64,000 nucleotides of DNA, taken from assembly GCF_003403315.2 (NCBI RefSeq), contig NZ_CP048407.1:186001-250000 (forward strand), read 5' to 3'. The notes beneath the pieces were generated by a model. That model was not told the origin of the DNA, searched no databases, and saw nothing but the letters and a program-made list of their open reading frames with translations. Both the position numbers and the translations under genes were made by a program. Shown here one piece after another: positions 1 to 64,000 of the stretch. How positions within the stretch are numbered: the first letter of the stretch is position 1; each line of letters begins with the position of its first letter. Origin of the DNA: Thermaerobacter sp. PB12/4term. GTDB lineage: Bacteria; Bacillota; Sulfobacillia; Thermaerobacterales; Thermaerobacteraceae.

Positions 1-1
1 C

Positions 2-961
2 CGGAGCATCATGGACCGCCTGGGTGTGGAAGAAGACGAGCCCATCGAGCATCCCCTGATCACCCGCGCCATCGAGAACGCCCAGCGCAAGGTGGAGCAT
101 CGCAACTTCACCCTGCGCAAGCAGGTGCTCGAGTACGACGACGTGATGAACAAGCAGCGCGAGGTGATCTACGCCGAACGGCGGAAGGTGCTGAGCGGCG
201 AGGACGTGCACGAGCACATCCTGGGCATGATGGACGACATCATCCAACATGCCCTGGACAATTACTGCAACGAGCACGCCCACCCCGAAGAGTGGAACCT
301 GGAAGGGCTTGTGGAGTACCTGGAGGGCAACTATCTGCCGGCCGGCACCCTCAAGGCGGAGGAACTGGCCGACCTGGGCCGCGATGCGCTGGCCCAGGAG
401 ATCAAGGCCGCGTTCCTCCGGATCTATGAGGAGAAGGAGAAGGCCATCGGCAGCGCAATGATGCGCGAGCTGGAGCGGGTCGTGCTGCTCCGGGTGGTGG
501 ACCAGAAGTGGGTCGACCACCTGGCGGCCATGGACGATTTGCGGGACGGCATTGGCCTCCGGGCCTACGGCCAGCGGGACCCGCTGCTGGAGTACAAGTT
601 CGAGGCCTTCGAGATGTTCCAGCAGATGATCGAAAGCATCAAGGAAGACGTGATCCGCATCCTGATGCACATGGAGGTCCGGCCGGGCCAGGCCGAGCCC
701 CAGCGCCGGCGAGTGGCCGTGGGTGCCCGGGAGGAGAGCGGGCGGGTACCGGTCTTCGCCCTGGCGGCGGGTGCCGGCGGAGAGCAGGAGGGCAGCCATG
801 GCTTGGCCCCTGCCAGGGCCGGTGCCGGTTCCATGGGCGCCGCGGCCTCGCCGGCCCAGGGCCCGCGGGAGCCGGTGCGGGTGCAAAAGGTGGGGCGAAA
901 CGACCCTTGCCCTTGCGGGAGCGGGAAGAAGTATAAGAAATGTTGTGGCCGGACGGCCTGA
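2..961 (+). CDS. secA: SecA protein translocase ATPase, C-terminal part (5' end outside window)
   Basis: The reading frame is open from the window edge, so only about the last 320 residues are present. SecA is the ATPase motor that pushes preproteins through SecYEG. What is visible is the end of the second nucleotide-binding domain (DEPIEHPLITRAIENAQRKV), the helical scaffold and wing region, and a variable Ala/Gly/Arg-rich stretch. It ends in the zinc-binding SEC-C motif CPCGSGKKYKKCCG, which contacts SecB or lipid in other bacteria. The gene precedes prfB, an order also found in Bacillus. The assignment is certain; upstream domains and promoter cannot be judged. Confidence 0.97.
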   Translation, partial: RSIMDRLGVEEDEPIEHPLITRAIENAQRKVEHRNFTLRKQVLEYDDVMNKQREVIYAERRKVLSGEDVHEHILGMMDDIIQHALDNYCNEHAHPEEWNLEGLVEYLEGNYLPAGTLKAEELADLGRDALAQEIKAAFLRIYEEKEKAIGSAMMRELERVVLLRVVDQKWVDHLAAMDDLRDGIGLRAYGQRDPLLEYKFEAFEMFQQMIESIKEDVIRILMHMEVRPGQAEPQRRRVAVGAREESGRVPVFALAAGAGGEQEGSHGLAPARAGAGSMGAAASPAQGPREPVRVQKVGRNDPCPCGSGKKYKKCCGRTA

Positions 962-1040
962 TGGCCGGCTCCGGCTGCGCCCGCCGGCGCGAGCGGAAGC
1001 TGCAAGGGCAGGTGCAACGGCATCAGGGGAGGATGAGAGC

Positions 1041-2220
1041 ATGTGGGATGAGGTGCTGCGCCGCATTCGGGCCCTGCGCCCGCGGCTCGACGAATTGAGG
1101 GATGATCTTTGACCTCGCCGGGAAGCGGCGGGAGATCGAGCGCATCGAGCAAGCCATGACCGAACCCGGTTTCTGGGATGATCCGGAGCGGGCCCAGCAC
1201 CAGGTCCGGCAGCTGAAGGTCCTCAAGGGGCCCGTGGAGCGCTACGAGGCCCTGGACCGCAAGCTGGAGGACCTGCAGGTGCTGGCCGAACTGGCAGCGG
1301 AGGAGGCCGACGTCTCGGTCATCCCGGAGCTGGAAGAAGGCATCGCGCAAGTGGAGGAGGGCCTGCGGCAGCTGGAGCTGGAGCTGCTGCTGACGGGGCC
1401 GTACGACGGGTACGACGCCATCGTCTCCCTGCACCCCGGTGCCGGCGGGACCGAGTCCCAGGACTGGGCCCAGATGCTCTGGCGGATGTATACCCGCTGG
1501 GCGGAAGACCGGGGCTACCAGGTGGAGGTCCTGGACCTGCTGGAGGGCGAGGAGGCGGGCATCAAGAGCGTCACCTTTGCCGTCCGCGGGCCTAATGCCT
1601 ACGGATACCTGCGCAGCGAGCACGGGGTGCACCGGCTGGTGCGCATCTCGCCCTTTGACGCCGCGGGGCGGCGCCATACCTCCTTCGCTTCGGTGGACGT
1701 CCTGCCCGATCTGGGGGACAGCCCCGAGATCGAGATCCGGCCGGAGGACCTGCGCATCGACGTCTTCCGGGCGGGAGGCCACGGGGGCCAGCACGTCAAC
1801 AAGACCGAGTCGGCGGTGCGCATCGTGCACCTGCCTACGGGGATCGTGGCGACGTGCCAGAACGAGCGCTCCCAGCACTCCAACCGGGAGACGGCCATGA
1901 AGATCCTCAAGGCCCGCCTGGCCCGCTACTACGAGGAACAGCGCCTGAAGGAGATCGCAGCCCTGCGGGGTGACGTGGGCGAGATCGCCTGGGGCAACCA
2001 GATCCGATCCTACGTTTTCCAGCCCTACACCCTGGTCAAGGACCACCGCACCGGGGTGGAAGTCGGCAACGTCCAAGCGGTGATGGACGGCCAGCTGGAC
2101 GTGTTCATCAACGCGTACCTGAAGTGGGAGGCAGCGCGGAGCGGCAAGCTGGGGGCACGCAGCGGGGACGGGCCGGGCCAGGTCCGGGATGCGGCGGCCA
2201 CCCGGGGCCAGGGCGAGTAG
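1041..2220 (+). CDS. prfB: Peptide chain release factor 2, made by programmed +1 frameshift
   Basis: RF2 recognises UAA and UGA and triggers peptidyl-tRNA hydrolysis in the ribosome. Translation starts at ATG 1041, 8 nt after an AGGGGAGG-like site, and reads 23 codons to CTT at 1107, directly followed by an in-frame TGA (1110-1112). Skipping one base puts the ribosome on GAC 1111 and continues to 2220, giving about 392 residues. The long part holds the RF2 anticodon-like SPF tripeptide (VRISPFDAAG) and the catalytic GGQ motif (AGGHGGQHVNK). The CTTTGAC slip site with an upstream purine stretch is the classical autoregulatory arrangement, in which low RF2 favours the shift. The C-terminal 25 residues are a low-complexity tail. 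It lies 79 nt after secA. Confidence 0.97.
1097..1113 (+). promoter_or_regulatory. prfB programmed +1 frameshift site
   Basis: CTT TGA C at 1107-1113 is the slippery leucine codon plus stop known from prfB genes, preceded by a Shine-Dalgarno-like GAGGGA at 1097-1102. Both reading frames either side are open and joining them restores a full RF2, so this is regulation and not a sequence error. Confidence 0.93.
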
Positions 2221-2341
2221 CAGGCTCCCGGCCCCCCGGGGGTGCCGGTCCTGTGGCGGTCCATTTCCACAAGCGAGCCGGCCTCTGGAGGCGAGCCGCT
2301 GCCCGAGGTCAACTCCGGGCGGCGCCATACGATAACTGTAC

Positions 2342-2370
2342 GGGAGGTCCACCGCCGGCCTCCCCTTTTT
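2342..2370 (+). terminator. Probable intrinsic terminator after prfB
   Basis: Stem GGGAGG (2342-2347) pairs with CCTCCC (2359-2364) across an 11-nt loop and is followed by CTTTTT. It lies in the 281-nt gap between prfB and ftsE. Apart from this hairpin I see no convincing promoter in the gap; TTGACC at 2443 lacks a matching -10. Confidence 0.6.
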
Positions 2371-2501
2371 GCGTCTCCGCAGGGCGCAGGGGATACCGAT
2401 TTTCGGCCATGGTGGCGAATTCCACCCATCAGCGGGGAGGGTTTGACCCCGTAAGGTCGAAGTACGCCGGGCGCGGGAATTGTCGAGAGGTGGCACCCCC
2501 C

Positions 2502-3188
2502 GTGATCGAGTTCATCAATGTCAGCAAGGTCTACCCTAATGGCGTCACGGCGCTTCAGGATGTCAGCCTGCACATCGAACGCGGCGAGTTCGTGTTCCTG
2601 GTGGGGCCCTCGGGGGCGGGCAAGTCGACCCTGGTTCGCCTGATCTATCGCGAGGAGGTTCCCACCCGGGGCATCGTGCTGGTGGACGGCCTCAACGTGG
2701 GGCGGATGCGCCGCCGGGACGTGCCGTACCTGCGGCGCCAGATGGGCGTGGTTTTCCAGGACTTCAAGCTGCTGCCCAACCGCACGGCCTACGAAAACGT
2801 GGCCTTTGCCATGTTCGTCACGGGGCACACCCAGCGCCAGATCCGGCGCCGGGTGCCCGAGGTCCTGGAGCTGGTGGGCTTGCGGGACAAGGCCGGTGCC
2901 CTGCCGTCGGAACTGTCGGGCGGCGAGCAGCAGCGGGTGGCGGTGGCCCGGGCTGTGGTCAACCACCCCAAGATCCTGCTCGCCGATGAGCCGACGGGCA
3001 ACCTGGATCCCGAGACGGCGTGGGGCATCATGGAGCTTCTGGTGGAGATCAACCGGCGCGGGACCACGGTGGTGGTGGCGACCCATGCCCACAACATCGT
3101 GAACGCCCTCAAGCGCCGCGTGGTGCGGGTTGAAGCCGGCCGCGTCATTGCCGATCAGACCCAGGGGGTGTACGAGCGTGCGATTTGA
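2502..3188 (+). CDS. ftsE: Cell division ATP-binding protein FtsE
   Basis: ATPase subunit of the FtsEX complex, which couples cytoplasmic ATP hydrolysis to peptidoglycan hydrolase activation at the cell surface. The 228-residue protein has Walker A (GPSGAGKST, near residue 37), Q-loop region (VVFQDFKLLPNRT), ABC signature LSGGEQQRVA and Walker B ILLADEPTGNLD, all typical of FtsE. The start is GTG 2502, preceded by GAGAGG; the open frame extends further upstream but without similarity. It overlaps ftsX by 11 nt, so the two are translationally coupled. Confidence 0.95.
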   Translation: MIEFINVSKVYPNGVTALQDVSLHIERGEFVFLVGPSGAGKSTLVRLIYREEVPTRGIVLVDGLNVGRMRRRDVPYLRRQMGVVFQDFKLLPNRTAYENVAFAMFVTGHTQRQIRRRVPEVLELVGLRDKAGALPSELSGGEQQRVAVARAVVNHPKILLADEPTGNLDPETAWGIMELLVEINRRGTTVVVATHAHNIVNALKRRVVRVEAGRVIADQTQGVYERAI

Positions 3189-4065
3189 GACGCTCGGGTA
3201 CTTCCTGCGCGAGGCGTTGACGGGGATCCGGCGCAACGGGTTCATGAGCTTTGCGTCGGCATCCACCGTGTTCGTTTCCCTGGTGGTGCTGAGCCTGCTG
3301 CTGGTGGTGGCGGCCAACGTCCGCCACCTGGCGGCCTACGTCGAGTCGCAGGTCGCGGTGGTGGCCTTCCTGGCGCCGGGTACCGGCCGCGCCGAGGGCC
3401 GGGCGCTCGAGCAGCGCATCGCCGGCATGGAGGGCGTGGCCGCCACACGGTTCGTCACCCGGGAAGAAGCCTTGCAGGACCTGAAGGCGATGTTCGGCGA
3501 CCGCGCCGACCTGCTGGAGGGCGTGGAGCAGGAGAACCCGCTGCGCGACTCCATTGAAGTCCGCCTGGCGGATCCGCGCTATGGCGAGAAGGTGGCCGCG
3601 GCGCTGCGGCAGTCGGCTGGGGTGGAAGACGTCAAGTACCGCCGCGACCTGGCGGATCGCATCCGCCGCGTCGGTGACGCGGTGCGGACGGGTTCCGCCG
3701 TACTGGTGGGCTTGCTGGCGGTCACCACCCTGTTCCTCATCTCCAACACCATCCGGCTGACGGTGTACGCCCGCCGGCGGGAGATCCAGATCATGAAGCT
3801 GGTCGGTGCCACCGACTGGTTCATTCGCTGGCCCCTGATCATCGAAGGCATCCTACTGGGGCTGGCCGGGGCAGGGGCGGCGGCCGCTCTGGCCTGGTGG
3901 GGATATGACCGGCTGCTGGTCGAGGTGACCCGGGCGATGCCCTTCATCCCCCTGGTCCCGCGGGAGCCGCTGCTGCCGCAGGTGGCGCAGGTGGTGGTTC
4001 TGGGCGGTGCCCTCCTGGGGGCCCTGGGCAGCTCCTTGTCCCTGCGCCGGCACCTGCGGGTCTAA
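3178..4065 (+). CDS. ftsX: Cell division membrane protein FtsX
   Basis: Permease-like partner of FtsE, 295 residues, starting at GTG 3178 inside the end of ftsE. The topology is typical of FtsX. A first membrane segment lies near residues 22-45. An extracellular domain of about 120 residues follows, which in this family contacts the hydrolase or its activator. Three more membrane segments lie near residues 180-200, 218-240 and 265-285. The family moves no solute; it transmits a mechanical signal. The coiled-coil M23 peptidase gene next door is the obvious candidate client. Confidence 0.95.
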   Translation: MRFETLGYFLREALTGIRRNGFMSFASASTVFVSLVVLSLLLVVAANVRHLAAYVESQVAVVAFLAPGTGRAEGRALEQRIAGMEGVAATRFVTREEALQDLKAMFGDRADLLEGVEQENPLRDSIEVRLADPRYGEKVAAALRQSAGVEDVKYRRDLADRIRRVGDAVRTGSAVLVGLLAVTTLFLISNTIRLTVYARRREIQIMKLVGATDWFIRWPLIIEGILLGLAGAGAAAALAWWGYDRLLVEVTRAMPFIPLVPREPLLPQVAQVVVLGGALLGALGSSLSLRRHLRV

Positions 4066-4356
4066 GCCGGGGCACGCCTTGGCCTAGCCCGAAGGGCTCC
4101 GGCCGAGGGGGCCGGCCGCAGGTGGAGGCGACGGTCGGGCCAGGTGCGACCGGGCCCGGTGCCCGGCCGGGCAGCCCGGCCTAGATCGCGTCCATCGCTC
4201 CTGCGTCACGGCGAGTCCGGCAAGTCGAGTCCGTTGTATCCATTCTTCAGAGGGGACGAACCGGCCGCGGGCGCGGCCGCTCCGGGGGTGGGCACCCCGG
4301 GCGGGCGGCCGCGCGGGTTCCCCACGGCCGGGGTTCATCCGGGGAGGGCATTGCGC

Positions 4357-5901
4357 ATGGCGTGGCGGCGAGGGCCGTGGTTTGCTCGCTGGGGGGAGGA
4401 CGAGCCCTGGGCCGGAAACGTGCAGCCCGGGGGTGTCCGCAAGCTCCTGGGGCGGGCGGGCACGAAGAGCTGCTCGCCGGGGACGGGCGCCGTCGACGGG
4501 TGCCGCGGCGAGGGGGCGCCGGTCGACGGAGGTGCGGTGGGAAGGCCGCTCCTGGTTCCCAACGCCGGGTCGTCCCCGGCCCGTGACGCTGGGGGCGAAG
4601 GGACGGGGGTCAGGACAGGGGAGGCTCCGGGCCGGCCGGGCCGCAACCGGAGGGCGGTGCGGCGCCGGGGGGCGCGGGCCGTCACGGTGCTGGTGGCGGC
4701 CGCCCTCGCGGCGGGGGTGCTGTCCGGGGTGGCGGGACCGGCGCCGGCTCCGGTACGGGCGGCCAGCTCCATCAGCGAGCTGCGCCAGAAGATCAACGAT
4801 GCCAACGAGACCCTGCGCCAGCTGGAGCAGCGCCAGGCGGAAGCCCAGCGCAAGCTGAAGGCGCTCAAGCAGGATGAGGCCTCCATCGCCGAGCGGGTGC
4901 GGATTCTGGAGGCCCAGATCCGTGAAACCCGGGTGAAGCTGGCCGAGCTGACGGGGAAGGTGCGCGAGGCCGAGGCCCGGGTGGAAGCGAAGCAGCAGGA
5001 GATCGACGAGGCCACCCGCCAGCTGGAGCAACGGGAAGATTACGTGGCCCGGCGGATTCGGGCGATTCAAGAGAACGGCACCGTGGGCGTGCTGGAGGTT
5101 CTCTTCGAGGCCAACAGTTTCTCCGACTTCTTGACCCGCCTCGACCTCTTGAGCCAGATCCTGCGCCACGACCTGGACGTGATGGCCCAGGTGCAGGCGG
5201 AGCGGGAGCGCCTGGTGGCCGAGAAAAAGGAGCTGGACGCCGAGCGCCAGAAGCTGGTGGCGCTCAAGGCCGAGGTTGAGCGGCAGCAAAAGCAGCTCAA
5301 CGCCACCGTTGCCAGCCACAAGGACGAGCTGGCCCGGCTGGCGGAACAGCGGCGGCGCATGGAAGAGCACCTGGAGGCCCTGGAGGCCGACTCCAAAGAA
5401 GTGGAAAGGCTGCTGAAGAACCTGCAGGCGGATCTGAAGCGCCAGCTGGAGGCGCTCAACCGCAACCGGGCGCCCCGGAGCGGGGGTCGCTTCCTGTGGC
5501 CGGTTCCCGGCGAGTACACCATCACCTCCGGGTTCAACCCGGCCCGCCGCCATCCCATCTACGGGACGGTGCGGCCCCACACGGGGATTGACATCGACGG
5601 CCAGGGGCCGCCGGACCCGAATCCCAGCACCTGGGATGAGATCGTGGCGGCCGACGACGGCGTCGTGGTGGCCTCGCGCTACATGCCGGGTTACGGTAAC
5701 ACCATCATCATCGCCCACGACGAGACGTACTCCACCCTGTACGGCCATCTGAGCCGCCGCTACGTGGAGCCGGGCCAGGTGGTGCGGCGGGGGCAGGTCA
5801 TCGGGCTGATGGGCACCACGGGTGCGTCCACCGGAACCCACCTCCATTTTGAGGTTCGGGTCAACGGCCAGCCCGTCAACCCCATGCCGTACCTGCGTTG
5901 A
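4357..5901 (+). CDS. Coiled-coil M23 (LytM) peptidase, EnvC/PcsB-like
   Basis: Putative secreted murein hydrolase acting with FtsEX in cell separation. From ATG 4357 (GGGGAGGG 8 nt upstream) it has 514 residues. Residues 1-105 are Gly/Arg-rich. A signal-peptide-like hydrophobic segment (VTVLVAAALAAGVLSGVAG) follows near residues 108-130, then a long coiled coil of Glu/Lys/Gln heptads to about residue 370, then an M23 domain. Zn-ligand motifs are HTGID and HLHFEV, so unlike EnvC of Enterobacteria the catalytic site looks intact. The long stretch before the signal segment is odd. A start at GTG 4657 (414 residues) would place the signal peptide normally, but its ribosome-binding site is closely spaced. 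Confidence 0.82.
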   Translation: MAWRRGPWFARWGEDEPWAGNVQPGGVRKLLGRAGTKSCSPGTGAVDGCRGEGAPVDGGAVGRPLLVPNAGSSPARDAGGEGTGVRTGEAPGRPGRNRRAVRRRGARAVTVLVAAALAAGVLSGVAGPAPAPVRAASSISELRQKINDANETLRQLEQRQAEAQRKLKALKQDEASIAERVRILEAQIRETRVKLAELTGKVREAEARVEAKQQEIDEATRQLEQREDYVARRIRAIQENGTVGVLEVLFEANSFSDFLTRLDLLSQILRHDLDVMAQVQAERERLVAEKKELDAERQKLVALKAEVERQQKQLNATVASHKDELARLAEQRRRMEEHLEALEADSKEVERLLKNLQADLKRQLEALNRNRAPRSGGRFLWPVPGEYTITSGFNPARRHPIYGTVRPHTGIDIDGQGPPDPNPSTWDEIVAADDGVVVASRYMPGYGNTIIIAHDETYSTLYGHLSRRYVEPGQVVRRGQVIGLMGTTGASTGTHLHFEVRVNGQPVNPMPYLR

Positions 5902-6057
5902 TGTCGCGGCATGGACGGGTGGGCCTGCGCTGACGGTGCGGTACGGTGACATCGGTGTACGGCGGTGGGTGGCGCCAAGCTGCCGGTGGGGCCGCCGGAG
6001 CCCCCCGAGCCGCCGGATTTGACGGAGCAGGGCCGGAAAGCCGGAGCCGGGTTCATC

Positions 6058-6083
6058 GCCGGGTTCTTCCGCGGGAACCCGGC
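6058..6083 (+). terminator. Perfect 9-bp hairpin, possible terminator of the ftsEX-peptidase unit
   Basis: GCCGGGTTC pairs with GAACCCGGC around an 8-nt loop, followed by only a weakly T-containing stretch (TTGTCCTTG). It lies in the 650-nt gap 5902-6551. Otherwise that gap holds GC-rich inverted repeats and one extended -10 candidate; I found no supported gene in it. Confidence 0.4.
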
Positions 6084-6359
6084 CCGCTTGTCCTTGAGGG
6101 AGGCCGGACCTGTACCTTCACCGGCTGCGAACCCGAAGAACCGCCGGGGCCGGCCACCGCGCCCGCCGGTTCGGCCGGCGGCCGGCCCCAGCGCCGCCGT
6201 TCCTGCACCCGGGGCCGCCCCCCGCGCCTGGTGGCCCTGACCCGGCAACCGCCCCGCCACCCCGGCCCCGCCGCCCCGGAGCCGCCCCCTGACCCGCTGT
6301 CCCGCACCAGCCGGTTGCCGGCCCCGGCCCGGGCCTGCCGGTGGGGCCGTCGGGCGATG

Positions 6360-6368
6360 TGCTATCCT
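6360..6368 (+). promoter_or_regulatory. Extended -10 promoter element upstream of ctpA
   Basis: TGCTATCCT (TG-N-TATCCT) stands out in a GC-rich gap about 180 nt before ctpA. No convincing -35 is present. A near-identical TGCTATCAT lies before uvrC, which supports its use as a promoter. Confidence 0.45.
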
Positions 6369-6551
6369 GAATTGAGTGAATCGAGATGGCCCTGCTGGCG
6401 TGACCCCGCCGGCCCTGGCCCTGCCGGCGAGGCCTTCGGGTACGCATCCGGGGGCTTCGCTCTCCGTCCCTCGACAGTGCGGGCGGAACGGCCGGGGGCA
6501 TAGGCTGGTGGAGGCACGAGCCTCGCACCGGCTGGGAGGATCGGAACCACG

Positions 6552-7928
6552 ATGACGTCCTTCGGCCATTCCTTCGACACCGGACCGGCCGGGCGGGAGG
6601 GGGACCGCCCGGTCTTGACCTTGCGCCAGGCGCTGGCCGGCGCGCTGATCCTGGTCGTCCTGACGGCGGTGGTGACCCTGGCCGTCTCCGACCGGGTGGA
6701 AGGCTTCTGGCTCCGCCTCTTCCCCCAGAGCGTGGCCCTCACCGATGCCGAAAAGCAGCAGCTGCTGGACGAGCTGGTGCGCTCGCCCAACTTCGACCGG
6801 TTCCTCACGGTGTTTCAACTGGTGAGGAACCAGTACGTCGACCCGCTGCCTGTGGACCAGCTGCTGGAAGGAGCCACCCGGGGGGTGGTCGAGGCCACGG
6901 GGGATCCCTTCTCCGCCTATTTCGATCCGCAGGAGTTTCGCGAGTTCCAGATCGACGTATCGGGCCACTACAGCGGGATCGGCGTGGTGGTGTCGGAGGG
7001 GAAGGATGGTGGCGTGGTCGTCCAGACCCCCTTCGAAGGCTCGCCGGGAGCCACCACGCCCTTCGAGGGAGCGGGACCGGACGATCCCGTGGGCCTGCGG
7101 CCGGGGGACGTGATCATCAGCGTCGACGGGCAGGACGTCACCGGGGAGAGCGTGGAGGCGGTGGCCCGGCGCATCCGCGGGCCCGAGGGAACCCAGGTCA
7201 CCCTGGAGGTGCTGCGGGAGGGCTATGACAAGCCGCTGAAGTTCGTCCTGACGCGCCGCAACATCGACGTGCCGTCGGTCCAGGCCCACATGCTGGACGG
7301 GAAGATCGGCTACATCCACCTGACCCAGTTCCTGCCCGATACCCCCGACGACTTCGATGCAGCGCTGGACGAGCTGCGCCGGCAGGGCATGCAGGGTCTC
7401 ATCCTGGACCTGCGCAACAACCCCGGGGGCGAGCTCCAGGCGGTGGTGCGCATCGCGGACCGGCTCCTGCCCCGGGGGCCCATCGTCCACATCGAGTACC
7501 GCCATCGCGGCCGGGAGACCCACTCTTCCGACGCCGGGGCCCTGGGCCTGCCGCTGGCGGTCCTGGTCAACCAGGGCAGCGCCAGTGCCTCGGAGATCCT
7601 GGCGGGTGCCATCCAGGATTACGGCGTCGGGGTGCTGGTGGGCGAGCACACCTTCGGCAAAGGCACCGTGCAGACGGTGTGGCCGCTGGACGGCAAAGGC
7701 CGGGCCGGCCTGGGCCGGCGGGGGGAAGAGGGGGCGGGCGTCAAGCTGACCGTGGCCCGTTACCTGACACCGAAGGAACGACCCATCGTCATGGGCAAGG
7801 GGATCGAGCCCGACGTGCACGTGCCCTTCGACCTGGAAAACCTGGAGGGGATGGGCGACCTGCGCCGCGACCCGCAGCTCCGGGCAGCCTACCAGCGGGT
7901 TGAGCAGATGGTCGCCGGCGGCGCATGA
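6552..7928 (+). CDS. ctpA: S41 family C-terminal processing peptidase (CtpA/CtpB-like)
   Basis: Membrane-anchored serine protease, 458 residues. It has one N-terminal membrane segment (residues 22-45), an N-terminal helical region, a PDZ domain near residues 135-225 (PGDVIISVDGQDV) and the S41 protease core. The catalytic serine lies in GSASASEI (near residue 344) and the catalytic lysine in FGKGTVQ (near 370), the Ser/Lys dyad of the family. ATG 6552 is preceded by GGAGG. In Bacillus the homologue CtpB (YvjB) lies in the same neighbourhood and acts in regulated proteolysis during sporulation; whether this organism sporulates cannot be told here. It overlaps the next gene by 4 nt (ATGA). Confidence 0.92.
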   Translation: MTSFGHSFDTGPAGREGDRPVLTLRQALAGALILVVLTAVVTLAVSDRVEGFWLRLFPQSVALTDAEKQQLLDELVRSPNFDRFLTVFQLVRNQYVDPLPVDQLLEGATRGVVEATGDPFSAYFDPQEFREFQIDVSGHYSGIGVVVSEGKDGGVVVQTPFEGSPGATTPFEGAGPDDPVGLRPGDVIISVDGQDVTGESVEAVARRIRGPEGTQVTLEVLREGYDKPLKFVLTRRNIDVPSVQAHMLDGKIGYIHLTQFLPDTPDDFDAALDELRRQGMQGLILDLRNNPGGELQAVVRIADRLLPRGPIVHIEYRHRGRETHSSDAGALGLPLAVLVNQGSASASEILAGAIQDYGVGVLVGEHTFGKGTVQTVWPLDGKGRAGLGRRGEEGAGVKLTVARYLTPKERPIVMGKGIEPDVHVPFDLENLEGMGDLRRDPQLRAAYQRVEQMVAGGA

Positions 7929-9199
7929 AGGGGTCTCTCGAGCTCTGGGGATTGCCTCTCGGGGAGCTGGCCCGGCTGCTGGCCGCCGACACCCTGCCGG
8001 CGGCCCTTCTCAACCCGGGCACGGCGCCCCTCTTCCTCCTGGTCCTGGGGTTGGTGGCCTTTCAGTACGCCCGCATCGGGCAGATGGAAGCTCGGCTCTA
8101 CGGCCGCCCGCTGGTGCCGTTGTGGCACCGGGTGCTGACGGCCATCGCGGCGGGCTTGCTGGGCGGATTCATCGGAGGGCTGGTGATCACGGCGGCCGGC
8201 GTGGTGCTCGAGCCCCGGGACGTCACCCCGCTGTGGCCCGTGGCGCTGGGGCTGGCGCTCATCCGGCCGCGCTTCCTTTGCTTTGCCTACGCCACCGGGT
8301 TGATCGGGGCCAGCCACCTGCTGCTGGGGTGGCCCCAGGTCCATGTGCCGGGACTGGTGGCCCTGGTGGGGGCGTTGCACCTGGCCGAGGCCGTGCTGGT
8401 ATACGTCGACGGGGCCGAGGGGGCCACGCCGGTCCTGGCGCGCAACGGTCGCGGCGAGGTGGTGGGCGGGTTCCTCCTGCAGCGGTTCTGGCCGGTGCCG
8501 GCGGCCATCCTGGTGCTGGTCAACCTGACGGCGCCGGGCGGTGGCATCGAGATGCCCTCCTGGTGGCCGCTGGTCGGACCCGCCGATCCTGCGCGGTTGA
8601 ACGCTGCGGGCTGGATCGTGGTCGCTCTGCCCCTCGTAGCGGGCCTTGGCTACTCCGACCTGGCCCTGACGGCCACCCCGGGCACCCGCTCCCGCCAAAC
8701 GGCTCTGGTGATGGTCCTGTACAGCGCCGCCCTGGTGGCCATGGCGGCTCTGGCGGAGCGGGACGCCCGGTGGCTGTGGCCGGCCGTCCTGGCGTCGCCG
8801 CTCCTGCACGAAGGAATGATCCAGCTGGGAATTGCCCGCGAGCGGTGGGGGCGCCCCCTCTTTGGCCCGCCCGCCCAGGGGGCCCGGGTGCTCTGGGTCT
8901 GGCCGCGGTCGCCGGCAGCGGCGCTGGGCTTGCAAGCGGGCGACGTGATCCTCACGGCCAACGGGCGGCCGGTGCGCAGGGAGAGCGATCTGCGGGCCGT
9001 GTCCATGGACCTGTGGGAGGGGCCGCTGCGGGTCTTCGACCTGGAGCTCGAGATCCAGCGAGGCAACCGGCGCCTGACCCGTCGGCTGCAGCGTTTCGAC
9101 CCCGGGGCACCCTTCGGGGCGCTGCTGGTGCCCCCGCCGGGGGATCCGGTGTCGCCGCTGATCGACCTGGGCCGTGGCAAACACTTGTTTGGCGCTTGA
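7925..9199 (+). CDS. Polytopic membrane protein with C-terminal PDZ domain (MinJ/YvjD-like)
   Basis: A 424-residue protein with about eight hydrophobic segments up to residue 310 and a PDZ domain near residues 315-390 ([19 protein letters not shown]). It overlaps ctpA by 4 nt. In Bacillus subtilis the gene between ctpB and uvrB is minJ (yvjD), which bridges DivIVA and MinD in division-site selection. The architecture and position match, so a topological role in division is likely. Sequence similarity beyond the PDZ fold cannot be judged by eye, and no minCD or divIVA lies in the window. Confidence 0.7.
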
Positions 9200-9214
9200 C
9201 AACAGGGGTACACT
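9185..9214 (+). promoter_or_regulatory. Candidate promoter of uvrB
   Basis: TTGTTT (9185-9190) and TACACT (9209-9214) are separated by 18 nt, about 110 nt before uvrB. A perfect TTGACA at 9196 overlaps the preceding stop codon but has no -10 at a usable distance. No LexA/DinR-type palindrome is visible. Confidence 0.4.
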
Positions 9215-9326
9215 GGAAGGCGCACCGGCTGGCCCACTGCGGCGGCTGCAGGGGCCCCGCGACCAGGCCCGGGTGGCCGGGGGCAGGTGCTGCCGTGCAA
9301 GCAGCAGGGGATGGGGAGGTGGAAGC

Positions 9327-11414
<2,088 letters not shown>

Positions 11415-11418
11415 GAGC

Positions 11419-14385
11419 ATGGCACAGGACCGGATCGTCATCCGCGGGGCGCGGCAGCACAACCTGAAGAACATCGACCTGGAGCTGCCCCGGGACAAGC
11501 TGATCGTCCTCACCGGCCTCAGCGGCAGCGGCAAGAGCTCGCTGGCCTTCGACACCCTCTATGCCGAGGGCCAGCGGCGGTACGTGGAATCGCTGTCCGC
11601 CTACGCCCGCCAGTTTCTGGGCCAGATGGACAAGCCGGACGTGGACATGATCGAGGGGCTGTCGCCGGCCATCTCCATCGACCAGAAGACCACGACCCGC
11701 AACCCCCGCTCCACCGTGGGCACGGTGACGGAGATCTACGACTACCTGCGGCTGCTCTTCGCCCGGGTGGGGCATCCCCATTGCCCCAACTGCGGCCGGC
11801 CCATCAGCCAGCAGACGGTGGAGCAGATGGTGGACCGGGTGCTGGAGCTGCCCGAAGGCACCCGGGTGCAGGTCCTGGCGCCCCTGGTCCGGGGGCGGAA
11901 GGGCGAGCACGAGAAGGTCTTCGACGAGGCCCGGCGGGCCGGGTTCGTCCGGGTGCGGGTGGACGGCCAGGTGCGGGAGCTGGCCGAGCTGCCGCCGGGT
12001 TTCAAGCTGGAGAAGAACAAGAAACACACCATTGAAGTGGTGGTCGACCGCATCGTGGTGCGGCCGGGGGCCCGGTCCCGCCTAGCCGACTCCATCGAGA
12101 CGGCCCTGGGGCTGGCCGACGGGCTGGTGCTGATCGATGTGCTGGACGGGGAGGCCATGCTCTTCAGCCAGCGCTTTGCCTGCCCCGAGTGCGGCACCAG
12201 CCTGGAAGAGCTCAGCCCCCGCATGTTCTCCTTCAACAGCCCGTACGGGGCTTGCCCGGAGTGCTCCGGGCTGGGCAGCCGGCTGGAGATCGACCCCGAG
12301 CTGGTGATCCCCGACCGGCGCAAGTCCCTGGCAGCCGGCGCGGTGGTGCCCTGGAGCCGGGGAACCTCCAACTACTACCCGCAGCTGCTGATGGCGGTGG
12401 CGCGCCACTTCGGGGTCGACTGGGAGGCGCCACTGGAGGAGGCGGGGGAGGAGTTCATCCGGGTGCTGCTCTACGGCACCCCGGAACCCATCCGCTTCCG
12501 CTACGAGAACCGGTACGGGCGGGTGCGGGACCGGTACGTCCAGTTCGACGGCGTGGTGGCCAACCTGGAGCGGCGCTACCGGGAAGCCACCACGGACTTC
12601 CAGCGGGAAGAGATCGAGCAGTACATGAGCGCCCACCCCTGCCCGGCCTGCCGCGGGGCCCGCCTGCGGCCCGAATCCCTGGCGGTCACCGTGGGAGGCA
12701 AGAACATCGCCCAGGTGACGGCCATGTCCGTGCGCCAGCTGCTGGGCTTCCTGGACCAACTCCGGCTGACGGAGCGGGAGGCGGTGATCGCCCGGGAGGT
12801 CATCAAGGAGATCCGGGCGCGGCTCCACTTCCTGGCCGACGTGGGGCTGGATTACCTCACCCTGGACCGCCCGGCCGGCACCCTGTCGGGCGGCGAGGCC
12901 CAGCGCATCCGGCTGGCCACCCAGATCGGGTCGGGCCTGGTGGGCGTGCTCTACATCCTGGACGAACCCAGCATCGGCCTGCACCAGCGGGACAACGCGC
13001 GGTTGATCGCCACGCTGCAGCGCCTCCGGGACCTGGGCAACACCCTGGTGGTGGTGGAGCACGACCAGGACATGATGGAGGCCGCCGACTTCATCGTCGA
13101 CATCGGGCCGGGTGCCGGGGAGCACGGCGGCCGGGTGGTGGTGGCCGGCACGCTTCAGGATGTGATCCGCTGCCCCGAGTCGGTGACGGGCCAGTACCTC
13201 TCGGGCCGCCGGGCCATCCCGGTGCCGGAACGGCGGCGGCAGCCCAATGGCCGGTGGCTGGTGGTGAAGGGAGCGCGGGAGCACAACCTCAAGGGCATCG
13301 ACGTGCGCTTCCCCCTCAACCTGCTGGTGTGTGTAACGGGCGTGTCGGGCAGCGGCAAGTCGACCCTGGTCAACGACATCCTCTACCGGCGCCTGGCCCA
13401 GCACGTCTACGGCACCAGGACGCGGCCCGGCGAGCACGAGGGCATCGAGGGCCTGGAACACGTCCGCAAGGTGGTCAACGTAGACCAGTCGCCCATCGGG
13501 CGGACGCCGCGGTCGAACCCCGCCACCTACACCGGCGTCTTCGACTTCATCCGCGAGCTTTTCGCGGCCACCCCCGAGGCCCGGATGCGGGGTTACACCA
13601 AGGGACGGTTCAGCTTCAACGTGCGGGGCGGCCGCTGCGAGGCCTGCAAGGGCGACGGCATCATCAAGATCGAGATGCACTTCCTGCCCGACGTCTACGT
13701 GCCGTGTGAGGTGTGCAAGGGCAAGCGATACAACCGCGAGACCCTGGAGATCAAGTACAAGGGCAAGTCCATCGCCGACGTGCTGGACATGACGGTGGAA
13801 GAGGCGCTGGAGTTCTTTGCCGCGGTGCCCCGGGTGCAGCGGAAGCTGCAAACCCTGTACGACGTGGGGCTGGGGTACATCCGGCTGGGCCAGCCGGCCA
13901 CGGAGCTCTCCGGCGGGGAAGCCCAGCGGGTCAAGCTGGCCACCGAGCTCTCCCGCCGGTCCGACGGCGGCACGGTCTACATCCTGGACGAGCCGACCAC
14001 GGGGCTGCACTTCGCCGACATTCACCGGCTGGTGGACGTGCTGCAGCGGCTGGTGGACGCCGGGGACACGGTGATCGTCATCGAGCACAACCTGGACGTG
14101 GTCAAGGTGGCCGACTGGGTCATCGACCTGGGGCCCGAGGGGGGCGACGGTGGCGGCCGGGTGGTGGCCGAGGGGCCGCCCGAGGCCATCATGGCCGAAC
14201 CCGCCTCGTACACGGGCCGGTTCCTGCGCCAGCATCTGGAGCGCCAGGCCGGCCGGTCGGGCACGGGCGGGCAGCTGCCCGGGGCGGCGCCGCCGGATGG
14301 GATGGCCGCCGTGGACGGCCTGGCCACCGGGGATCGCCCGGCCTCCCGGGACGGCGGCGCCGTGGCCCGGGCCGCGGGGCGATAA
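11419..14385 (+). CDS. uvrA: Excinuclease ABC subunit A
   Basis: Damage-sensing ABC ATPase of nucleotide excision repair, 988 residues. It has two Walker A motifs (GLSGSGKSS near residue 33 and GVSGSGKST near 643), two ABC signatures (LSGGEAQRI and LSGGEAQRV) and Walker B motifs ending in DEPS and DEPT. Zinc-binding Cys pairs are visible (CPECG...CPECSG; CEACKG...CEVCKG). The order uvrB-uvrA matches Bacillus. The C-terminal 45 residues past the second ATPase domain are low-complexity. It converges with the AI-2E permease gene, whose stop lies 11 nt away. Confidence 0.97.
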
Positions 14386-14396
14386 ACCGGCCGCTC

Positions 14397-15917
14397 TCAG
14401 GCGGGCCGGCGGGTGATGACGACCCGCGGGCCGCGGGCGGGGGGCGGCGGGTCTTGCCCCTCGCGGGCCGGTTCCTGCTCGCGGCGTTCCGGGGGCAGGG
14501 GCCCGGGCGATCCGGCACCGGCCGGTTCGTTCGCCTCGCGGCCCGGGTCTTCAGCGTCCCCGGGCGGGGCTGGAGCTTGAGCCCCCACGGGGCGGGGCGC
14601 ACGACTGGGGCGGCGGGGTTTCCCCCGGTTGCCCCCACCGCCGGGTTCGCCGGGGTCCGGGTCGGGCGGGTTGAACTCCCGCAGCAGTGCCTGGGCGACG
14701 GCGGCCACCGGCACCGCCAGGATCGCCCCCAGGACACCGGCCACTTCGTAGCCGGCCAGCAGGGCCAGCAGGGTGGCCAGGGGGTGGAGCCCGACGGCCT
14801 GGCCCGTGATGCGGGGCACCAGCAGGTTGCCCTCCACTTGCTGGACCACGATGAAGAACAGGGTCACGTAGAGGACGGCAGGCCACGGCTGGAACAGGGC
14901 CACCAGGATGGCCGGGATGGCACCCAGGACGGCGCCCACGATGGGCAGCAGCTCCATAACCCCCGCGATGACGCCCAGCAGGGCCGGGTAAGGAATGCCC
15001 AGAAGGCTCATGCCGATTCCGACCACCAGGCCGATGATCAGGCCCAGCAGCAGCTGGCCCCGCAGGTAGCCGCCGAAGACCCGCAAGGCCACCGACTGGG
15101 CGCGGCGGACGGGCCGGCGGTACCGGGCGGGCAGGTAACCCAGCATCTGCCTGTTGAGCCCGGAACCGTCGACCACCAGGTAGATGGAGATCACCAGCAC
15201 CAGCACGGCGTTGGCCAGGGTGGTGCCGATGCCGGTGACCAGCGCGGTCACGCCGGCCAGGATGCGGTTGGTGCTGCCGGCCACCCGCTGCAGGAACTGG
15301 CCGGCGAGATCCTGGGGCTCCACGCTGACCCCGTAGCGCGCCAGGAATTCCCGCAGGAGCTCCATGTAGTTTTGCAGGATGGGCACCGCTTCCGCCACCT
15401 GCTGCCGGTAGCGCGGCACGGACCAGAACAGCTCCTGGGCCTGCTCCTTGATGGGGCCGGCCAGGTAGACCACGCCCAGGGCCAGCAGCGCAACAAAAGC
15501 CAGGTAGAGCAACAGGGCGGCCAGGGCCCGGCTGCGCATGCCCCGCTCCAGGAAGCTGACGGCCGGTTCCAGCAGAAACGCCAGCACCCCCGCCAGTCCG
15601 AGCAGGGCCAGGGTGCGGCCAAAGTGGGAGAGCACCCACCAGACGAGCCAGAGCACACCCGCGCCGGCCAGGATGTTGAGGAGCCCCACCAGGGTGGACC
15701 AGGCCGGCCCGGCCGGCCCCGGCGCTCCCGCCGGGGGTAAGGCCGGCTGCTTGGGCGGTTCCGTCGCCAACGACCATCCCTCCGCCGCCCGAAATGACCT
15801 GCATCCGTGCACCCAGCGCCGCGCCCGGATGCATGCACAAACCGGATCCTTAAGAGCTACCGGCCCATCTTCGACGGTAGCGCCGCCGGTTTCCTTCTCC
15901 ATAGACGGTATGGTCAC
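14397..15917 (-). CDS. AI-2E family transporter (PerM-like membrane protein)
   Basis: Polytopic membrane protein of the AI-2E transporter family (PerM/YdiK/TqsA). About eight hydrophobic segments are visible, with the family's C-terminal block (LLPIVGAVLGAIPAILVAL, VEGNLLVPRITGQAVGLHPL). Members are variously proposed as autoinducer-2 exporters or Na+/H+ antiporters, so the substrate is unknown. The open frame begins at GTG 15917 (506 residues). ATG 15902 is also possible, and the conserved region starts only about 65 residues in, so the true start may be further in. The last 100 residues are Pro/Arg/Gly-rich and probably disordered. Confidence 0.85.
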   Translation of the reverse strand: MTIPSMEKETGGATVEDGPVALKDPVCACIRARRWVHGCRSFRAAEGWSLATEPPKQPALPPAGAPGPAGPAWSTLVGLLNILAGAGVLWLVWWVLSHFGRTLALLGLAGVLAFLLEPAVSFLERGMRSRALAALLLYLAFVALLALGVVYLAGPIKEQAQELFWSVPRYRQQVAEAVPILQNYMELLREFLARYGVSVEPQDLAGQFLQRVAGSTNRILAGVTALVTGIGTTLANAVLVLVISIYLVVDGSGLNRQMLGYLPARYRRPVRRAQSVALRVFGGYLRGQLLLGLIIGLVVGIGMSLLGIPYPALLGVIAGVMELLPIVGAVLGAIPAILVALFQPWPAVLYVTLFFIVVQQVEGNLLVPRITGQAVGLHPLATLLALLAGYEVAGVLGAILAVPVAAVAQALLREFNPPDPDPGEPGGGGNRGKPRRPSRAPRPVGAQAPAPPGDAEDPGREANEPAGAGSPGPLPPERREQEPAREGQDPPPPARGPRVVITRRPA

Positions 15918-15974
15918 CAGGCCGGCAGATTATTTTGACTTCATCCTTCGCGGGGCCGGCGATGCAGGCCGGCT

Positions 15975-17264
15975 TCAAACGCCGGGCAACGGCAGGGCGA
16001 TCTGGCCGGGAACACCGCGGGATCGCCGGTCCCGGTGCCCGGGGCGGACCGGGCGACCGGGCGCAGGGGTGCGGCCCGAGGCGCCGGCCGGCTTCCTGTC
16101 CCGGGTGGCGGCGCGGGCAGGCTGTTCCAACCCGCCGGCGGTGGCGGAGCGCTGGGCGGTGCCGGGCTGGCGGGTGGCAGGCCCGGGGCCTGCCGGCCGG
16201 TTCGCCCGCGGGAGCATCGGGAGGAGGGCCGTCACGCCCGCCATGGCGGCGACGGGCACCGTGGTAACCGGGGCAGGGGGCCGGGTGGGGGCGGCCGCCC
16301 GGCCGGCGTCACCGCTGGCGGAAGGGGCGGTCCCGGCCGGCGGGGTGACCCGGTGTACACCGTCCGGCCGCGGTCCGGCCAGACCCCACCGGGTTTTCAA
16401 CTCTTCGACCCGCCGGAGCACGCTTTCCCGGTAGAAGGGTGCCGCCTCCCTCCCCCGATAGAGGGCCCGGTACATGGGCATCAAATCGGGCCGCAACCGA
16501 GCCAGGGCCGGGAAGACCCACTCCCGCACGCCGGGCGCCAGGTGCATGACCCCCGGCCACAGGAAGGCCGCCCCGTGCTGCGCGGCCGCTTTCACCACGG
16601 CTTCCAGGTGGAGCCGGTCGTCGGTGATGCCGGGCAGGATGGGGGCCAGGAAGACGCCAGCCCGGATTCCAGCGGCCCGCAGGCGCTCCAGGACCCGCAG
16701 CCGCTGAGCCGGGTGGGGGGTGCCGGGCTCCAGCTGGCGCCACAGGCCGGGATCGACCGTCGGGATGGAGATGTTCACCGTGCAGCCCGCCCGGCGGCTG
16801 GCCTCGGCCAGCAGGTCCAGGTCGCGCAGGACCAGGGTGTTTTTCGTGGTGATGGAGAAGGGGGTTTCGGCGTCGATCAGTGCCCGCAGGATGCCGCGCA
16901 TCAAACGGTATTTCCCCTCGATGGGCTGGTAAGGGTCGGTGGCGGTGCCGATGGCCACCATCTCCCGGTTCCAGCCCGGCCGGGCCAGGTCCCGGCGCAG
17001 GGCTTCCACCGCACCCTGCTTCACGAAGATCACCGATTCGAAGTCCAGGCCGCCGTCGAGCCCCAGATAGGGATGGGTTGCGCGGGCATAGCAGTACACG
17101 CAGCCGTGGGTGCACCCGCGGTAGGGGTTGATGCTCCACTGAAAGGGCATTCCGGAGACGCGGTTGACCAGGCTCTTACAGGGCAGCCAGCGGTACTGGA
17201 TGCGGCGAGTGCGGGGACGCACGGGACCACCACCTCCCTGCCGACCTGGACCGGGTGCGAACAT
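15975..17264 (-). CDS. Radical SAM protein, Rv2578c-like
   Basis: Radical S-adenosylmethionine enzyme of unknown reaction. The [4Fe-4S] motif is GCTHGCVYCYAR (Cys-X3-Cys-X2-Cys), preceded by NPYRG as in the Rv2578c/spore-lyase-like group. The core barrel runs to about residue 310, followed by about 120 residues rich in Ala/Pro/Arg that look disordered. I chose ATG 17264, which follows a CAGGGA site, giving 429 residues; ATG 17282 and TTG 17309 are in frame upstream but lack one. It is divergent from uvrC. A DNA-repair link by position is possible but unproven. Confidence 0.83.
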   Translation of the reverse strand: MFAPGPGRQGGGGPVRPRTRRIQYRWLPCKSLVNRVSGMPFQWSINPYRGCTHGCVYCYARATHPYLGLDGGLDFESVIFVKQGAVEALRRDLARPGWNREMVAIGTATDPYQPIEGKYRLMRGILRALIDAETPFSITTKNTLVLRDLDLLAEASRRAGCTVNISIPTVDPGLWRQLEPGTPHPAQRLRVLERLRAAGIRAGVFLAPILPGITDDRLHLEAVVKAAAQHGAAFLWPGVMHLAPGVREWVFPALARLRPDLMPMYRALYRGREAAPFYRESVLRRVEELKTRWGLAGPRPDGVHRVTPPAGTAPSASGDAGRAAAPTRPPAPVTTVPVAAMAGVTALLPMLPRANRPAGPGPATRQPGTAQRSATAGGLEQPARAATRDRKPAGASGRTPAPGRPVRPGHRDRRSRGVPGQIALPLPGV

Positions 17265-17322
17265 GCGTTCCCTGCCAGGCATTGTAGGAGGGAATGGGTG
17301 TTCGGTCAAGGGCTGCGGATCG

Positions 17323-17331
17323 TGCTATCAT
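17323..17331 (+). promoter_or_regulatory. Extended -10 promoter element upstream of uvrC
   Basis: TGCTATCAT lies 61 nt before the uvrC start, in the short divergent gap. The -35 region (TTCGGT at 17301, 19 nt away) is poor, as expected for an extended -10 promoter. Confidence 0.5.
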
Positions 17332-17391
17332 CAAATCTGCGGCGAGAGAAGCCCGCCGGGAGACGGGCCAAACCGGGCGAAAGGAGGCGGG

Positions 17392-19758
17392 ATGGTGCCG
17401 GACAGGCGACAGCGCGGCGAACCCCAGCCCCCGTCGGGGGGTGGGGCGGTGGCCACCGGCGAGCTCGGGCCCGCGGGCGAGCGCGGGCCAGCGGGCGGGT
17501 TGGGGCCCGCCGGCCAGCGGGGTCCCGCGGCCGAACCGGTGCCCTCCGGCCGGCCCGTTCTCCCCGGGGACCCGGTGCCCGCCCGCCATCCGGAGCCGCC
17601 CGGCGGGACGGGGGGGACAGGAGCGTCCCTCCGCCAGCGGGCTGCGGACCTGCCCGAGCAGCCCGGCGTGTACCTGTTCAAGGACGCCCAGGGCCAGGTG
17701 CTCTACGTGGGCAAGGCGCGCTCCCTGCGCCAGCGGGTCCGGTCGTATTTCCAGTCCTCCCGCCACCTGCCGGCCCGCATCCAGCGCATGGTGGAGCGGG
17801 CGGCCGGCCTGGAGTTCATCGTGACCCGCAACGAGGTCGAGGCGCTGGTTCTGGAAAACACCCTGATCAAGCGGTACCGGCCGCGCTACAACGTCCGGCT
17901 GCGGGACGACAAGACCTATCCCTACCTGAAGGTCCACGTCCATGAGGACTGGCCCCGGGTCAGCATCGCACGGCAGGTGCAGGACGATGGCGCCCGCTAC
18001 TTCGGGCCCTACACCTACTCCGCGTCGCTGCAGGAAGCCCTGCGGCTGATCCGCCGGGTCTTCCCCTACCGCAGCTGCTCCGATCACCGGCTGCGGCGGG
18101 GCGGCCGGCCGTGCCTGCACTACTACATCGGCCGCTGCCTGGCTCCGTGTGCCGCCCTGTGCGACCGGGACCGGTACGACGCCATGATCCGCGACCTCAT
18201 CGCCTTCCTGGAGGGCCGGTCGCGGGAGGTCCTGGAACGGGTGGAGGCGGAGATGCAGGCCGCCGCCGCCCGCTGGGAGTTCGAGCGGGCCGCCGAGCTG
18301 CGCGACCAGCTGCGGGCGCTGCACCAGGTCCTGGAGCGGCAGCAGGTGGCCAGCCCCCGCCGGGCGGAGGAAGATGCCATCGGCATCGCCCGCCAGGGCG
18401 ACCGGGCCCACGCCCAGGTCTTCTTCGTGCGGGAAGGACGGATCATCGGTCGCGAGCAGCTGTCCATGACGGGCGTCGACGGCCTAGACGACGGGGAGCT
18501 GCTGGCGGCGTTCCTGACCCAGTACTACGGGCGGGCGACCTTCGTTCCGCGGGAGATCCTGCTGCCCGCCGAGCTGCCCCCGGGCGAGGCGGAGGTCATC
18601 GGCCGGTGGCTCAGCCAGCGCCGGGGTGTTCAGGTGCGCCTGCACCGGCCCCAGCGGGGCACCAGGCGCCGGTGGGTCGAACTGGCCGAGCACAACGCCC
18701 GCCTGCTGCTGGCCCAGGCGGAGACGGACGACCAGGTGCGCCAGGACCGGGCCCGGCGGGCCCTGGAGGAGCTGGCCCGATACCTGGACCTGGACGAGCC
18801 GCCGCGGCGCATCGAGTGCTACGACATCTCCAACTTCCAGGGTGCCCAGCCGGTCGGCTCCATGGTGGTGATGATCCGCGGCGAGCCGGCCAAGGCCGAA
18901 TACCGCCGCTTCCGCATCCGCACGGTGGAAGCACCCAACGACTTCGCCAGCATGCAGGAGGTGCTCTACCGCCGCCTGCGGCGCGGCCTGGAGGCCCAGG
19001 GGGTGCCCGTGGAAGGCGACGTGCCCTCCACGGCCGGCGCCGGGGAAGGCGACCTGCCGGCCTCCGGGGCCCCGGCCGGGGAGACCCCCGCGGCACCGCC
19101 GCTTGCGCCCGGCCAGGCCGGCGCGGGTGAGGCAGGGGCGGGACAGGCCGGGGCCGACCGGGCCGGGGCGGGTCTCTCCGGGACCGCCGTCGGCGGAGCC
19201 GGCCGGACTCCCGCCGGCGATCCCGGCGCCGCGGAGCTGCGGGGCTTTGCCGACCTGCCGGACCTGATCCTGATCGACGGGGGCAAGGGGCAGCTGTCGG
19301 CCGCCCAGGAGGTCCTGGACCGCCTGGGGCTGGTGGACATTCCCGTCTTCGCCCTGGCCAAGCGGTTCGAGCTGGTTTACGCTCCGGACCGGCCGGATCC
19401 CATCGTGATCCCGCGGGACTCCCCCGCGCTGCACCTGCTGCAGCGGATCCGGGACGAGGCCCACCGCTTCGCCTTGAGCTACCACCGGCAGCTGCGCCAG
19501 CGGGCCGGGTTGCACTCGGTGCTGGAGGAACTGCCGGGCATCGGGTCCCGGCGGAGGAAGGCGCTGCTGGAGGCCTTCGGCTCCCTGGAGGCCATCGCCC
19601 GGGCAAGCGAGGACGAGCTGGCGGCCGTACCGGGGATGAACCGGGCGGCGGCCCGCACCGTTTACCGGGCCTTCCACCGCCTTCCCACACCGGACACCGG
19701 CCCGCCCGGCGGCGATGCCGGGGAAACAGCCACCGGCGGTGGTGGCGATCCCGCCTGA
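17392..19758 (+). CDS. uvrC: Excinuclease ABC subunit C, with collagen-like N-terminal extension and internal insertion
   Basis: Dual-incision nuclease of nucleotide excision repair. At 788 residues it is about 180 longer than usual. From ATG 17392 (AAAGGAGG 4 nt upstream) there is an extension of about 85 residues containing eight consecutive Gly-X-Y triplets. Then come the GIY-YIG domain (GVYLFKDAQGQVLYVGKA), a Cys cluster, the UVR domain (FERAAELRDQLRALHQVL) and the RNase H-like domain (ECYDISNFQG, DLILIDGGKGQLSAA). The tandem HhH domain (LPGIGSRRRKALLEAFGS) closes the protein. An insertion of about 75 Gly/Ala/Pro-rich residues (near 540-618) splits the RNase H-like domain between its conserved blocks. 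Identity is certain. Confidence 0.96.
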   Translation: MVPDRRQRGEPQPPSGGGAVATGELGPAGERGPAGGLGPAGQRGPAAEPVPSGRPVLPGDPVPARHPEPPGGTGGTGASLRQRAADLPEQPGVYLFKDAQGQVLYVGKARSLRQRVRSYFQSSRHLPARIQRMVERAAGLEFIVTRNEVEALVLENTLIKRYRPRYNVRLRDDKTYPYLKVHVHEDWPRVSIARQVQDDGARYFGPYTYSASLQEALRLIRRVFPYRSCSDHRLRRGGRPCLHYYIGRCLAPCAALCDRDRYDAMIRDLIAFLEGRSREVLERVEAEMQAAAARWEFERAAELRDQLRALHQVLERQQVASPRRAEEDAIGIARQGDRAHAQVFFVREGRIIGREQLSMTGVDGLDDGELLAAFLTQYYGRATFVPREILLPAELPPGEAEVIGRWLSQRRGVQVRLHRPQRGTRRRWVELAEHNARLLLAQAETDDQVRQDRARRALEELARYLDLDEPPRRIECYDISNFQGAQPVGSMVVMIRGEPAKAEYRRFRIRTVEAPNDFASMQEVLYRRLRRGLEAQGVPVEGDVPSTAGAGEGDLPASGAPAGETPAAPPLAPGQAGAGEAGAGQAGADRAGAGLSGTAVGGAGRTPAGDPGAAELRGFADLPDLILIDGGKGQLSAAQEVLDRLGLVDIPVFALAKRFELVYAPDRPDPIVIPRDSPALHLLQRIRDEAHRFALSYHRQLRQRAGLHSVLEELPGIGSRRRKALLEAFGSLEAIARASEDELAAVPGMNRAAARTVYRAFHRLPTPDTGPPGGDAGETATGGGGDPA

Positions 19759-19900
19759 GGGACGGGCTCCCTGCACGCCCGGCGGGATGCCGGGCCAGGG
19801 GTGAGCCGGGACCCGCAGGGTGCCGCCGGGGCCGGTTCCGCCAACCGTGGGCCCCGAGCGCCCCCGCTCGCCAATTCGGAAACGTGAGGAAGTGAGGACC

Positions 19901-21691
19901 ATGGACCGCTTCTGGGAACAAGGGCTCATCAGCCGCCTGCGCCCCTATGAGCCGGCTCTGGTGGTGACGGCCGGGGAGCCCCTGCCCGCCCCCCTGGCGG
20001 CCGCCGCCGCCGACGGTGCCGCCCGAGCCACGGGGCGGCCGGCGGTGCTGGTGGCCGGGTCGGGCGCGGAACTGAACGGGATGCTCCCGGCCCTGGCCGT
20101 AGCCGACGCCGATTCCGTCCCCCTGGTGGTGCTGGTCCGGGGCGGCACCGCCGCTGACCTGGAGGCCGGCCGGGAGCGGGCGGGTGCCCTGCCTGACACC
20201 CTGCGCCTCACCGAGCCGGTCACCGGCTGGAACACCCGGGTGGACCGGCCGGAGGACCTGGACCTGGTGCTGGAGGCCGCCTTCACCGACCTCGCCCGGC
20301 GCCGCCCCCGCCCGCTGCTCATCGAGCTGGCCGTCGAGGCCTTGCCGCGCCTGACCGCCGTCCCCCCGTCGGGGACCGCTTCAGGACCGGCTGCCGCCCG
20401 GCGGTGGGCCGGCGCCCCGGGCCCCGCCGTTGGGGAGGAACCGACCGGAGACCCGGCCGCGGGTCTGGCCGGGGGCCTTCTTGCCGGCCTGTCCGGCCCG
20501 GGCGACGGTGGGGGCGATCCGGCCGGCGGCCGGGCCGGCCAGACTGGTGCGGACGGCGCGTACGGTGACCCGGCCGGACCCGGAGGGCGGCGGGACGGCA
20601 CGGCCGGGCCCGAGACCTTCGTCGACCGCCGCTGGATCGACCAGGTGGCGGCAGCCCTGGTGCGGGGCCGGCAGCCGGCCATCATCGCCGGGGGCGGCGC
20701 TGCAGGGGCTGCCGAAAGCCTGCGGCGGCTGGCCGAAACCCTGGGTGCGCCCGTCTTCCTGACCCTGGCCGGCCGGGGGCTGCTCCCGGCGGAACACCCC
20801 CTGGCCGTCGAGGGACTGGGTGCCGCCCCCGCCCGGCGCTGGCTGGAGGAGGCCGACGTGCTGCTGGTGGTGGGCACCACCCTGTCCCCGGCCGAGCACG
20901 GCGACCTGCAGCTGAAGGGGCGGGTGGTGCACATCGACCGGGATGCCGAGCGGCTCGGCCGCAACACGCCCGTCTGGCTGGCCCTGCCGGGCGATGCCGC
21001 CCCTGTGCTGGCTGCTCTGGCCCGGCGGGTGGAAGCCGAGCAGGCCCGTCCGGGCGGGCCCGAGGTCTACCTGGGCGCCACCGGGCCCGAGCAGCGCCGC
21101 CGGGAGGTGGCCCGGCTCAAGGATGACCTGGCTGCCGCACCCCAGATGGTGCCGGAGGCTATAGCCGCCTGGTTCGCCGGCCTGGAACCGCGCCTGACGG
21201 CGGCCGAACCCGGGGCCCTTAGCGTGGTCGAAGCCAACCTGCTGCCGGTCCCCGGTCCCCGGTCCCTGCTGGTGCCGGTCCGCCTGGGCCAGCCCGGTTA
21301 CGCCATCCCGGCCGCCTGGGGGGCCGTACGGGCCACCGGGCGCCCGGCCCGCGCCATCACCTCGCCGGCCGGCCTGCTGGCGGCGGCCGCGGTGCTGCCC
21401 TGGATCGCCTCCCTGGGCGCCGGCCTGGAGATCCTGGTCCGGCTGGACGCGGGGGATGAGGGCGAGGAACCGGGCGTGCCGCTGGACGGCCGGCCCGGCC
21501 TGCCGGGTGGGGTGACGGGGCTGCCAGGAGCCGGTGGCGGGCAGGGCCTGGGCTCCGCGGTGGCAGCGTTCTTCCGCCGGGCGGCCGGGGCATTCCGGCT
21601 GGAGTGGGACGAACCCGGCCCCCGCGGGGCCGTTCCCTTTGCCCGGCTGCGCCCCGCGGAGCCGGCCGGCCAGGGGGCGGGAGGTTTCTAG
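19901..21691 (+). CDS. Degenerate ThDP-dependent enzyme-like protein (acetolactate-synthase fold)
   Basis: A 596-residue protein with the three-domain plan of acetohydroxyacid synthases. The N-terminal domain matches around ADGAARATGRPAVLVAGSG, but the HE of the catalytic glutamate region is replaced by Ala/Pro residues. The central domain is well preserved (PAIIAGGGA, VLLVVGTTLSPAE, VVHIDRDAERLGRN). The C-terminal domain keeps a trace of the fold (GYAIPAAWGAVRATGRPA) but lacks the GDG...NN cofactor motif. An insertion of about 85 Gly-rich residues lies near 155-245. It probably does not bind thiamine diphosphate and may be regulatory or structural. ATG 19901 follows GTGAGGAAGTGAGGA. Confidence 0.72.
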   Translation: MDRFWEQGLISRLRPYEPALVVTAGEPLPAPLAAAAADGAARATGRPAVLVAGSGAELNGMLPALAVADADSVPLVVLVRGGTAADLEAGRERAGALPDTLRLTEPVTGWNTRVDRPEDLDLVLEAAFTDLARRRPRPLLIELAVEALPRLTAVPPSGTASGPAAARRWAGAPGPAVGEEPTGDPAAGLAGGLLAGLSGPGDGGGDPAGGRAGQTGADGAYGDPAGPGGRRDGTAGPETFVDRRWIDQVAAALVRGRQPAIIAGGGAAGAAESLRRLAETLGAPVFLTLAGRGLLPAEHPLAVEGLGAAPARRWLEEADVLLVVGTTLSPAEHGDLQLKGRVVHIDRDAERLGRNTPVWLALPGDAAPVLAALARRVEAEQARPGGPEVYLGATGPEQRRREVARLKDDLAAAPQMVPEAIAAWFAGLEPRLTAAEPGALSVVEANLLPVPGPRSLLVPVRLGQPGYAIPAAWGAVRATGRPARAITSPAGLLAAAAVLPWIASLGAGLEILVRLDAGDEGEEPGVPLDGRPGLPGGVTGLPGAGGGQGLGSAVAAFFRRAAGAFRLEWDEPGPRGAVPFARLRPAEPAGQGAGGF

Positions 21692-21939
21692 CGGCCCGGT
21701 AGGGGCCGGAAGGGCCCGCGGCGAAGCCTCTTCCCGGTGCACAACCTGCGCCTGCCAAAGCCGGTGCGGCGGGGCACGGGAGCGCCCCGGCGCCCCTGGG
21801 CGTGCCCCCTGGCCCGCCCGGCCGGAGCGGTGCCTGGCTGCCGGTAGGAATAGGGAAGGCTCGGGAGAGGTCGGCGGGGCGGCAGCCCGCGCGCCCGTGC
21901 TTGGGGGCTGCCCGCCGGCCGCCGGGATGGAGGCATGTC

Positions 21940-23487
21940 ATGCTGGCCCTGACCGCGTTCTTTGCCGGGGCCGTCCTGATGGCCCTCGAACTGCTGGGCA
22001 GCCGGCTCCTGGCGCCGAGCCTGGGGAGTTCCATTTTCGTCTGGGGCAGTCTGATCGGCGTAGTGCTGGCCGCCCTTAGCGCCGGTTACGCCCTGGGCGG
22101 CCTGGCGGCCGACCGCTGGCCGGCCCGGGCGGGTCCGGCCCTGGTGCTGGTGCTGGCCGGCGCCTGGATCCTGGTGCTGGCCGCCCGTGGCGAAGCCTGG
22201 GTCGCCGCCCTGGCGGGCCGGGTGGCGGACCCCCGCTGGGGGGCGCTGCTGGCCTCGGCGGTCCTGTTCCTCCCGCCGGGGCTTCTGCTGGGCAGCATCT
22301 CGCCCTGGCTGGTGCGGCTGGCCGCTCCGGCCACCTACCGGCTGGGCCGGGTGGCGGGGAACCTCTACGCCGTCTCCAACGCCGGGAGCATCGCCGGGAC
22401 CCTGGCCACCGCCTTCTGGCTGATCCCCCTTTTGCCGGCGGCCACCATCCTCAAGGCGCTGGCGGCCATCCTGGCGGGCGCCGCCGTGCTGCTGGCCGGG
22501 CGGCGCCACCTGGCGGTGGCCCTGCCGGCGGCGGCGGTGCTGGGGGTGGCCGTGGTGCCAGCCCCGGCTCCCGCCGCGGTGACCGCGGACGGGGCCAGGG
22601 TGGTCTACCAGCGCAACACCCTCTACCACCACCTGCGGGTGGAAGACCGGGAGGACAGCCGCTTCTTGCGCTTTGACAACTCGTGGCAGAGCGGCATGTA
22701 CCTCCACGATCCGGTGACCGCCCGGTTCGCCTACACGGACGTGATGCATGCCGGCTGGGCGCTCAAGCCCGACGCCCGGCGGGTCCTGCTGGTGGGTCTG
22801 GGGGGCGGCTCGATCCCCAAGCGGGTGCTGGCGTCCTATCCCGACGTCACCATCGATGTGGCCGAACTGGACCCGGTGGTGGTCGACGTGGCCCGACGGT
22901 TCTTCCACCTGCCCGGCGACCCGCGGCTGCGGGTGTACGTGGAGGACGGCCGCCGGTTCATCCGGCGGGCGCCCCAGCGGTATGACCTGGTGCTGCTTGA
23001 CGCCTACTACGCCGATGCCATCCCCTTTCACCTGACCACCCGCCAGTTCCTGGAGGAAGTGCGGTCCCGGCTGGCGCCGGGGGGCGTCGTGGTGGCCAAC
23101 GTCATCGGGGCGCTGGAAGGACCGCGCAGCGCCCTGCTGCGGGCCTTTTACCGCACCTACCGGGAGGTCTTCCCCGAGGTGTACCTGATGCCCGTTCTGC
23201 CGGTGGAACCGGCGGAGCTGCAGAACGTGATCCTCCTGGCCCGGGACGACCAGGGGGAGCCCGGCCCCCTGGACGGGGAGGAACTGGCCCGGGCGGTGGA
23301 GGCGTGGGCGGCCCGCCACCCGGAACTGGAGGCGCTGGCCGCGGCGGCCCGGTGGATCTATGACCGGCCGGTGCCGGTGGACGATGTTCCGGTGCTGCAG
23401 GACGATTACGCGCCCGTGGACGCCCTGCTGCACTTTGAGCGGGACAACCCGCTGCCGGACGTGCTCCGGCCGGGCGGCGGGAACTGA
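21940..23487 (+). CDS. Membrane-anchored spermidine synthase-like protein
   Basis: A 515-residue fusion. About seven hydrophobic segments in residues 1-205 are followed by a soluble Rossmann methyltransferase domain of the spermidine-synthase family (VLLVGLGGGSIPKRVL, DVAELDPVVVDVARRF, YDLVLLDAYYADAIP). Fused forms are common in bacteria and often lack proven polyamine synthase activity. The catalytic-loop Asp corresponds to LLDAYY. ATG 21940 is preceded by GGATGGAGG. The next gene starts 24 nt downstream, so they are probably co-transcribed. The substrate is unknown. Confidence 0.8.
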   Translation: MLALTAFFAGAVLMALELLGSRLLAPSLGSSIFVWGSLIGVVLAALSAGYALGGLAADRWPARAGPALVLVLAGAWILVLAARGEAWVAALAGRVADPRWGALLASAVLFLPPGLLLGSISPWLVRLAAPATYRLGRVAGNLYAVSNAGSIAGTLATAFWLIPLLPAATILKALAAILAGAAVLLAGRRHLAVALPAAAVLGVAVVPAPAPAAVTADGARVVYQRNTLYHHLRVEDREDSRFLRFDNSWQSGMYLHDPVTARFAYTDVMHAGWALKPDARRVLLVGLGGGSIPKRVLASYPDVTIDVAELDPVVVDVARRFFHLPGDPRLRVYVEDGRRFIRRAPQRYDLVLLDAYYADAIPFHLTTRQFLEEVRSRLAPGGVVVANVIGALEGPRSALLRAFYRTYREVFPEVYLMPVLPVEPAELQNVILLARDDQGEPGPLDGEELARAVEAWAARHPELEALAAAARWIYDRPVPVDDVPVLQDDYAPVDALLHFERDNPLPDVLRPGGGN

Positions 23488-23511
23488 AGGAGCGTTGAAG
23501 GAGGGCGGCCG

Positions 23512-23862
23512 ATGAACCTGCTGCTGCGCTGGCTGATCAGCGCCGGGTCCATCCTGCTGGTGGCCTGGCTGCTGGAGGGGATCGACGTCACGGGGCCGGG
23601 GGCGGCGCTGGTGGCCGCGCTGGTGCTGGGCCTGGTCAACGCGGTGATCCGGCCGGTGGTCCTGTTTCTCACCATGCCCATCGGCTGCGTGACCCTGGGC
23701 CTGTTTACCTTCGTGGTCAACGCCCTGATGTTCTGGTTGGTGGGGGCGGTGGTGGACGGCTTTGAGGTCCGGGGGTTCGTCCCCGCCCTGATCGGCTCCT
23801 TGCTGGTCAGCGTGATCAGCACGGTGGCCAGCCGCCTGTGGGCCGACCGGGGCGAGCGGTGA
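23512..23862 (+). CDS. Small four-helix membrane protein, phage holin family 4 / YvlD-like
   Basis: A 116-residue protein with four hydrophobic helices (residues 5-22, 30-48, 55-80, 92-108) and the family signature LGLVNAVIRPVVLFLTMPI followed by TLGLFTFVVNALMFWL. These proteins are named after mycobacteriophage holins but are widespread chromosomal envelope proteins of unknown role (Bacillus YvlD is one). ATG 23512 has AAGGAGGG upstream. It is the last gene of a + strand unit facing aroQ. Confidence 0.82.
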   Translation: MNLLLRWLISAGSILLVAWLLEGIDVTGPGAALVAALVLGLVNAVIRPVVLFLTMPIGCVTLGLFTFVVNALMFWLVGAVVDGFEVRGFVPALIGSLLVSVISTVASRLWADRGER

Positions 23863-23964
23863 CGGCAGCGGGGGCGGCAGCGCCGCGGCCAGCGCCGGCG
23901 GTCGCGGCGAGCGCTGAAGGCGGAACCGGGCCGGGACGCCGCCGCAAGCGGTGACGGCAGAGGC

Positions 23965-24019
23965 GGCGGGTCATGGCAGCGGCGCCCGGCGACGGGCCTC
24001 GGCGGGCGGGTCATGGCAG
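23965..24019. repeat. Imperfect direct repeat in the yvlD-like/aroQ convergent gap
   Basis: GGCGGGTCATGGCAG occurs at 23965-23979 and 24005-24019, amid other GGTGACGGCAG-like copies (23861, 23950). The convergent gap 23863-24065 holds no T-rich terminator and no gene. Confidence 0.6.
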
Positions 24020-24065
24020 AGGCCACCGGTGACGGGCCACGGCCCGCGGTCACGGCCGCCGCCCC

Positions 24066-24893
24066 TCAGGGCCCCTCGGCGGTCCCGGCCCCGGGCCCGG
24101 GCGCCAGGCCGGCCAGGGCCAGCAGCCCCTCCAAGGCCAGCAGGTAGCCCGTCACCCCCAGCCCGCTGATCACGCCGCGGCAGGCGCCTGCCGTGAGCAG
24201 CCGGTGCCGGAAGGGCTCCCGGGCGTGAACGTTGCTGAGGTGCACCTCGATCACCGGCACCCCTAGGCCGGCGATGGCGGCCACCGCGTCCCGTAAGGCC
24301 ACGCTGGTGTGGGCGTAACCGCCGGGGTTCAAGATCACGCCCAGGTACCGGCCGGGCGCCTGGTGCAGCCGGTCGATCAGCACGCCTTCGTGGTTGCTCT
24401 GAAAGCACTCTACGGGCACCCCGTAGCGGGCGGCCCGCCTTTGCAGCAAGGCGTCCAGTTCCGCCAGGCTGGTGTGCCCGTAGACCTCGGGTTCCCTGCG
24501 ACCCAGCAGGTTCAGGTTGGGCCCGTGCAAGACCAGAACGGGCCGGCCCGGGGCAGGTTGCGGGCTGCCCCCAGGGCTGGCCTCGGCCGGCGCGGCGCCG
24601 GGGGATCCGTCCTGCCGGGCCGGGCCGGACGTTCCGGCCGGCCCGGGCTGAAAAGGGGTCGTCACCGCTTCGTCCACCTCGCCATCTGCCGGTTTTCCTG
24701 CCGTCACGGGTCCTGCCGTGGTCACCGTCCTGCTACCGTGCTGCGGCCTGCCGGGCCGCAGGATCGCCGGGAGGGCCGCCGCGACGGCCGCTCGGATGGT
24801 CGCCGAGATGGCCGCGGGAAGGCCATGCCGGCCACCGGAAGGCCATCCCGCCGGAAGGCCACCCCGGCGGCCATCCCGGGCAGACCGCCGCAA
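24066..24893 (-). CDS. aroQ: Type II 3-dehydroquinate dehydratase
   Basis: Converts 3-dehydroquinate to 3-dehydroshikimate, step 3 of the shikimate pathway. The catalytic core begins at VLVLHGPNLNLLG and carries the flexible active-site loop RREPEVYG, SNHEG, NPGGYAHTS and EVHLSNVHAREPFR, all diagnostic of the type II enzyme. The core is about 150 residues. The open frame extends about 115 residues further upstream (TTG at 24893), but that part is Arg/Gly/Pro-rich without similarity. The real start is unclear; GTG codons near 24723 and 24660 are alternatives. It is the last gene of the aro operon, 44 nt or more after aroKB. Confidence 0.93.
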   Translation of the reverse strand: MRRSARDGRRGGLPAGWPSGGRHGLPAAISATIRAAVAAALPAILRPGRPQHGSRTVTTAGPVTAGKPADGEVDEAVTTPFQPGPAGTSGPARQDGSPGAAPAEASPGGSPQPAPGRPVLVLHGPNLNLLGRREPEVYGHTSLAELDALLQRRAARYGVPVECFQSNHEGVLIDRLHQAPGRYLGVILNPGGYAHTSVALRDAVAAIAGLGVPVIEVHLSNVHAREPFRHRLLTAGACRGVISGLGVTGYLLALEGLLALAGLAPGPGAGTAEGP

Positions 24894-24937
24894 GACCGCG
24901 CCGGGAAGACCGCCAGAAGACCATGCTGCGCCTGCAG

Positions 24938-27154
24938 TTACACCTGGGCGCGCCCTGCCCCTGCAGCAGGCGACCGGCCGGCCAGAGACCGGCCGACCAG
25001 CTCCTTCACCACCGCCTCGGGCACGTCGTCCCGCAGGGCGATCTGCCCCGGCGCCCCGAGCAGGACGAACCGCACCCTGCCCTGCCGGTTCTTCTTGTCA
25101 TGCTGCAGGCGACCCAGCAGCTCGGCGGCGGTGGGCGGCTCCACACCCCATTCCCGGCAAGCCTGGGCCAGGGTGACGGGAAGGCCGAGGCGGGCCAGCA
25201 GCTCCTCCACCCGGCCGGCCAGCCCGGCGGGGGCCATCCCCAGCCGCTCCGACAAGGCCAGGGCCAGCACCAGGCCGGCGGCCACGGCATCGCCATGGGG
25301 CACCCGGTAGCCGGCGGCGGCCTCCAGGGCGTGGGCAAAGGTGTGGCCCAGGTTGAGGAAGGCGCGGGGGCCGCGTTCTTCCGGGTCCTGGGCGACGATC
25401 CGCGCCTTGACGGCCACCGAGCGGGCGATGAGGGGCGCCAGCCCGTGGGGGTCGCGGTCCAGCAGCCGGGGCACGGCGGCCTCCAGGGCGGCCAGGTGGC
25501 CTTCCCCGTCCAGCAGGGCGTGCTTGACCATCTCCGCCAGCCCGCCCCGGTAAGCGGCCTGGGGCTGGGTGGCCAGGGTGGCCGGGTCGGCCACCACCAG
25601 CCGCGGCTGGTGGAAGGCGCCGATCAGGTTCTTGGCCCGCGGGTGGTTGACGGCCACCTTGCCGCCGGCGCTGGCGTCAACCTGGGCGAGGAGCGTGGTG
25701 GGCAGCTGGGCAAAGGCGATGCCCCGCATGTAGGTGGCGGCGACGAATCCCGCCAGGTCGCCCACCACCCCGCCGCCCAGGGCGAAGACCCAGGCGTCGC
25801 GGCCCGCGCCGGCTTCCACCAGCCGGTCGTAGAGGCGGGAGGCCCACTCCAGGGACTTGGCTTCCTCCCCGGCGGGCACCACGGCCCGGACCACCCGGAA
25901 CCCCGCCCGCTCCAGGGCCCGGGCGACCCGCCCGCCGTAGAGGGCGGACACCACGGGATCGCTGGCCAGCAGGGCCACGGGCGCGCCCCCGCCAGGCTGG
26001 CCGGCCGGGCGCTCTTCCGCTAGGGGACCGGCCGCTGGAGGGCCTGACAGAAGGCCGGCAGCGCCGGGCGTGGCCCGGGTAGCCGCCGGACCCGGCCGGC
26101 CCGGAGCCCCCCAGGGCGGTGTTCCGCCGGCGGGGACTCCACCGGTCCATGCGGCGGCCAGCAGCGCCTCCAGCCCCACCTCCCCCGCGGTGCCCGTCAC
26201 CGTGCCCGCTCCCGTGCCCGCCACCGCACCGGGACGCACCCACAGAGGGTAGCGCTCGGCCCCCGCCTCGATCAACAGGTCCGGCTCCGCGACGGCGGCG
26301 GGCGCCGTAGGCGCGGAAGACGCCCCGGGGGGAGCCGTAGCGGCGGAAGGCACGGTGCCGGGACCGGCGGCGGAAGGCGCCGCGGCGGGATCCGTGGCGG
26401 AGGAAGGTGCGCGGGCGTGCGGCGGGGCGCCGGGCGGCGGGACGGTGGCCACCGAACCCGGGGCGGTGGTCACGGAACCTGAGGGGCCGTGGGGGCCTAA
26501 GGCGGTCGTGCCGGTCCCCGGGCGGGCAGCGGGGCCGGGGACGGGTACCGGTAGGAGGTGTTCGAGGACCGCCTCCGTGACCGCCGCCACCGGCCGGCCG
26601 GCGGTGGGGATGCGGTACCGGGCCACGGCCGCGTAGGCACCGGCCCGCTGCTGGAGCAGCTGGGCCAGGCGCTGAGCGAGGACGGCCGGCGGGTGATCCG
26701 GCGACCCGCCGGCCGGGGAAGCGCCCAGCTCCCGAGAGGCACCCACCATTGAGACAGCTTCAGCCGCCGCGCCCGCCAGCAGGGGCCGGCCGGCGGCCTC
26801 CTGCCCGGCCAGCCGGCGGGCCAGTTCCTCCGGCGGGGCCTCCAGCCAGACCACCCAGGGCTCGGCGGCCAGCTTTGCCCGGTTCGCCTCCGAGAGCACC
26901 ACCCCGCCCCCCGTGGCGATGACCACCCGCTCCAGGGCCAGGGCCCAGGCCAGCGCCTGTTCCTCCCGGCGCCGAAACCCTGCCTCCCCCTCCTGGGCGA
27001 AGAGGGCGCCGACGGTGCGGCCCGCCGCCTGTTCGACGAGGTCGTCCAGGTCGAGAAAGGCCCAGCCCAGGCGGGCGGCCAGGGCCCGTCCCACGGTGGT
27101 CTTGCCGGCGCCCATCATGCCGACCAGTACGAGCCGCAGGGGCCTTCCCGTCAC
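24938..27154 (-). CDS. aroKB: Bifunctional shikimate kinase / 3-dehydroquinate synthase fusion
   Basis: A 738-residue fusion. Residues 5-202 are shikimate kinase (P-loop [24 protein letters not shown]-rich lid), which phosphorylates shikimate. Residues 203-290 are a Pro/Ala/Gly/Thr linker. Residues 291-738 are 3-dehydroquinate synthase, with [11 protein letters not shown], the NAD/metal region [28 protein letters not shown] and the metal ligand histidines in [11 protein letters not shown] and VPHGDAV. A further insertion of about 75 residues lies near 315-390. GTG 27154 overlaps the aroC stop (GTGA). AroK-AroB fusions exist in some thermophiles such as Thermotoga; the long linker here looks lineage-specific. 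Confidence 0.95.
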
Positions 27155-28584
27155 CGGGGGTCCCTCCCCGGGGTGGGGGCGCCGGCCTGGCTCCCGCCCG
27201 CCGGAGGGGAACCGGCAGCCCGGGACGCCTCCGGTGCCGGGGCACGGTCGACCCAGGCGGCCAGGCGCTCGCAGTATGCGATGTAGTTGCGCAGCATGTC
27301 GTCGACGCTGTCGCCGCCGAACTTGTCGATCCACGCCGCGGCCAGCTCCAGCGCCACGATGGCCTCGCCCACCACCGCCGCCGCCGGCACGGCACAGATG
27401 TCCGACCGCTCGTGGTGGGCGGCGAAGGGTTCCCCGGTCAGCAGGTCGGCCGACGGCAGGGGCCGGCGCAGGGTGGCGATGGGCTTCATCGCCGCCCGCA
27501 GGACCAGGGGCTCGCCGTTGGTGATGCCGCCTTCGATGCCCCCGGCCCCGTTGCGGTACCGGAAGAACCCGGCCGCCGGGCCGCGCCAGCCGTCGGCCCC
27601 GGCCCGGGCTGCGGCGGCCCGGGCCGCCGGGTGGGCGGGACCGGGCGCCGCTGGGGCTGGTTCCGTACCCTCCAGGCGGGGCGGGCGGAACCCGATGGGG
27701 TCGTGGACCCGGGAACCCGGCAGGGCGGCGGCGGCGAAGCCCAGGCCCACCTCAACCCCCTTGATGGCGTTCAGCGCCATCAAGGCCCCGGCCAGCCGTC
27801 CCTCCAGCCGCCGGTCGCCGCTGGAGTGGCTGCCCAGCCCCACGGGCACCCCGGTGACCAGGATCTCGAACACGCCCCCCAGGGTGTCCCCGGCCTGGCC
27901 GGCGGTCCGGATGGCCTCCACCATCCGCTCCGACGCCGCCGGATCCGGGCAGCGGACCGGCGAGGCTTCGGTGGCCTCCTCGAGGGCCCCCGGGTCCACG
28001 GGCGGGCGGCCGTCCTCGCCGTACTCCAGGACCGGCGACGGGATGGCCACCTCGCCGATGCGCAGCACGTAGCTCTGGATGCGGACCCCGAACAGGCCGA
28101 GCAGCTTGCGGGCGACGGCCCCCGCGGCTACCCGGGCCGCCGTCTCCCGGGCGCTGGCCCGCTCCAGGACGTCCCGGATGTCGCGGGCGCCGTATTTCAG
28201 GGCGCCCGCCAGGTCGGCATGGCCCGGGCGGGGGCGGGTGACGGGTTCCAGGCGCCAGTCGCCGTCCGCAGTGGCCTGGGCGGCGGCGTCCGGGGGCTCC
28301 GGCGCCATGGCCCGGCTCCAGTTCTCCCAGTCGCGGTTGGGAATCCACAGGGCGATGGGGCTGCCCAGGGTGCGGCCGTGGCGCACCCCGCCCACGATCC
28401 GCACCCGGTCCTGCTCGATCTTCATGCGGCCGCCCCGGCCATAACCCCGCTGGCGCCGGGCCAGGTCGCGGTCGATGTCGGCGGCCGTCAGGGGCAGCCC
28501 GTGGGGCACGCCTTCCAGGACGGCCACCAGGCCGGGTCCGTGGGATTCGCCGGCGGTCAACAGCCGCAGGGCCACCGGGTTCAC
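27151..28584 (-). CDS. aroC: Chorismate synthase
   Basis: FMN-dependent anti-elimination converting EPSP to chorismate, the last shared step. The 477-residue protein has the family blocks GESHGPGL (N-terminus), [44 protein letters not shown] and [17 protein letters not shown]. An extra Ala/Pro-rich segment sits near residues 305-330 (between LEGTEPAP and GWRGPA), and a Pro/Gly-rich tail follows the core. GTG 28584 overlaps the aroE stop by 4 nt. Confidence 0.96.
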
Positions 28585-29723
28585 GCTCCTTGCTCCGGAG
28601 ATGACGCCCCCCGGCCCGTGCCGTCCCAGGCCTCCGCCGGAACGTCCCGGGCCCCGGGGGCACCCGGGTCGCCGGCGGCCAGGGCCGCCTGCAGGGCGGC
28701 CCGCATGGCGGCCAGGGGGGCGGGCCGGTTCGTCCAGAGTTCAAAGGCGGCGGCCCCCTGGTGCAGCAGCATGCCCAGGCCGCCGATGGCCCGGGCGCCG
28801 GCCGCCGCCGCCCGGGCCAGGAAGGGGGTGACGGCCGGCCGGTAGACCAGGTCGTAATACACCTGGCCGGGCAGGGGGCGGCAGGTAGCCGGCAGCGGGT
28901 CCACCCCCAGCTGGGGCGCCATGCCGGCGCTGGTGGCGTTGACCACCAGCAGGCAGCCGGCGGCCACCTCCGGCAGGGCCGGGTCGTCTAAGGAGAGGGC
29001 TTCCACGGGCGCCTCCACGGGCGCCGGATCCAGGGAAGCCTCGCAACCTTGATCCCGTGCGCCGGCGGGCCTCCCCGGTTGCGGGGACTGGCCCCCGTCG
29101 CCGGACCCGGCCGGGCCCGCGATCCCGTGCCGGGGGTGGGGCCGGGCCGGAGGCCCGCCGGCTGCGCCCGGATCCACGGGCGCCTGCGCCAGCTCCCGGG
29201 CCAGCGCCCGGGCCCGAGCGGCCGTCCGGTTGGCGATCACCACGGCCATGCCGGCTTCCAGCAGGGCGAAGGCCACGGCCCGGGCGGCACCGCCGGCTCC
29301 CAGGACCAGGGCCCGCCGGCCGGCTAGGCGGCCGGCGGGGAGGCCGTGCTCCTCCAGATCCCGGAGGAACCCGGTCCCGTCGGTGTTGTACCCCACCAGC
29401 GCCCCGCCGTCCTCCCGCACCACGGTGTTGACGGCGCCGATGCGGCGAGCGGCGGGATCGAGCCGGTCCAGCAGGGCGAGGGCGGCTTCCTTGTGGGGGA
29501 TGGTCAGGTTGACCCCGGCCCAGCGGGGATCGGCCCGCACCTGGGCCAGGGCGGCCTCCAGGTCCCCGGGCGGCACGTCCCAGGCCTGGTACGACCAGGG
29601 CAGGCCCGCCGCCCGGAAGGCGGCAGACTGCAGGGCGGGCGAGAGGCTGTGGCCGATGGGATGGCCCAGGACCGCCAGCCGCCGCGGCGGCGGCGAGCCG
29701 GGGGTGGCCGGGGGGCGGCTCAT
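28581..29723 (-). CDS. aroE: Shikimate dehydrogenase with internal insertion
   Basis: NADPH-dependent reduction of 3-dehydroshikimate to shikimate. Motifs present are PIGHSLSP (substrate binding), [10 protein letters not shown] with the catalytic Lys, NTDGTGF, the nucleotide-binding GAGGAARAV and NRT. At 380 residues it is about 100 longer than typical. Residues 181-240 are a Gly/Pro/Ala-rich insertion directly after the [15 protein letters not shown] helix, where the cofactor domain would be interrupted on its surface, and the tail is low-complexity. ATG 29723 overlaps the aroA stop (ATGA). Confidence 0.94.
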
Positions 29724-31492
29724 GCCGGTTCATCCCCCGCGGCCGGGGCCGGCAGGGAGCCGGGTGCCGCACCTGCACCGCCTGCTTCCAGGGAAACCAA
29801 GCCTGCCCCCAGGGTCACCGGGCTTGCCGGCTGGGGCTCCGGGCTCCCCGGCAGGCCTTCCGGACCCTCCACGGGAGCGCCCAGCCGGCGGAGGTTGCTG
29901 AAGAAGCCAGGGTCCGACACGGCGGCGCTGGCGGCGCCGGTGATCACCGTCTCGCCGGCCGCCACCAGCCCGGCCACGGCCAGGGCCATGGCCATGCGGT
30001 GGTCGCCCCGGGAAGAGACCACGGCGCCCCGCAAGGGGGTGGGGCCGTGGATGTCCAGGCCGCCGGGGTGCTCGTCCACCCGGGCGCCCAGCCGCCGCAG
30101 TTCCTCGGCGATGGCCGTGAGGCGATCGGTTTCCTTGACCCGCAGTTCCGCGGCGTCGCGGATGCGGGTGGTGCCCCGGGCCTGGGTGGCCAGCACCGCC
30201 AGGATGGGGATCTCGTCGATCAGCCGGGGGATCAGGTCGCCGCCCACGTCCACGGCCCGCAGCTCGGAGGTTTCGGCGGTGAGGTCCGCCACCGGCTCGC
30301 CCGGCCCGCCGGCCGTTGCGGAAGAACCGGCGGGCCCTCGGGGAACGCGGCCGGGGGCCGGGCGGCCTCCGTCCCCCGCTCCCCGGGCCGGCCGGCCCGG
30401 CCCCGCCGGGTCGCCGGCGGGACCGGCGCCGGGCTGCAGTTCCCGCACGGCCTTCACCCGCACCCGGGCGCCCATGGCCTGCAGCACCTCCAGGAACCCC
30501 GCCCGGGTGGGGTTGACCCCCACTCCCTGCAGGGTGATCCGGCTACCCGGGCAAAGGAGGGCGGCGGCCAGGTAGAAGGCGGCCGCCGACGGGTCGCCGG
30601 GGATGGCCAGCCGGGCCGGGGCGGCCAGGACCTGGCCGCCGTCGACGGCGACCAGCAGCCCGTCCCGCTCCACGGCGACGCCGAAGAGGGGCAGCAGCCG
30701 CTCGGTGTGATCGCGGGAGAGGGCGGGCTCGCGGACGCTGGTTCGTCCCGCGGCAAACAGCCCTGCCAGCAGGATGGCGCTCTTGACCTGGGCGCTGGCC
30801 ACGGGGCTGTCGTGGTGGATGGCCCTGAGGTCCCCGCCCCGGATGGTCAGGGGGGCCCGGCGGCCGCCCTCCCGGCCGCTGATCAGGGCGCCCATGCGGC
30901 GCAGGGGCTCGACCACCCGGTCCATGGGCCGCCGGCACAGGGAGGCATCCCCGGTCAAGGTGGCGGTGAAGGGGCGGGATGCCAGCAGCCCCAGCAAAAG
31001 GCGCATGGTGGTGCCCGAGTTGCCCGCGTCCAGGGGAGCTGCGGGAGCCTGCCAGCCGGCGATGCCCGGCCCCTCCAGCACCACCTGGTGGGGCGCCGGA
31101 CGCCGCACCGTGACCCCCAGGGCGGCAAGGCACGCCAGGGTCGAGGCAGCGTCCCGCCCCGGCGCGTAATGGTCCAGGACGACCCGGCCCCCGGCGGCGG
31201 CGGCCAGCAGGGCCGCCCGGTGGGCGATGGACTTGTCCCCCGGCACCGGCAGCGTGCCGCCCAGATCCCGGGCGGGCCGCACCCGTACCAGGCCGGAGTC
31301 CAGGGCGGGGTCGCCGGCGGCCGGTTCCGGGGCCGCCCCGGGGATCCCGGCTGGTTTGGTGGCTGCGGCCGGGGCAGGAGCGCCGGCGGGTCCGGGCGCC
31401 GCTCCGGGCAGGGCATCTCCAGGCGCTCCGCCCGCCCGGCGGTGCCGGCGATTGGATTCAGGTTCAGGCGTTGGGCAGTGCACGGGCGTCAC
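29720..31492 (-). CDS. aroA: 3-phosphoshikimate 1-carboxyvinyltransferase (EPSP synthase)
   Basis: Transfers enolpyruvyl from PEP to shikimate 3-phosphate. The core begins near residue 67 and shows PGDKSIAHRAALLAA, LDAGNSGTTMRLLLG, SAQVKSAILLAGL and the late block RVKETDRLTAIAEELRRLGA with GDHRMAMALAVAG. The SIAHR form places the enzyme with class II-like EPSP synthases, which tend to be glyphosate-tolerant (inference). The first 66 residues are a Pro/Ala tail, and about 50 extra Gly/Pro residues are inserted near residues 350-400. The start is GTG 31492, overlapping tyrA by 4 nt. Confidence 0.95.
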   Translation of the reverse strand: MTPVHCPTPEPESNRRHRRAGGAPGDALPGAAPGPAGAPAPAAATKPAGIPGAAPEPAAGDPALDSGLVRVRPARDLGGTLPVPGDKSIAHRAALLAAAAGGRVVLDHYAPGRDAASTLACLAALGVTVRRPAPHQVVLEGPGIAGWQAPAAPLDAGNSGTTMRLLLGLLASRPFTATLTGDASLCRRPMDRVVEPLRRMGALISGREGGRRAPLTIRGGDLRAIHHDSPVASAQVKSAILLAGLFAAGRTSVREPALSRDHTERLLPLFGVAVERDGLLVAVDGGQVLAAPARLAIPGDPSAAAFYLAAALLCPGSRITLQGVGVNPTRAGFLEVLQAMGARVRVKAVRELQPGAGPAGDPAGPGRPARGAGDGGRPAPGRVPRGPAGSSATAGGPGEPVADLTAETSELRAVDVGGDLIPRLIDEIPILAVLATQARGTTRIRDAAELRVKETDRLTAIAEELRRLGARVDEHPGGLDIHGPTPLRGAVVSSRGDHRMAMALAVAGLVAAGETVITGAASAAVSDPGFFSNLRRLGAPVEGPEGLPGSPEPQPASPVTLGAGLVSLEAGGAGAAPGSLPAPAAGDEPA

Positions 31493-32631
31493 CCATCCTC
31501 GCTGGAGCCTGGCCGGGCGGTCTCCGCGGGCGGCCCGGGCCGGCGCAGGATGGCCTCCCGGAAGCGGCGGGCCGCGTCCAGGTAGCGGAAGAGGGGATCG
31601 CCCCCTTCGCCCCCCTGGGCCAGCCCGGTGAAGTCTCCCCCTCCGGCGCCGGTCCCCCCGGCGCGGCCTTCCGGCCCCGCCGGTCCTTCTCCGGGCCCGG
31701 CGGGGACCACCGCCCGGGCCAGCCGGTCAAGTTCTTCCTTCAGAACCTCGAGCCACGGGGCCAGATGGACCCAGTTGGCGCGCAGCATGTCCCGCCCCAG
31801 CACGGGGTGGCCGCCGGCCACCCGGGTGGTGTCGCGAAAGCCGCCGGCCACCAGGCCGGCCAGGTGGGGGAGGCTTCCGGCGCCCCGGCGGGCGGTGCCT
31901 GCCAGGGCGGCGGCCACCAGCAGGGGCAGGTGGCTGGCCAGGGCCACGTGCCGGTCGTGATCCACGGGATCCATCAGGAGGACCCGGGCACCGGCGGCCT
32001 CCAGCAGCGGGATCCAGGGCCGGGCCGCCCCTTCGCCCCAGGGGGCGGCGGGGGTGAGGACCCAGGTGCACCCCCGGAAGAGCCCGGGATCAGCCGCGGC
32101 GGCGCCCCACCGCTCGGTGCCGGCCATGGGGTGGCCACCCACAAAAGCCACCTGGGCGGGCAAGTGCTGCCGGGCGGCGGCCACCACCGGCCCCTTGACG
32201 CTGCCGGTGTCGGTGAGCAGCACTCCCGGCCGCAGGAAGGGCCGGGCCTGCTCCAGCACCGCCGGCATGGCGCCCAGGGGCACGGCCAGCACCACGGCAT
32301 CGGCCTCTCTGAGCAGGTCCAACCCGGCGGACGAACCGGCGTCGACCCACCCGGCCGCCAGGGCGTGGTCCAAGGCGGCCGGATCCCGGTCGAACCCCAG
32401 CACCCTGCCCACCAGGGGGCGGACGGCGGCGGCCAGGGAGCCGCCGATCTGGCCCAGGCCGACCACGGCCAAAACGCGCCCCCGCCAGCGCTCCAGCCGG
32501 TCGCCGCCCGGACGGCCGCCCGGCTCGGAGGCCGGAACGGGCCCGCCCCGTCCCGGCCCTGGCAACGGATTAGGAAGCCTCCGGGATTCGAAGGCGGGGC
32601 CGCAGGCCGGGCCGGGGGCCTCGGGGCACAC
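31489..32631 (-). CDS. tyrA: Prephenate dehydrogenase
   Basis: NAD(P)-dependent oxidative decarboxylation of prephenate to 4-hydroxyphenylpyruvate on the tyrosine branch. The Rossmann motif VVGLGQIGGSLA lies near residue 55. The family's DTGSVKG and GGHPMAGTERWG blocks carry the substrate-binding His, and a helical C-terminal domain follows. No ACT domain is visible, so tyrosine feedback by that route is not expected. The first 48 residues are low-complexity. GTG 32631 lies 3 nt after the aroF stop; this is the only early junction in the operon without overlap. Confidence 0.92.
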   Translation of the reverse strand: MCPEAPGPACGPAFESRRLPNPLPGPGRGGPVPASEPGGRPGGDRLERWRGRVLAVVGLGQIGGSLAAAVRPLVGRVLGFDRDPAALDHALAAGWVDAGSSAGLDLLREADAVVLAVPLGAMPAVLEQARPFLRPGVLLTDTGSVKGPVVAAARQHLPAQVAFVGGHPMAGTERWGAAAADPGLFRGCTWVLTPAAPWGEGAARPWIPLLEAAGARVLLMDPVDHDRHVALASHLPLLVAAALAGTARRGAGSLPHLAGLVAGGFRDTTRVAGGHPVLGRDMLRANWVHLAPWLEVLKEELDRLARAVVPAGPGEGPAGPEGRAGGTGAGGGDFTGLAQGGEGGDPLFRYLDAARRFREAILRRPGPPAETARPGSSEDG

Positions 32632-32634
32632 CGG

Positions 32635-33858
32635 TCAGTTGCCCCCACCGGCGGCGGCCCGCCTCGGGGAGGGTGCCGCCGCCACCGCAGCCGGCGCGAC
32701 CGGTACGTCCGGCTCGCCGGGGCGGGGCAGGCCGGGTTGGGCGTCGCCCCGGCCTTCGCGGCCGGCGCCCGCCCGTCCTTCCCGACCTGCCCCGGTGACG
32801 GCCCCGTCACGGGCCGCCTGCCGGCCGGGTTCGTCCCCGTGGCGGAACAGCCGGCGGCCGAGGGCCCGGGCCACGGCTTCGACCTCTTCCACCAGCTGCT
32901 GGAACTGGGCGAAGTCCAGGCTCTGGTTGCCGTCGGACAGGGCCTGGTCGGGCCGCGGGTGCACCTCCACGATCAGCCCGTCGGCCCCCGCGGCGACGGC
33001 CGCCCGGGCCAGGGGGATCACGTACTCCCGGTGACCGGTGCCGTGGCTGGGATCGACGATCACCGGCAGGTGGGTCAGGCTCTTGGCCACGGCCACGGCG
33101 TTGAGGTCCAGGGTGTTGCGGGTCGACGTTTCGAAGGTGCGGATGCCGCGCTCGCAGAGGATCACGTGGGGATTGCCCTCGGCCAGGATGTATTCGGCCG
33201 CCAGCAGCCACTCTTCCACCGTGGCCATGAAGCCCCGCTTGAGGAGCACCGGCTTGCGGGTCCGGCCCACCGCCTGCAGCAAGGGGAAGTTCTGCATGTT
33301 GCGGGCGCCGATCTGGAGGACGTCGGCGTAGGCAGCCACCTGCTCCACCTGCTCGGGGGCCATCACCTCGGTCACCACGGGCAGGCCCGTCACCTGCCGG
33401 GCCTGCGCCAGCAGCCGCAGGCCCTCCTGGCCAAGACCCTGAAAGCTGTAGGGGGAGGTACGGGGCTTGAAGGCACCGCCGCGCAGGGCCGCGCCCCCGG
33501 CCCGCCGGAGGAACCCGGCGATCTCCAGCAGCCCGGCCTCGCTCTCCACGGAGCAGGGGCCGGCGATGATGGGGACCGCATCGCCGCCGAAGGGCACGCC
33601 GCCCGCAGTCACCACCGTCGGCTCGGGGCGGAACTCCCGGCTGGCCAGCTTGTAGGGCCGGCTGACGGTGACCACCCTCTCCACCCCCCGCAGGGTCTCC
33701 ACCTGCTGGCCGTCCAGGGCGCGGGGATTGCCGTGGCCGTGGATCACCACCCGCTCGTCGCCCTGGGCCACGTAGGGCCGCAGCCCCGCCTGGCGGAGGC
33801 GCTCCTTGACCTGCTCGACGTCGTCAGGTGTGGCGTGGGGATGCATGATGACGATCAC
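32635..33858 (-). CDS. aroF: 3-deoxy-7-phosphoheptulonate (DAHP) synthase, type I-beta with N-terminal regulatory domain
   Basis: First enzyme of the shikimate pathway, condensing PEP and erythrose 4-phosphate. Residues 1-75 form a ferredoxin-like ACT-type domain ([17 protein letters not shown]), as in Thermotoga DAHP synthase, where it mediates feedback inhibition by aromatic amino acids. The barrel carries [50 protein letters not shown] and DPSHGTG. The last 55 residues are Gly/Ala/Arg-rich. Translation probably begins at GTG 33858, overlapping the aroH stop (GTGA); ATG 33846 is possible. Confidence 0.95.
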
Positions 33859-34280
33859 CCTCGATTCCCTCCCGCCAGGGCCTGGGCGACGGCCAGGCCG
33901 TCCAGGACTCCGCCGGGTTGCCAGGTGGCCAGGTCGGGCCGCAGGCAGCGGGCCTGGCCCAGGTAGACGTGCCGGATCTCCCGGGGCGACCGGTCGGTGT
34001 TCACCAGCACCAGGGCCCGGATGCAGCGGGGCAGGTCATCGTCCACCGGCGGCGCCATGGCGTCCAGCAGCGGGACGTGGGTCCAGCCCAGCTCCCGCAC
34101 CGCGGAAGCGGGGAAGGCACGGTCCAGGTCCCGGGTCACCGTGAAGAACACCGCAACAATATCATCGACTGAAGCTTCATTCAGCGCAACCATGGCCTGC
34201 AAGAGCTCGCGGGTCGCCCGGCGGATCGCCTCGGGACTGTTGTCCTCGGCGACTACGGCACCCCGTATCCCGCGCACCAT
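33855..34280 (-). CDS. aroH: Monofunctional chorismate mutase, AroH type
   Basis: Rearranges chorismate to prephenate. The 141-residue protein aligns along its whole length with the trimeric pseudo-barrel AroH family: [18 protein letters not shown] at the start, [27 protein letters not shown] with [11 protein letters not shown], and the C-terminal HVYLGQA segment carrying the substrate-contacting Tyr. ATG 34280 follows GGGAGGGAAGG. It is the first gene of the aro operon, just behind the leader terminator. Confidence 0.95.
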
Positions 34281-34322
34281 CCTTCCCTCCTTGCCCGGCC
34301 CCTGCGCAGCGAGGACAGAAAG

Positions 34323-34344
34323 GAAAAAGCCACCGAAGGGTGGC
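34323..34344 (-). terminator. Intrinsic terminator inside the aro leader
   Basis: On the minus strand GCCACC pairs with GGTGGC around a CTTC loop, followed by TTTTT. It lies between the operon promoter and the first gene, so unregulated termination would silence the operon; it therefore looks like an attenuator. Confidence 0.8.
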
Positions 34345-34358
34345 GGGAGGAATCCGCC

Positions 34359-34451
34359 CCTACCGTCCTGCCGTTCTACGCAGCGGCTGCCGATGGATTT
34401 GAAAAGGAGTCGGGAACCGGCCGCGTCCTACCGTGAAGCCTGCCGTCCTGC
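34359..34451 (-). promoter_or_regulatory. Two repeated NAG-triplet clusters in the aro leader (putative HutP-like protein sites)
   Basis: On the transcript, site I (34451-34427) reads CAG-N5-CAG-N9-TAG and site II (34379-34359) reads TAG-N5-CAG-N5-TAG. Four copies of ACGG(C/T)AGG are shared between them. HutP of Bacillus subtilis is known to bind two leader sites built of UAG triplets; from memory its spacers are 4 nt, here they are 5 (one is 9). The repeat is seen directly; the binding partner is inference. Confidence 0.55.
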
Positions 34452-34479
34452 ACCGGCTGCGGCCGGTTGTTATTCGCGA

Positions 34480-34508
34480 ATTATACAAGGCGCCCGGGCG
34501 TCCGGCAA
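34480..34508 (-). promoter_or_regulatory. Sigma-A-type promoter of the aro operon
   Basis: On the minus strand TTGCCG (34508-34503), a 17-nt spacer and a perfect TATAAT (34485-34480). It is the best consensus promoter in the window and points at aroH. A 10-bp palindrome ATTCGCGAAT (34472-34481) overlaps the end of the -10 and could be an operator. Confidence 0.8.
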
Positions 34509-34637
34509 GACCTTGTAGCGCTGGTCGGCAAGGCCGGCGGGTTGCCGAGGCCCGCGGGTTGCCAGGGTCCGCGGAGCAGGTAGCGGGTGCCGCCGCCGGA
34601 TCCGCCGGACCGCCGCCGGTCACGGCAGACCCGCCGG

Positions 34638-35087
34638 TCACGCCGGACCGCTGCGGGGCGCCACGTCAGGCACGGCCCGGTGGGCCAGGCCCACGGCCAC
34701 GTCGTCCAGGTGCACCAGGCCCACCCCCACGAAGACGGCACAGGCCAGGTGCTCCCCCAGCCGGGCGATGGCCACCTTGCCGCCCACGTTGAAACCTAGC
34801 GCCCGGCCCGCCAGCTGGGCCAGCGCTTCCCTGGCCGCCCCGGCCACCGCCCCCTCGTGGGGGTGGATGGGTGCGATGACGCCCTCGCGCCGGGCGGCGA
34901 CGATGGCCCTCTGCACCATGCTGCCGATGGACTCCACGTACGGTCCGCCGAAGTCCACCGCCACGCCCCGGATGCCCTGGCGCAGGAGCTCGTCCTTGAT
35001 CCGGCCCTCGTCGCTGCGGGTAGCCGAGGTGGCCAGCCGCAGGGCGGCCCGCGCCACCGCCAGGTTGGGACCTTCCGCTTGGGTCAT
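34638..35087 (-). CDS. HutP-family RNA-binding antiterminator-like protein
   Basis: A 149-residue protein matching HutP (151 or fewer residues) along its length. A central block IGSMVQRAIVAARREGVI corresponds to the HutP helix before its ligand region, and the C-terminus has a VHLDDVAVGLAH segment resembling the HutP GLEH...GVGINH end. HutP is a hexamer that binds histidine and Mg2+, then leader RNA, and prevents termination. Metal-binding His residues of Bacillus HutP do not align exactly (an HPHEG motif is nearby), so the ligand may differ. No histidine-utilisation gene is present; the next gene downstream is the aro operon. ATG 35087 follows CGGAAGGA. Confidence 0.72.
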   Translation of the reverse strand: MTQAEGPNLAVARAALRLATSATRSDEGRIKDELLRQGIRGVAVDFGGPYVESIGSMVQRAIVAARREGVIAPIHPHEGAVAGAAREALAQLAGRALGFNVGGKVAIARLGEHLACAVFVGVGLVHLDDVAVGLAHRAVPDVAPRSGPA

Positions 35088-35151
35088 GGCCTGATCATCC
35101 TTCCGGGTGCGTTCCCTGCCGGTTGTGCATCCCCTGCCGGTTTCGTCCCGC

Positions 35152-36597
35152 CTATGCCTTCGGCCGGCCCGGCGAGCTTCCCTGTCGGGCCGGGTCCTCT
35201 CCCCTGGGAGAGGAGGCCGGTCCGGCCACCAGCCGCCAGCGGGCTCCCGCCTGGACCGGGTAGAGCTGCACCGCCCACCAGCCCAGCCGCCCCAGGTCGC
35301 GGGCGACCCGGCGGGCCGCGCCGCCGTCGCCCGCTCCCGCAGGAGCCAGCCACAGGGCCCAAACGGGCCAGGCCACGTGCCAGGCAGGCCAGGCGGGGGG
35401 GCTTCCGGGCCCGCCGGGGTCCCAGCCCAGCTGCCGCAGCGCGGCCTCCAGCCGCTCGCCGGCCGTTGCCACCGCCGGCGGGACCAGCCCCTGGTCCCGG
35501 ACGAACCGGCCCAGGGCCGCAGCCTCCCGCAGCAAGGCGGCCAGGACCCGGTCGGGATCGCCGGCGGCAGCTGCGGGCCGGCCGCCGCCCCCCGCCGGGC
35601 CCGTCTCCGGCCCCGGTGCTCCCCCCGTGGGGCGGCGGGGGCGCGGGTCGGTGGGAAGGTCGGCGGGCAGCCGGCGGCGCCAGCCCGCCAGCCAGCGGGC
35701 TTCCCGCTCCAGGACCCGGACCAGGACGGGGTCGGGGCCCTGGGACCAGCGGGCAGCCCAGCACCACTCCGGCGGCGGCGGCAGGTCCGGCCAGGTGTCA
35801 TCCGGCCGGGAAGCTGCCGCGGGAAGGGGGCCGGCCAGCAGCAAGCCCCGGGTCAGGGGTTCAAGCCAGCCGGCGGGCAGGGCGGCAAAGGCCCGAGCCC
35901 GTCCGGCCGCCAGGGGTGACGGCCAGCCCCCCTCGTCTCCCGGGGGTGGTCCGGAGGGGGCGCCGGTCCCGGCCCCTTCAGCGGGGTGCCCCGCCAGGCC
36001 GCCCGTGCCCGCGCCCCCGGCCGGCCCGCTTCCGGCCACCCGGCCTCCTGGCCTTCCCCCTGCGTCCCCGGCGACCGGGGCCGGGCCGGGCGGGCCCAGA
36101 CCCGCGACGAAGCCCAGGTCCGGCGGTGGACCGGCCCAGCGCAGCCCGCCCAGGGCCATGGCCACCGCCCGTGGCCAGGCACCCAGGGCCAGCGCCGCCT
36201 CCCGGGCCAGGGCCAGGACGGCGGGCGGGGGGCCGGGGTGAAGGGCGACGTCCTCCAGCAGCTGGCCCATTCGTTCCCGCAGCGGGTCCGCAGGAAGGAA
36301 CGGGCCCTTGCCCGCTTCGGGACCCGCCCCACGGGCGGCGCCGGGGCGGCGGCAGGGGCGGGGCGCCACCGCCAGGCCGAGCCCCAGGGGAGGAGGGCCG
36401 GGCAGGTCCGCGGGGACTGCGGCCCGCCCTCCTGCCAGCCACAGGGGTAAGGCCCCCAGCACATGACCGCCCAGGAGGATAGCGCCGGGCACCCGGGGTA
36501 CGGCCGTCATGGCCAGGCCGGGGGCAGGCGGGTCCCCCTGGCGGGCGGGCCTGTTCGTCCCGGCAGGGTAAGGGCCGGCGTCCGGTCCGCAGGTCAC
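35152..36597 (-). CDS. Protein of unknown function between mgtE and hutP-like gene
   Basis: I do not recognise this 481-residue frame. It starts at GTG 36597, 14 nt after mgtE, with AGGGGGCC upstream; ATG 36510 is an alternative. The N-terminus has a mildly hydrophobic stretch (AILLGGHVLGALPLWLAGG). The middle is Ala/Gly/Pro-rich, and the C-terminal third is Trp/Arg/Leu-rich with helical character (LEREARWLAGWRRRLPADL; RVARDLGRLGWWAVQLYPV). Position and direction favour it as a real gene, but an open frame also exists on the opposite strand, as is common at this G+C. The last gene of the unit, hutP-like, begins 64 nt downstream. Confidence 0.5.
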   Translation of the reverse strand: MTCGPDAGPYPAGTNRPARQGDPPAPGLAMTAVPRVPGAILLGGHVLGALPLWLAGGRAAVPADLPGPPPLGLGLAVAPRPCRRPGAARGAGPEAGKGPFLPADPLRERMGQLLEDVALHPGPPPAVLALAREAALALGAWPRAVAMALGGLRWAGPPPDLGFVAGLGPPGPAPVAGDAGGRPGGRVAGSGPAGGAGTGGLAGHPAEGAGTGAPSGPPPGDEGGWPSPLAAGRARAFAALPAGWLEPLTRGLLLAGPLPAAASRPDDTWPDLPPPPEWCWAARWSQGPDPVLVRVLEREARWLAGWRRRLPADLPTDPRPRRPTGGAPGPETGPAGGGGRPAAAAGDPDRVLAALLREAAALGRFVRDQGLVPPAVATAGERLEAALRQLGWDPGGPGSPPAWPAWHVAWPVWALWLAPAGAGDGGAARRVARDLGRLGWWAVQLYPVQAGARWRLVAGPASSPRGEDPARQGSSPGRPKA

Positions 36598-36610
36598 AGC
36601 CGTGGGCCCC

Positions 36611-37960
36611 CTAGCTCAGGTTGAGAAGCGCGCGGGCCACGGAAAAGTAGATGAAGAGTCCCGTCCCGTCCACCAGGGTGCTGATGAAGGGACCCGACAC
36701 CACCGCCGGGTCGACCCGCAGGCGGTGGAGCAGCAGGGGCAGCACCGCCGACACCATGGACGCCCAGACCACGATGAACAGGGCCGTCACCGCCACCACC
36801 GGACCCAGCTCGATGCCGACTCCCAGCGTGTAGGCGCGCACGTAGGTGGCCACAGCCATCACCGCTCCCAGCAGGGTCCCCGTGGCCAGCTCCCGTCCCA
36901 GGACGCGCAGCATGTCCCGGAAGGTGACCTCGCCCACGGCCAGGGCGCGCACCAGGGTCGCCACCGTCTGGCTGCCCGTGTTGCCGCCCGTGCCGATCAG
37001 CAGCGGGATGAAGAAGGTCAGCCCCACCACCTGGGACAGCAGGTCCTCGAAGTGGTGCAGGACGGTGCTGGTATAGGCACCGGCGATGAACAGGGTCAGC
37101 AGCCACCCCACGCGCTTGCGGAACAGCATGGGCACGGGGGTCTTGAAGTAGGACTCGGCCAGGGGCACGCTGCCGCCCAGCCGCTGGATGTCTTCCGTCG
37201 CCTCGCGGTGGATCACGTCGACGATGTCGTCGATGGTGATGATGCCCAGGAGGCGATGCCGGTCGTCGACCACCGGCAGGGCCACGAAGTCGTAGTTGGT
37301 CAGGAGGCGTGCCGCTTCTTCCCGGTCCGCCGTGGCCCGGACGGTGATCACGTCCGCCCGCCCCACGCTGGTCAGCGACGCGTGGGGATCGGCCAGGATC
37401 AGCTCCCTGAGGGATGCCACCCGTACCAGCCGGCCGCGGGCGTCCACCACGTAGACGTAGGAGACCACCTCGGCGTCGTGGCCCACCTTGCGCACGTGGT
37501 CCAGCGCCTGCTGGACGGTCCAGCCTTCCCGGGCGGCGATGTACTCGATGGTGGCCAGGCTGCCTGCCGTGTTCTCCGGGAAGGTCATCAGGGTGTCGAT
37601 GCGCTCGCGGTAGGCGGGCGGCAGCCAAGCCTTGAGCCGGGCCGCCTGCAGCGGGTGGAGGGCGAGCAGCAGGTCGACCACCGTGTCGCTGGACATTCCC
37701 TGCAGCAAGGCGGCGGCCCGGGGCTCGTCCAGGTGATCGAGGATGCGGTACTGGGTTTCGGGTTCCAGGTATTCCAGGGTCTCGGCGGCCAGGGGCACGG
37801 GCATGCTCCGGACCAGGCGCAGGCGGTCCTGGGGCTCCATGTGGGCCAGGACCTGGGCCCGGTCGAAGGGCTGCAGGCGGGCCAGCCGTTCCAGGGCGCC
37901 CTGCTCGTCTTGACCGTGAAGGATGTCGGTGATGTCGCGAGCCCACTCGGCGGCCTGCAC
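36611..37960 (-). CDS. mgtE: Magnesium transporter MgtE
   Basis: Mg2+-gated Mg2+ channel, 449 residues. The N-terminal superhelical domain (about residues 1-130) is followed by two CBS domains (about 135-255; VVDDRHRLLGIITIDDIVDVI) and five membrane helices. The pore helices carry the family blocks PLLIGTGGNTGSQ and DGTGLFIYFSVA. In this family the cytosolic domains close the pore when Mg2+ is plentiful. GTG 37960 follows AAAGGGGGATC. It is the first gene of a minus-strand unit with its own promoter at 38023. Confidence 0.96.
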   Translation of the reverse strand: MQAAEWARDITDILHGQDEQGALERLARLQPFDRAQVLAHMEPQDRLRLVRSMPVPLAAETLEYLEPETQYRILDHLDEPRAAALLQGMSSDTVVDLLLALHPLQAARLKAWLPPAYRERIDTLMTFPENTAGSLATIEYIAAREGWTVQQALDHVRKVGHDAEVVSYVYVVDARGRLVRVASLRELILADPHASLTSVGRADVITVRATADREEAARLLTNYDFVALPVVDDRHRLLGIITIDDIVDVIHREATEDIQRLGGSVPLAESYFKTPVPMLFRKRVGWLLTLFIAGAYTSTVLHHFEDLLSQVVGLTFFIPLLIGTGGNTGSQTVATLVRALAVGEVTFRDMLRVLGRELATGTLLGAVMAVATYVRAYTLGVGIELGPVVAVTALFIVVWASMVSAVLPLLLHRLRVDPAVVSGPFISTLVDGTGLFIYFSVARALLNLS

Positions 37961-38022
37961 GGCGGGATCCCCCTTTTGGGCCGCTGGCCCAGTGTGGTGC
38001 CCATGGTCCCAATGCCCTGCCC

Positions 38023-38052
38023 ATTATAGTGCGGGCCGGGGAGGTGGCGGAA
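38023..38052 (-). promoter_or_regulatory. Promoter of mgtE
   Basis: On the minus strand a perfect TATAAT (38028-38023) with a weak TTCCGC 18 nt upstream. The leader is only about 55 nt, too short for an M-box Mg2+ riboswitch. The rest of the gap to 38257 has a 7-bp hairpin (GCCGCTT/AAGCGGC near 38056-38079) and two diverged GCAGCC-rich copies, no gene. Confidence 0.55.
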
Positions 38053-38257
38053 GACGCCGCTTCCGGCCGAAAAGCGGCTTACACCTGCCAGGAACGGGCG
38101 GGAAAACGCCGTAGTACCGCTGCAGCCGGGCCGGTCCGCAGCCCCGTGCCTGGGCTGGTCCGCTCCAGCCGGGCCGGGCCGCAGCCCCCTTCCCGAGCGG
38201 GTCCGGTTCTACCGCAACCGGCCTGCCCGGCCGGCCCGGCGCCGAGGAGGTGTGGGA

Positions 38258-39232
38258 GTGAGGGAGCGACCCCGCGTCTTCGTCACCCGGCAGGTGCCTG
38301 AGGGTGCCCTGGCGCCCCTCGAAGGCTGGGCCGAGGTGGAGGTGTGGCCCGAGTTCCTCCCGCCGCCGCGGGCCGAGCTGGCCCGCCGCCTGGCCGTGGC
38401 CGACGGGGTCATCACCATGATCACCGACCGCATCGACGACGGGCTGCTGGCCGGAGCGCCCCGGCTGCGGGTGGTCAGCAACTGCGCCGTGGGCTACGAC
38501 AACGTGGACGTCCAGGCAGCGCAGCGGCGGGGCATCCTGGTGACCCACACGCCGGGGGTCCTGACGGAGGCCACCGCCGACCTGGCCATGGCCCTGATCC
38601 TGGCCTGTGCCCGGTGCCTGCCCCAGGCGGAGGCGGACCTGCGGGCCGGCCGCTGGACCACCTGGCACCCCCTGCAGTGGCTCGGCCTCGAGCTGGACGG
38701 GGCCACCCTGGGCATCGTCGGCCTGGGGCGCATCGGCCGGGCCGTGGCCCGCCGCGCCCGGGCCTTCGGCATGCAGGTCCTGTATTCCAGCCGCCGGCGC
38801 CATCCGGACGCGGAGGAGGAGTTGGGCGTCGCCTATGCCGACCTGGACTCGCTCCTGGCCCGCTCCGACATCGTCACCCTCCACGTGCCCCTCACCCCGG
38901 AAACCCGCCACCTGCTGGACGGGAGGCGGCTGGCTCGGATGAAACCCGGGGCCATCCTGATCAACACCGCCCGGGGCGGCGTGGTGGACGAACAGGCTCT
39001 GGTCGAGGCCCTGCGCCAGGGGCACCTGGCCATGGCGGGCCTGGACGTGTACGGCCAGGAGCCGGTCCCACCCCATCACCCGCTGCTGCAGCTGCCCAAC
39101 GTGATCGCCCTGCCCCACATCGGCAGCGCCACCCGGCGCACCCGCTGGCGCATGGCCCGGCTGGCGGCGGAGAACTGCGCCGCCGTGCTGCGAGGGCTGC
39201 GGCCGCCCCACCCGGTGCCGGAGATGGCGTAG
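38258..39232 (+). CDS. D-2-hydroxyacid dehydrogenase (glyoxylate/hydroxypyruvate reductase type)
   Basis: NAD(P)H-dependent reduction of glyoxylate or hydroxypyruvate, 324 residues. It has the D-isomer dehydrogenase plan: substrate domain at both ends and a Rossmann domain with GIVGLGRIGRAVARRARAFG near residue 150. Catalytic Arg lies in NTARGGVVDE, Glu in the YGQEPVPP region and His in LPHIGSAT. GTG 38258 is 7 nt after GAGGAGG; GTG 38252 is too close to it. Substrate preference among close relatives cannot be decided. Confidence 0.88.
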   Translation: MRERPRVFVTRQVPEGALAPLEGWAEVEVWPEFLPPPRAELARRLAVADGVITMITDRIDDGLLAGAPRLRVVSNCAVGYDNVDVQAAQRRGILVTHTPGVLTEATADLAMALILACARCLPQAEADLRAGRWTTWHPLQWLGLELDGATLGIVGLGRIGRAVARRARAFGMQVLYSSRRRHPDAEEELGVAYADLDSLLARSDIVTLHVPLTPETRHLLDGRRLARMKPGAILINTARGGVVDEQALVEALRQGHLAMAGLDVYGQEPVPPHHPLLQLPNVIALPHIGSATRRTRWRMARLAAENCAAVLRGLRPPHPVPEMA

Positions 39233-39368
39233 GCGTGCAGGCGGCGCCCTGCCCGGCCTGAACTGCCATGCCGCACGCCCCGCGGCAGCGGTGGCCGGCC
39301 CGGGCCGCCCGGAGGGTATGGCCGGTCGGGGATCCTGATGGCGGCGGCATCCGGAGGGCGGCCAGAGG

Positions 39369-39390
39369 GTCCAGTATGGTCCAGTATAGT
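39369..39390 (+). promoter_or_regulatory. Duplicated GTCCAGTAT with TATAGT, possible promoter
   Basis: GTCCAGTAT occurs at 39369 and again at 39379, the second forming TATAGT (39385-39390), an acceptable -10 about 110 nt before the small membrane protein gene. No good -35 is visible. Confidence 0.35.
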
Positions 39391-39502
39391 GGGGGCGGGC
39401 GGTGCGGGCGCAGTGCCCGCGAACGCGCCGCCCGGCCAGGGCCACACCTGCAGCCGGGGCCCCGGAGACCACGGGCCCCGGAGGGTGGGAAGGAGGCCGG
39501 AG

Positions 39503-39784
39503 ATGGGTGGAGTCCTCGACATCCTGATCCTGATCGGCAAGGTGCTGATCAGCGTCGCGACCATTGCCCTGGGCATCTCCTGGGGGGTGCGGGGGGAGAT
39601 GCGCACGGCGCTGGCGGTCTGCGCCGTGTTGCTGGCCGTAGGGATCTTCTGGACCAATTTTGCGGGTCTTCTCATCCCGACGATCCTGCTGGCGTACATG
39701 GCCGGCGTCCTGATGGAGCGCGGCTGGCACCGGGCCGCGCGCCAGCGGCGGCAGGACCAGGAGGACGGCTCCGCCGCAGGCTAG
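39503..39784 (+). CDS. Small two- or three-helix membrane protein of unknown function
   Basis: A 93-residue protein starting at ATG 39503, 6 nt after AAGGAGG. Hydrophobic segments lie near residues 5-25 (ILILIGKVLISVATIALGI), 35-50 and 52-72, followed by a charged Arg/Gln/Glu tail. I do not recognise a family. The strong ribosome-binding site and clean hydrophobic pattern support it as real. Confidence 0.65.
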   Translation: MGGVLDILILIGKVLISVATIALGISWGVRGEMRTALAVCAVLLAVGIFWTNFAGLLIPTILLAYMAGVLMERGWHRAARQRRQDQEDGSAAG

Positions 39785-39976
39785 CAGGCCGGAGCCCGCA
39801 GGAGACGGGCGGCCCGGCCCGCGCCCGGTCAACAAGGCCTGTGGGGTCGGACCGGGGTGGCCGGGCGGTTTGGCCCTGCAACCGGCCGCCGCGCGGCCCG
39901 GTGGGGGACGGCGCGGCGCGCGGGGGTGGCCGGCGCGCCCGGAACGGAGGGAGCGGCCCTGGCGCACCGGGCAGGC

Positions 39977-40803
39977 ATGCTCTGGCGCATTGCCACCTTC
40001 AACATCCGCCACGGGCGGGGACTGGACGGCCGGGTCGACCTGAAGGGCATCCGGCGCGTGCTGGAGCGGGCCAGCCCGCACTGGGCCGGCCTGCAGGAGG
40101 TGGACGGCGGCCGCCGCCGCAGCGGCGGAGTGCACCAGGCCCGGTGGCTGGGCATGGCCCTGGGCCGCGCCTGGTTCTTCCACCCCACCCTGCACCGGGG
40201 CGGCGCCTACGGCCTGTGCTGGCTCGGACCGCCGGTCCCCCCGGCGGGGAGCGGGGTGGTGGCCGTGGAGGCCCAGCCCCTGCCTTCCCGCGGGGAACCC
40301 GGGCCTGCCTGTGGCTGCGGGTGTCCGGCTTCGGTCCCCAGGACGAACCGGCCTGGCTGGGGGTGACCCATCTGGGGCTCGGCGCGGCGGAGCGCCGGGC
40401 GCAAGCCCGCGCCCTGGCCGAGCGGGCGGCCCGGCTGCGGCAGGAGGGGCCGGTTGTCCTGGTGGGGGACTTCAACGCGCCGGCGGAGGCGCCGGAACTG
40501 GCGCCCCTCCGGGCCGTTCTGGCCAGTGCCGCGGCGGCCCGGGCGCAGGTGCCGGCGACCTACCCGGCCACCGGTGGTGCGGGAGGCGAGCCCTGCTGGG
40601 TCGTGGCGGCGGGCAGCGGGAGCTCAAGGGGTGCCGGAAGCCCCGGGGGCGGGCCGCGCCGGGGGGACCCTGAGGGGGCGCCACAGTCCGGGCCGGCCAT
40701 CGACCTGATCTGGGTAGCCGGCCTGCGCGTGGTGGAGCTGCAGGCCCTGGATCACGGGGCCTCCGACCACCGGCTGGTTCAGGCGGTCCTGGGATTCCCG
40801 TGA
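39977..40803 (+). pseudogene. Endonuclease/exonuclease/phosphatase family gene with a -1 frameshift
   Basis: Metal-dependent DNase-I-fold hydrolase split over two frames. From ATG 39977 the first frame gives WRIATFNIRHGRGLDG, the metal-binding Glu in LQEVDGGR and a histidine-poor middle, then loses similarity near 40296-40302. It runs out at 40366. The family pattern continues in the next frame with WLGVTHLGLG, VVLVGDFNAPAEAPE, IDLIWVAG and SDHRLVQAV to the stop at 40803. Adding one base in the run GAACCCGGG joins them. All catalytic motifs survive, so this is either a recent mutation, a sequence error or frameshifting. The substrate (DNA or phosphoester) is unknown. Confidence 0.8.
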
Positions 40804-41064
40804 GGCCTGCCGGCGCAAGGCACGCCTGACGGTGCCGGACCCGCGGTACGGCGACCCGGAGCCCCGGGACCAGGGGCCCCCGGAAGGGGCGGGGCCGGGC
40901 CGGCCAGGGCGGGCGTCGGGGGTATCGCCGGGCGGCCGGGGTGCCGCCGGGTGGCCGGAGGCCGGAAGCGGGCGGTCTGGCGGCGGGCGTCCGGGTCCTC
41001 GCGCCGGCGGCGGGCCCGTAAAGGAGGATCGTTCCTTTTCCCGGCGGAAGATTTGAAGGATAAA

Positions 41065-41100
41065 TGGGTCCGGGATTCGGTGTGGGTCCGGGATTCGGTG
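41065..41100. repeat. Perfect 18-bp tandem duplication
   Basis: TGGGTCCGGGATTCGGTG is present at 41065-41082 and again at 41083-41100. It lies in the 360-nt gap before rapZ (40804-41163). The gap otherwise shows one less GC-rich patch (41030-41065) that may hold a promoter but no clear -35/-10 pair. Confidence 0.9.
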
Positions 41101-41163
41101 CCGCCCCCCTAGGGTGCGGCGGACCCAGGCCCGGGCCCGGGGCCGGGCAGGGAGGTGGGGGCG

Positions 41164-42339
41164 ATGGAAAAGGCGGCGGAAAGGAACCCGGCGGGACCGG
41201 CCGGACACCCAGGCCCGGCTCCAGGGGACGGCGCTCCTGCGGGCGCCGGGGAAGCCAGGGACGGGGTCGCCGGCGGAGGGCAAGGGGGGCCTGCGCCGGG
41301 GGTGGCACCTGCTGTCGCGCCCGGGGAACCGCAGGCCGCCATGCCGGCGGTACCGCAGGCCGCTGCGCCGGCGGCACCGCAGCCTGGCGTACCCGTGGCC
41401 GCGCAGGCCGCCGCGCCAGCGGGCAAGGGCCAGGAGGCGGGTGCCGGGCGGGACCTGCAGCTGGTGGTGGTCACCGGGCTGTCCGGCGCGGGCAAGACCC
41501 AGGCCATCCACGCCCTTGAGGATCTCGGCTTCTTCTGCGTCGACAACCTGCCCCCGGCCCTGCTGGCGCCCTTTGCCGCCCTCTGCCGCCAGCCCGACAG
41601 CCCCGTGCGGCGGGTGGCGGTGGTGATGGACGTGCGCGGCGGGGACTGGTTCGACCAGGCGGTGGAGGCGCTGCAGGAGCTGGACCAGGCCGGCGTGTTC
41701 TACCGGATCGTGTTCCTGGAGGCCTCCGACGAGGCGCTGGTCAAGCGGTTCAAGGAGACGCGGCGGCGCCATCCCCTGGCCCCCCAGGGCCGGCTGCTGG
41801 AGGGGATCCGGGCGGAGCGGCAGCGGCTGGGCGCCCTGCGCGGCCGCGCCCACGTGATCCTCGACACCAGCGAGCTCTCGCCGCGGCAGCTGCGGGAGCG
41901 CATCGCCCAGCTGTGGGGCGGGCCGGAGACGCCGCGCCTGATCGCCCACGTGGTGAGCTTCGGCTTTCGCTACGGGCTGCCGGCCGACGCGGACCTGGTG
42001 TTCGACGTCCGCTTCCTGCCCAACCCCCACTACGTGCCCGACCTGCAGCCCATGACGGGCCTGGACGACCGGGTGCGGGATTACGTGCTGCGCTGGCCGA
42101 GTGCGCGCCGCTTGCTGGAGCAGCTGCAGGACCTGCTGGATTTCCTGCTGCCCCAATACATCAACGAGGGCAAGACCCAGCTGACCGTGGCCGTGGGTTG
42201 CACCGGCGGCCAGCACCGCTCGGTGGTGATCGCCGAGGCGCTGGCCGCCCACCTGCGCAACCAGGGGCACCGGGTGCTGGTCGAACACCGCGACGTGGAG
42301 CGCTCCCTGGCGGAGCGGGCCCAGGGGAAGCGAGGGTGA
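41164..42339 (+). CDS. rapZ: RNase adapter protein RapZ / YvcJ (P-loop nucleotide-binding)
   Basis: P-loop protein of the RapZ/YvcJ family. In Enterobacteria RapZ delivers GlmZ RNA for cleavage and so controls glmS; in Firmicutes the YvcJ role is less clear. The conserved part starts near residue 97: Walker A GLSGAGKTQA, FFCVDNLPPAL, LEASDEALVKRFKETRRRHPL and a C-terminal domain with GFRYGLPADADLVFDVRFLPNP and GCTGGQHRSV. Residues 1-95 are Ala/Pro/Gly-rich with PQAA-type repeats, unusual for this family. ATG 41164 is 8 nt after GGAGG. It heads the rapZ-yvcK-whiA unit. Confidence 0.95.
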   Translation: MEKAAERNPAGPAGHPGPAPGDGAPAGAGEARDGVAGGGQGGPAPGVAPAVAPGEPQAAMPAVPQAAAPAAPQPGVPVAAQAAAPAGKGQEAGAGRDLQLVVVTGLSGAGKTQAIHALEDLGFFCVDNLPPALLAPFAALCRQPDSPVRRVAVVMDVRGGDWFDQAVEALQELDQAGVFYRIVFLEASDEALVKRFKETRRRHPLAPQGRLLEGIRAERQRLGALRGRAHVILDTSELSPRQLRERIAQLWGGPETPRLIAHVVSFGFRYGLPADADLVFDVRFLPNPHYVPDLQPMTGLDDRVRDYVLRWPSARRLLEQLQDLLDFLLPQYINEGKTQLTVAVGCTGGQHRSVVIAEALAAHLRNQGHRVLVEHRDVERSLAERAQGKRG

Positions 42340-42342
42340 CGG

Positions 42343-43701
42343 ATGAAGCTGGCATACTGGCTCTTGCCGGGCCTGCGCATCAAGCGATGGCTGGTGGTGT
42401 TCGCCGCGGGTCTCTACCTGGTGGCCCTGGGCGGCGCCATGGCCGCCGGGGCCGACCTGTGGGCGGCCGCCGAGGGGTGGCTGCGCCGCCAGGTGCTGGC
42501 GGCCACGGGCCGGTTCGTCCCCGAACCCTGGCCGGGGGTCGCGGTGATGGCGTTGGGGGCCTTGCTGGCCGTGGGGGCCACCTACCGCGTGCTGCGGGTG
42601 GTGGCGGAACTGCTCACTCCGGCCGGCGGAGCCAACGGCGCCGCCATGGACCGGCTGGTGCTGCGCCGGCGCCTGGACCGGGGGCCGCGGGTGGTGGCCA
42701 TCGGCGGCGGGACGGGCCTGTCGGTGCTCCTGCGCGGCCTCAAGGAGTACACCGGCAACGTGACGGCCATCGTCACCGTGGCCGACGACGGCGGCAGCTC
42801 GGGCCGCCTGCGCGGCGAGCTGGGGATCCTGCCGCCCGGCGACATCCGCAACTGCCTGGTGGCCCTGGCCGACGCCGAACCGCTGATGGCCCAGCTCTTC
42901 CAGCACCGCTTCACCCAGGGCACCCTGGCCGGCCACAGCCTGGGCAACCTTTTCATCGGCGCCCTGGCGGAACTGCTGGGCGACTTCGAGCAGGCGGTGT
43001 ACGAGTCCAGCAAGGTGCTGGCGGTGCGGGGGCAGGTGCTGCCGTCGACGCTGACGCCCGTGACGCTGGTGGCCCGCATGGCCGACGGCCGGATCGTCCG
43101 GGGGGAGTCGGCCATCGCCGCCGATGCGGCGCCCATCGAAAAGGTGTGGCTGGAGCCCTCGGGGGTCGAGCCGCCGCCGGCGGCCGTGGAAGCCATCGAG
43201 TCGGCCGACCTGGTGGTGCTCGGCCCGGGGAGCCTGTACACCAGCATCCTGCCCAACCTGCTGATTCCCGGCATCCGCGACGCCCTGCGCCGCTCCCGGG
43301 CGGTCAAGGTGCTGGTGGTCAACGCCATGACCCAGCCCGGGGAGACCACCGGCTACACCGCCGCCGACCACGCCCGGGCGCTGATCGACGCCGTGGGCCC
43401 AGGCCTTTTCCACCACGTGCTGGTCAACGTCCAGCAGCCGCCGGCTGCGCTCCTCCAGCGCTACCGCCAGCAGGGGCAGGACGTGGTGCGCCTGGACCGG
43501 GAGCGGCTGCGCCAGATGGGCCTGCAGGTGCATGCGGCGCGCCTGCTGGCGGGGGACGACCTGGTCCGCCACGACCCCCAGCGGCTGGCCCGCGCCCTGC
43601 TGCGGGTGCTGCTGGCCGCCCGGCCGCGGGTGAACCCGCGCCGCCGGCTGGACTTCTTCCTGCTGGGCGAGCGCCTGTGGCGCGAGGAGACCGGGGCGTA
43701 A
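42343..43701 (+). CDS. yvcK: Gluconeogenesis factor YvcK with N-terminal membrane segments
   Basis: YvcK/CofD-like protein, needed in Bacillus for growth on gluconeogenic carbon and for cell-wall homeostasis; it binds UDP-GlcNAc. The conserved domain begins near residue 108 with VVAIGGGTGLSVLLRGLK and includes VTVADDGGSSGRLR, PPGDIRNCL, LVVLGPGSLYTSILPNLL and NAMTQPGETTGYT. At 452 residues it is over 100 longer than the Bacillus protein. The extra N-terminus has two hydrophobic segments (about residues 15-36 and 65-86), so it is probably membrane-anchored. It starts 3 nt after rapZ. Confidence 0.95.
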   Translation: MKLAYWLLPGLRIKRWLVVFAAGLYLVALGGAMAAGADLWAAAEGWLRRQVLAATGRFVPEPWPGVAVMALGALLAVGATYRVLRVVAELLTPAGGANGAAMDRLVLRRRLDRGPRVVAIGGGTGLSVLLRGLKEYTGNVTAIVTVADDGGSSGRLRGELGILPPGDIRNCLVALADAEPLMAQLFQHRFTQGTLAGHSLGNLFIGALAELLGDFEQAVYESSKVLAVRGQVLPSTLTPVTLVARMADGRIVRGESAIAADAAPIEKVWLEPSGVEPPPAAVEAIESADLVVLGPGSLYTSILPNLLIPGIRDALRRSRAVKVLVVNAMTQPGETTGYTAADHARALIDAVGPGLFHHVLVNVQQPPAALLQRYRQQGQDVVRLDRERLRQMGLQVHAARLLAGDDLVRHDPQRLARALLRVLLAARPRVNPRRRLDFFLLGERLWREETGA

Positions 43702-43705
43702 CGAA

Positions 43706-43802
43706 CCGGCCCGCGTGGCGCAGGACGCCTGAAGGCGGCCCGCGGGGTGCGGGACGCCTGAAGCCGGCCCGCGGGGCGTACGGCGGGCGAAGCCGGCCTG
43801 CC
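43706..43802. repeat. 29-bp tandem repeat, about 3.3 copies
   Basis: Units at 43706-43734, 43735-43763 and 43764-43792 plus a partial fourth, each starting (C/G)CGGCCCGCG and ending in GAAG. Units 1 and 2 share GGACGCCTGAAG; unit 3 has diverged in its second half. The array fills half of the yvcK-whiA gap. Confidence 0.85.
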
Positions 43803-43902
43803 GCGGCCGCCGCTGCGGTTCCGCCCGCTGGTGGCGCTTCCCGGATGGGGTTTTGGAACCCGGCGGCCCGGGTGCTCGACCCCGGCCCGCCGGGCTGGAG
43901 GG

Positions 43903-44835
43903 ATGCCGTTGATCCGGGACACTTTCTCGGGCCAGGTCAAGGACGAGCTGGCCCGGCTCTGGCCGGCCGATGGCACGGCCCTGGCCTGGGAGCTGGCCGG
44001 CCTGTGCCTGGGGTGCGGGATGCCGGTGGAGGGGAAGGGCTGGCGCTGGCGTACGGAAAGCGCCGCCACGGCGCGCCTCCTGGTCCGCCTGGTGCGGGCC
44101 CGCTACGGGGTCACGCCGCGCCTGGTGGTCGACCGGCGGGGGCGGCTGGGCCGGGGCAACGTCTACGAGCTCTGGCTGGATGAACCGCCCGAGCCCGCCG
44201 GGGCCGGCGGCTCGGGCCTGGTGCTGGCCGGCCTGCCCGATCCGGGTGCCGGGGAACAGCCGCGGCGTCGCCAGGACCGGCAGGCTTTCCTGCGGGGCCT
44301 CTTCCTGGGGGCAGGCAGCGTCAGCGGGCCCGGGCACGGGTACCACGCCGAGGTGGTGGTCCCGGGGGCGGCCGCCGCGCGGCGGGTGGCTGCCGAACTG
44401 CGCCGCTGGGGCTTGCGGCCCGGCCGTGCCCGGCGCCGGGGGCGGGTGGGGCTTTATCTCAAGGAGGCCGACCAGATCGCCGAGTTCCTGGGGCGCCTGG
44501 GAGCCCACCAGGCGGTCCTGGCCCTGGAGAACCACCGGGTGGTCAAGGGCATGCGCAACCAGGTCAACCGCCTGGTCAACGCCGAGACGGCCAACCTGCG
44601 CAAGGCCGTGGACGCCGGGCTGCGGCAGGTGGCAGCCATTCGCCGGCTGGTCGAGGCGGTGGGATGGGAAGGTCTGCCCCCATCGTTGCGGGAGGTGGCC
44701 CGGGTCCGGATCGAGCACCCGTCGGCCAGCCTGCGGGACCTGGGCCAGCTGCTGGATCCGCCCCTGAGCAAGTCCGCCGTGGGACACCGCATCCGCCGTC
44801 TCCAGGCGCTGGCGGCCCGGTACCAGGAAGGGTAA
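43903..44835 (+). CDS. whiA: WhiA, DNA-binding sporulation/cell-division regulator
   Basis: WhiA combines a LAGLIDADG-homing-endonuclease-like N-terminal domain with a C-terminal helix-turn-helix. In Streptomyces it activates sporulation septation; in Bacillus it affects division and chromosome segregation. The 310-residue protein shows FSGQVKDELARL at the start, FLRGLFLGAGSVS, NRLVNAETANLRKAVDAG and the C-terminal ASLRDLGQLLDPPLSKSAVGHRIRRL. ATG 43903 follows GGCTGGAGGG. It closes the conserved rapZ-yvcK-whiA trio. Confidence 0.95.
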   Translation: MPLIRDTFSGQVKDELARLWPADGTALAWELAGLCLGCGMPVEGKGWRWRTESAATARLLVRLVRARYGVTPRLVVDRRGRLGRGNVYELWLDEPPEPAGAGGSGLVLAGLPDPGAGEQPRRRQDRQAFLRGLFLGAGSVSGPGHGYHAEVVVPGAAAARRVAAELRRWGLRPGRARRRGRVGLYLKEADQIAEFLGRLGAHQAVLALENHRVVKGMRNQVNRLVNAETANLRKAVDAGLRQVAAIRRLVEAVGWEGLPPSLREVARVRIEHPSASLRDLGQLLDPPLSKSAVGHRIRRLQALAARYQEG

Positions 44836-44917
44836 AATGGATCATGTCCCGCGTGTTGACGGAATCTCCTGCCCCGGGGAGCGCCGCAGGCGCCGCGGGT
44901 GCGCCGGGGGAAGATGC

Positions 44918-45913
44918 ATGGCAGGCGAAGGGCAAGCATCGGTGACCGTCTCGGCGGGGGCGGTCTTCGAACCGATCCGCAACGACCTGGCCGCGGTCGA
45001 GGTGGCGATCCGGCGGGCCCTGGACGGTCCTGATCCCCACATCGTCGAACTGGCCACCTACCTGCAGCGTGGCGGCGGCAAGCGGTTGCGACCCGCCCTG
45101 GTCCTCCTGGCCGCACGCAATTTCCATTACGATCGCGAGCGGCTGCTGCCGGTGGCGGCGGCGGTGGAACTGATCCACATGGCGACCCTGGTCCACGACG
45201 ACATCGTGGACGGCGCCACCGCCCGCCGGGGGCTGCCCACGGTCAACGTGCGGTGGGGTACCGGGACGGCGGTGCTGACGGGCGACTTTCTGTTCGCCCG
45301 GGCCTTCTCCCTGCTGGCCGCCGACGGCGACAACCGCGTGGTGCAGGTCATGGCCGAGGCGGTCTACGAGATGTCCACGGGCGAGATCGAGCAGCAGGCC
45401 CAGCTCTTCGACCCCAGCACCGGGGAAGAGGGCTACTACCGCCGGATCTACAAGAAGACCGCCCACTTCATCAGCCACTGCTGCCTGATGGGCGGCCTGA
45501 TGGGCGGCGCCACCGAACAGCAGGCGGAGGCCCTGCGGCGCTACGGGTACGGCATCGGCATGGGCTTCCAGGTCATCGACGACATCCTGGATTTGACGGG
45601 CAGTCCCGAGCAGCTGGGCAAGCCCCGGGGAACGGACCTGCGCAGCGGCGTCCTCACCCTGCCCGTCCTGTTCGCGCTGGCCCGGGATCCCCAGCCCTGG
45701 CTGCTGGAGCGCCTGGAAGCCCGGCAGGTGGACGATGCCACGGTGGAGCGGGTGACCGGCTGGGTGGAGGCGGTGGGCGGGCTGGAATATGCACGCCGCC
45801 GGGCGGAGCAGTTTGTCGGTGATGCGCTGGAAGCCCTGGATGAGCTGGCCGGTGCGCCGATGGAGCCCAATCTGAGGGCCCTGGCCCGGTTCATCCTGGA
45901 TCGGAAGCACTAG
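44918..45913 (+). CDS. Polyprenyl diphosphate synthase (trans, long-chain)
   Basis: Condenses isopentenyl diphosphate onto an allylic diphosphate, probably making the side chain of menaquinone (heptaprenyl-type). The 331-residue protein has GGKRLRPAL, the first Asp-rich motif LVHDDIVDGA, GDFLFARAF, GEIEQQAQL and the second Asp-rich motif QVIDDILDLTG. ATG 44918 is the better start, with a GGGGGAAG site; the frame is open from 44837. Chain length cannot be decided by eye. Confidence 0.92.
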   Translation: MAGEGQASVTVSAGAVFEPIRNDLAAVEVAIRRALDGPDPHIVELATYLQRGGGKRLRPALVLLAARNFHYDRERLLPVAAAVELIHMATLVHDDIVDGATARRGLPTVNVRWGTGTAVLTGDFLFARAFSLLAADGDNRVVQVMAEAVYEMSTGEIEQQAQLFDPSTGEEGYYRRIYKKTAHFISHCCLMGGLMGGATEQQAEALRRYGYGIGMGFQVIDDILDLTGSPEQLGKPRGTDLRSGVLTLPVLFALARDPQPWLLERLEARQVDDATVERVTGWVEAVGGLEYARRRAEQFVGDALEALDELAGAPMEPNLRALARFILDRKH

Positions 45914-46058
45914 GCGTCGCTGGACGAACCGGTGCCGCCGGCGGCCGGAGGCCAGGCAGGGGCCGGCGCCGCCCGGGGCCGGGCCGGGTGCCCGGGTGGT
46001 CCGGAGGGGCCGGTTGGTGGCAACCGTCGCCGCGATCGGGAACCCAGGGGAGGCGGGC

Positions 46059-46811
46059 ATGGCGGTCAGGCCAGGGGATGGGGAGCCCAGGCTGTCCGGC
46101 CGGGCGCCGGCGGCGGGCGAGAAGGCGGGGACCGAACCGGAGCCGGCGGTCGTCCCGGACCAGGAGACCGGCGGCACCCCCGCCCGCGTGCCCGATGTGG
46201 CCATCCGCCGGCTTCCCGTCTACCTGCGGGCCCTGGAGGAACTGCGGGCCGAGGACCACGAGATCGTCTCCTCCGCCGACCTGGCCGCCCGTACCGGCTA
46301 TTCTTCCGAGCAGATCCGCAAGGACCTGGCGTACTTCGGTGCCTTCGGCACCCGGGGCGTGGGCTACCGCATCGATGTGCTGGTGGACCGGCTGCGGCAT
46401 ATCCTGGGCCTGGACAGGGAAGTGTCCATCGCCCTGGTGGGGGCCGGGCACCTGGGTACGGCGCTGGCGCGGTACAACCGCACCCGCCACCGGGACGTCC
46501 GGATCGTGGCCATCTTCGACAGCGACCCTGCCCGCATCGGCGAGCGCATCGAAGGCCTGGAGATCCAGCCGGCCGACGCCATGGAGGCGGTGATCCGCCG
46601 GCTGGGGATCCGGCTGGCGGTGATCGCCGTTCCGGCGGGGGCGGCCCAGGCCGTGGCCCGGCGGCTGGTGGCCGCCGGCGTCGAGGCGATCCTCAACTTC
46701 GCCCCGGTGACCCTGCAGGTGCCACCGGGGGTGGTGGTGCAGAACATCGACCTGACGCTGGAGCTGCAGAGCCTGGCGTACTACATCCGGCCCGAGCCGG
46801 CCACGGGGTAG
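46059..46811 (+). CDS. rex: Redox-sensing transcriptional repressor Rex
   Basis: Winged-helix repressor that leaves DNA when NADH/NAD+ rises. The 250-residue protein has a DNA-binding domain (LAARTGYSSEQIRKDLAYFG, then FGTRGVGYRIDVL), a Rossmann domain (ALVGAGHLGTALARY) and the domain-swapped C-terminal helix. The first 45 residues are an extra low-complexity stretch. ATG 46059 lies 6 nt after GGGGAGG. No clear Rex operator was found in this window. The gap 46812-47064 to cdaA shows only GC-rich inverted repeats. Confidence 0.95.
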   Translation: MAVRPGDGEPRLSGRAPAAGEKAGTEPEPAVVPDQETGGTPARVPDVAIRRLPVYLRALEELRAEDHEIVSSADLAARTGYSSEQIRKDLAYFGAFGTRGVGYRIDVLVDRLRHILGLDREVSIALVGAGHLGTALARYNRTRHRDVRIVAIFDSDPARIGERIEGLEIQPADAMEAVIRRLGIRLAVIAVPAGAAQAVARRLVAAGVEAILNFAPVTLQVPPGVVVQNIDLTLELQSLAYYIRPEPATG

Positions 46812-47064
46812 CCGCCGGCCCGGCGCCGGGTCGAACCAGGGGGCGGTCCGGATCCGCCTGCCGGCCGCCGGCCCGCAAGCCGTGCCCTGGGGCTGAGGGT
46901 CCGGTGCCGGGGTCCGGAAGGGCCGGCTTCCCGCGCCCGTGCTCGCCTGGGGACGCGGGCGGGGACACGGGGCCGGCCAGGGTGGATCCGGCCGGGGTGA
47001 GAGCCTGCTGCCGCGGGGGCCGTTGCCGGCCGCGCCCGCGGCAGTCCCGGGAGGGAGGCCTGAG

Positions 47065-47889
47065 GTGCCGCTGCCCGCGTTCCTCTTCACCATGACCTGG
47101 GTCGACTGGCTGATCTCCCTGGTGGACATCGCCCTGGTCGCCTACCTGTTCTACCGGTTCTTCCTCTTGATCCGCGGGACGCGGGCCGTTCCCATCCTGA
47201 GCGGCATCCTGGTGCTGGTGGTCTTCACCAGCATCAGCGGCTGGCTGCGCCTGGACACCATCCACTGGCTGCTGCGGCAAGCCCAGCTGGCGCTGATCGT
47301 CGCCCTGCCCATCGTCTTCCAGCCCGAACTGCGCCGTGCGCTGGAGCAGCTGGGACGCGGGCGCTTCTTTGCCCGGCCGCTCTTCGCCCTGCCCCAGCAG
47401 GACGTGGCCCGCATGATCGATGAGGTGGTGCGGGCGGTCGAACAGCTGTCCCGCAACAAGATCGGCGCCATTGTGGTGATCGAGCGGGAGACGGGCCTGA
47501 ACGAGATCATCGAGACGGGGATCATCATCGACGGCATCGTCTCCGCCCCCTTCCTGGTCAACGTGTTCATCCCCAACACGCCCCTGCACGACGGGGCGGT
47601 GATCATCCGCGGCAACCGGGTGATGGCCGCCGGCGCCTTCCTTCCCCTGACCGAAGAGGCCGGGCCCGGCCCGGAGCTGGGCAGCCGCCACCGGGCGGCC
47701 CTGGGTATCAGCGAGCATTCCGATGCCGTGGCCATCGTGGTCTCGGAGGAAACGGGCCGCGTCTCCCTGGCCCAGGGCGGCAAGCTGATCCGTAACCTGG
47801 ACGAGGCCACCTTGAAAGAGCTGTTGATGTCCCTGCTGGCGCCGGAGGAGACGCCGTCGCTGCTGCCCTGGATACGGGGGTCGTCCTGA
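47065..47889 (+). CDS. cdaA: Diadenylate cyclase CdaA
   Basis: Membrane-bound enzyme making c-di-AMP from two ATP. Three hydrophobic segments (about residues 12-75) precede the DAC domain, which has the catalytic DGAVII and RHRAALG motifs. GTG 47065 is preceded by GGGAGG; ATG 47092 lacks a ribosome-binding site. It overlaps cdaR by one base (TGATG). The cdaA-cdaR-glmM order is conserved in Firmicutes and ties c-di-AMP to cell-wall precursor synthesis. Confidence 0.96.
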   Translation: MPLPAFLFTMTWVDWLISLVDIALVAYLFYRFFLLIRGTRAVPILSGILVLVVFTSISGWLRLDTIHWLLRQAQLALIVALPIVFQPELRRALEQLGRGRFFARPLFALPQQDVARMIDEVVRAVEQLSRNKIGAIVVIERETGLNEIIETGIIIDGIVSAPFLVNVFIPNTPLHDGAVIIRGNRVMAAGAFLPLTEEAGPGPELGSRHRAALGISEHSDAVAIVVSEETGRVSLAQGGKLIRNLDEATLKELLMSLLAPEETPSLLPWIRGSS

Positions 47890-48941
47890 TGGAGCGGCTG
47901 TTCGAGAACGAGACGCGTTTGAAGGTCCTGTCCGTGATCCTGGCCATCATCCTCTGGTTCGGCGTGATGAGCAGCCAGAACCCCGACCAGGCGCGGACGG
48001 TGTATGACGTGGAGGTCGTCCCCGAGGGCCTCGACCCGGGGCTGGCGGTGCTCTCCCTGGAACCCCACGCGGTGGACGTCACCTTGAGCGGCCCGCCGGA
48101 GTTCCTGGAGGATCTCGGCGTCCGCGATGCCCGGGTGACCGTGGACCTCAGCGGTGTGGGGCCGGGCGAGACCACCCGCCCGGTGACGGTGATCCCCGCC
48201 CGGGGGCGGTTGCGGGTGGTGCGGGTCAGTCCCCAGTACGTGACGGTGCGCCTCGAGCAGCGCATGGAGAAGACGGTGCCCGTGGAGCTGCAGCTGAACG
48301 GCGAGCCGGCACCGGATTACATCATCGAGAACCCGGCGGTCTCGGTGGAGCAGGTCACCGTCAGCGGTGCCCGCAGCCTGGTGGAACGGGTGGCGAGAGT
48401 GGTGGCCTCCGTTCCCGTCAGCGGGATCCAGAGCACCATCGCCCACTCGGTGACCCTGGTCCCGGTGGACTCGTCGGGTCGTCCGGTGGAGGCGGTGTAT
48501 CCCCAGGCCCTGGTGCTGGAGCCCCAGACGGTGCAGGTGACGGTGCCGGTGGTCTTCATGCCGCAGAAGGTGGTGCCGGTCCAGGCGCGCCTGGAGGGAA
48601 CGCCGGCCGAAGGCCATGAGATCGGCAACATCACCATCGAGCCCGCCGAGGTCACCGTGCGGGCACGCGAGGAGCGTTTGCTGCAGCAACTGGAGTTCCT
48701 CCAGACCGAACCGGTCAACATCGGCGGGCTGGACCGGACGGTGACCCGGGAGGTGGGCCTGGCGCTGCCGGAGGGAATCGTGCTGTCCGGCAGCCCGCGG
48801 ACCGTGCGGGTCACCGTCGAGATTCGCCCGGCCGAACCGGCGGCCGGCGCAGGCGGCGCCGGGAACGCTCCCGGGGCCGGGACCGGAGCCGGAGGGCCCG
48901 GCGGGACTGCGGGCGATGGAGAAGGCGCCGGGGGACGGTGA
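47889..48941 (+). CDS. cdaR: CdaR, YbbR-domain regulator of CdaA
   Basis: A 350-residue protein with one N-terminal membrane helix (LKVLSVILAIILWFGVMSS) and about four extracytoplasmic YbbR repeats, each with the pattern of a VxVxLxG strand (for example VDVTLSGPPEFLEDL, VTVSGARSLVERV). CdaR binds CdaA and modulates its cyclase activity. The C-terminal 25 residues are Gly/Ala-rich. It is coupled to cdaA by a one-base overlap. Confidence 0.93.
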   Translation: MERLFENETRLKVLSVILAIILWFGVMSSQNPDQARTVYDVEVVPEGLDPGLAVLSLEPHAVDVTLSGPPEFLEDLGVRDARVTVDLSGVGPGETTRPVTVIPARGRLRVVRVSPQYVTVRLEQRMEKTVPVELQLNGEPAPDYIIENPAVSVEQVTVSGARSLVERVARVVASVPVSGIQSTIAHSVTLVPVDSSGRPVEAVYPQALVLEPQTVQVTVPVVFMPQKVVPVQARLEGTPAEGHEIGNITIEPAEVTVRAREERLLQQLEFLQTEPVNIGGLDRTVTREVGLALPEGIVLSGSPRTVRVTVEIRPAEPAAGAGGAGNAPGAGTGAGGPGGTAGDGEGAGGR

Positions 48942-49034
48942 CGGCCCGGAGCGGAGGGCCGGCGGCGGGGGCGCCGAGGCGGCCGCCCCCGAGAGTTCCT
49001 GAATGTCTTGGAGGAGTCGAACAGGAGGACCGGT

Positions 49035-50396
49035 ATGGCGCGCTTGTTTGGAACCGACGGCGTCCGCGGCGTGGCGAACACCGAGCTCTCTGCGGAGCTG
49101 GCCCTGGCCCTGGGCCGGGCCCTGGCCCGGGTGCTGGAGGAGCGTGGCGGCGGACGGCCCCGGATCGTGGTGGGCCGGGATACCCGCGCATCGGGAGAGC
49201 TGCTGGAGGCGGCATTGAGCGCCGGCCTGATGTCGGCCGGCGCTCTGGTGGTGCCCCTGGGGGTGATGACGACGCCCGGGGTGTCGTATCTCACCGGGGC
49301 CCTGGGAGCTACGGGCGGGGCCGTGATCTCCGCCAGCCACAACCCGCCGGAGTACAACGGCATCAAGTTCTTCGACCCGCAGGGGCGCAAGCTGCCCGAC
49401 GAGCTGGAGGAAGCCGTCGAGGGACTGGTGGCCGAAGCCGGCGGCGGGGCCGGGTTCGTCCCGCCGGTGGGCGGAGCCGTGGGGCGCCGGCAGGCGGCGG
49501 CGGACGCCGGCGACCGGTACCTGGCCCACCTCCGGCAGGTGGCCGGGACCGGCCTGGAGGGTCTCCGGGTGGTTCTGGACTGCGCCCACGGCGCCGCCAC
49601 TCCCTGGGCGCCGGCGGCCTGGCAGGCGGTGGGCGCCCGGGTGACGGTGATCCACGACGCGCCCGACGGCACCAACATCAACGTGGGCTGCGGCTCCACG
49701 GCTCCGCAGGCGCTGGCGCAGGTGGTGCGCCAGCAGGGGGCCGATCTGGGCCTGGCCTTCGACGGCGACGCCGACCGGGTCATCGCCGTGGACGAGCGCG
49801 GCCGGATCGTGGACGGCGACGCCATCCTGGCCGTCCTGGCCCTGGACATGGCCGCCCGGGGCGAGCTGGCCGGCAACACGGTGGTGGCCACGGTGATGAG
49901 CAACCTGGGGCTCGAGCGGGCCCTGAAGGCCGCGGGCCTGCGGCTGGTGCGCACCCGGGTGGGCGACCGGCACGTGTTCGAGACCATGGAGCAGGGCGGG
50001 TTCGTCCTGGGTGGTGAGCAGTCGGGGCACATCATCCTGCGGCGCCACGCCGTCACCGGGGACGGCATCCTCACCGGCCTGGCCCTGGCGGCGGTCATGG
50101 TGCGGGCGGGCAAGCCCCTTTCCCAGCTGGCGGCGGTGGTGCAGCCCGTGCCCCAGGTGCTGCTCAACGTGCCCGTCACCCGGCGGGACGGCTGGGAGGA
50201 AGACCCGTCCATCCAGGCGGCCATCGCTGCGGCCCGGCAGCGGCTGGGCGAGGAGGGCCGTATCCTGGTGCGGGCCTCGGGCACCGAGCCGCTGATCCGG
50301 GTCATGGTGGAGGGGGACGATGCCGCCCTGGTCCGGGAGCTGGCGGAGTCGGTGGCGGGCGCCATCCGGCGCGCCCTGCGGTTGCCGGCCGATTGA
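49035..50396 (+). CDS. glmM: Phosphoglucosamine mutase
   Basis: Interconverts glucosamine 6-phosphate and glucosamine 1-phosphate on the way to UDP-GlcNAc. The 453-residue protein starts LFGTDGVRGVAN and has the phosphoserine loop ISASHNPPEYNGIKFF, the metal site AFDGDADRV, the sugar loop GGEQSGHI and the phosphate loop RASGTEPLIRVM. ATG 49035 follows AGGAGG. Its stop codon lies inside the -35 element of the glmS promoter. Confidence 0.97.
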   Translation: MARLFGTDGVRGVANTELSAELALALGRALARVLEERGGGRPRIVVGRDTRASGELLEAALSAGLMSAGALVVPLGVMTTPGVSYLTGALGATGGAVISASHNPPEYNGIKFFDPQGRKLPDELEEAVEGLVAEAGGGAGFVPPVGGAVGRRQAAADAGDRYLAHLRQVAGTGLEGLRVVLDCAHGAATPWAPAAWQAVGARVTVIHDAPDGTNINVGCGSTAPQALAQVVRQQGADLGLAFDGDADRVIAVDERGRIVDGDAILAVLALDMAARGELAGNTVVATVMSNLGLERALKAAGLRLVRTRVGDRHVFETMEQGGFVLGGEQSGHIILRRHAVTGDGILTGLALAAVMVRAGKPLSQLAAVVQPVPQVLLNVPVTRRDGWEEDPSIQAAIAAARQRLGEEGRILVRASGTEPLIRVMVEGDDAALVRELAESVAGAIRRALRLPAD

Positions 50397-50423
50397 CAGG
50401 GGGCGGGCCGGGGCGCATAGAAT
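50393..50423 (+). promoter_or_regulatory. Promoter of the glmS leader
   Basis: TTGACA (50393-50398) overlaps the glmM stop; TAGAAT (50418-50423) follows after 19 nt. Transcription would start near 50430 and give a leader of about 860 nt that includes the ribozyme. Confidence 0.65.
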
Positions 50424-50740
50424 GGGGTGCCTGGAACAGGGCGGTGCCCAGGAGGGTTGCTCGACCCAGCACCGGGTCGCCGGCCAGGCACCCCCGGTCA
50501 AAGGGGGCGCAGGGCACCGGGGAGCGCGCGGCGGCACGGCCGGCGCCGGTGTCCCGGGGGAGGGGGTGAGGTCCGAGGGCCGGCGGCGGCAGGAGCCGGT
50601 AGCCGGTAAGGCGGAAGCCGATCCGAACGCCGCCCATGGGGAAAGGGAGCCGCGAGGTGCGGCCGTCACGGACCGTCCGGTAGCGGGTTCGTCGCGGTGC
50701 ACCATGAGGGTTTGCCAGGACAAACCGAAAGCAGGAACGG

Positions 50741-50900
50741 AGCCTGCTAGCGCCAGGACTCGCCGGCGGCAGGCCGGCGAGTTGACGAGGACCGGGCGTA
50801 TCGAAGGTTTCGGCGGATCGCCCGGCGGTTGGCCACGACCGTGAGCGGCCCGGCAAAACCCGGGAGCGATCCCGGGGACAAGACGGGCCAGGTGGCGCGA
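50741..50900 (+). ncRNA. glmS self-cleaving ribozyme (glucosamine-6-phosphate sensor)
   Basis: The conserved core is readable in order. The cleavage site is A/GCGCC, with the cut between 50749 and 50750. Then come hairpin CGCCGGC/GCCGGCG, GTTGACGAGG (50781-50790), TATCGAA (50799-50805) and TTTCGGCGGAT (50808-50818), enclosed by stem CCGGGCG/CGCCCGG. The P4 hairpin CCCGGGA/TCCCGGG (50859-50876) and ACAAGA close it. Glucosamine 6-phosphate acts as cofactor for cleavage, and the 5'-OH product is degraded, lowering GlmS. About 390 nt separate the core from the glmS start; that stretch (50901-51288) holds no other recognisable element. Confidence 0.92.
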
Positions 50901-51288
50901 ACCCTCACCCGCCATCCTGCCTCCAGTGCATCGCCCTTCCCCATGCCCTCAGCGGGTTATCCCGTGCTGTTTTCCCAGAAGGCTGTCCGTGCCAACGGGC
51001 GCCTTGCGCGCGGACCGTTCGTGGCTGCCGCTGCGGCCCGGCGCGGCGCGACCGGGGGTCGTCCTGTGCTCCCGGGTTGTGGGGTCCTGGCCCCGCGGCG
51101 CCGGCCCAGGGGCCGTCCTGTGCGGTTGCACGCCAGAGCACCCCGGGCAGGCCGGCCGTTCCGTCCTGACCGGCCGGCGGGCCCGCATGCAGGCCGGCCG
51201 GCTCGCATGCATCCCGGTTCAACGCTCGAGGCAGCGGCTGCGCAACAGGTGTAGCCCGGCGGAGGCTGCGAGGAGGGACATGGCGAAC

Positions 51289-53118
<1,830 letters not shown>

Positions 53119-53230
53119 GCCGTCACCGGATGGCACACCGGGGCCGGGATGCCGGAAAACCGGTAGACCGGGAAGATCCGGCGTCCTGAGCTGGATTGCA
53201 AGGGACGGGCGCCGCGGAGCGAAAACGAAG

Positions 53231-53284
53231 CTGAAGCCGGGCAGGCCCAAGGTTTCGCGGAGTCGCCTGCTCGGCTTCGTTCTT
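53231..53284. terminator. Bidirectional terminator between glmS and chrA
   Basis: A 14-bp stem with one mismatch, GAAGCCGGGCAGGC (53233-53246) with GCCTGCTCGGCTTC (53265-53278). On the + strand GTTCTTG follows; on the minus strand the stem is followed by CGTTTTCG. It fits two convergent genes. Confidence 0.75.
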
Positions 53285-53304
53285 GCCCGGGTGGCGTTGC
53301 CCGG

Positions 53305-54594
53305 TCAGCGGGGCAGGAACAGGCCGGTCGCCGCGCCCGCCGCAATCAGCCAGGCCGAGTTGAGCCGGGTTCGTCCCAGGATGAGCAGGGCGGCGGCGAA
53401 CAGCCCCGCCGTCCAGAGGTTGAACACGGCGGTGCGGGCCAGCTGCCAGGTGACCCCCGCCATCAGGGCGAAGGAGGCAACGTTGAGCCCGTCCAGGGCC
53501 GCTGCCAGGACCGGGGAGCGCCGCAGCCGGTCCGCCAGGGGCCGGACGGCCGCCACAAAGACGAAGGCCGGCAGGAAGATGGCCAGGGTGGCCACAGCCG
53601 CCCCCGCCCAGCCGCCGGTGACGTACCCGACGAAGGTGGCGGTGGTGAAGACGGGCCCGGGGGTGAACTGGCCGGCGGCAATGGCGTCCAGCAGCTGCCG
53701 CTCGGTGAGCCACCCCAGCCGCTGGACGAAGTCCCGCTGCAGGAAGGCCAGCAGGACGTACCCGCTGCCGTACAGGACCGACCCGATCTTCAAGAAGGTG
53801 AGGAACAGGGTACCCAGGCTGAAGGGCACCGGCGCCGTACCCGCAGCCGCCAGCAGGACGCTGCCCAGGCCGGGGCCGCCGGCCGTTCCCAGGACGGTCC
53901 CCAGGGCGGGCCGCGGTGGCCGCTGGCGGGGCCGGTGGCGAAGGGCGGCGGCCCCGCCCCACAGGGTCGCTGCGGCGAGAAGCAGCAGCAGCTCGTGGAC
54001 GCCGGCCAGGTAGAGGGCCAGGGTCGCCAAGGCCAGCGCGGCCCGCCCTGCCGCGGCCCGAGCCGCGCCGGCCCCCAGGGCGGTGGCCACCTGGCGCCGG
54101 GGTACCGGGACGTGGGACCCCTGCCCGCCAGGCCCCGGCCGGTCGCCGCCGGCAGGCGCTGCGGCCGGACGGGCCGCCGGGCGGAAGACGGTGCGGCCCA
54201 GGCTCCACAGCGCCTGGACGACGATGGCCAGGACCACGGGCAGCGCGCCTTCGAAGAGGCGCTCGGCCACCGGCGTCCGGCCGTAGACGGTGTACGCGTG
54301 GGCCAGCACCCCGACCATCACCGCCGCCGGCACGATGAAGCAGGCGCCCGCGGCCAGCCATCCCCGCCAGCCGGCCCGTTCCATCCCCAGGTGCATGGCC
54401 AGCTCGGTGGAGTTGGGCCCGGGGATCAGGTTCGTGATGCTCAGCAGGTCGAGGAAGCGCTGGTCGTCCAGCCAGCGCCGGCGCCGGACCAGTTCTTCCT
54501 GCATCATGGCAATGTGGGCGGCGGGCCCGCCGAAGGCCACCACCCCCAGCCGGAGGAACACGGCAGCCACTTCCGCGACGCTGCTTCGTCCCAA
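53305..54594 (-). CDS. chrA: Chromate transporter ChrA (two-domain)
   Basis: Membrane antiporter family that expels chromate, 429 residues. It holds two homologous halves: the first with FGGPAAHIAMMQEELVRRRRWL and LIPGPNSTELAMHLG, the second with YGSGYVLLAFLQRDFVQR and AAGQFTPGPVFTTATFVGY. About ten hydrophobic segments are seen, with a polar low-complexity linker between halves. I chose TTG 54594: it is 5 nt after a strong GGGAGGAGGAT. The longer frame to 54678 would run 67 nt into the preceding ABC gene. Confidence 0.92.
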   Translation of the reverse strand: MGRSSVAEVAAVFLRLGVVAFGGPAAHIAMMQEELVRRRRWLDDQRFLDLLSITNLIPGPNSTELAMHLGMERAGWRGWLAAGACFIVPAAVMVGVLAHAYTVYGRTPVAERLFEGALPVVLAIVVQALWSLGRTVFRPAARPAAAPAGGDRPGPGGQGSHVPVPRRQVATALGAGAARAAAGRAALALATLALYLAGVHELLLLLAAATLWGGAAALRHRPRQRPPRPALGTVLGTAGGPGLGSVLLAAAGTAPVPFSLGTLFLTFLKIGSVLYGSGYVLLAFLQRDFVQRLGWLTERQLLDAIAAGQFTPGPVFTTATFVGYVTGGWAGAAVATLAIFLPAFVFVAAVRPLADRLRRSPVLAAALDGLNVASFALMAGVTWQLARTAVFNLWTAGLFAAALLILGRTRLNSAWLIAAGAATGLFLPR

Positions 54595-54611
54595 GGCCGA
54601 TCCTCCTCCCG

Positions 54612-56288
54612 TCAGGCGATGCTGCCCAGCCGCCCTGTCCTGCGCGCCCAGGCCCATTGCTGCCGCACCACCAGCCATCCCACCCCAAGCCAGAGGAACG
54701 CCACGCCCCAGGCTGCCAGGAGAACCGGTCCCACCGGCCCGCCCTGCCAGGTTGACCTCACGCCGTCCACCACCCGCGCCAGCGGCGAGACGGCATTGAG
54801 AACCTTAAGCGGAAACGGTGTGGCACCTGGAGGAAGAAAGAACCCCGAAAAAACCAGAAGGTAATACAGGAAGACCTCTACCAGCGAACCGACTTGTTTG
54901 TAACGAAGGGATAGACCGAGGGCGACCAGGCCGCAACCGATCATCCCTGCCAGGCCCGCCAGAGCCAGAGGAAGCCCGGGCCAGCCAGCGGCCCTGAGCC
55001 CGTCCACCAGGACGTTCGGGCCGGTCAGCAGCGCTGCGACCGCGGTGAACAGGGCAACCCAGATGGAGGAGAGGCCCAGCTCCACACCTACGGTCGCGGC
55101 CAGCCAGCGCGCAGGGTGCGTGCGGGTGACCAGGACCTGCTGGGCTGTTCCCAAATAGGCTTCTTCCATGGCCATGTTCCCCATCTTGGCGACGACGTGG
55201 GCGCTCAGGTACCAGAGTCCAAAACCCAACACCCGCAAGGCCAGCTCCGCCGGCGGCGCTCCGGGGACCGCAAACAAGGCGCCCAGAAAAAAGATGCATT
55301 TGATAGAGAGACCCACCAGGAAATCCAACCAGTACCGCCGGTACTCAGCCCGCTTCTTGAGCCAGGCTGCCCGCAGGGCGTTGCCGAACCGGGGTTGCGC
55401 CCCCAGCGACAGGGCCAGGGCGGCGAGGGGCTGATGGGGCGGGAGAACTCCGCCGGAGGGTGGCCTGGTCTTTGAAGATTCACCCCAGAATTCACCCCTG
55501 GAGGCGAGCCCCCGCGGTGCCTGCCCGGTGGCCTGTGGGGACTTCGTCCCGGCCGGTTTATTCCTGACCACGGCCAGATAAAGGGCTTCCAGGGCTTCGG
55601 CACTGTCGATCGCATCGGGTGTCGCCTCGGCCAGGATCCGGCCACCTTCAAGGATCAGGTAGCGCGTGCCGACGGCGCAGGCAAAGCTGGCATCGTGGGT
55701 GGCGATGAGAAGGCCGTGGGCAGGATTTACCTCTTCCCGGATGAACCGGCGCAGGTTGTGCTGGGCTTCGATGTCCAGACCCAGGGTCGGCTCATCCAGC
55801 AGCAACAACGGGGCCCCCCGGGTGAGGGCTACGGCCAGCGCCAGCTTCTGGCGCTGGCCCCGGGACAGGGACTGGGTGAGGTCGCCCGCCTGCTGGCCCA
55901 GGCCCAATGCTTTGAGAGCCTGGAGGGCGCGGCGGCTGGCATCCGCCGGCGGCCATCCGTTGAGCAGGCCGAAATACAGAACGTTTTCCAGGGCCGTCAG
56001 GTAGGCGTAACTGTTGCCGGCGTCTTCGAACATCACACCCACGCCCTGGGCGCGCCATCGCGTGGGGTGAACCGGAACACCACCCAGCCAGATTTGGCCC
56101 CGGTCGGGCTGGACGAGGCCCAGGATACACCGGATCAGCGTGGTCTTGCCCGCACCGTTCCGGCCGAGCAGGATCACCCGCTCACCCGGGTCGATGCGCA
56201 GATTGACGCCATCCAGAGCCTTGGGCCCGCCCGGGTACCGCTTCGCAAGATCACGTACTTCCAGCAGGGGAACGGGATACTGCTCCAT
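54612..56288 (-). CDS. ABC exporter with ATPase and ABC-2 permease on one chain
   Basis: A 558-residue fusion. Residues 1-235 are an ABC ATPase (Walker A GRNGAGKTTLIR near 41, signature LSRGQRQKLALAV, Walker B LLLLDEPTLGLD, His switch ATHDAS). After a Pro/Ser linker, residues 310-558 form an ABC-2-type permease with about six hydrophobic segments (VFLYYLLVFSGFFLPPG). The two parts are usually separate genes (CcmA/NodI-like plus permease). The permease region is noticeably less GC-rich than its surroundings, which hints at transfer or a different history. The substrate is unknown. ATG 56288 follows CAAGGGG. Confidence 0.87.
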   Translation of the reverse strand: MEQYPVPLLEVRDLAKRYPGGPKALDGVNLRIDPGERVILLGRNGAGKTTLIRCILGLVQPDRGQIWLGGVPVHPTRWRAQGVGVMFEDAGNSYAYLTALENVLYFGLLNGWPPADASRRALQALKALGLGQQAGDLTQSLSRGQRQKLALAVALTRGAPLLLLDEPTLGLDIEAQHNLRRFIREEVNPAHGLLIATHDASFACAVGTRYLILEGGRILAEATPDAIDSAEALEALYLAVVRNKPAGTKSPQATGQAPRGLASRGEFWGESSKTRPPSGGVLPPHQPLAALALSLGAQPRFGNALRAAWLKKRAEYRRYWLDFLVGLSIKCIFFLGALFAVPGAPPAELALRVLGFGLWYLSAHVVAKMGNMAMEEAYLGTAQQVLVTRTHPARWLAATVGVELGLSSIWVALFTAVAALLTGPNVLVDGLRAAGWPGLPLALAGLAGMIGCGLVALGLSLRYKQVGSLVEVFLYYLLVFSGFFLPPGATPFPLKVLNAVSPLARVVDGVRSTWQGGPVGPVLLAAWGVAFLWLGVGWLVVRQQWAWARRTGRLGSIA

Positions 56289-56451
56289 GCCCCTTGTGTT
56301 CGCCGCCGGCGGGCGGTGTCCTGGCCCGCCGGCGGTGCCCGTTCTGCCGGAGGGGCCGGTGTGGCAGTCATGCCCAGGCCGGGGCCGTCACGAAGCCGTG
56401 CCCGGCCCGGGGTGGTCACGAATGTGAATGAAAATTGATAGGTCCACCCCG

Positions 56452-56481
56452 TTGACGCTTTCCGCCGCCACATGATAGCCT
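56452..56481 (+). promoter_or_regulatory. Promoter of the GntR regulator / nucleoside salvage unit
   Basis: TTGACG (56452-56457), 18-nt spacer, TAGCCT (56476-56481) with an extended TG at 56473. It lies in the 424-nt divergent gap 56289-56712, which also has an AT-rich patch (56420-56440) that may hold the ABC gene's promoter. Confidence 0.5.
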
Positions 56482-56498
56482 CGAGATGGGGCATGTAC

Positions 56499-56508
56499 GT
56501 CTATAGAC
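56499..56508. promoter_or_regulatory. Palindromic operator candidate for the GntR regulator
   Basis: GTCTATAGAC is a perfect 10-bp palindrome just past the predicted transcription start. HutC-type GntR proteins recognise GT-N-TA-N-AC; this site has that shape with two extra central bases. A strong CCCCAGC/GCTGGGG hairpin follows at 56514-56531. Confidence 0.5.
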
Positions 56509-56712
56509 CTCTACCCCAGCCTCTGCTGGGGTCCCATGGGTACGCCCAGGGGCACCGGCGGCCCGCCGGCGCGGCGCGGTCCCGGTGCCCGTGGGCCTTT
56601 GGGGGCAGCAAAGACTCTCCCGTCGAACGAGGGCACACAGCCCTAGCGGCATGGCCGCCTTGGGTCGTCGCACCCGGGTGCCGGTGGCCAGGAGTCGAGG
56701 GGAACCGGGGGG

Positions 56713-57603
56713 ATGGCGGTGGACGGACCGCAGCTCGACCGGACCAGTCCCGTTCCGCTCTACCTGCAGATCAAGGAGTGGATGCTGGACCAGATCCGGA
56801 CGGGCCGCTGGCCGCAGCGCTACAAGCTGCCTGCCGAGGAAGACCTGGCCGGCGCCGTCGGCGTGAGCCGCGGCACCCTGCGCAAGGCCATTGCCGAACT
56901 GGTCCGGGAGGGCGTGCTGCACCAGATCCACGGCAAAGGCACCTTCGTGACCGCCGGTGGCATCGAGCAGCCGCTTGCCCAGCGCCTTTCCGCCTTTTCC
57001 GAGTTGCTTGAAGAACGCGGCATCCGCTACAGCACTCGTGTGCTGCAGCAGCGGGTGGAGGAGCCTGCCGGGCGGGTGGCGTCCCTGCTCCGGCTGGAAC
57101 CCGGGCAGCGGGTGGTCCACCTGGCCCGCATCCGGCTGGTCGAATCCTGCCCGGTGGCCTACATGGAGAACTACGTCCCGGTCCACCTGGCGCCGAGGCT
57201 CGAGCGGGTCGACTTCACCCGGCAGGGGCTGTTTCGCACCTTGGAGCAGGATTACGGCCTGACCCTGGCCTGGGGCCAGCGCACCTTCGAGGCCCTGGGG
57301 GCCGAGGGCGAGGTGGCCGAATACCTGGAACTGCCCGCCGGGGCACCGGTGTTCTACATCCAGCAGGTGGTCTACCTGGACGACGGCCGCCCCATCGAGT
57401 TTTCCGACGTCTGGCTGCGCGGCGACCGGTTCCGGCTCTCCGCCGTGATCAGGCGTCCCCGGGAGGGACGCGGCGAGGGCCGGAGCCGGGAACCGGCGGG
57501 GCTGCCGCGTGGCCTGCAGCCGGCGGGTGCCGGTCTGGAACCGGGGGGGCCGGCGCCCGCGGGGGCATGGCCGGATCCCGTCGGGGCCAAGCTTTGCTTC
57601 TAA
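56713..57603 (+). CDS. GntR-family transcriptional regulator, HutC/UTRA type
   Basis: A 296-residue regulator with an N-terminal winged helix (PLYLQIKEWMLDQIRTGRW, LPAEEDLAGAVGVSRGTLRK, IHGKGTFV) and a UTRA effector domain (LLRLEPGQRVVHLARIRLV to IEFSDVWLRGDRFRL). UTRA domains sense small molecules such as sugar phosphates. About 45 low-complexity residues follow. The gene heads a unit with ribokinase, nucleoside hydrolase and deoC, so a nucleoside or ribose-phosphate ligand is a fair inference. The palindrome upstream suggests autoregulation. Confidence 0.9.
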   Translation: MAVDGPQLDRTSPVPLYLQIKEWMLDQIRTGRWPQRYKLPAEEDLAGAVGVSRGTLRKAIAELVREGVLHQIHGKGTFVTAGGIEQPLAQRLSAFSELLEERGIRYSTRVLQQRVEEPAGRVASLLRLEPGQRVVHLARIRLVESCPVAYMENYVPVHLAPRLERVDFTRQGLFRTLEQDYGLTLAWGQRTFEALGAEGEVAEYLELPAGAPVFYIQQVVYLDDGRPIEFSDVWLRGDRFRLSAVIRRPREGRGEGRSREPAGLPRGLQPAGAGLEPGGPAPAGAWPDPVGAKLCF

Positions 57604-57669
57604 GTCGACCGTTGATCCGTTTCCTTCACGCCGATCGGCGGCATCTCGGCGTGCCCAGGGGGATTCGCC

Positions 57670-58614
57670 ATGGCAGGGCAGAGTGGGGGCCGGCGGCCCG
57701 TGGTGACGGTGGTGGGCAGTTTCGCCGTCGGCCTGACCTTACGGGCCGACCGCTTCCCGGTGGCCGGCGAGACGGTGGTGGGGCGGGATTTCGACCGCGG
57801 GCCCGGCGGCAAGGGCAGCAACCAGGCCGTTCAGGCCGCCCGGCTGGGTGCGGACGTTGAGTTCGTAGGGCTGGTGGGCGACGACGACCTGGCTGCCATC
57901 GCCTGGGAACTCTACCGCCGGGAGGGAGTGGGCACCCAGTACCTGGGCGTGGTGCAGGGCCGGAACACCGGCGTCGGCTTCATCGTGCTCAATGCGGCGG
58001 GGGAGAACCTGATCGTCCTGGACCCCGGCGCCAACGAGTGCCTGGAGCCTTCCCACGTGGAACGGGCCCGGGAGCGCCTAACCCAGAGCCACGTGGTGCT
58101 GACGCAGCAGGAGATCCCGGCCCGGACGGCGGTCCACGCGTTGCGCCTGGCCCGGGAGGCGGGGGTGACGGCCATCCTCAACCCGGCCCCGGCCCGGCCG
58201 TTGCCTCTGGAGGACCTGGCCCTGGCGGACATCGTCACGCCCAACGAGACGGAGCTGCACATCCTGCTGGGCCTGGCCCCCGACGACCCGTCCGATTCCC
58301 TGAACCTCTGCCGGCGCCTGCTGGATGCCGGCGTACGGACGGTGGTCCTGACCCGCGGCGCCCGCGGCGTGCTGGTGGTCGAACCCCGCGGGGTGACGGA
58401 AGTGGCGGCCTTCCCGGTCCAGGTGGTGGACACCACCGGGGCGGGCGATTCCTTCAGCGCCACCCTGGCGGTTTCCCTGGCCGAAGGACGGCCCCTGATG
58501 GAGGCGGTGCGGCGGGCAGCGGCGGCCGGAGCCCTGACCTGTACTGCCCTGGGGGTCATCCCGGCCCTGCCGCGGCGGGAACAACTGGAGGCGTTCCTTG
58601 CCGCCCGCGGCTAG
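57670..58614 (+). CDS. rbsK: Ribokinase
   Basis: PfkB-family kinase phosphorylating ribose, 314 residues. Substrate-binding motif GPGGKGSNQAVQAARLGA near residue 40, family signatures NPAPARPLP and TPNETEL, and the C-terminal catalytic/anion-hole motif DTTGAGDSF with the catalytic Asp. It begins at ATG 57670, 66 nt after the GntR gene; that gap holds an 8-bp hairpin (CACGCCGA/TCGGCGTG). Ribose released by the next gene's nucleoside hydrolase is the likely substrate. Deoxyribokinase activity cannot be ruled out given deoC nearby. Confidence 0.9.
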   Translation: MAGQSGGRRPVVTVVGSFAVGLTLRADRFPVAGETVVGRDFDRGPGGKGSNQAVQAARLGADVEFVGLVGDDDLAAIAWELYRREGVGTQYLGVVQGRNTGVGFIVLNAAGENLIVLDPGANECLEPSHVERARERLTQSHVVLTQQEIPARTAVHALRLAREAGVTAILNPAPARPLPLEDLALADIVTPNETELHILLGLAPDDPSDSLNLCRRLLDAGVRTVVLTRGARGVLVVEPRGVTEVAAFPVQVVDTTGAGDSFSATLAVSLAEGRPLMEAVRRAAAAGALTCTALGVIPALPRREQLEAFLAARG

Positions 58615-58778
58615 CGGAGGGCCCGGCGGAGCCGGGGCTGCCGGCGGGGACGGGCCGCAGGCGGCGCCGGTCGAACCCATCCCGGGCGGCAGGCGGTGGC
58701 CGGCGAGGCGGCAAGGTTCCGGCCGGCTTGATCTGCCGGCACGGGCTGTGCCCAGGTCGCGCAGAGGAGGAATGGGGA

Positions 58779-59732
58779 TTGCCGGTTCGCTTGATCATCG
58801 ACACCGATACGGCGGGGGATGACGTCAACTCCCTGCTCATCGCCCTGCTCCATCCCAACATCCAGCTGGAGGCCGTGACCATCTCGGTAGGGAACGTGGG
58901 CTTCGAGCAGCAGATCGAGAACGCCCTCTACACCATCGAGATGGCCGGGCGCAGCGGCCAGGTCCCGGTCTACCCCGGCTGTGCCGTTCCCCTGGTCAAC
59001 GAGTGGGTGGCGGCGGATTACGTCCACGGCCGCGACGGAATGGGCGACTCCTTCTTCCCCCGGGCGCGGCAGCGCCCCGAGCCCCAGCATGCCGTCGACG
59101 CCCTGATCGAGCGGATCCACGCGGCACCGGGTGAGCTTACCATCCTGGCCCAGGCGCCCCTGACCAACATCGCCGTGGCGGTGACCCGGGACCCCTCCAT
59201 CGCCCGCAAGGTGAAGACCCTCTACATCATGGGGGGGACCTACTTCGCCCCCGGGAACATCACCCCCGCGGCGGAGTACAACTTCTACGTCGACCCCGAG
59301 GCCGCACGGATCGTGTTCCGGGCGGGGTTCGACATCCGGCTGGTCGACTGGGGCCTCTGCGTCCGGGACACGGTGCTGGATGACGGCGACCTGGAGGACA
59401 TCCGCCGGCTGGATACGGAGCTGGCCCGGTTCTACCTGCAGGTGAACCGCGTGGTGCGGCAGTTCAATGAGACGGTGGGCATCCGGGGCGTGACCCACCC
59501 CGACTCCATCGTGGCGGCCATGATCGCCGATCCGGCCATCGCCCGCGGCTGGCAGCCCTGCCAGGTCGACATCGAGACCCGGGGCGAACTGACCCGCGGC
59601 GCCTCGGTGATCACCCCGGCGCAGTACGCGGGCGTGGAGAAGCGGGTGGAGAGGCCCAACGCCCAGGTGTGCCTGGGCGCGGACCGGGAGCGGTTCAAGG
59701 CCCTGCTGATGGACATCCTGGCGCGGCGGTAA
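58779..59732 (+). CDS. Inosine-uridine-type nucleoside hydrolase
   Basis: Hydrolyses N-ribosides to base and ribose with a bound Ca2+. The 317-residue protein begins VRLIIDTDTAGDDVNSLLIAL, carrying the DxDxxxDD metal motif, followed by LAQAPLTNIAVAV, MGGTYFAPGNITPAAEYNFYVDPEA and a late His/Asp region (THPDSIVAAMI). The start is TTG 58779, 8 nt after AGAGGAGG; no in-frame ATG is available nearby. Base specificity is unknown. Confidence 0.92.
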   Translation: MPVRLIIDTDTAGDDVNSLLIALLHPNIQLEAVTISVGNVGFEQQIENALYTIEMAGRSGQVPVYPGCAVPLVNEWVAADYVHGRDGMGDSFFPRARQRPEPQHAVDALIERIHAAPGELTILAQAPLTNIAVAVTRDPSIARKVKTLYIMGGTYFAPGNITPAAEYNFYVDPEAARIVFRAGFDIRLVDWGLCVRDTVLDDGDLEDIRRLDTELARFYLQVNRVVRQFNETVGIRGVTHPDSIVAAMIADPAIARGWQPCQVDIETRGELTRGASVITPAQYAGVEKRVERPNAQVCLGADRERFKALLMDILARR

Positions 59733-60031
59733 GCTTGCCGCGGCCGCAGGCGGGCACGAAGCCGGCGGCATGGACAGCGAGGCGTCCGGCCGGCGGGACA
59801 GCGGTACGGCGGGCGGTGGCGGGACCGCAGGAAGGGCCCCGGTGGTCGCAGGCCGTGGCGGCCAGTTGCCCACCGGACGGCTCGCGCGGCCCGCCCGCCT
59901 GGCCCGCTGGACGGGGGCCGAGACCGGCCGGTCAGGGGGCATGGCGGCCGGCCAGGGCAGGAGGACGGCCGGGCGGGGCAGCGGGGTGCCGCGGGACGGG
60001 GCAGCAGGCAAAGAAGGAGGCGGGTTGTCCT

Positions 60032-60859
60032 GTGACGGCAGAAGGCTATCCCAGCGGGGCGGTGGCCGGCGGGGCGGGGCGCAGCGGGGCGCGTCTCGCC
60101 CGGTTCATCCAGTCGACCCTGATCGCCAGCGACGTGACGGAGGAACAGGTGGTGGCCCACTGCCGGGCGTGCCTGGAATACGGCTTCCACGCGGCCATGG
60201 TACCGCCGCTGTGGGTCCCGGTGGCCCGCCAGGTCCTGGCCGGCTCGCCGGTGCGGGTGGCGTCCTTCGTCGACTTTCCCCTGGGCTGCATGACCACCTC
60301 CGCCCGGGTGGCCCAGGCCCGGGAACTGGCCCAACTGGGTGTCGACGAGATCGACGTGATGGTGCCCCTGGGCCTGTTCCGCAGCGGCCGGCTGGACGAC
60401 TTCCGCGCCGATCTGGAGGCGGTGGTCCGGGCGGCCCGGCCGGCGGAGACCAAGGCCATGCTGGAGCTGCCCCTGCTGAACGCTGCCGAGCGGGAGCAGA
60501 TGGTCCGGCTGGCCGTGGCGGCCGGGTTCGACTGGGTCAAGAACGCCAGCGGCGGCGCCGTGGGCGTGGCCACGCCGGACGACATCCGCTTCCTGCGCCA
60601 GCGGGTGCCCTCCGGCGTGCGGGTCAAGGCCTCGGGGGGCATCAAGACGGCGTCCCAGGCCTGGGCGCTGATCGATGCGGGGGCCGAGCTGCTGGGCACC
60701 AGCGCGGCCGTGGCCCTGGTGACGGGGCGGGCCGGTGGGGACGCGTCGCCGTCCCGCCGGACCGGCGACGGGGCCGCCGCTTCTTCCCCGGACGAACCGG
60801 CCGGCCGCGCCGGTGCGGGCGCGGCCGGCGCCGGGCGAGACCCGGCGGTCACCTACTGA
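60032..60859 (+). CDS. deoC: Deoxyribose-phosphate aldolase
   Basis: Cleaves 2-deoxyribose 5-phosphate to glyceraldehyde 3-phosphate and acetaldehyde. The 275-residue protein shows CLEYGFHAAMVPPLWV, VASFVDFPLGCMTTSARVAQA, VDEIDVMVPLG, the Schiff-base Lys in DWVKNASGG and the second Lys in VRVKASGGIKT. GTG 60032 lies 11 nt after AAGGAGG. The last 45 residues are low-complexity. The gap 59733-60031 before it (299 nt) shows no promoter or gene I can support. Confidence 0.93.
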   Translation: MTAEGYPSGAVAGGAGRSGARLARFIQSTLIASDVTEEQVVAHCRACLEYGFHAAMVPPLWVPVARQVLAGSPVRVASFVDFPLGCMTTSARVAQARELAQLGVDEIDVMVPLGLFRSGRLDDFRADLEAVVRAARPAETKAMLELPLLNAAEREQMVRLAVAAGFDWVKNASGGAVGVATPDDIRFLRQRVPSGVRVKASGGIKTASQAWALIDAGAELLGTSAAVALVTGRAGGDASPSRRTGDGAAASSPDEPAGRAGAGAAGAGRDPAVTY

Positions 60860-61045
60860 GGGCAGGTGGGGCCATGGCCCCGGGGGGGAGGCCGGGCGGG
60901 AAGGCCCGTCCCAGCAGGTGAGGAACGGCAGGAGATGGAAGAAGGGCCGGAGGCGCGGGTCGCCCCGGCTCTTTCCGTTCCGAGCTGGGGTCCGCGAGAA
61001 GCCCTGCCAGGGGGGCGGGGCTTCGACGAAGGGAGTGGCGGTTCC

Positions 61046-61948
61046 ATGGAACCGATCCCGCTGACCGGGAAGGTCACCGTGTTGCACGGCGCGGTGAACA
61101 GCGGGCTGGTCCGGACCGGGGACGGCCTGGTGCTGATCGACACAGGCCTCGACCGGTCGGCGGCCAACAAGATCCTGCGGGTGGCGGAGGCCATGGGGGA
61201 GCCCGTGCGGGTGGTGCTCAACACCCATGCCCACGCCGACCATTTCGGCGGCAACGCCCAGGTCCTGCGCCGGACCGGTGCCCGGGTCTGCGCCCCCGCC
61301 GGGGAGGCGGAGGTGATTCGCCATCCCCTCTACGAGCCGGTGTACCTCTTCGGCGGCGCGGCGCCCGTGGCGGCCCTGCAGAACCGGTTCCTCCTGGCGG
61401 AGCCGTCGCCGGTGCACCAGGAGCTGGAACCCCGGCAGGTCCTGGAGCTGGGCGGCGTGGCGATGGAGGTGGTGGACCTGGCCGGCCACAGCCTGGCCCA
61501 GGTGGGGTTCTGCGTCGACGGCGTGTTCTTTGCCGCGGACAGCTTCATGGGCCTCGAGCCCCTGGCCAAGCACCCCATGCCCTATCTGGTGGACGCCGGG
61601 CGGATGCTGGCATCCCTGGACCGGGTGCGCCAGGTGGACGCCCGCTGGTTCGTCCCCGGCCACGGCCCGGCGGTACCGGCCGGACCGGAACTGCAGGCGG
61701 TGCTGGAGGCCAACGCGGCGGCCGTCCGCCGCCTGCTGGACTGGGCTGCCGCACGCCTGCGGCAGGGGCCCGCGGGAACGGAGGACCTCCTGGCCGAGCT
61801 GGCCCTGCACCTGGGTGTGGCCATGGACAACCCCGCGGCTTACGTGTTGAATCGCGCCGCCCTGCTGGGCGTGTTGGCCACCCTGGAGCGGGAGGGTGCC
61901 GCCCGGGTCGAGGTGCGGGAGGGGCGGTGGTGGTGGGCGGCGTCGTGA
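61046..61948 (+). CDS. Metallo-beta-lactamase-fold hydrolase
   Basis: A 300-residue protein of the MBL superfamily. The zinc motif is THAHADHFGGN (HxHxDH), with further ligands in DLAGHSLAQVG and the terminal PGHGPA. The C-terminal 80 residues form a helical extension (winged-helix-like pattern LLAELALHLGVAMDN) of the type found in LACTB2/glyoxalase-II-like hydrolases. ATG 61046 follows GAAGGGAG. The substrate is unknown. It is convergent with the M29 peptidase gene, whose stop is 10 nt away. Confidence 0.85.
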   Translation: MEPIPLTGKVTVLHGAVNSGLVRTGDGLVLIDTGLDRSAANKILRVAEAMGEPVRVVLNTHAHADHFGGNAQVLRRTGARVCAPAGEAEVIRHPLYEPVYLFGGAAPVAALQNRFLLAEPSPVHQELEPRQVLELGGVAMEVVDLAGHSLAQVGFCVDGVFFAADSFMGLEPLAKHPMPYLVDAGRMLASLDRVRQVDARWFVPGHGPAVPAGPELQAVLEANAAAVRRLLDWAAARLRQGPAGTEDLLAELALHLGVAMDNPAAYVLNRAALLGVLATLEREGAARVEVREGRWWWAAS

Positions 61949-61957
61949 CCGCCCCAC

Positions 61958-63064
61958 CTACCCCTCGACGAGGAACCGCCCCTCGCGGTAGATCAGCTCG
62001 CCGTCGGCGTAGATCTCGCCGCCCTGGCGCAAGTCGCAGATCATGTCCCAGTGGATGGCGGACCGGTTCTTCCCCCCGGTGATGGGGTAGCTGGCCCCCA
62101 GGGCCAGGTGGACGGTGCCGCCGATCTTCTCGTCAAAGAGCAGGTTGCGGCTGAAGCGGGTGATCTGGTCGTTGGTGCCGATGGCGAACTCGCCCACGTA
62201 GCGGGCGCCCTCGTCGGTGCCCAGCAGCGCCTCCAGCAGGTCCTGCCCGCGGGCCGCCCGGGCTTCCACCACCCGGCCGTCCTCGAAGCGGAGGCGGATG
62301 TCCTCGATCTCCTTCCCCTGGAAGATCCCCGGAAAGCTGAAGCGGATGGTGCCGCGGACGCTCTCTTCCACCGGGCCGGTGAACACCTCGCCGTCGGGGA
62401 AGTTGATGTGGCCGTCGGCGTTGATCCAGGTCCGGCCGGCCACCGAGAGCGTCAGGTCGGTGCCGTCACCCACCACCCGGATCTCCCGCACGCCGTTCAG
62501 GAATTCCACCAGCCCCTGCTGGCGCCGGCTCACGGCCTGCCAGGAGGCCACCGGGTCGTCGTCGTCCAGGCGGCAGGCCGCGAAGACGAACTCCTGATAG
62601 TCGCTCAGCGACATGCCGGCTTCCTGGGCGAGGGCCTGGGTGGGGAAGAGGGTGACGCAGTACTTGCCGCCCTGGCCGATGCGGGACATGAGCTTGTCGG
62701 CCAGGGGCCGCCGCGCCTCCTGCATGATGGCCAGGCGGCGGGGGTCGACGCCGCTGAGGGCCTTGACGTTGTGGGGCGCGTGGATCACCAGGGCGTGCCG
62801 GTATTCCTCAAAGGCGATCCGCTCCAGAGGGGTCAGCACCCGCAGCTGCTCTTCCGACGCTTCCTTCAAGTAGATCTCACCCAGCCCCTCCAGCTGGGCT
62901 AGGACCTGGGGGAAGGCACCCACCCGGAGGGCCTCCCGGTAGATGGCCTGGACCAGGGGCGTGGCCAGGTCGGACGTCTGGATGAGGAAGTGGTCGCCGG
63001 CCTCGAGGCCCAGGGAGTAGCGCACCAGCACCTGGGCCAGCTTCCGCACGCGGGGGTCGGTCAC
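61958..63064 (-). CDS. M29-family aminopeptidase (thermophilic aminopeptidase type)
   Basis: Metal-dependent aminopeptidase, 368 residues, like aminopeptidase T/PepS. The family pattern is clear: LVRYSLGLEAGDHFLIQTS at the N-terminus, the mid region NFPDGEVFTGPVEESVRG with a metal-ligand Glu, and the C-terminal GEFAIGTN, HLALGASYP and NRSAIHWDMICDLRQGG containing His/Asp ligands. GTG 63064 follows AAAGGAG. Confidence 0.92.
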   Translation of the reverse strand: MTDPRVRKLAQVLVRYSLGLEAGDHFLIQTSDLATPLVQAIYREALRVGAFPQVLAQLEGLGEIYLKEASEEQLRVLTPLERIAFEEYRHALVIHAPHNVKALSGVDPRRLAIMQEARRPLADKLMSRIGQGGKYCVTLFPTQALAQEAGMSLSDYQEFVFAACRLDDDDPVASWQAVSRRQQGLVEFLNGVREIRVVGDGTDLTLSVAGRTWINADGHINFPDGEVFTGPVEESVRGTIRFSFPGIFQGKEIEDIRLRFEDGRVVEARAARGQDLLEALLGTDEGARYVGEFAIGTNDQITRFSRNLLFDEKIGGTVHLALGASYPITGGKNRSAIHWDMICDLRQGGEIYADGELIYREGRFLVEG

Positions 63065-63137
63065 CGTCGTCGCTCCTTTCCGGTCTTAGGATTGCGACGC
63101 GGGGGCGCGGGGTTCCTCCCGGTGACAAACTACCGGT

Positions 63138-63146
63138 ACAGTAGCA
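63138..63146 (-). promoter_or_regulatory. Extended -10 element before the M29 peptidase gene
   Basis: On the minus strand TGCTACTGT (TG-N-TACTGT) lies about 75 nt before the gene; no -35 match. It resembles the TGCTATC(A/C)T elements before ctpA and uvrC. Confidence 0.4.
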
Positions 63147-63233
63147 CGGGGAACGACCAGTCCCGGCCGTCGTCCTGCTGGCCGGGGAGCCCGGGCCGCC
63201 GTTCGGGGTCAGAATGAAGGGGGAGGTGGGGGT

Positions 63234-63926
63234 ATGGCATGCCCGCCGTTTTCGTCGAACCACGACGGTGCGGCCAACCACCCTGCGCCGGAGGCTGTGC
63301 GCCACGGGCACACGGGCCACGGTGCTGGGCACCACGGACCGTGGGAGGCCCAGGTCTCCTGGGCGGAGATCTTCGAGCACCAGAAACGGCGACAAGCCCT
63401 GGTGGAGGAATGGTTGAAGTGGCTGGATCTCCGGCCTGGGGATCACCTGGTGGACCTGGGTGCGGGCCCGGGGCTCACCAGCCTGCTGGCCGCCCGCCGG
63501 GTGCTGCCCCATGGCCGCGTGTACGCGGTGGACCACTGGCCCGAGGCCCTGCGCTTTCTGCGCCGGCAGGTGGAGGGAGAGGGACTCGACAACGTGCACG
63601 CCGTCCAGGCGGACATCGCCCAGGACGACCTGGCCGGGGTCATCCCGCCCCAGCACGCCCGCAAGGTGGTCCTGGCCCATGTGCTCCACCATGTTCCGGA
63701 TCCGAGGGCAGTCCTGGGTCGCCTTCACCGCTGGCTGTTGCCGGGCGCCCGCATGGTGGTGGCGGAGTTCGATCCGGAGGGGGCCGGTGAGGTGGGCCCG
63801 CCCCGGGAGGAGCGCATTGCCGAGGCGGACCTGGCCGGATGGTTGACCGGTGAGGGTTTCAAGATCCTGGGTCGCAAGCACCATCCGGAGCATGAGCAGT
63901 ACGCCATCCTGGTCGAGCCGGCTTGA
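63234..63926 (+). CDS. Class I SAM-dependent methyltransferase with His-rich N-terminus
   Basis: A 230-residue protein. The Rossmann methyltransferase core begins near residue 70 (HLVDLGAGPGLTSLLAARR) with an acidic loop (VYAVDHWPEALRFL) and motif IV region KVVLAHVLHHVPDP, of the UbiE/Methyltransf_11 type. Residues 23-37 are rich in His and Gly (HGHTGHGAGHHGP), possibly metal-binding. ATG 63234 is preceded by GGGGGAGG. The substrate is unknown. Confidence 0.82.
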   Translation: MACPPFSSNHDGAANHPAPEAVRHGHTGHGAGHHGPWEAQVSWAEIFEHQKRRQALVEEWLKWLDLRPGDHLVDLGAGPGLTSLLAARRVLPHGRVYAVDHWPEALRFLRRQVEGEGLDNVHAVQADIAQDDLAGVIPPQHARKVVLAHVLHHVPDPRAVLGRLHRWLLPGARMVVAEFDPEGAGEVGPPREERIAEADLAGWLTGEGFKILGRKHHPEHEQYAILVEPA

Positions 63927-63963
63927 CCGGGGTGGGCATCCTTGCCCCTGCCGGCCGTCCTTG

Positions 63964-63983
63964 CCCGCCGCCCTGGCGGCGGG
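63964..63983 (+). terminator. GC hairpin after the methyltransferase gene
   Basis: CCGCCGCC pairs with GGCGGCGG around a 2-nt loop. No T tract follows within the window, so it is only a weak terminator candidate. Confidence 0.35.
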
Positions 63984-64000
63984 GTGCCACGACAACCCGC

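Follow-up and report, generated by a model that had tools for sequence, protein, structure and literature searches.

The locus described here lies in a 64,000-nt stretch of the Thermaerobacter sp. PB12/4term genome, which we call the window. On its minus strand a gene for a HutP-like protein is followed, after a gap of 357 nt, by aroH, aroF, tyrA and aroA (Table 1). The gap holds a promoter that matches the consensus at 10 of 12 positions and is the sole promoter-like site of the region (mean of 0.1 in shuffles), and then a leader with two clusters of NAG triplets, 49 nt apart, and an intrinsic terminator. This is the architecture that a sequence-only reading had described, and each of its parts was recovered: the HutP-like gene just 5' of the leader on the same strand, the TTGCCG-N17-TATAAT promoter, two related triplet clusters, the terminator just before aroH and, when counted, four copies of ACGG(C/T)AGG. 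The spacing is also as given there, 5 nt with one spacer of 9 nt, and the 5-nt spacing is conserved across the phylum.

Table 1. Features of the hutP-aro locus, in window coordinates.
Feature	Position	Strand	Remarks
HutP-like gene, 149 aa	34638..35087	-	PF09021, E = 1.2e-40; aro-type clade
-35 hexamer TTGCCG	34503..34508	-	promoter spans 34480-34508
-10 hexamer TATAAT	34480..34485	-	
Stem 5' arm AACCGGCCGC around cluster I	34459..34468	-	perfect complement of 34415-34424; predicted fold
NAG cluster I, CAG-GACGG-CAG-GCTTCACGG-TAG	34428..34450	-	CAG-N5-CAG-N9-TAG
Stem 3' arm GCGGCCGGTT around cluster I	34415..34424	-	predicted fold
NAG cluster II, TAG-AACGG-CAG-GACGG-TAG	34360..34378	-	TAG-N5-CAG-N5-TAG; conserved period-8 element
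Antiterminator 5' strand AGGGGCGG	34354..34361	-	overlaps last triplet; duplex -10.2 kcal/mol
Antiterminator 3' strand CCGCCACCCTT	34336..34346	-	overlaps terminator 5' arm
Intrinsic terminator GCCACC-CTTC-GGTGGC-TTTTT	34324..34344	-	15 nt beyond cluster II
aroH, chorismate mutase type I	33855..34280	-	PF07736; start at 34280
aroF, DAHP synthase	32635..33858	-	PF00793 + PF18152
tyrA, prephenate dehydrogenase	31489..32631	-	PF02153 + PF20463
aroA, EPSP synthase	29720..31492	-	PF00275

The window contains the cluster II pattern a single time, and 100 dinucleotide shuffles do not contain it at all; the ACGGYAGG 8-mer is a weak signal when taken alone (14 in the window against 6.1 expected). The stem that encloses cluster I is predicted from the window leader alone, with no implication of conservation, and minimum-free-energy folding of the whole leader was uninformative (z = -0.39). 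No Rfam family matched the window leader, the T-box family RF00230 included, and none matched 20 loci carrying the conserved element. Elsewhere in the window, at 50738-50900 on the plus strand, a glmS ribozyme/riboswitch exceeds the Rfam cut-off.

The HutP-like protein matches the Pfam profile PF09021 over its full length (positions 1-128 of 128), and its gene is the single PF09021 copy of its genome. A phmmer search with this one protein found nothing among PDB sequences at E 0.001; the relationship to HutP was recovered by profile comparison and fold comparison, where phmmer had failed. The AlphaFold model (pLDDT 88.5) matches HutP structures, with Z 16.7 to 1vea and Z 7.5 to the next unrelated fold. 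Profiles of aro-type and hut-type HutP proteins align with E = 5.6e-6 at 21% identity. We class the window protein as a member of the HutP fold family and not as a HutP ortholog. Between hutP and mgtE lies a 481-aa ORF rich in Ala, Pro and Gly (35152-36597, minus strand) that has no Pfam match; its position is kept in the near relatives G001-G004, and its sequence diverges fast.

In a tree of 74 HutP sequences, the aro-type clade takes 61 rows (support 98). The hut-type clade (support 99) takes in the B. subtilis and Geobacillus structures, and its genes adjoin hutH and hutU in hutH-hutP-hutU or hutP-hutU clusters. The window protein is placed outside the hut clade and its neighbours are aro, not hut, genes. 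Had the gene kept company with hut genes elsewhere and not with aro, the earlier reading would have been refuted; instead this clade occurs with aro genes and a different clade with hut. PF09021 was found in 256 of 398 sampled Bacillota genomes, and all of the best-scoring 30 copies for which loci were returned (30/30) fall in the aro clade. A third clade (support 81; genes in L053, L054, L056 and L061) stands alongside pyrimidine-catabolism-like genes, with neighbours that encode a dihydropyrimidine dehydrogenase domain, a carbon-nitrogen hydrolase, a class III aminotransferase, an amidohydrolase, a CoA transferase and an amidase, and it possibly represents another HutP regulon.

The near relatives G001-G004 keep the leader, often with GTAGAACGGTAGGACGGTAG as the sequence of cluster II. 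Even in G048, which belongs to another family and has an AroH only 40% identical, the leader is still GTAGTGCGGTAGCGCGGTAGGG, followed by a different terminator. Compared across relatives, then, the NAG clusters are conserved. In G001 an IS-like insertion separates hutP from the leader and spares the promoter, both clusters and the terminator, suggesting that the leader forms a transcription unit of its own. The insertion (about 7590-8870 of locus L045) contains a transposase-like ORF (7670-8779, minus strand).

An element with triplets every 8 nt, GTAGNNCGGTAGNNCGGTAG, recurs across Bacillota, and it tracks HutP. Searching 154 genomes of the class for GTAGNNCGGTAGNNCGGTAG with at most one mismatch gave 22 genomes, 19 of them HutP-positive as against 35 of the 154 overall; every one of the 13 exact-match genomes is HutP-positive. 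In the phylum sample of 398 genomes the element is present in 55, and 54 of these are HutP-positive compared with 256 overall (Fisher p = 1e-10; HutP-positive here means PF09021, all three clades together). The reversed control pattern, in a tally read off the table, occurs in about 31 genomes, 19 of them HutP-positive, and shows no HutP bias (p = 0.70). A minority of matches (G174, G447, G526 and G210) are likely chance or repeat matches, and patterns with two mismatches are mostly noise; a single-sequence search of genome contigs for related loci had returned 5 loci only. In six genomes (G024, G025, G029, G032, G044 and G050) the element stands before aroH-aroF-tyrA-aroA though hutP is not adjacent. 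Three genomes with aro-type HutP (G058, G018 and G041) have no element at the aroF copies examined.

Two further occurrences deserve mention. The window's genome contains an intergenic tandem 8-mer repeat, GTAGCAAG, in about five copies (L227, about 1025-1085; G000:C1:1806035), with NAG at period 8 and without CGG. In G022 an exact element (L101, about 6300-6375; G022:C19:6355-6374, minus strand) follows directly on a tRNA-like stretch and lies immediately 5' of a Shine-Dalgarno-like sequence and a 93-aa ORF.

The genes 3' of the element are mostly aromatic. Across the phylum, aroF, aroH or tyrA comes first in about half of the loci. Other targets are pheA (prephenate dehydratase), a relative of tryptophanase and tyrosine phenol-lyase, and TrpX-type tryptophan ABC binding proteins, the last often directly after hutP; iorA (indolepyruvate oxidoreductase), paaK (phenylacetate-CoA ligase) and transporters of the TRAP, SSF or NhaC types also occur. 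In three loci (L195 of G241, L196 of G191 and L217 of G253) the element precedes hutP-aroH itself, suggesting autoregulation. Clade membership and element conservation together support the proposal of the sequence-only reading that this HutP homologue would be dedicated to aromatic genes through NAG clusters in leaders.

The same operon has a second kind of leader. Upstream of aroF, the HutP-positive genomes G022, G026, G042, G056, G076 and G097 carry high-scoring elements, some of them degenerate, and the HutP-negative genomes G012, G028 and G037 carry T-box leaders. In the HutP-positive G018 and G041, aroF copies without the element carry T-boxes. Because T-boxes stand at aroF where the element is absent, the two devices appear interchangeable at the aroF operon. 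They share a position and probably a purpose; T-boxes, however, read uncharged tRNA and need no protein, and no Rfam family matches the HutP leaders.

What would the element do? Complementarity between the third-triplet window and the terminator's 5' arm plus loop was measured in 47 terminator-bearing leaders. The true pairings score better than permuted pairings (z = -4.2, p < 1e-4), most strongly at the third triplet. When each of 31 families contributes a single leader, z is near -3 (p 0.0004-0.005), and control windows placed over the first triplet or 25 nt upstream show no significant complementarity. The antiterminator covaries from family to family (p about 0.001). The antiterminator helix can be seen in the G025 leader, where GGUAGGGG at the third triplet faces CCCCUACC (pairing GGUAGGGG:CCCCUACU), in G260 (GGUAGGGG:CUCCUACC) and in G265 (GGUAGGAG:CUCUUACC). 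The changes in G321 (GCAGGGA:UCCUUGC, UAG to CAG) and in G209 (UGUAGG:UCUACA, CGG to CUG) look compensatory. About half of the leaders show strong pairing; in others it is weak. A nascent-fold test with swapped arms gave a modest result (29 of 47 against 21.7) and is weak; the duplex permutation test carries the mechanistic argument.

In the window the competing pair is AGGGGcGG:CCaCCCUU, whose energy was computed on the identical stretch of L045, and the nascent RNA folds into an overlapping GGGGCGG:CCGCCaCC stem. With the six triplets barred from pairing, the terminator's predicted probability climbs from about 0.79 to 0.99. Antiterminator and terminator use the same strand and are therefore mutually exclusive, and a protein seated on the triplets keeps the antiterminator from forming, so that HutP binding should favour termination. 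Terminator-less leaders carry the element close to the start codon, and in L203, L218 and L219 it abuts or overlaps the ribosome-binding site. Both arrangements predict repression when HutP binds. A second, upstream cluster is present in 20 of the 47 leaders (0.6 expected from mononucleotide shuffles); two clusters per leader would suit a hexamer with two RNA faces.

We propose, with a probability of roughly 65%, that aro-type HutP proteins, a separate clade within the HutP fold, control aromatic amino-acid genes through RNA attenuation. Some aromatic amino acid, or a metabolite close to it, would load the protein when abundant, and the loaded protein would attach to the nascent leader's NAG triplets in the way that HutP does in hut. 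Bound HutP would cover the last triplet, otherwise paired with the terminator 5' arm and loop; the terminator would form and aroH-aroF-tyrA-aroA would be off. In the absence of ligand the antiterminator helix would form and RNA polymerase would read through. In leaders that lack a terminator, HutP bound near the ribosome-binding site would block translation. The computed support consists of the HutP fold, the conserved element, its co-occurrence with HutP, the aromatic regulon and the mutually exclusive helices; RNA binding, the identity of the effector and the direction of control are what we infer, and for the last of these covariation and folding favour repression. Several observations count against the proposal. 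The antiterminator pairing is uneven among the leaders, and the nascent-fold test gave only a modest difference. The iorA, paaK and tryptophanase-relative targets look catabolic, and repression by an amino acid is less expected there. Moreover, the three genomes noted above have aro-type HutP and no element at the examined aroF copies, two of which have T-boxes.

Besides T-boxes, two known systems come closest. TRAP (MtrB), which attenuates trp genes and also serves an amino-acid regulon, binds NAG triplets that overlap the antiterminator; its binding favours the terminator or else blocks a ribosome-binding site. In the leaders studied here, the window's included, the triplets likewise overlap an antiterminator that competes with the terminator. 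The aro-type protein is nevertheless unrelated to TRAP, having the HutP fold, and a TRAP leader has about eleven NAG triplets with 2-3-nt spacers whereas the window leader has three plus three with 5-nt spacers and one of 9 nt. With B. subtilis HutP the aro-type proteins share the fold, by distant homology, and with the hut leader a pair of NAG clusters, three triplets each, that lie at an intrinsic terminator or ahead of it. The differences are a separate clade at about 21% identity, the loss of H73 and H77, a triplet period of 8 rather than the 7 of the hut leader, and aromatic targets for which termination is predicted to be promoted and not prevented. The two clusters before the hut terminator (PMC7430163) are reported to lie 20 nt apart, against 49 nt in the window. 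Near the hut-type HutPs of this class, no NAG triplets of period 7 were found.

The predicted direction of control sets our proposal against the earlier reading, in which a HutP paralogue would control the shikimate/tyrosine operon by antitermination. Its assignment of an aromatic-gene role is supported. Its antitermination is not supported, since the third triplet lies in a covarying antiterminator helix and binding and read-through exclude each other. Activation of aro as in hut, by a HutP that prevents terminator formation, perhaps with an aromatic effector, could draw on the HutP fold with two NAG clusters before a terminator (PMC7430163) and on the catabolic-looking or transporter targets, which are often induced by amino acids. 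It is unlikely all the same: forbidding triplet pairing stabilises the window terminator, terminator-less leaders have the element close to the start codon, and an end product that induced its own biosynthetic operon would be illogical.

The effector itself can be approached through the ligand-binding residues. H73 and H77 of B. subtilis HutP, which with H138 are ligands of the metal and of L-histidine, are replaced by Gly in the aro clade (hhalign), and H138 apparently by Leu in a hand alignment only; HxxxH is kept in the other HutP clades. Since H73 and H77 are gone, the effector of aro-type HutP is probably not histidine, and the target genes suggest an aromatic amino acid instead, so that the earlier guess of a non-histidine effector now looks probable. 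We consider it very unlikely that histidine is still the signal for aro-type HutP, which would then tie aromatic synthesis to the supply of histidine. Histidine and aromatic pathways do share precursors, and the studied PF09021 member senses histidine with Mg2+ (PMC7430163). The targets, however, are aromatic and neither his nor hut, and the host's urocanase gene lies 550 kb away (L226 and L228, G000:C1:760000-775000), with no NAG triplets of period 7 or 8 found in the 15 kb around it. The genome has no hut-type HutP despite that gene.

Less probable again is that some other factor, either TRAP-like or a DNA-binding repressor, recognises the element, with HutP a mere neighbour. The TRAP signal also consists of NAG triplets, and genes controlled by TRAP or T-boxes resemble this regulon. 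Yet the element tracks HutP where hutP is not adjacent (G024, G025, G029, G032 and G050), the covariation of the helix indicates RNA, and clusters of three NAG triplets are a known target of HutP (PMC7430163). That the repeats arose by chance in a leader rich in GC, a thought encouraged by the common ACGGYAGG and by period-8 repeats in some unrelated genomes (G447, G526), is ruled out by the co-occurrence of element and HutP, and the empty shuffles and the conservation before the same operon in many families agree.

HutP is usually regarded as a single-purpose antiterminator of B. subtilis, and a search of the open-access literature, outside which most subscription papers lie, found no published link between HutP and aromatic genes. 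Aro-type HutP is probably a regulator that binds the RNA of aromatic amino-acid genes, widespread in Bacillota and so far overlooked. We think it somewhat better than an even bet that the commonest HutP branch of the phylum is an aromatic-sensing RNA attenuation protein and not a histidine-utilisation regulator: by way of NAG triplets that also serve as antiterminator, it would repress genes for synthesis and transport, as a convergent HutP-fold counterpart of TRAP, and would replace T-boxes at the same operon. If so, one overlooked family would control aromatic amino-acid genes in many Clostridia and their relatives, many such genes would gain a regulator, and PF09021 genes now named as hut regulators would be misnamed. 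It would also provide a clean case of one RNA-binding fold put to opposite logic with a different ligand, and of a protein attenuator taking the place of T-box control in one and the same operon.
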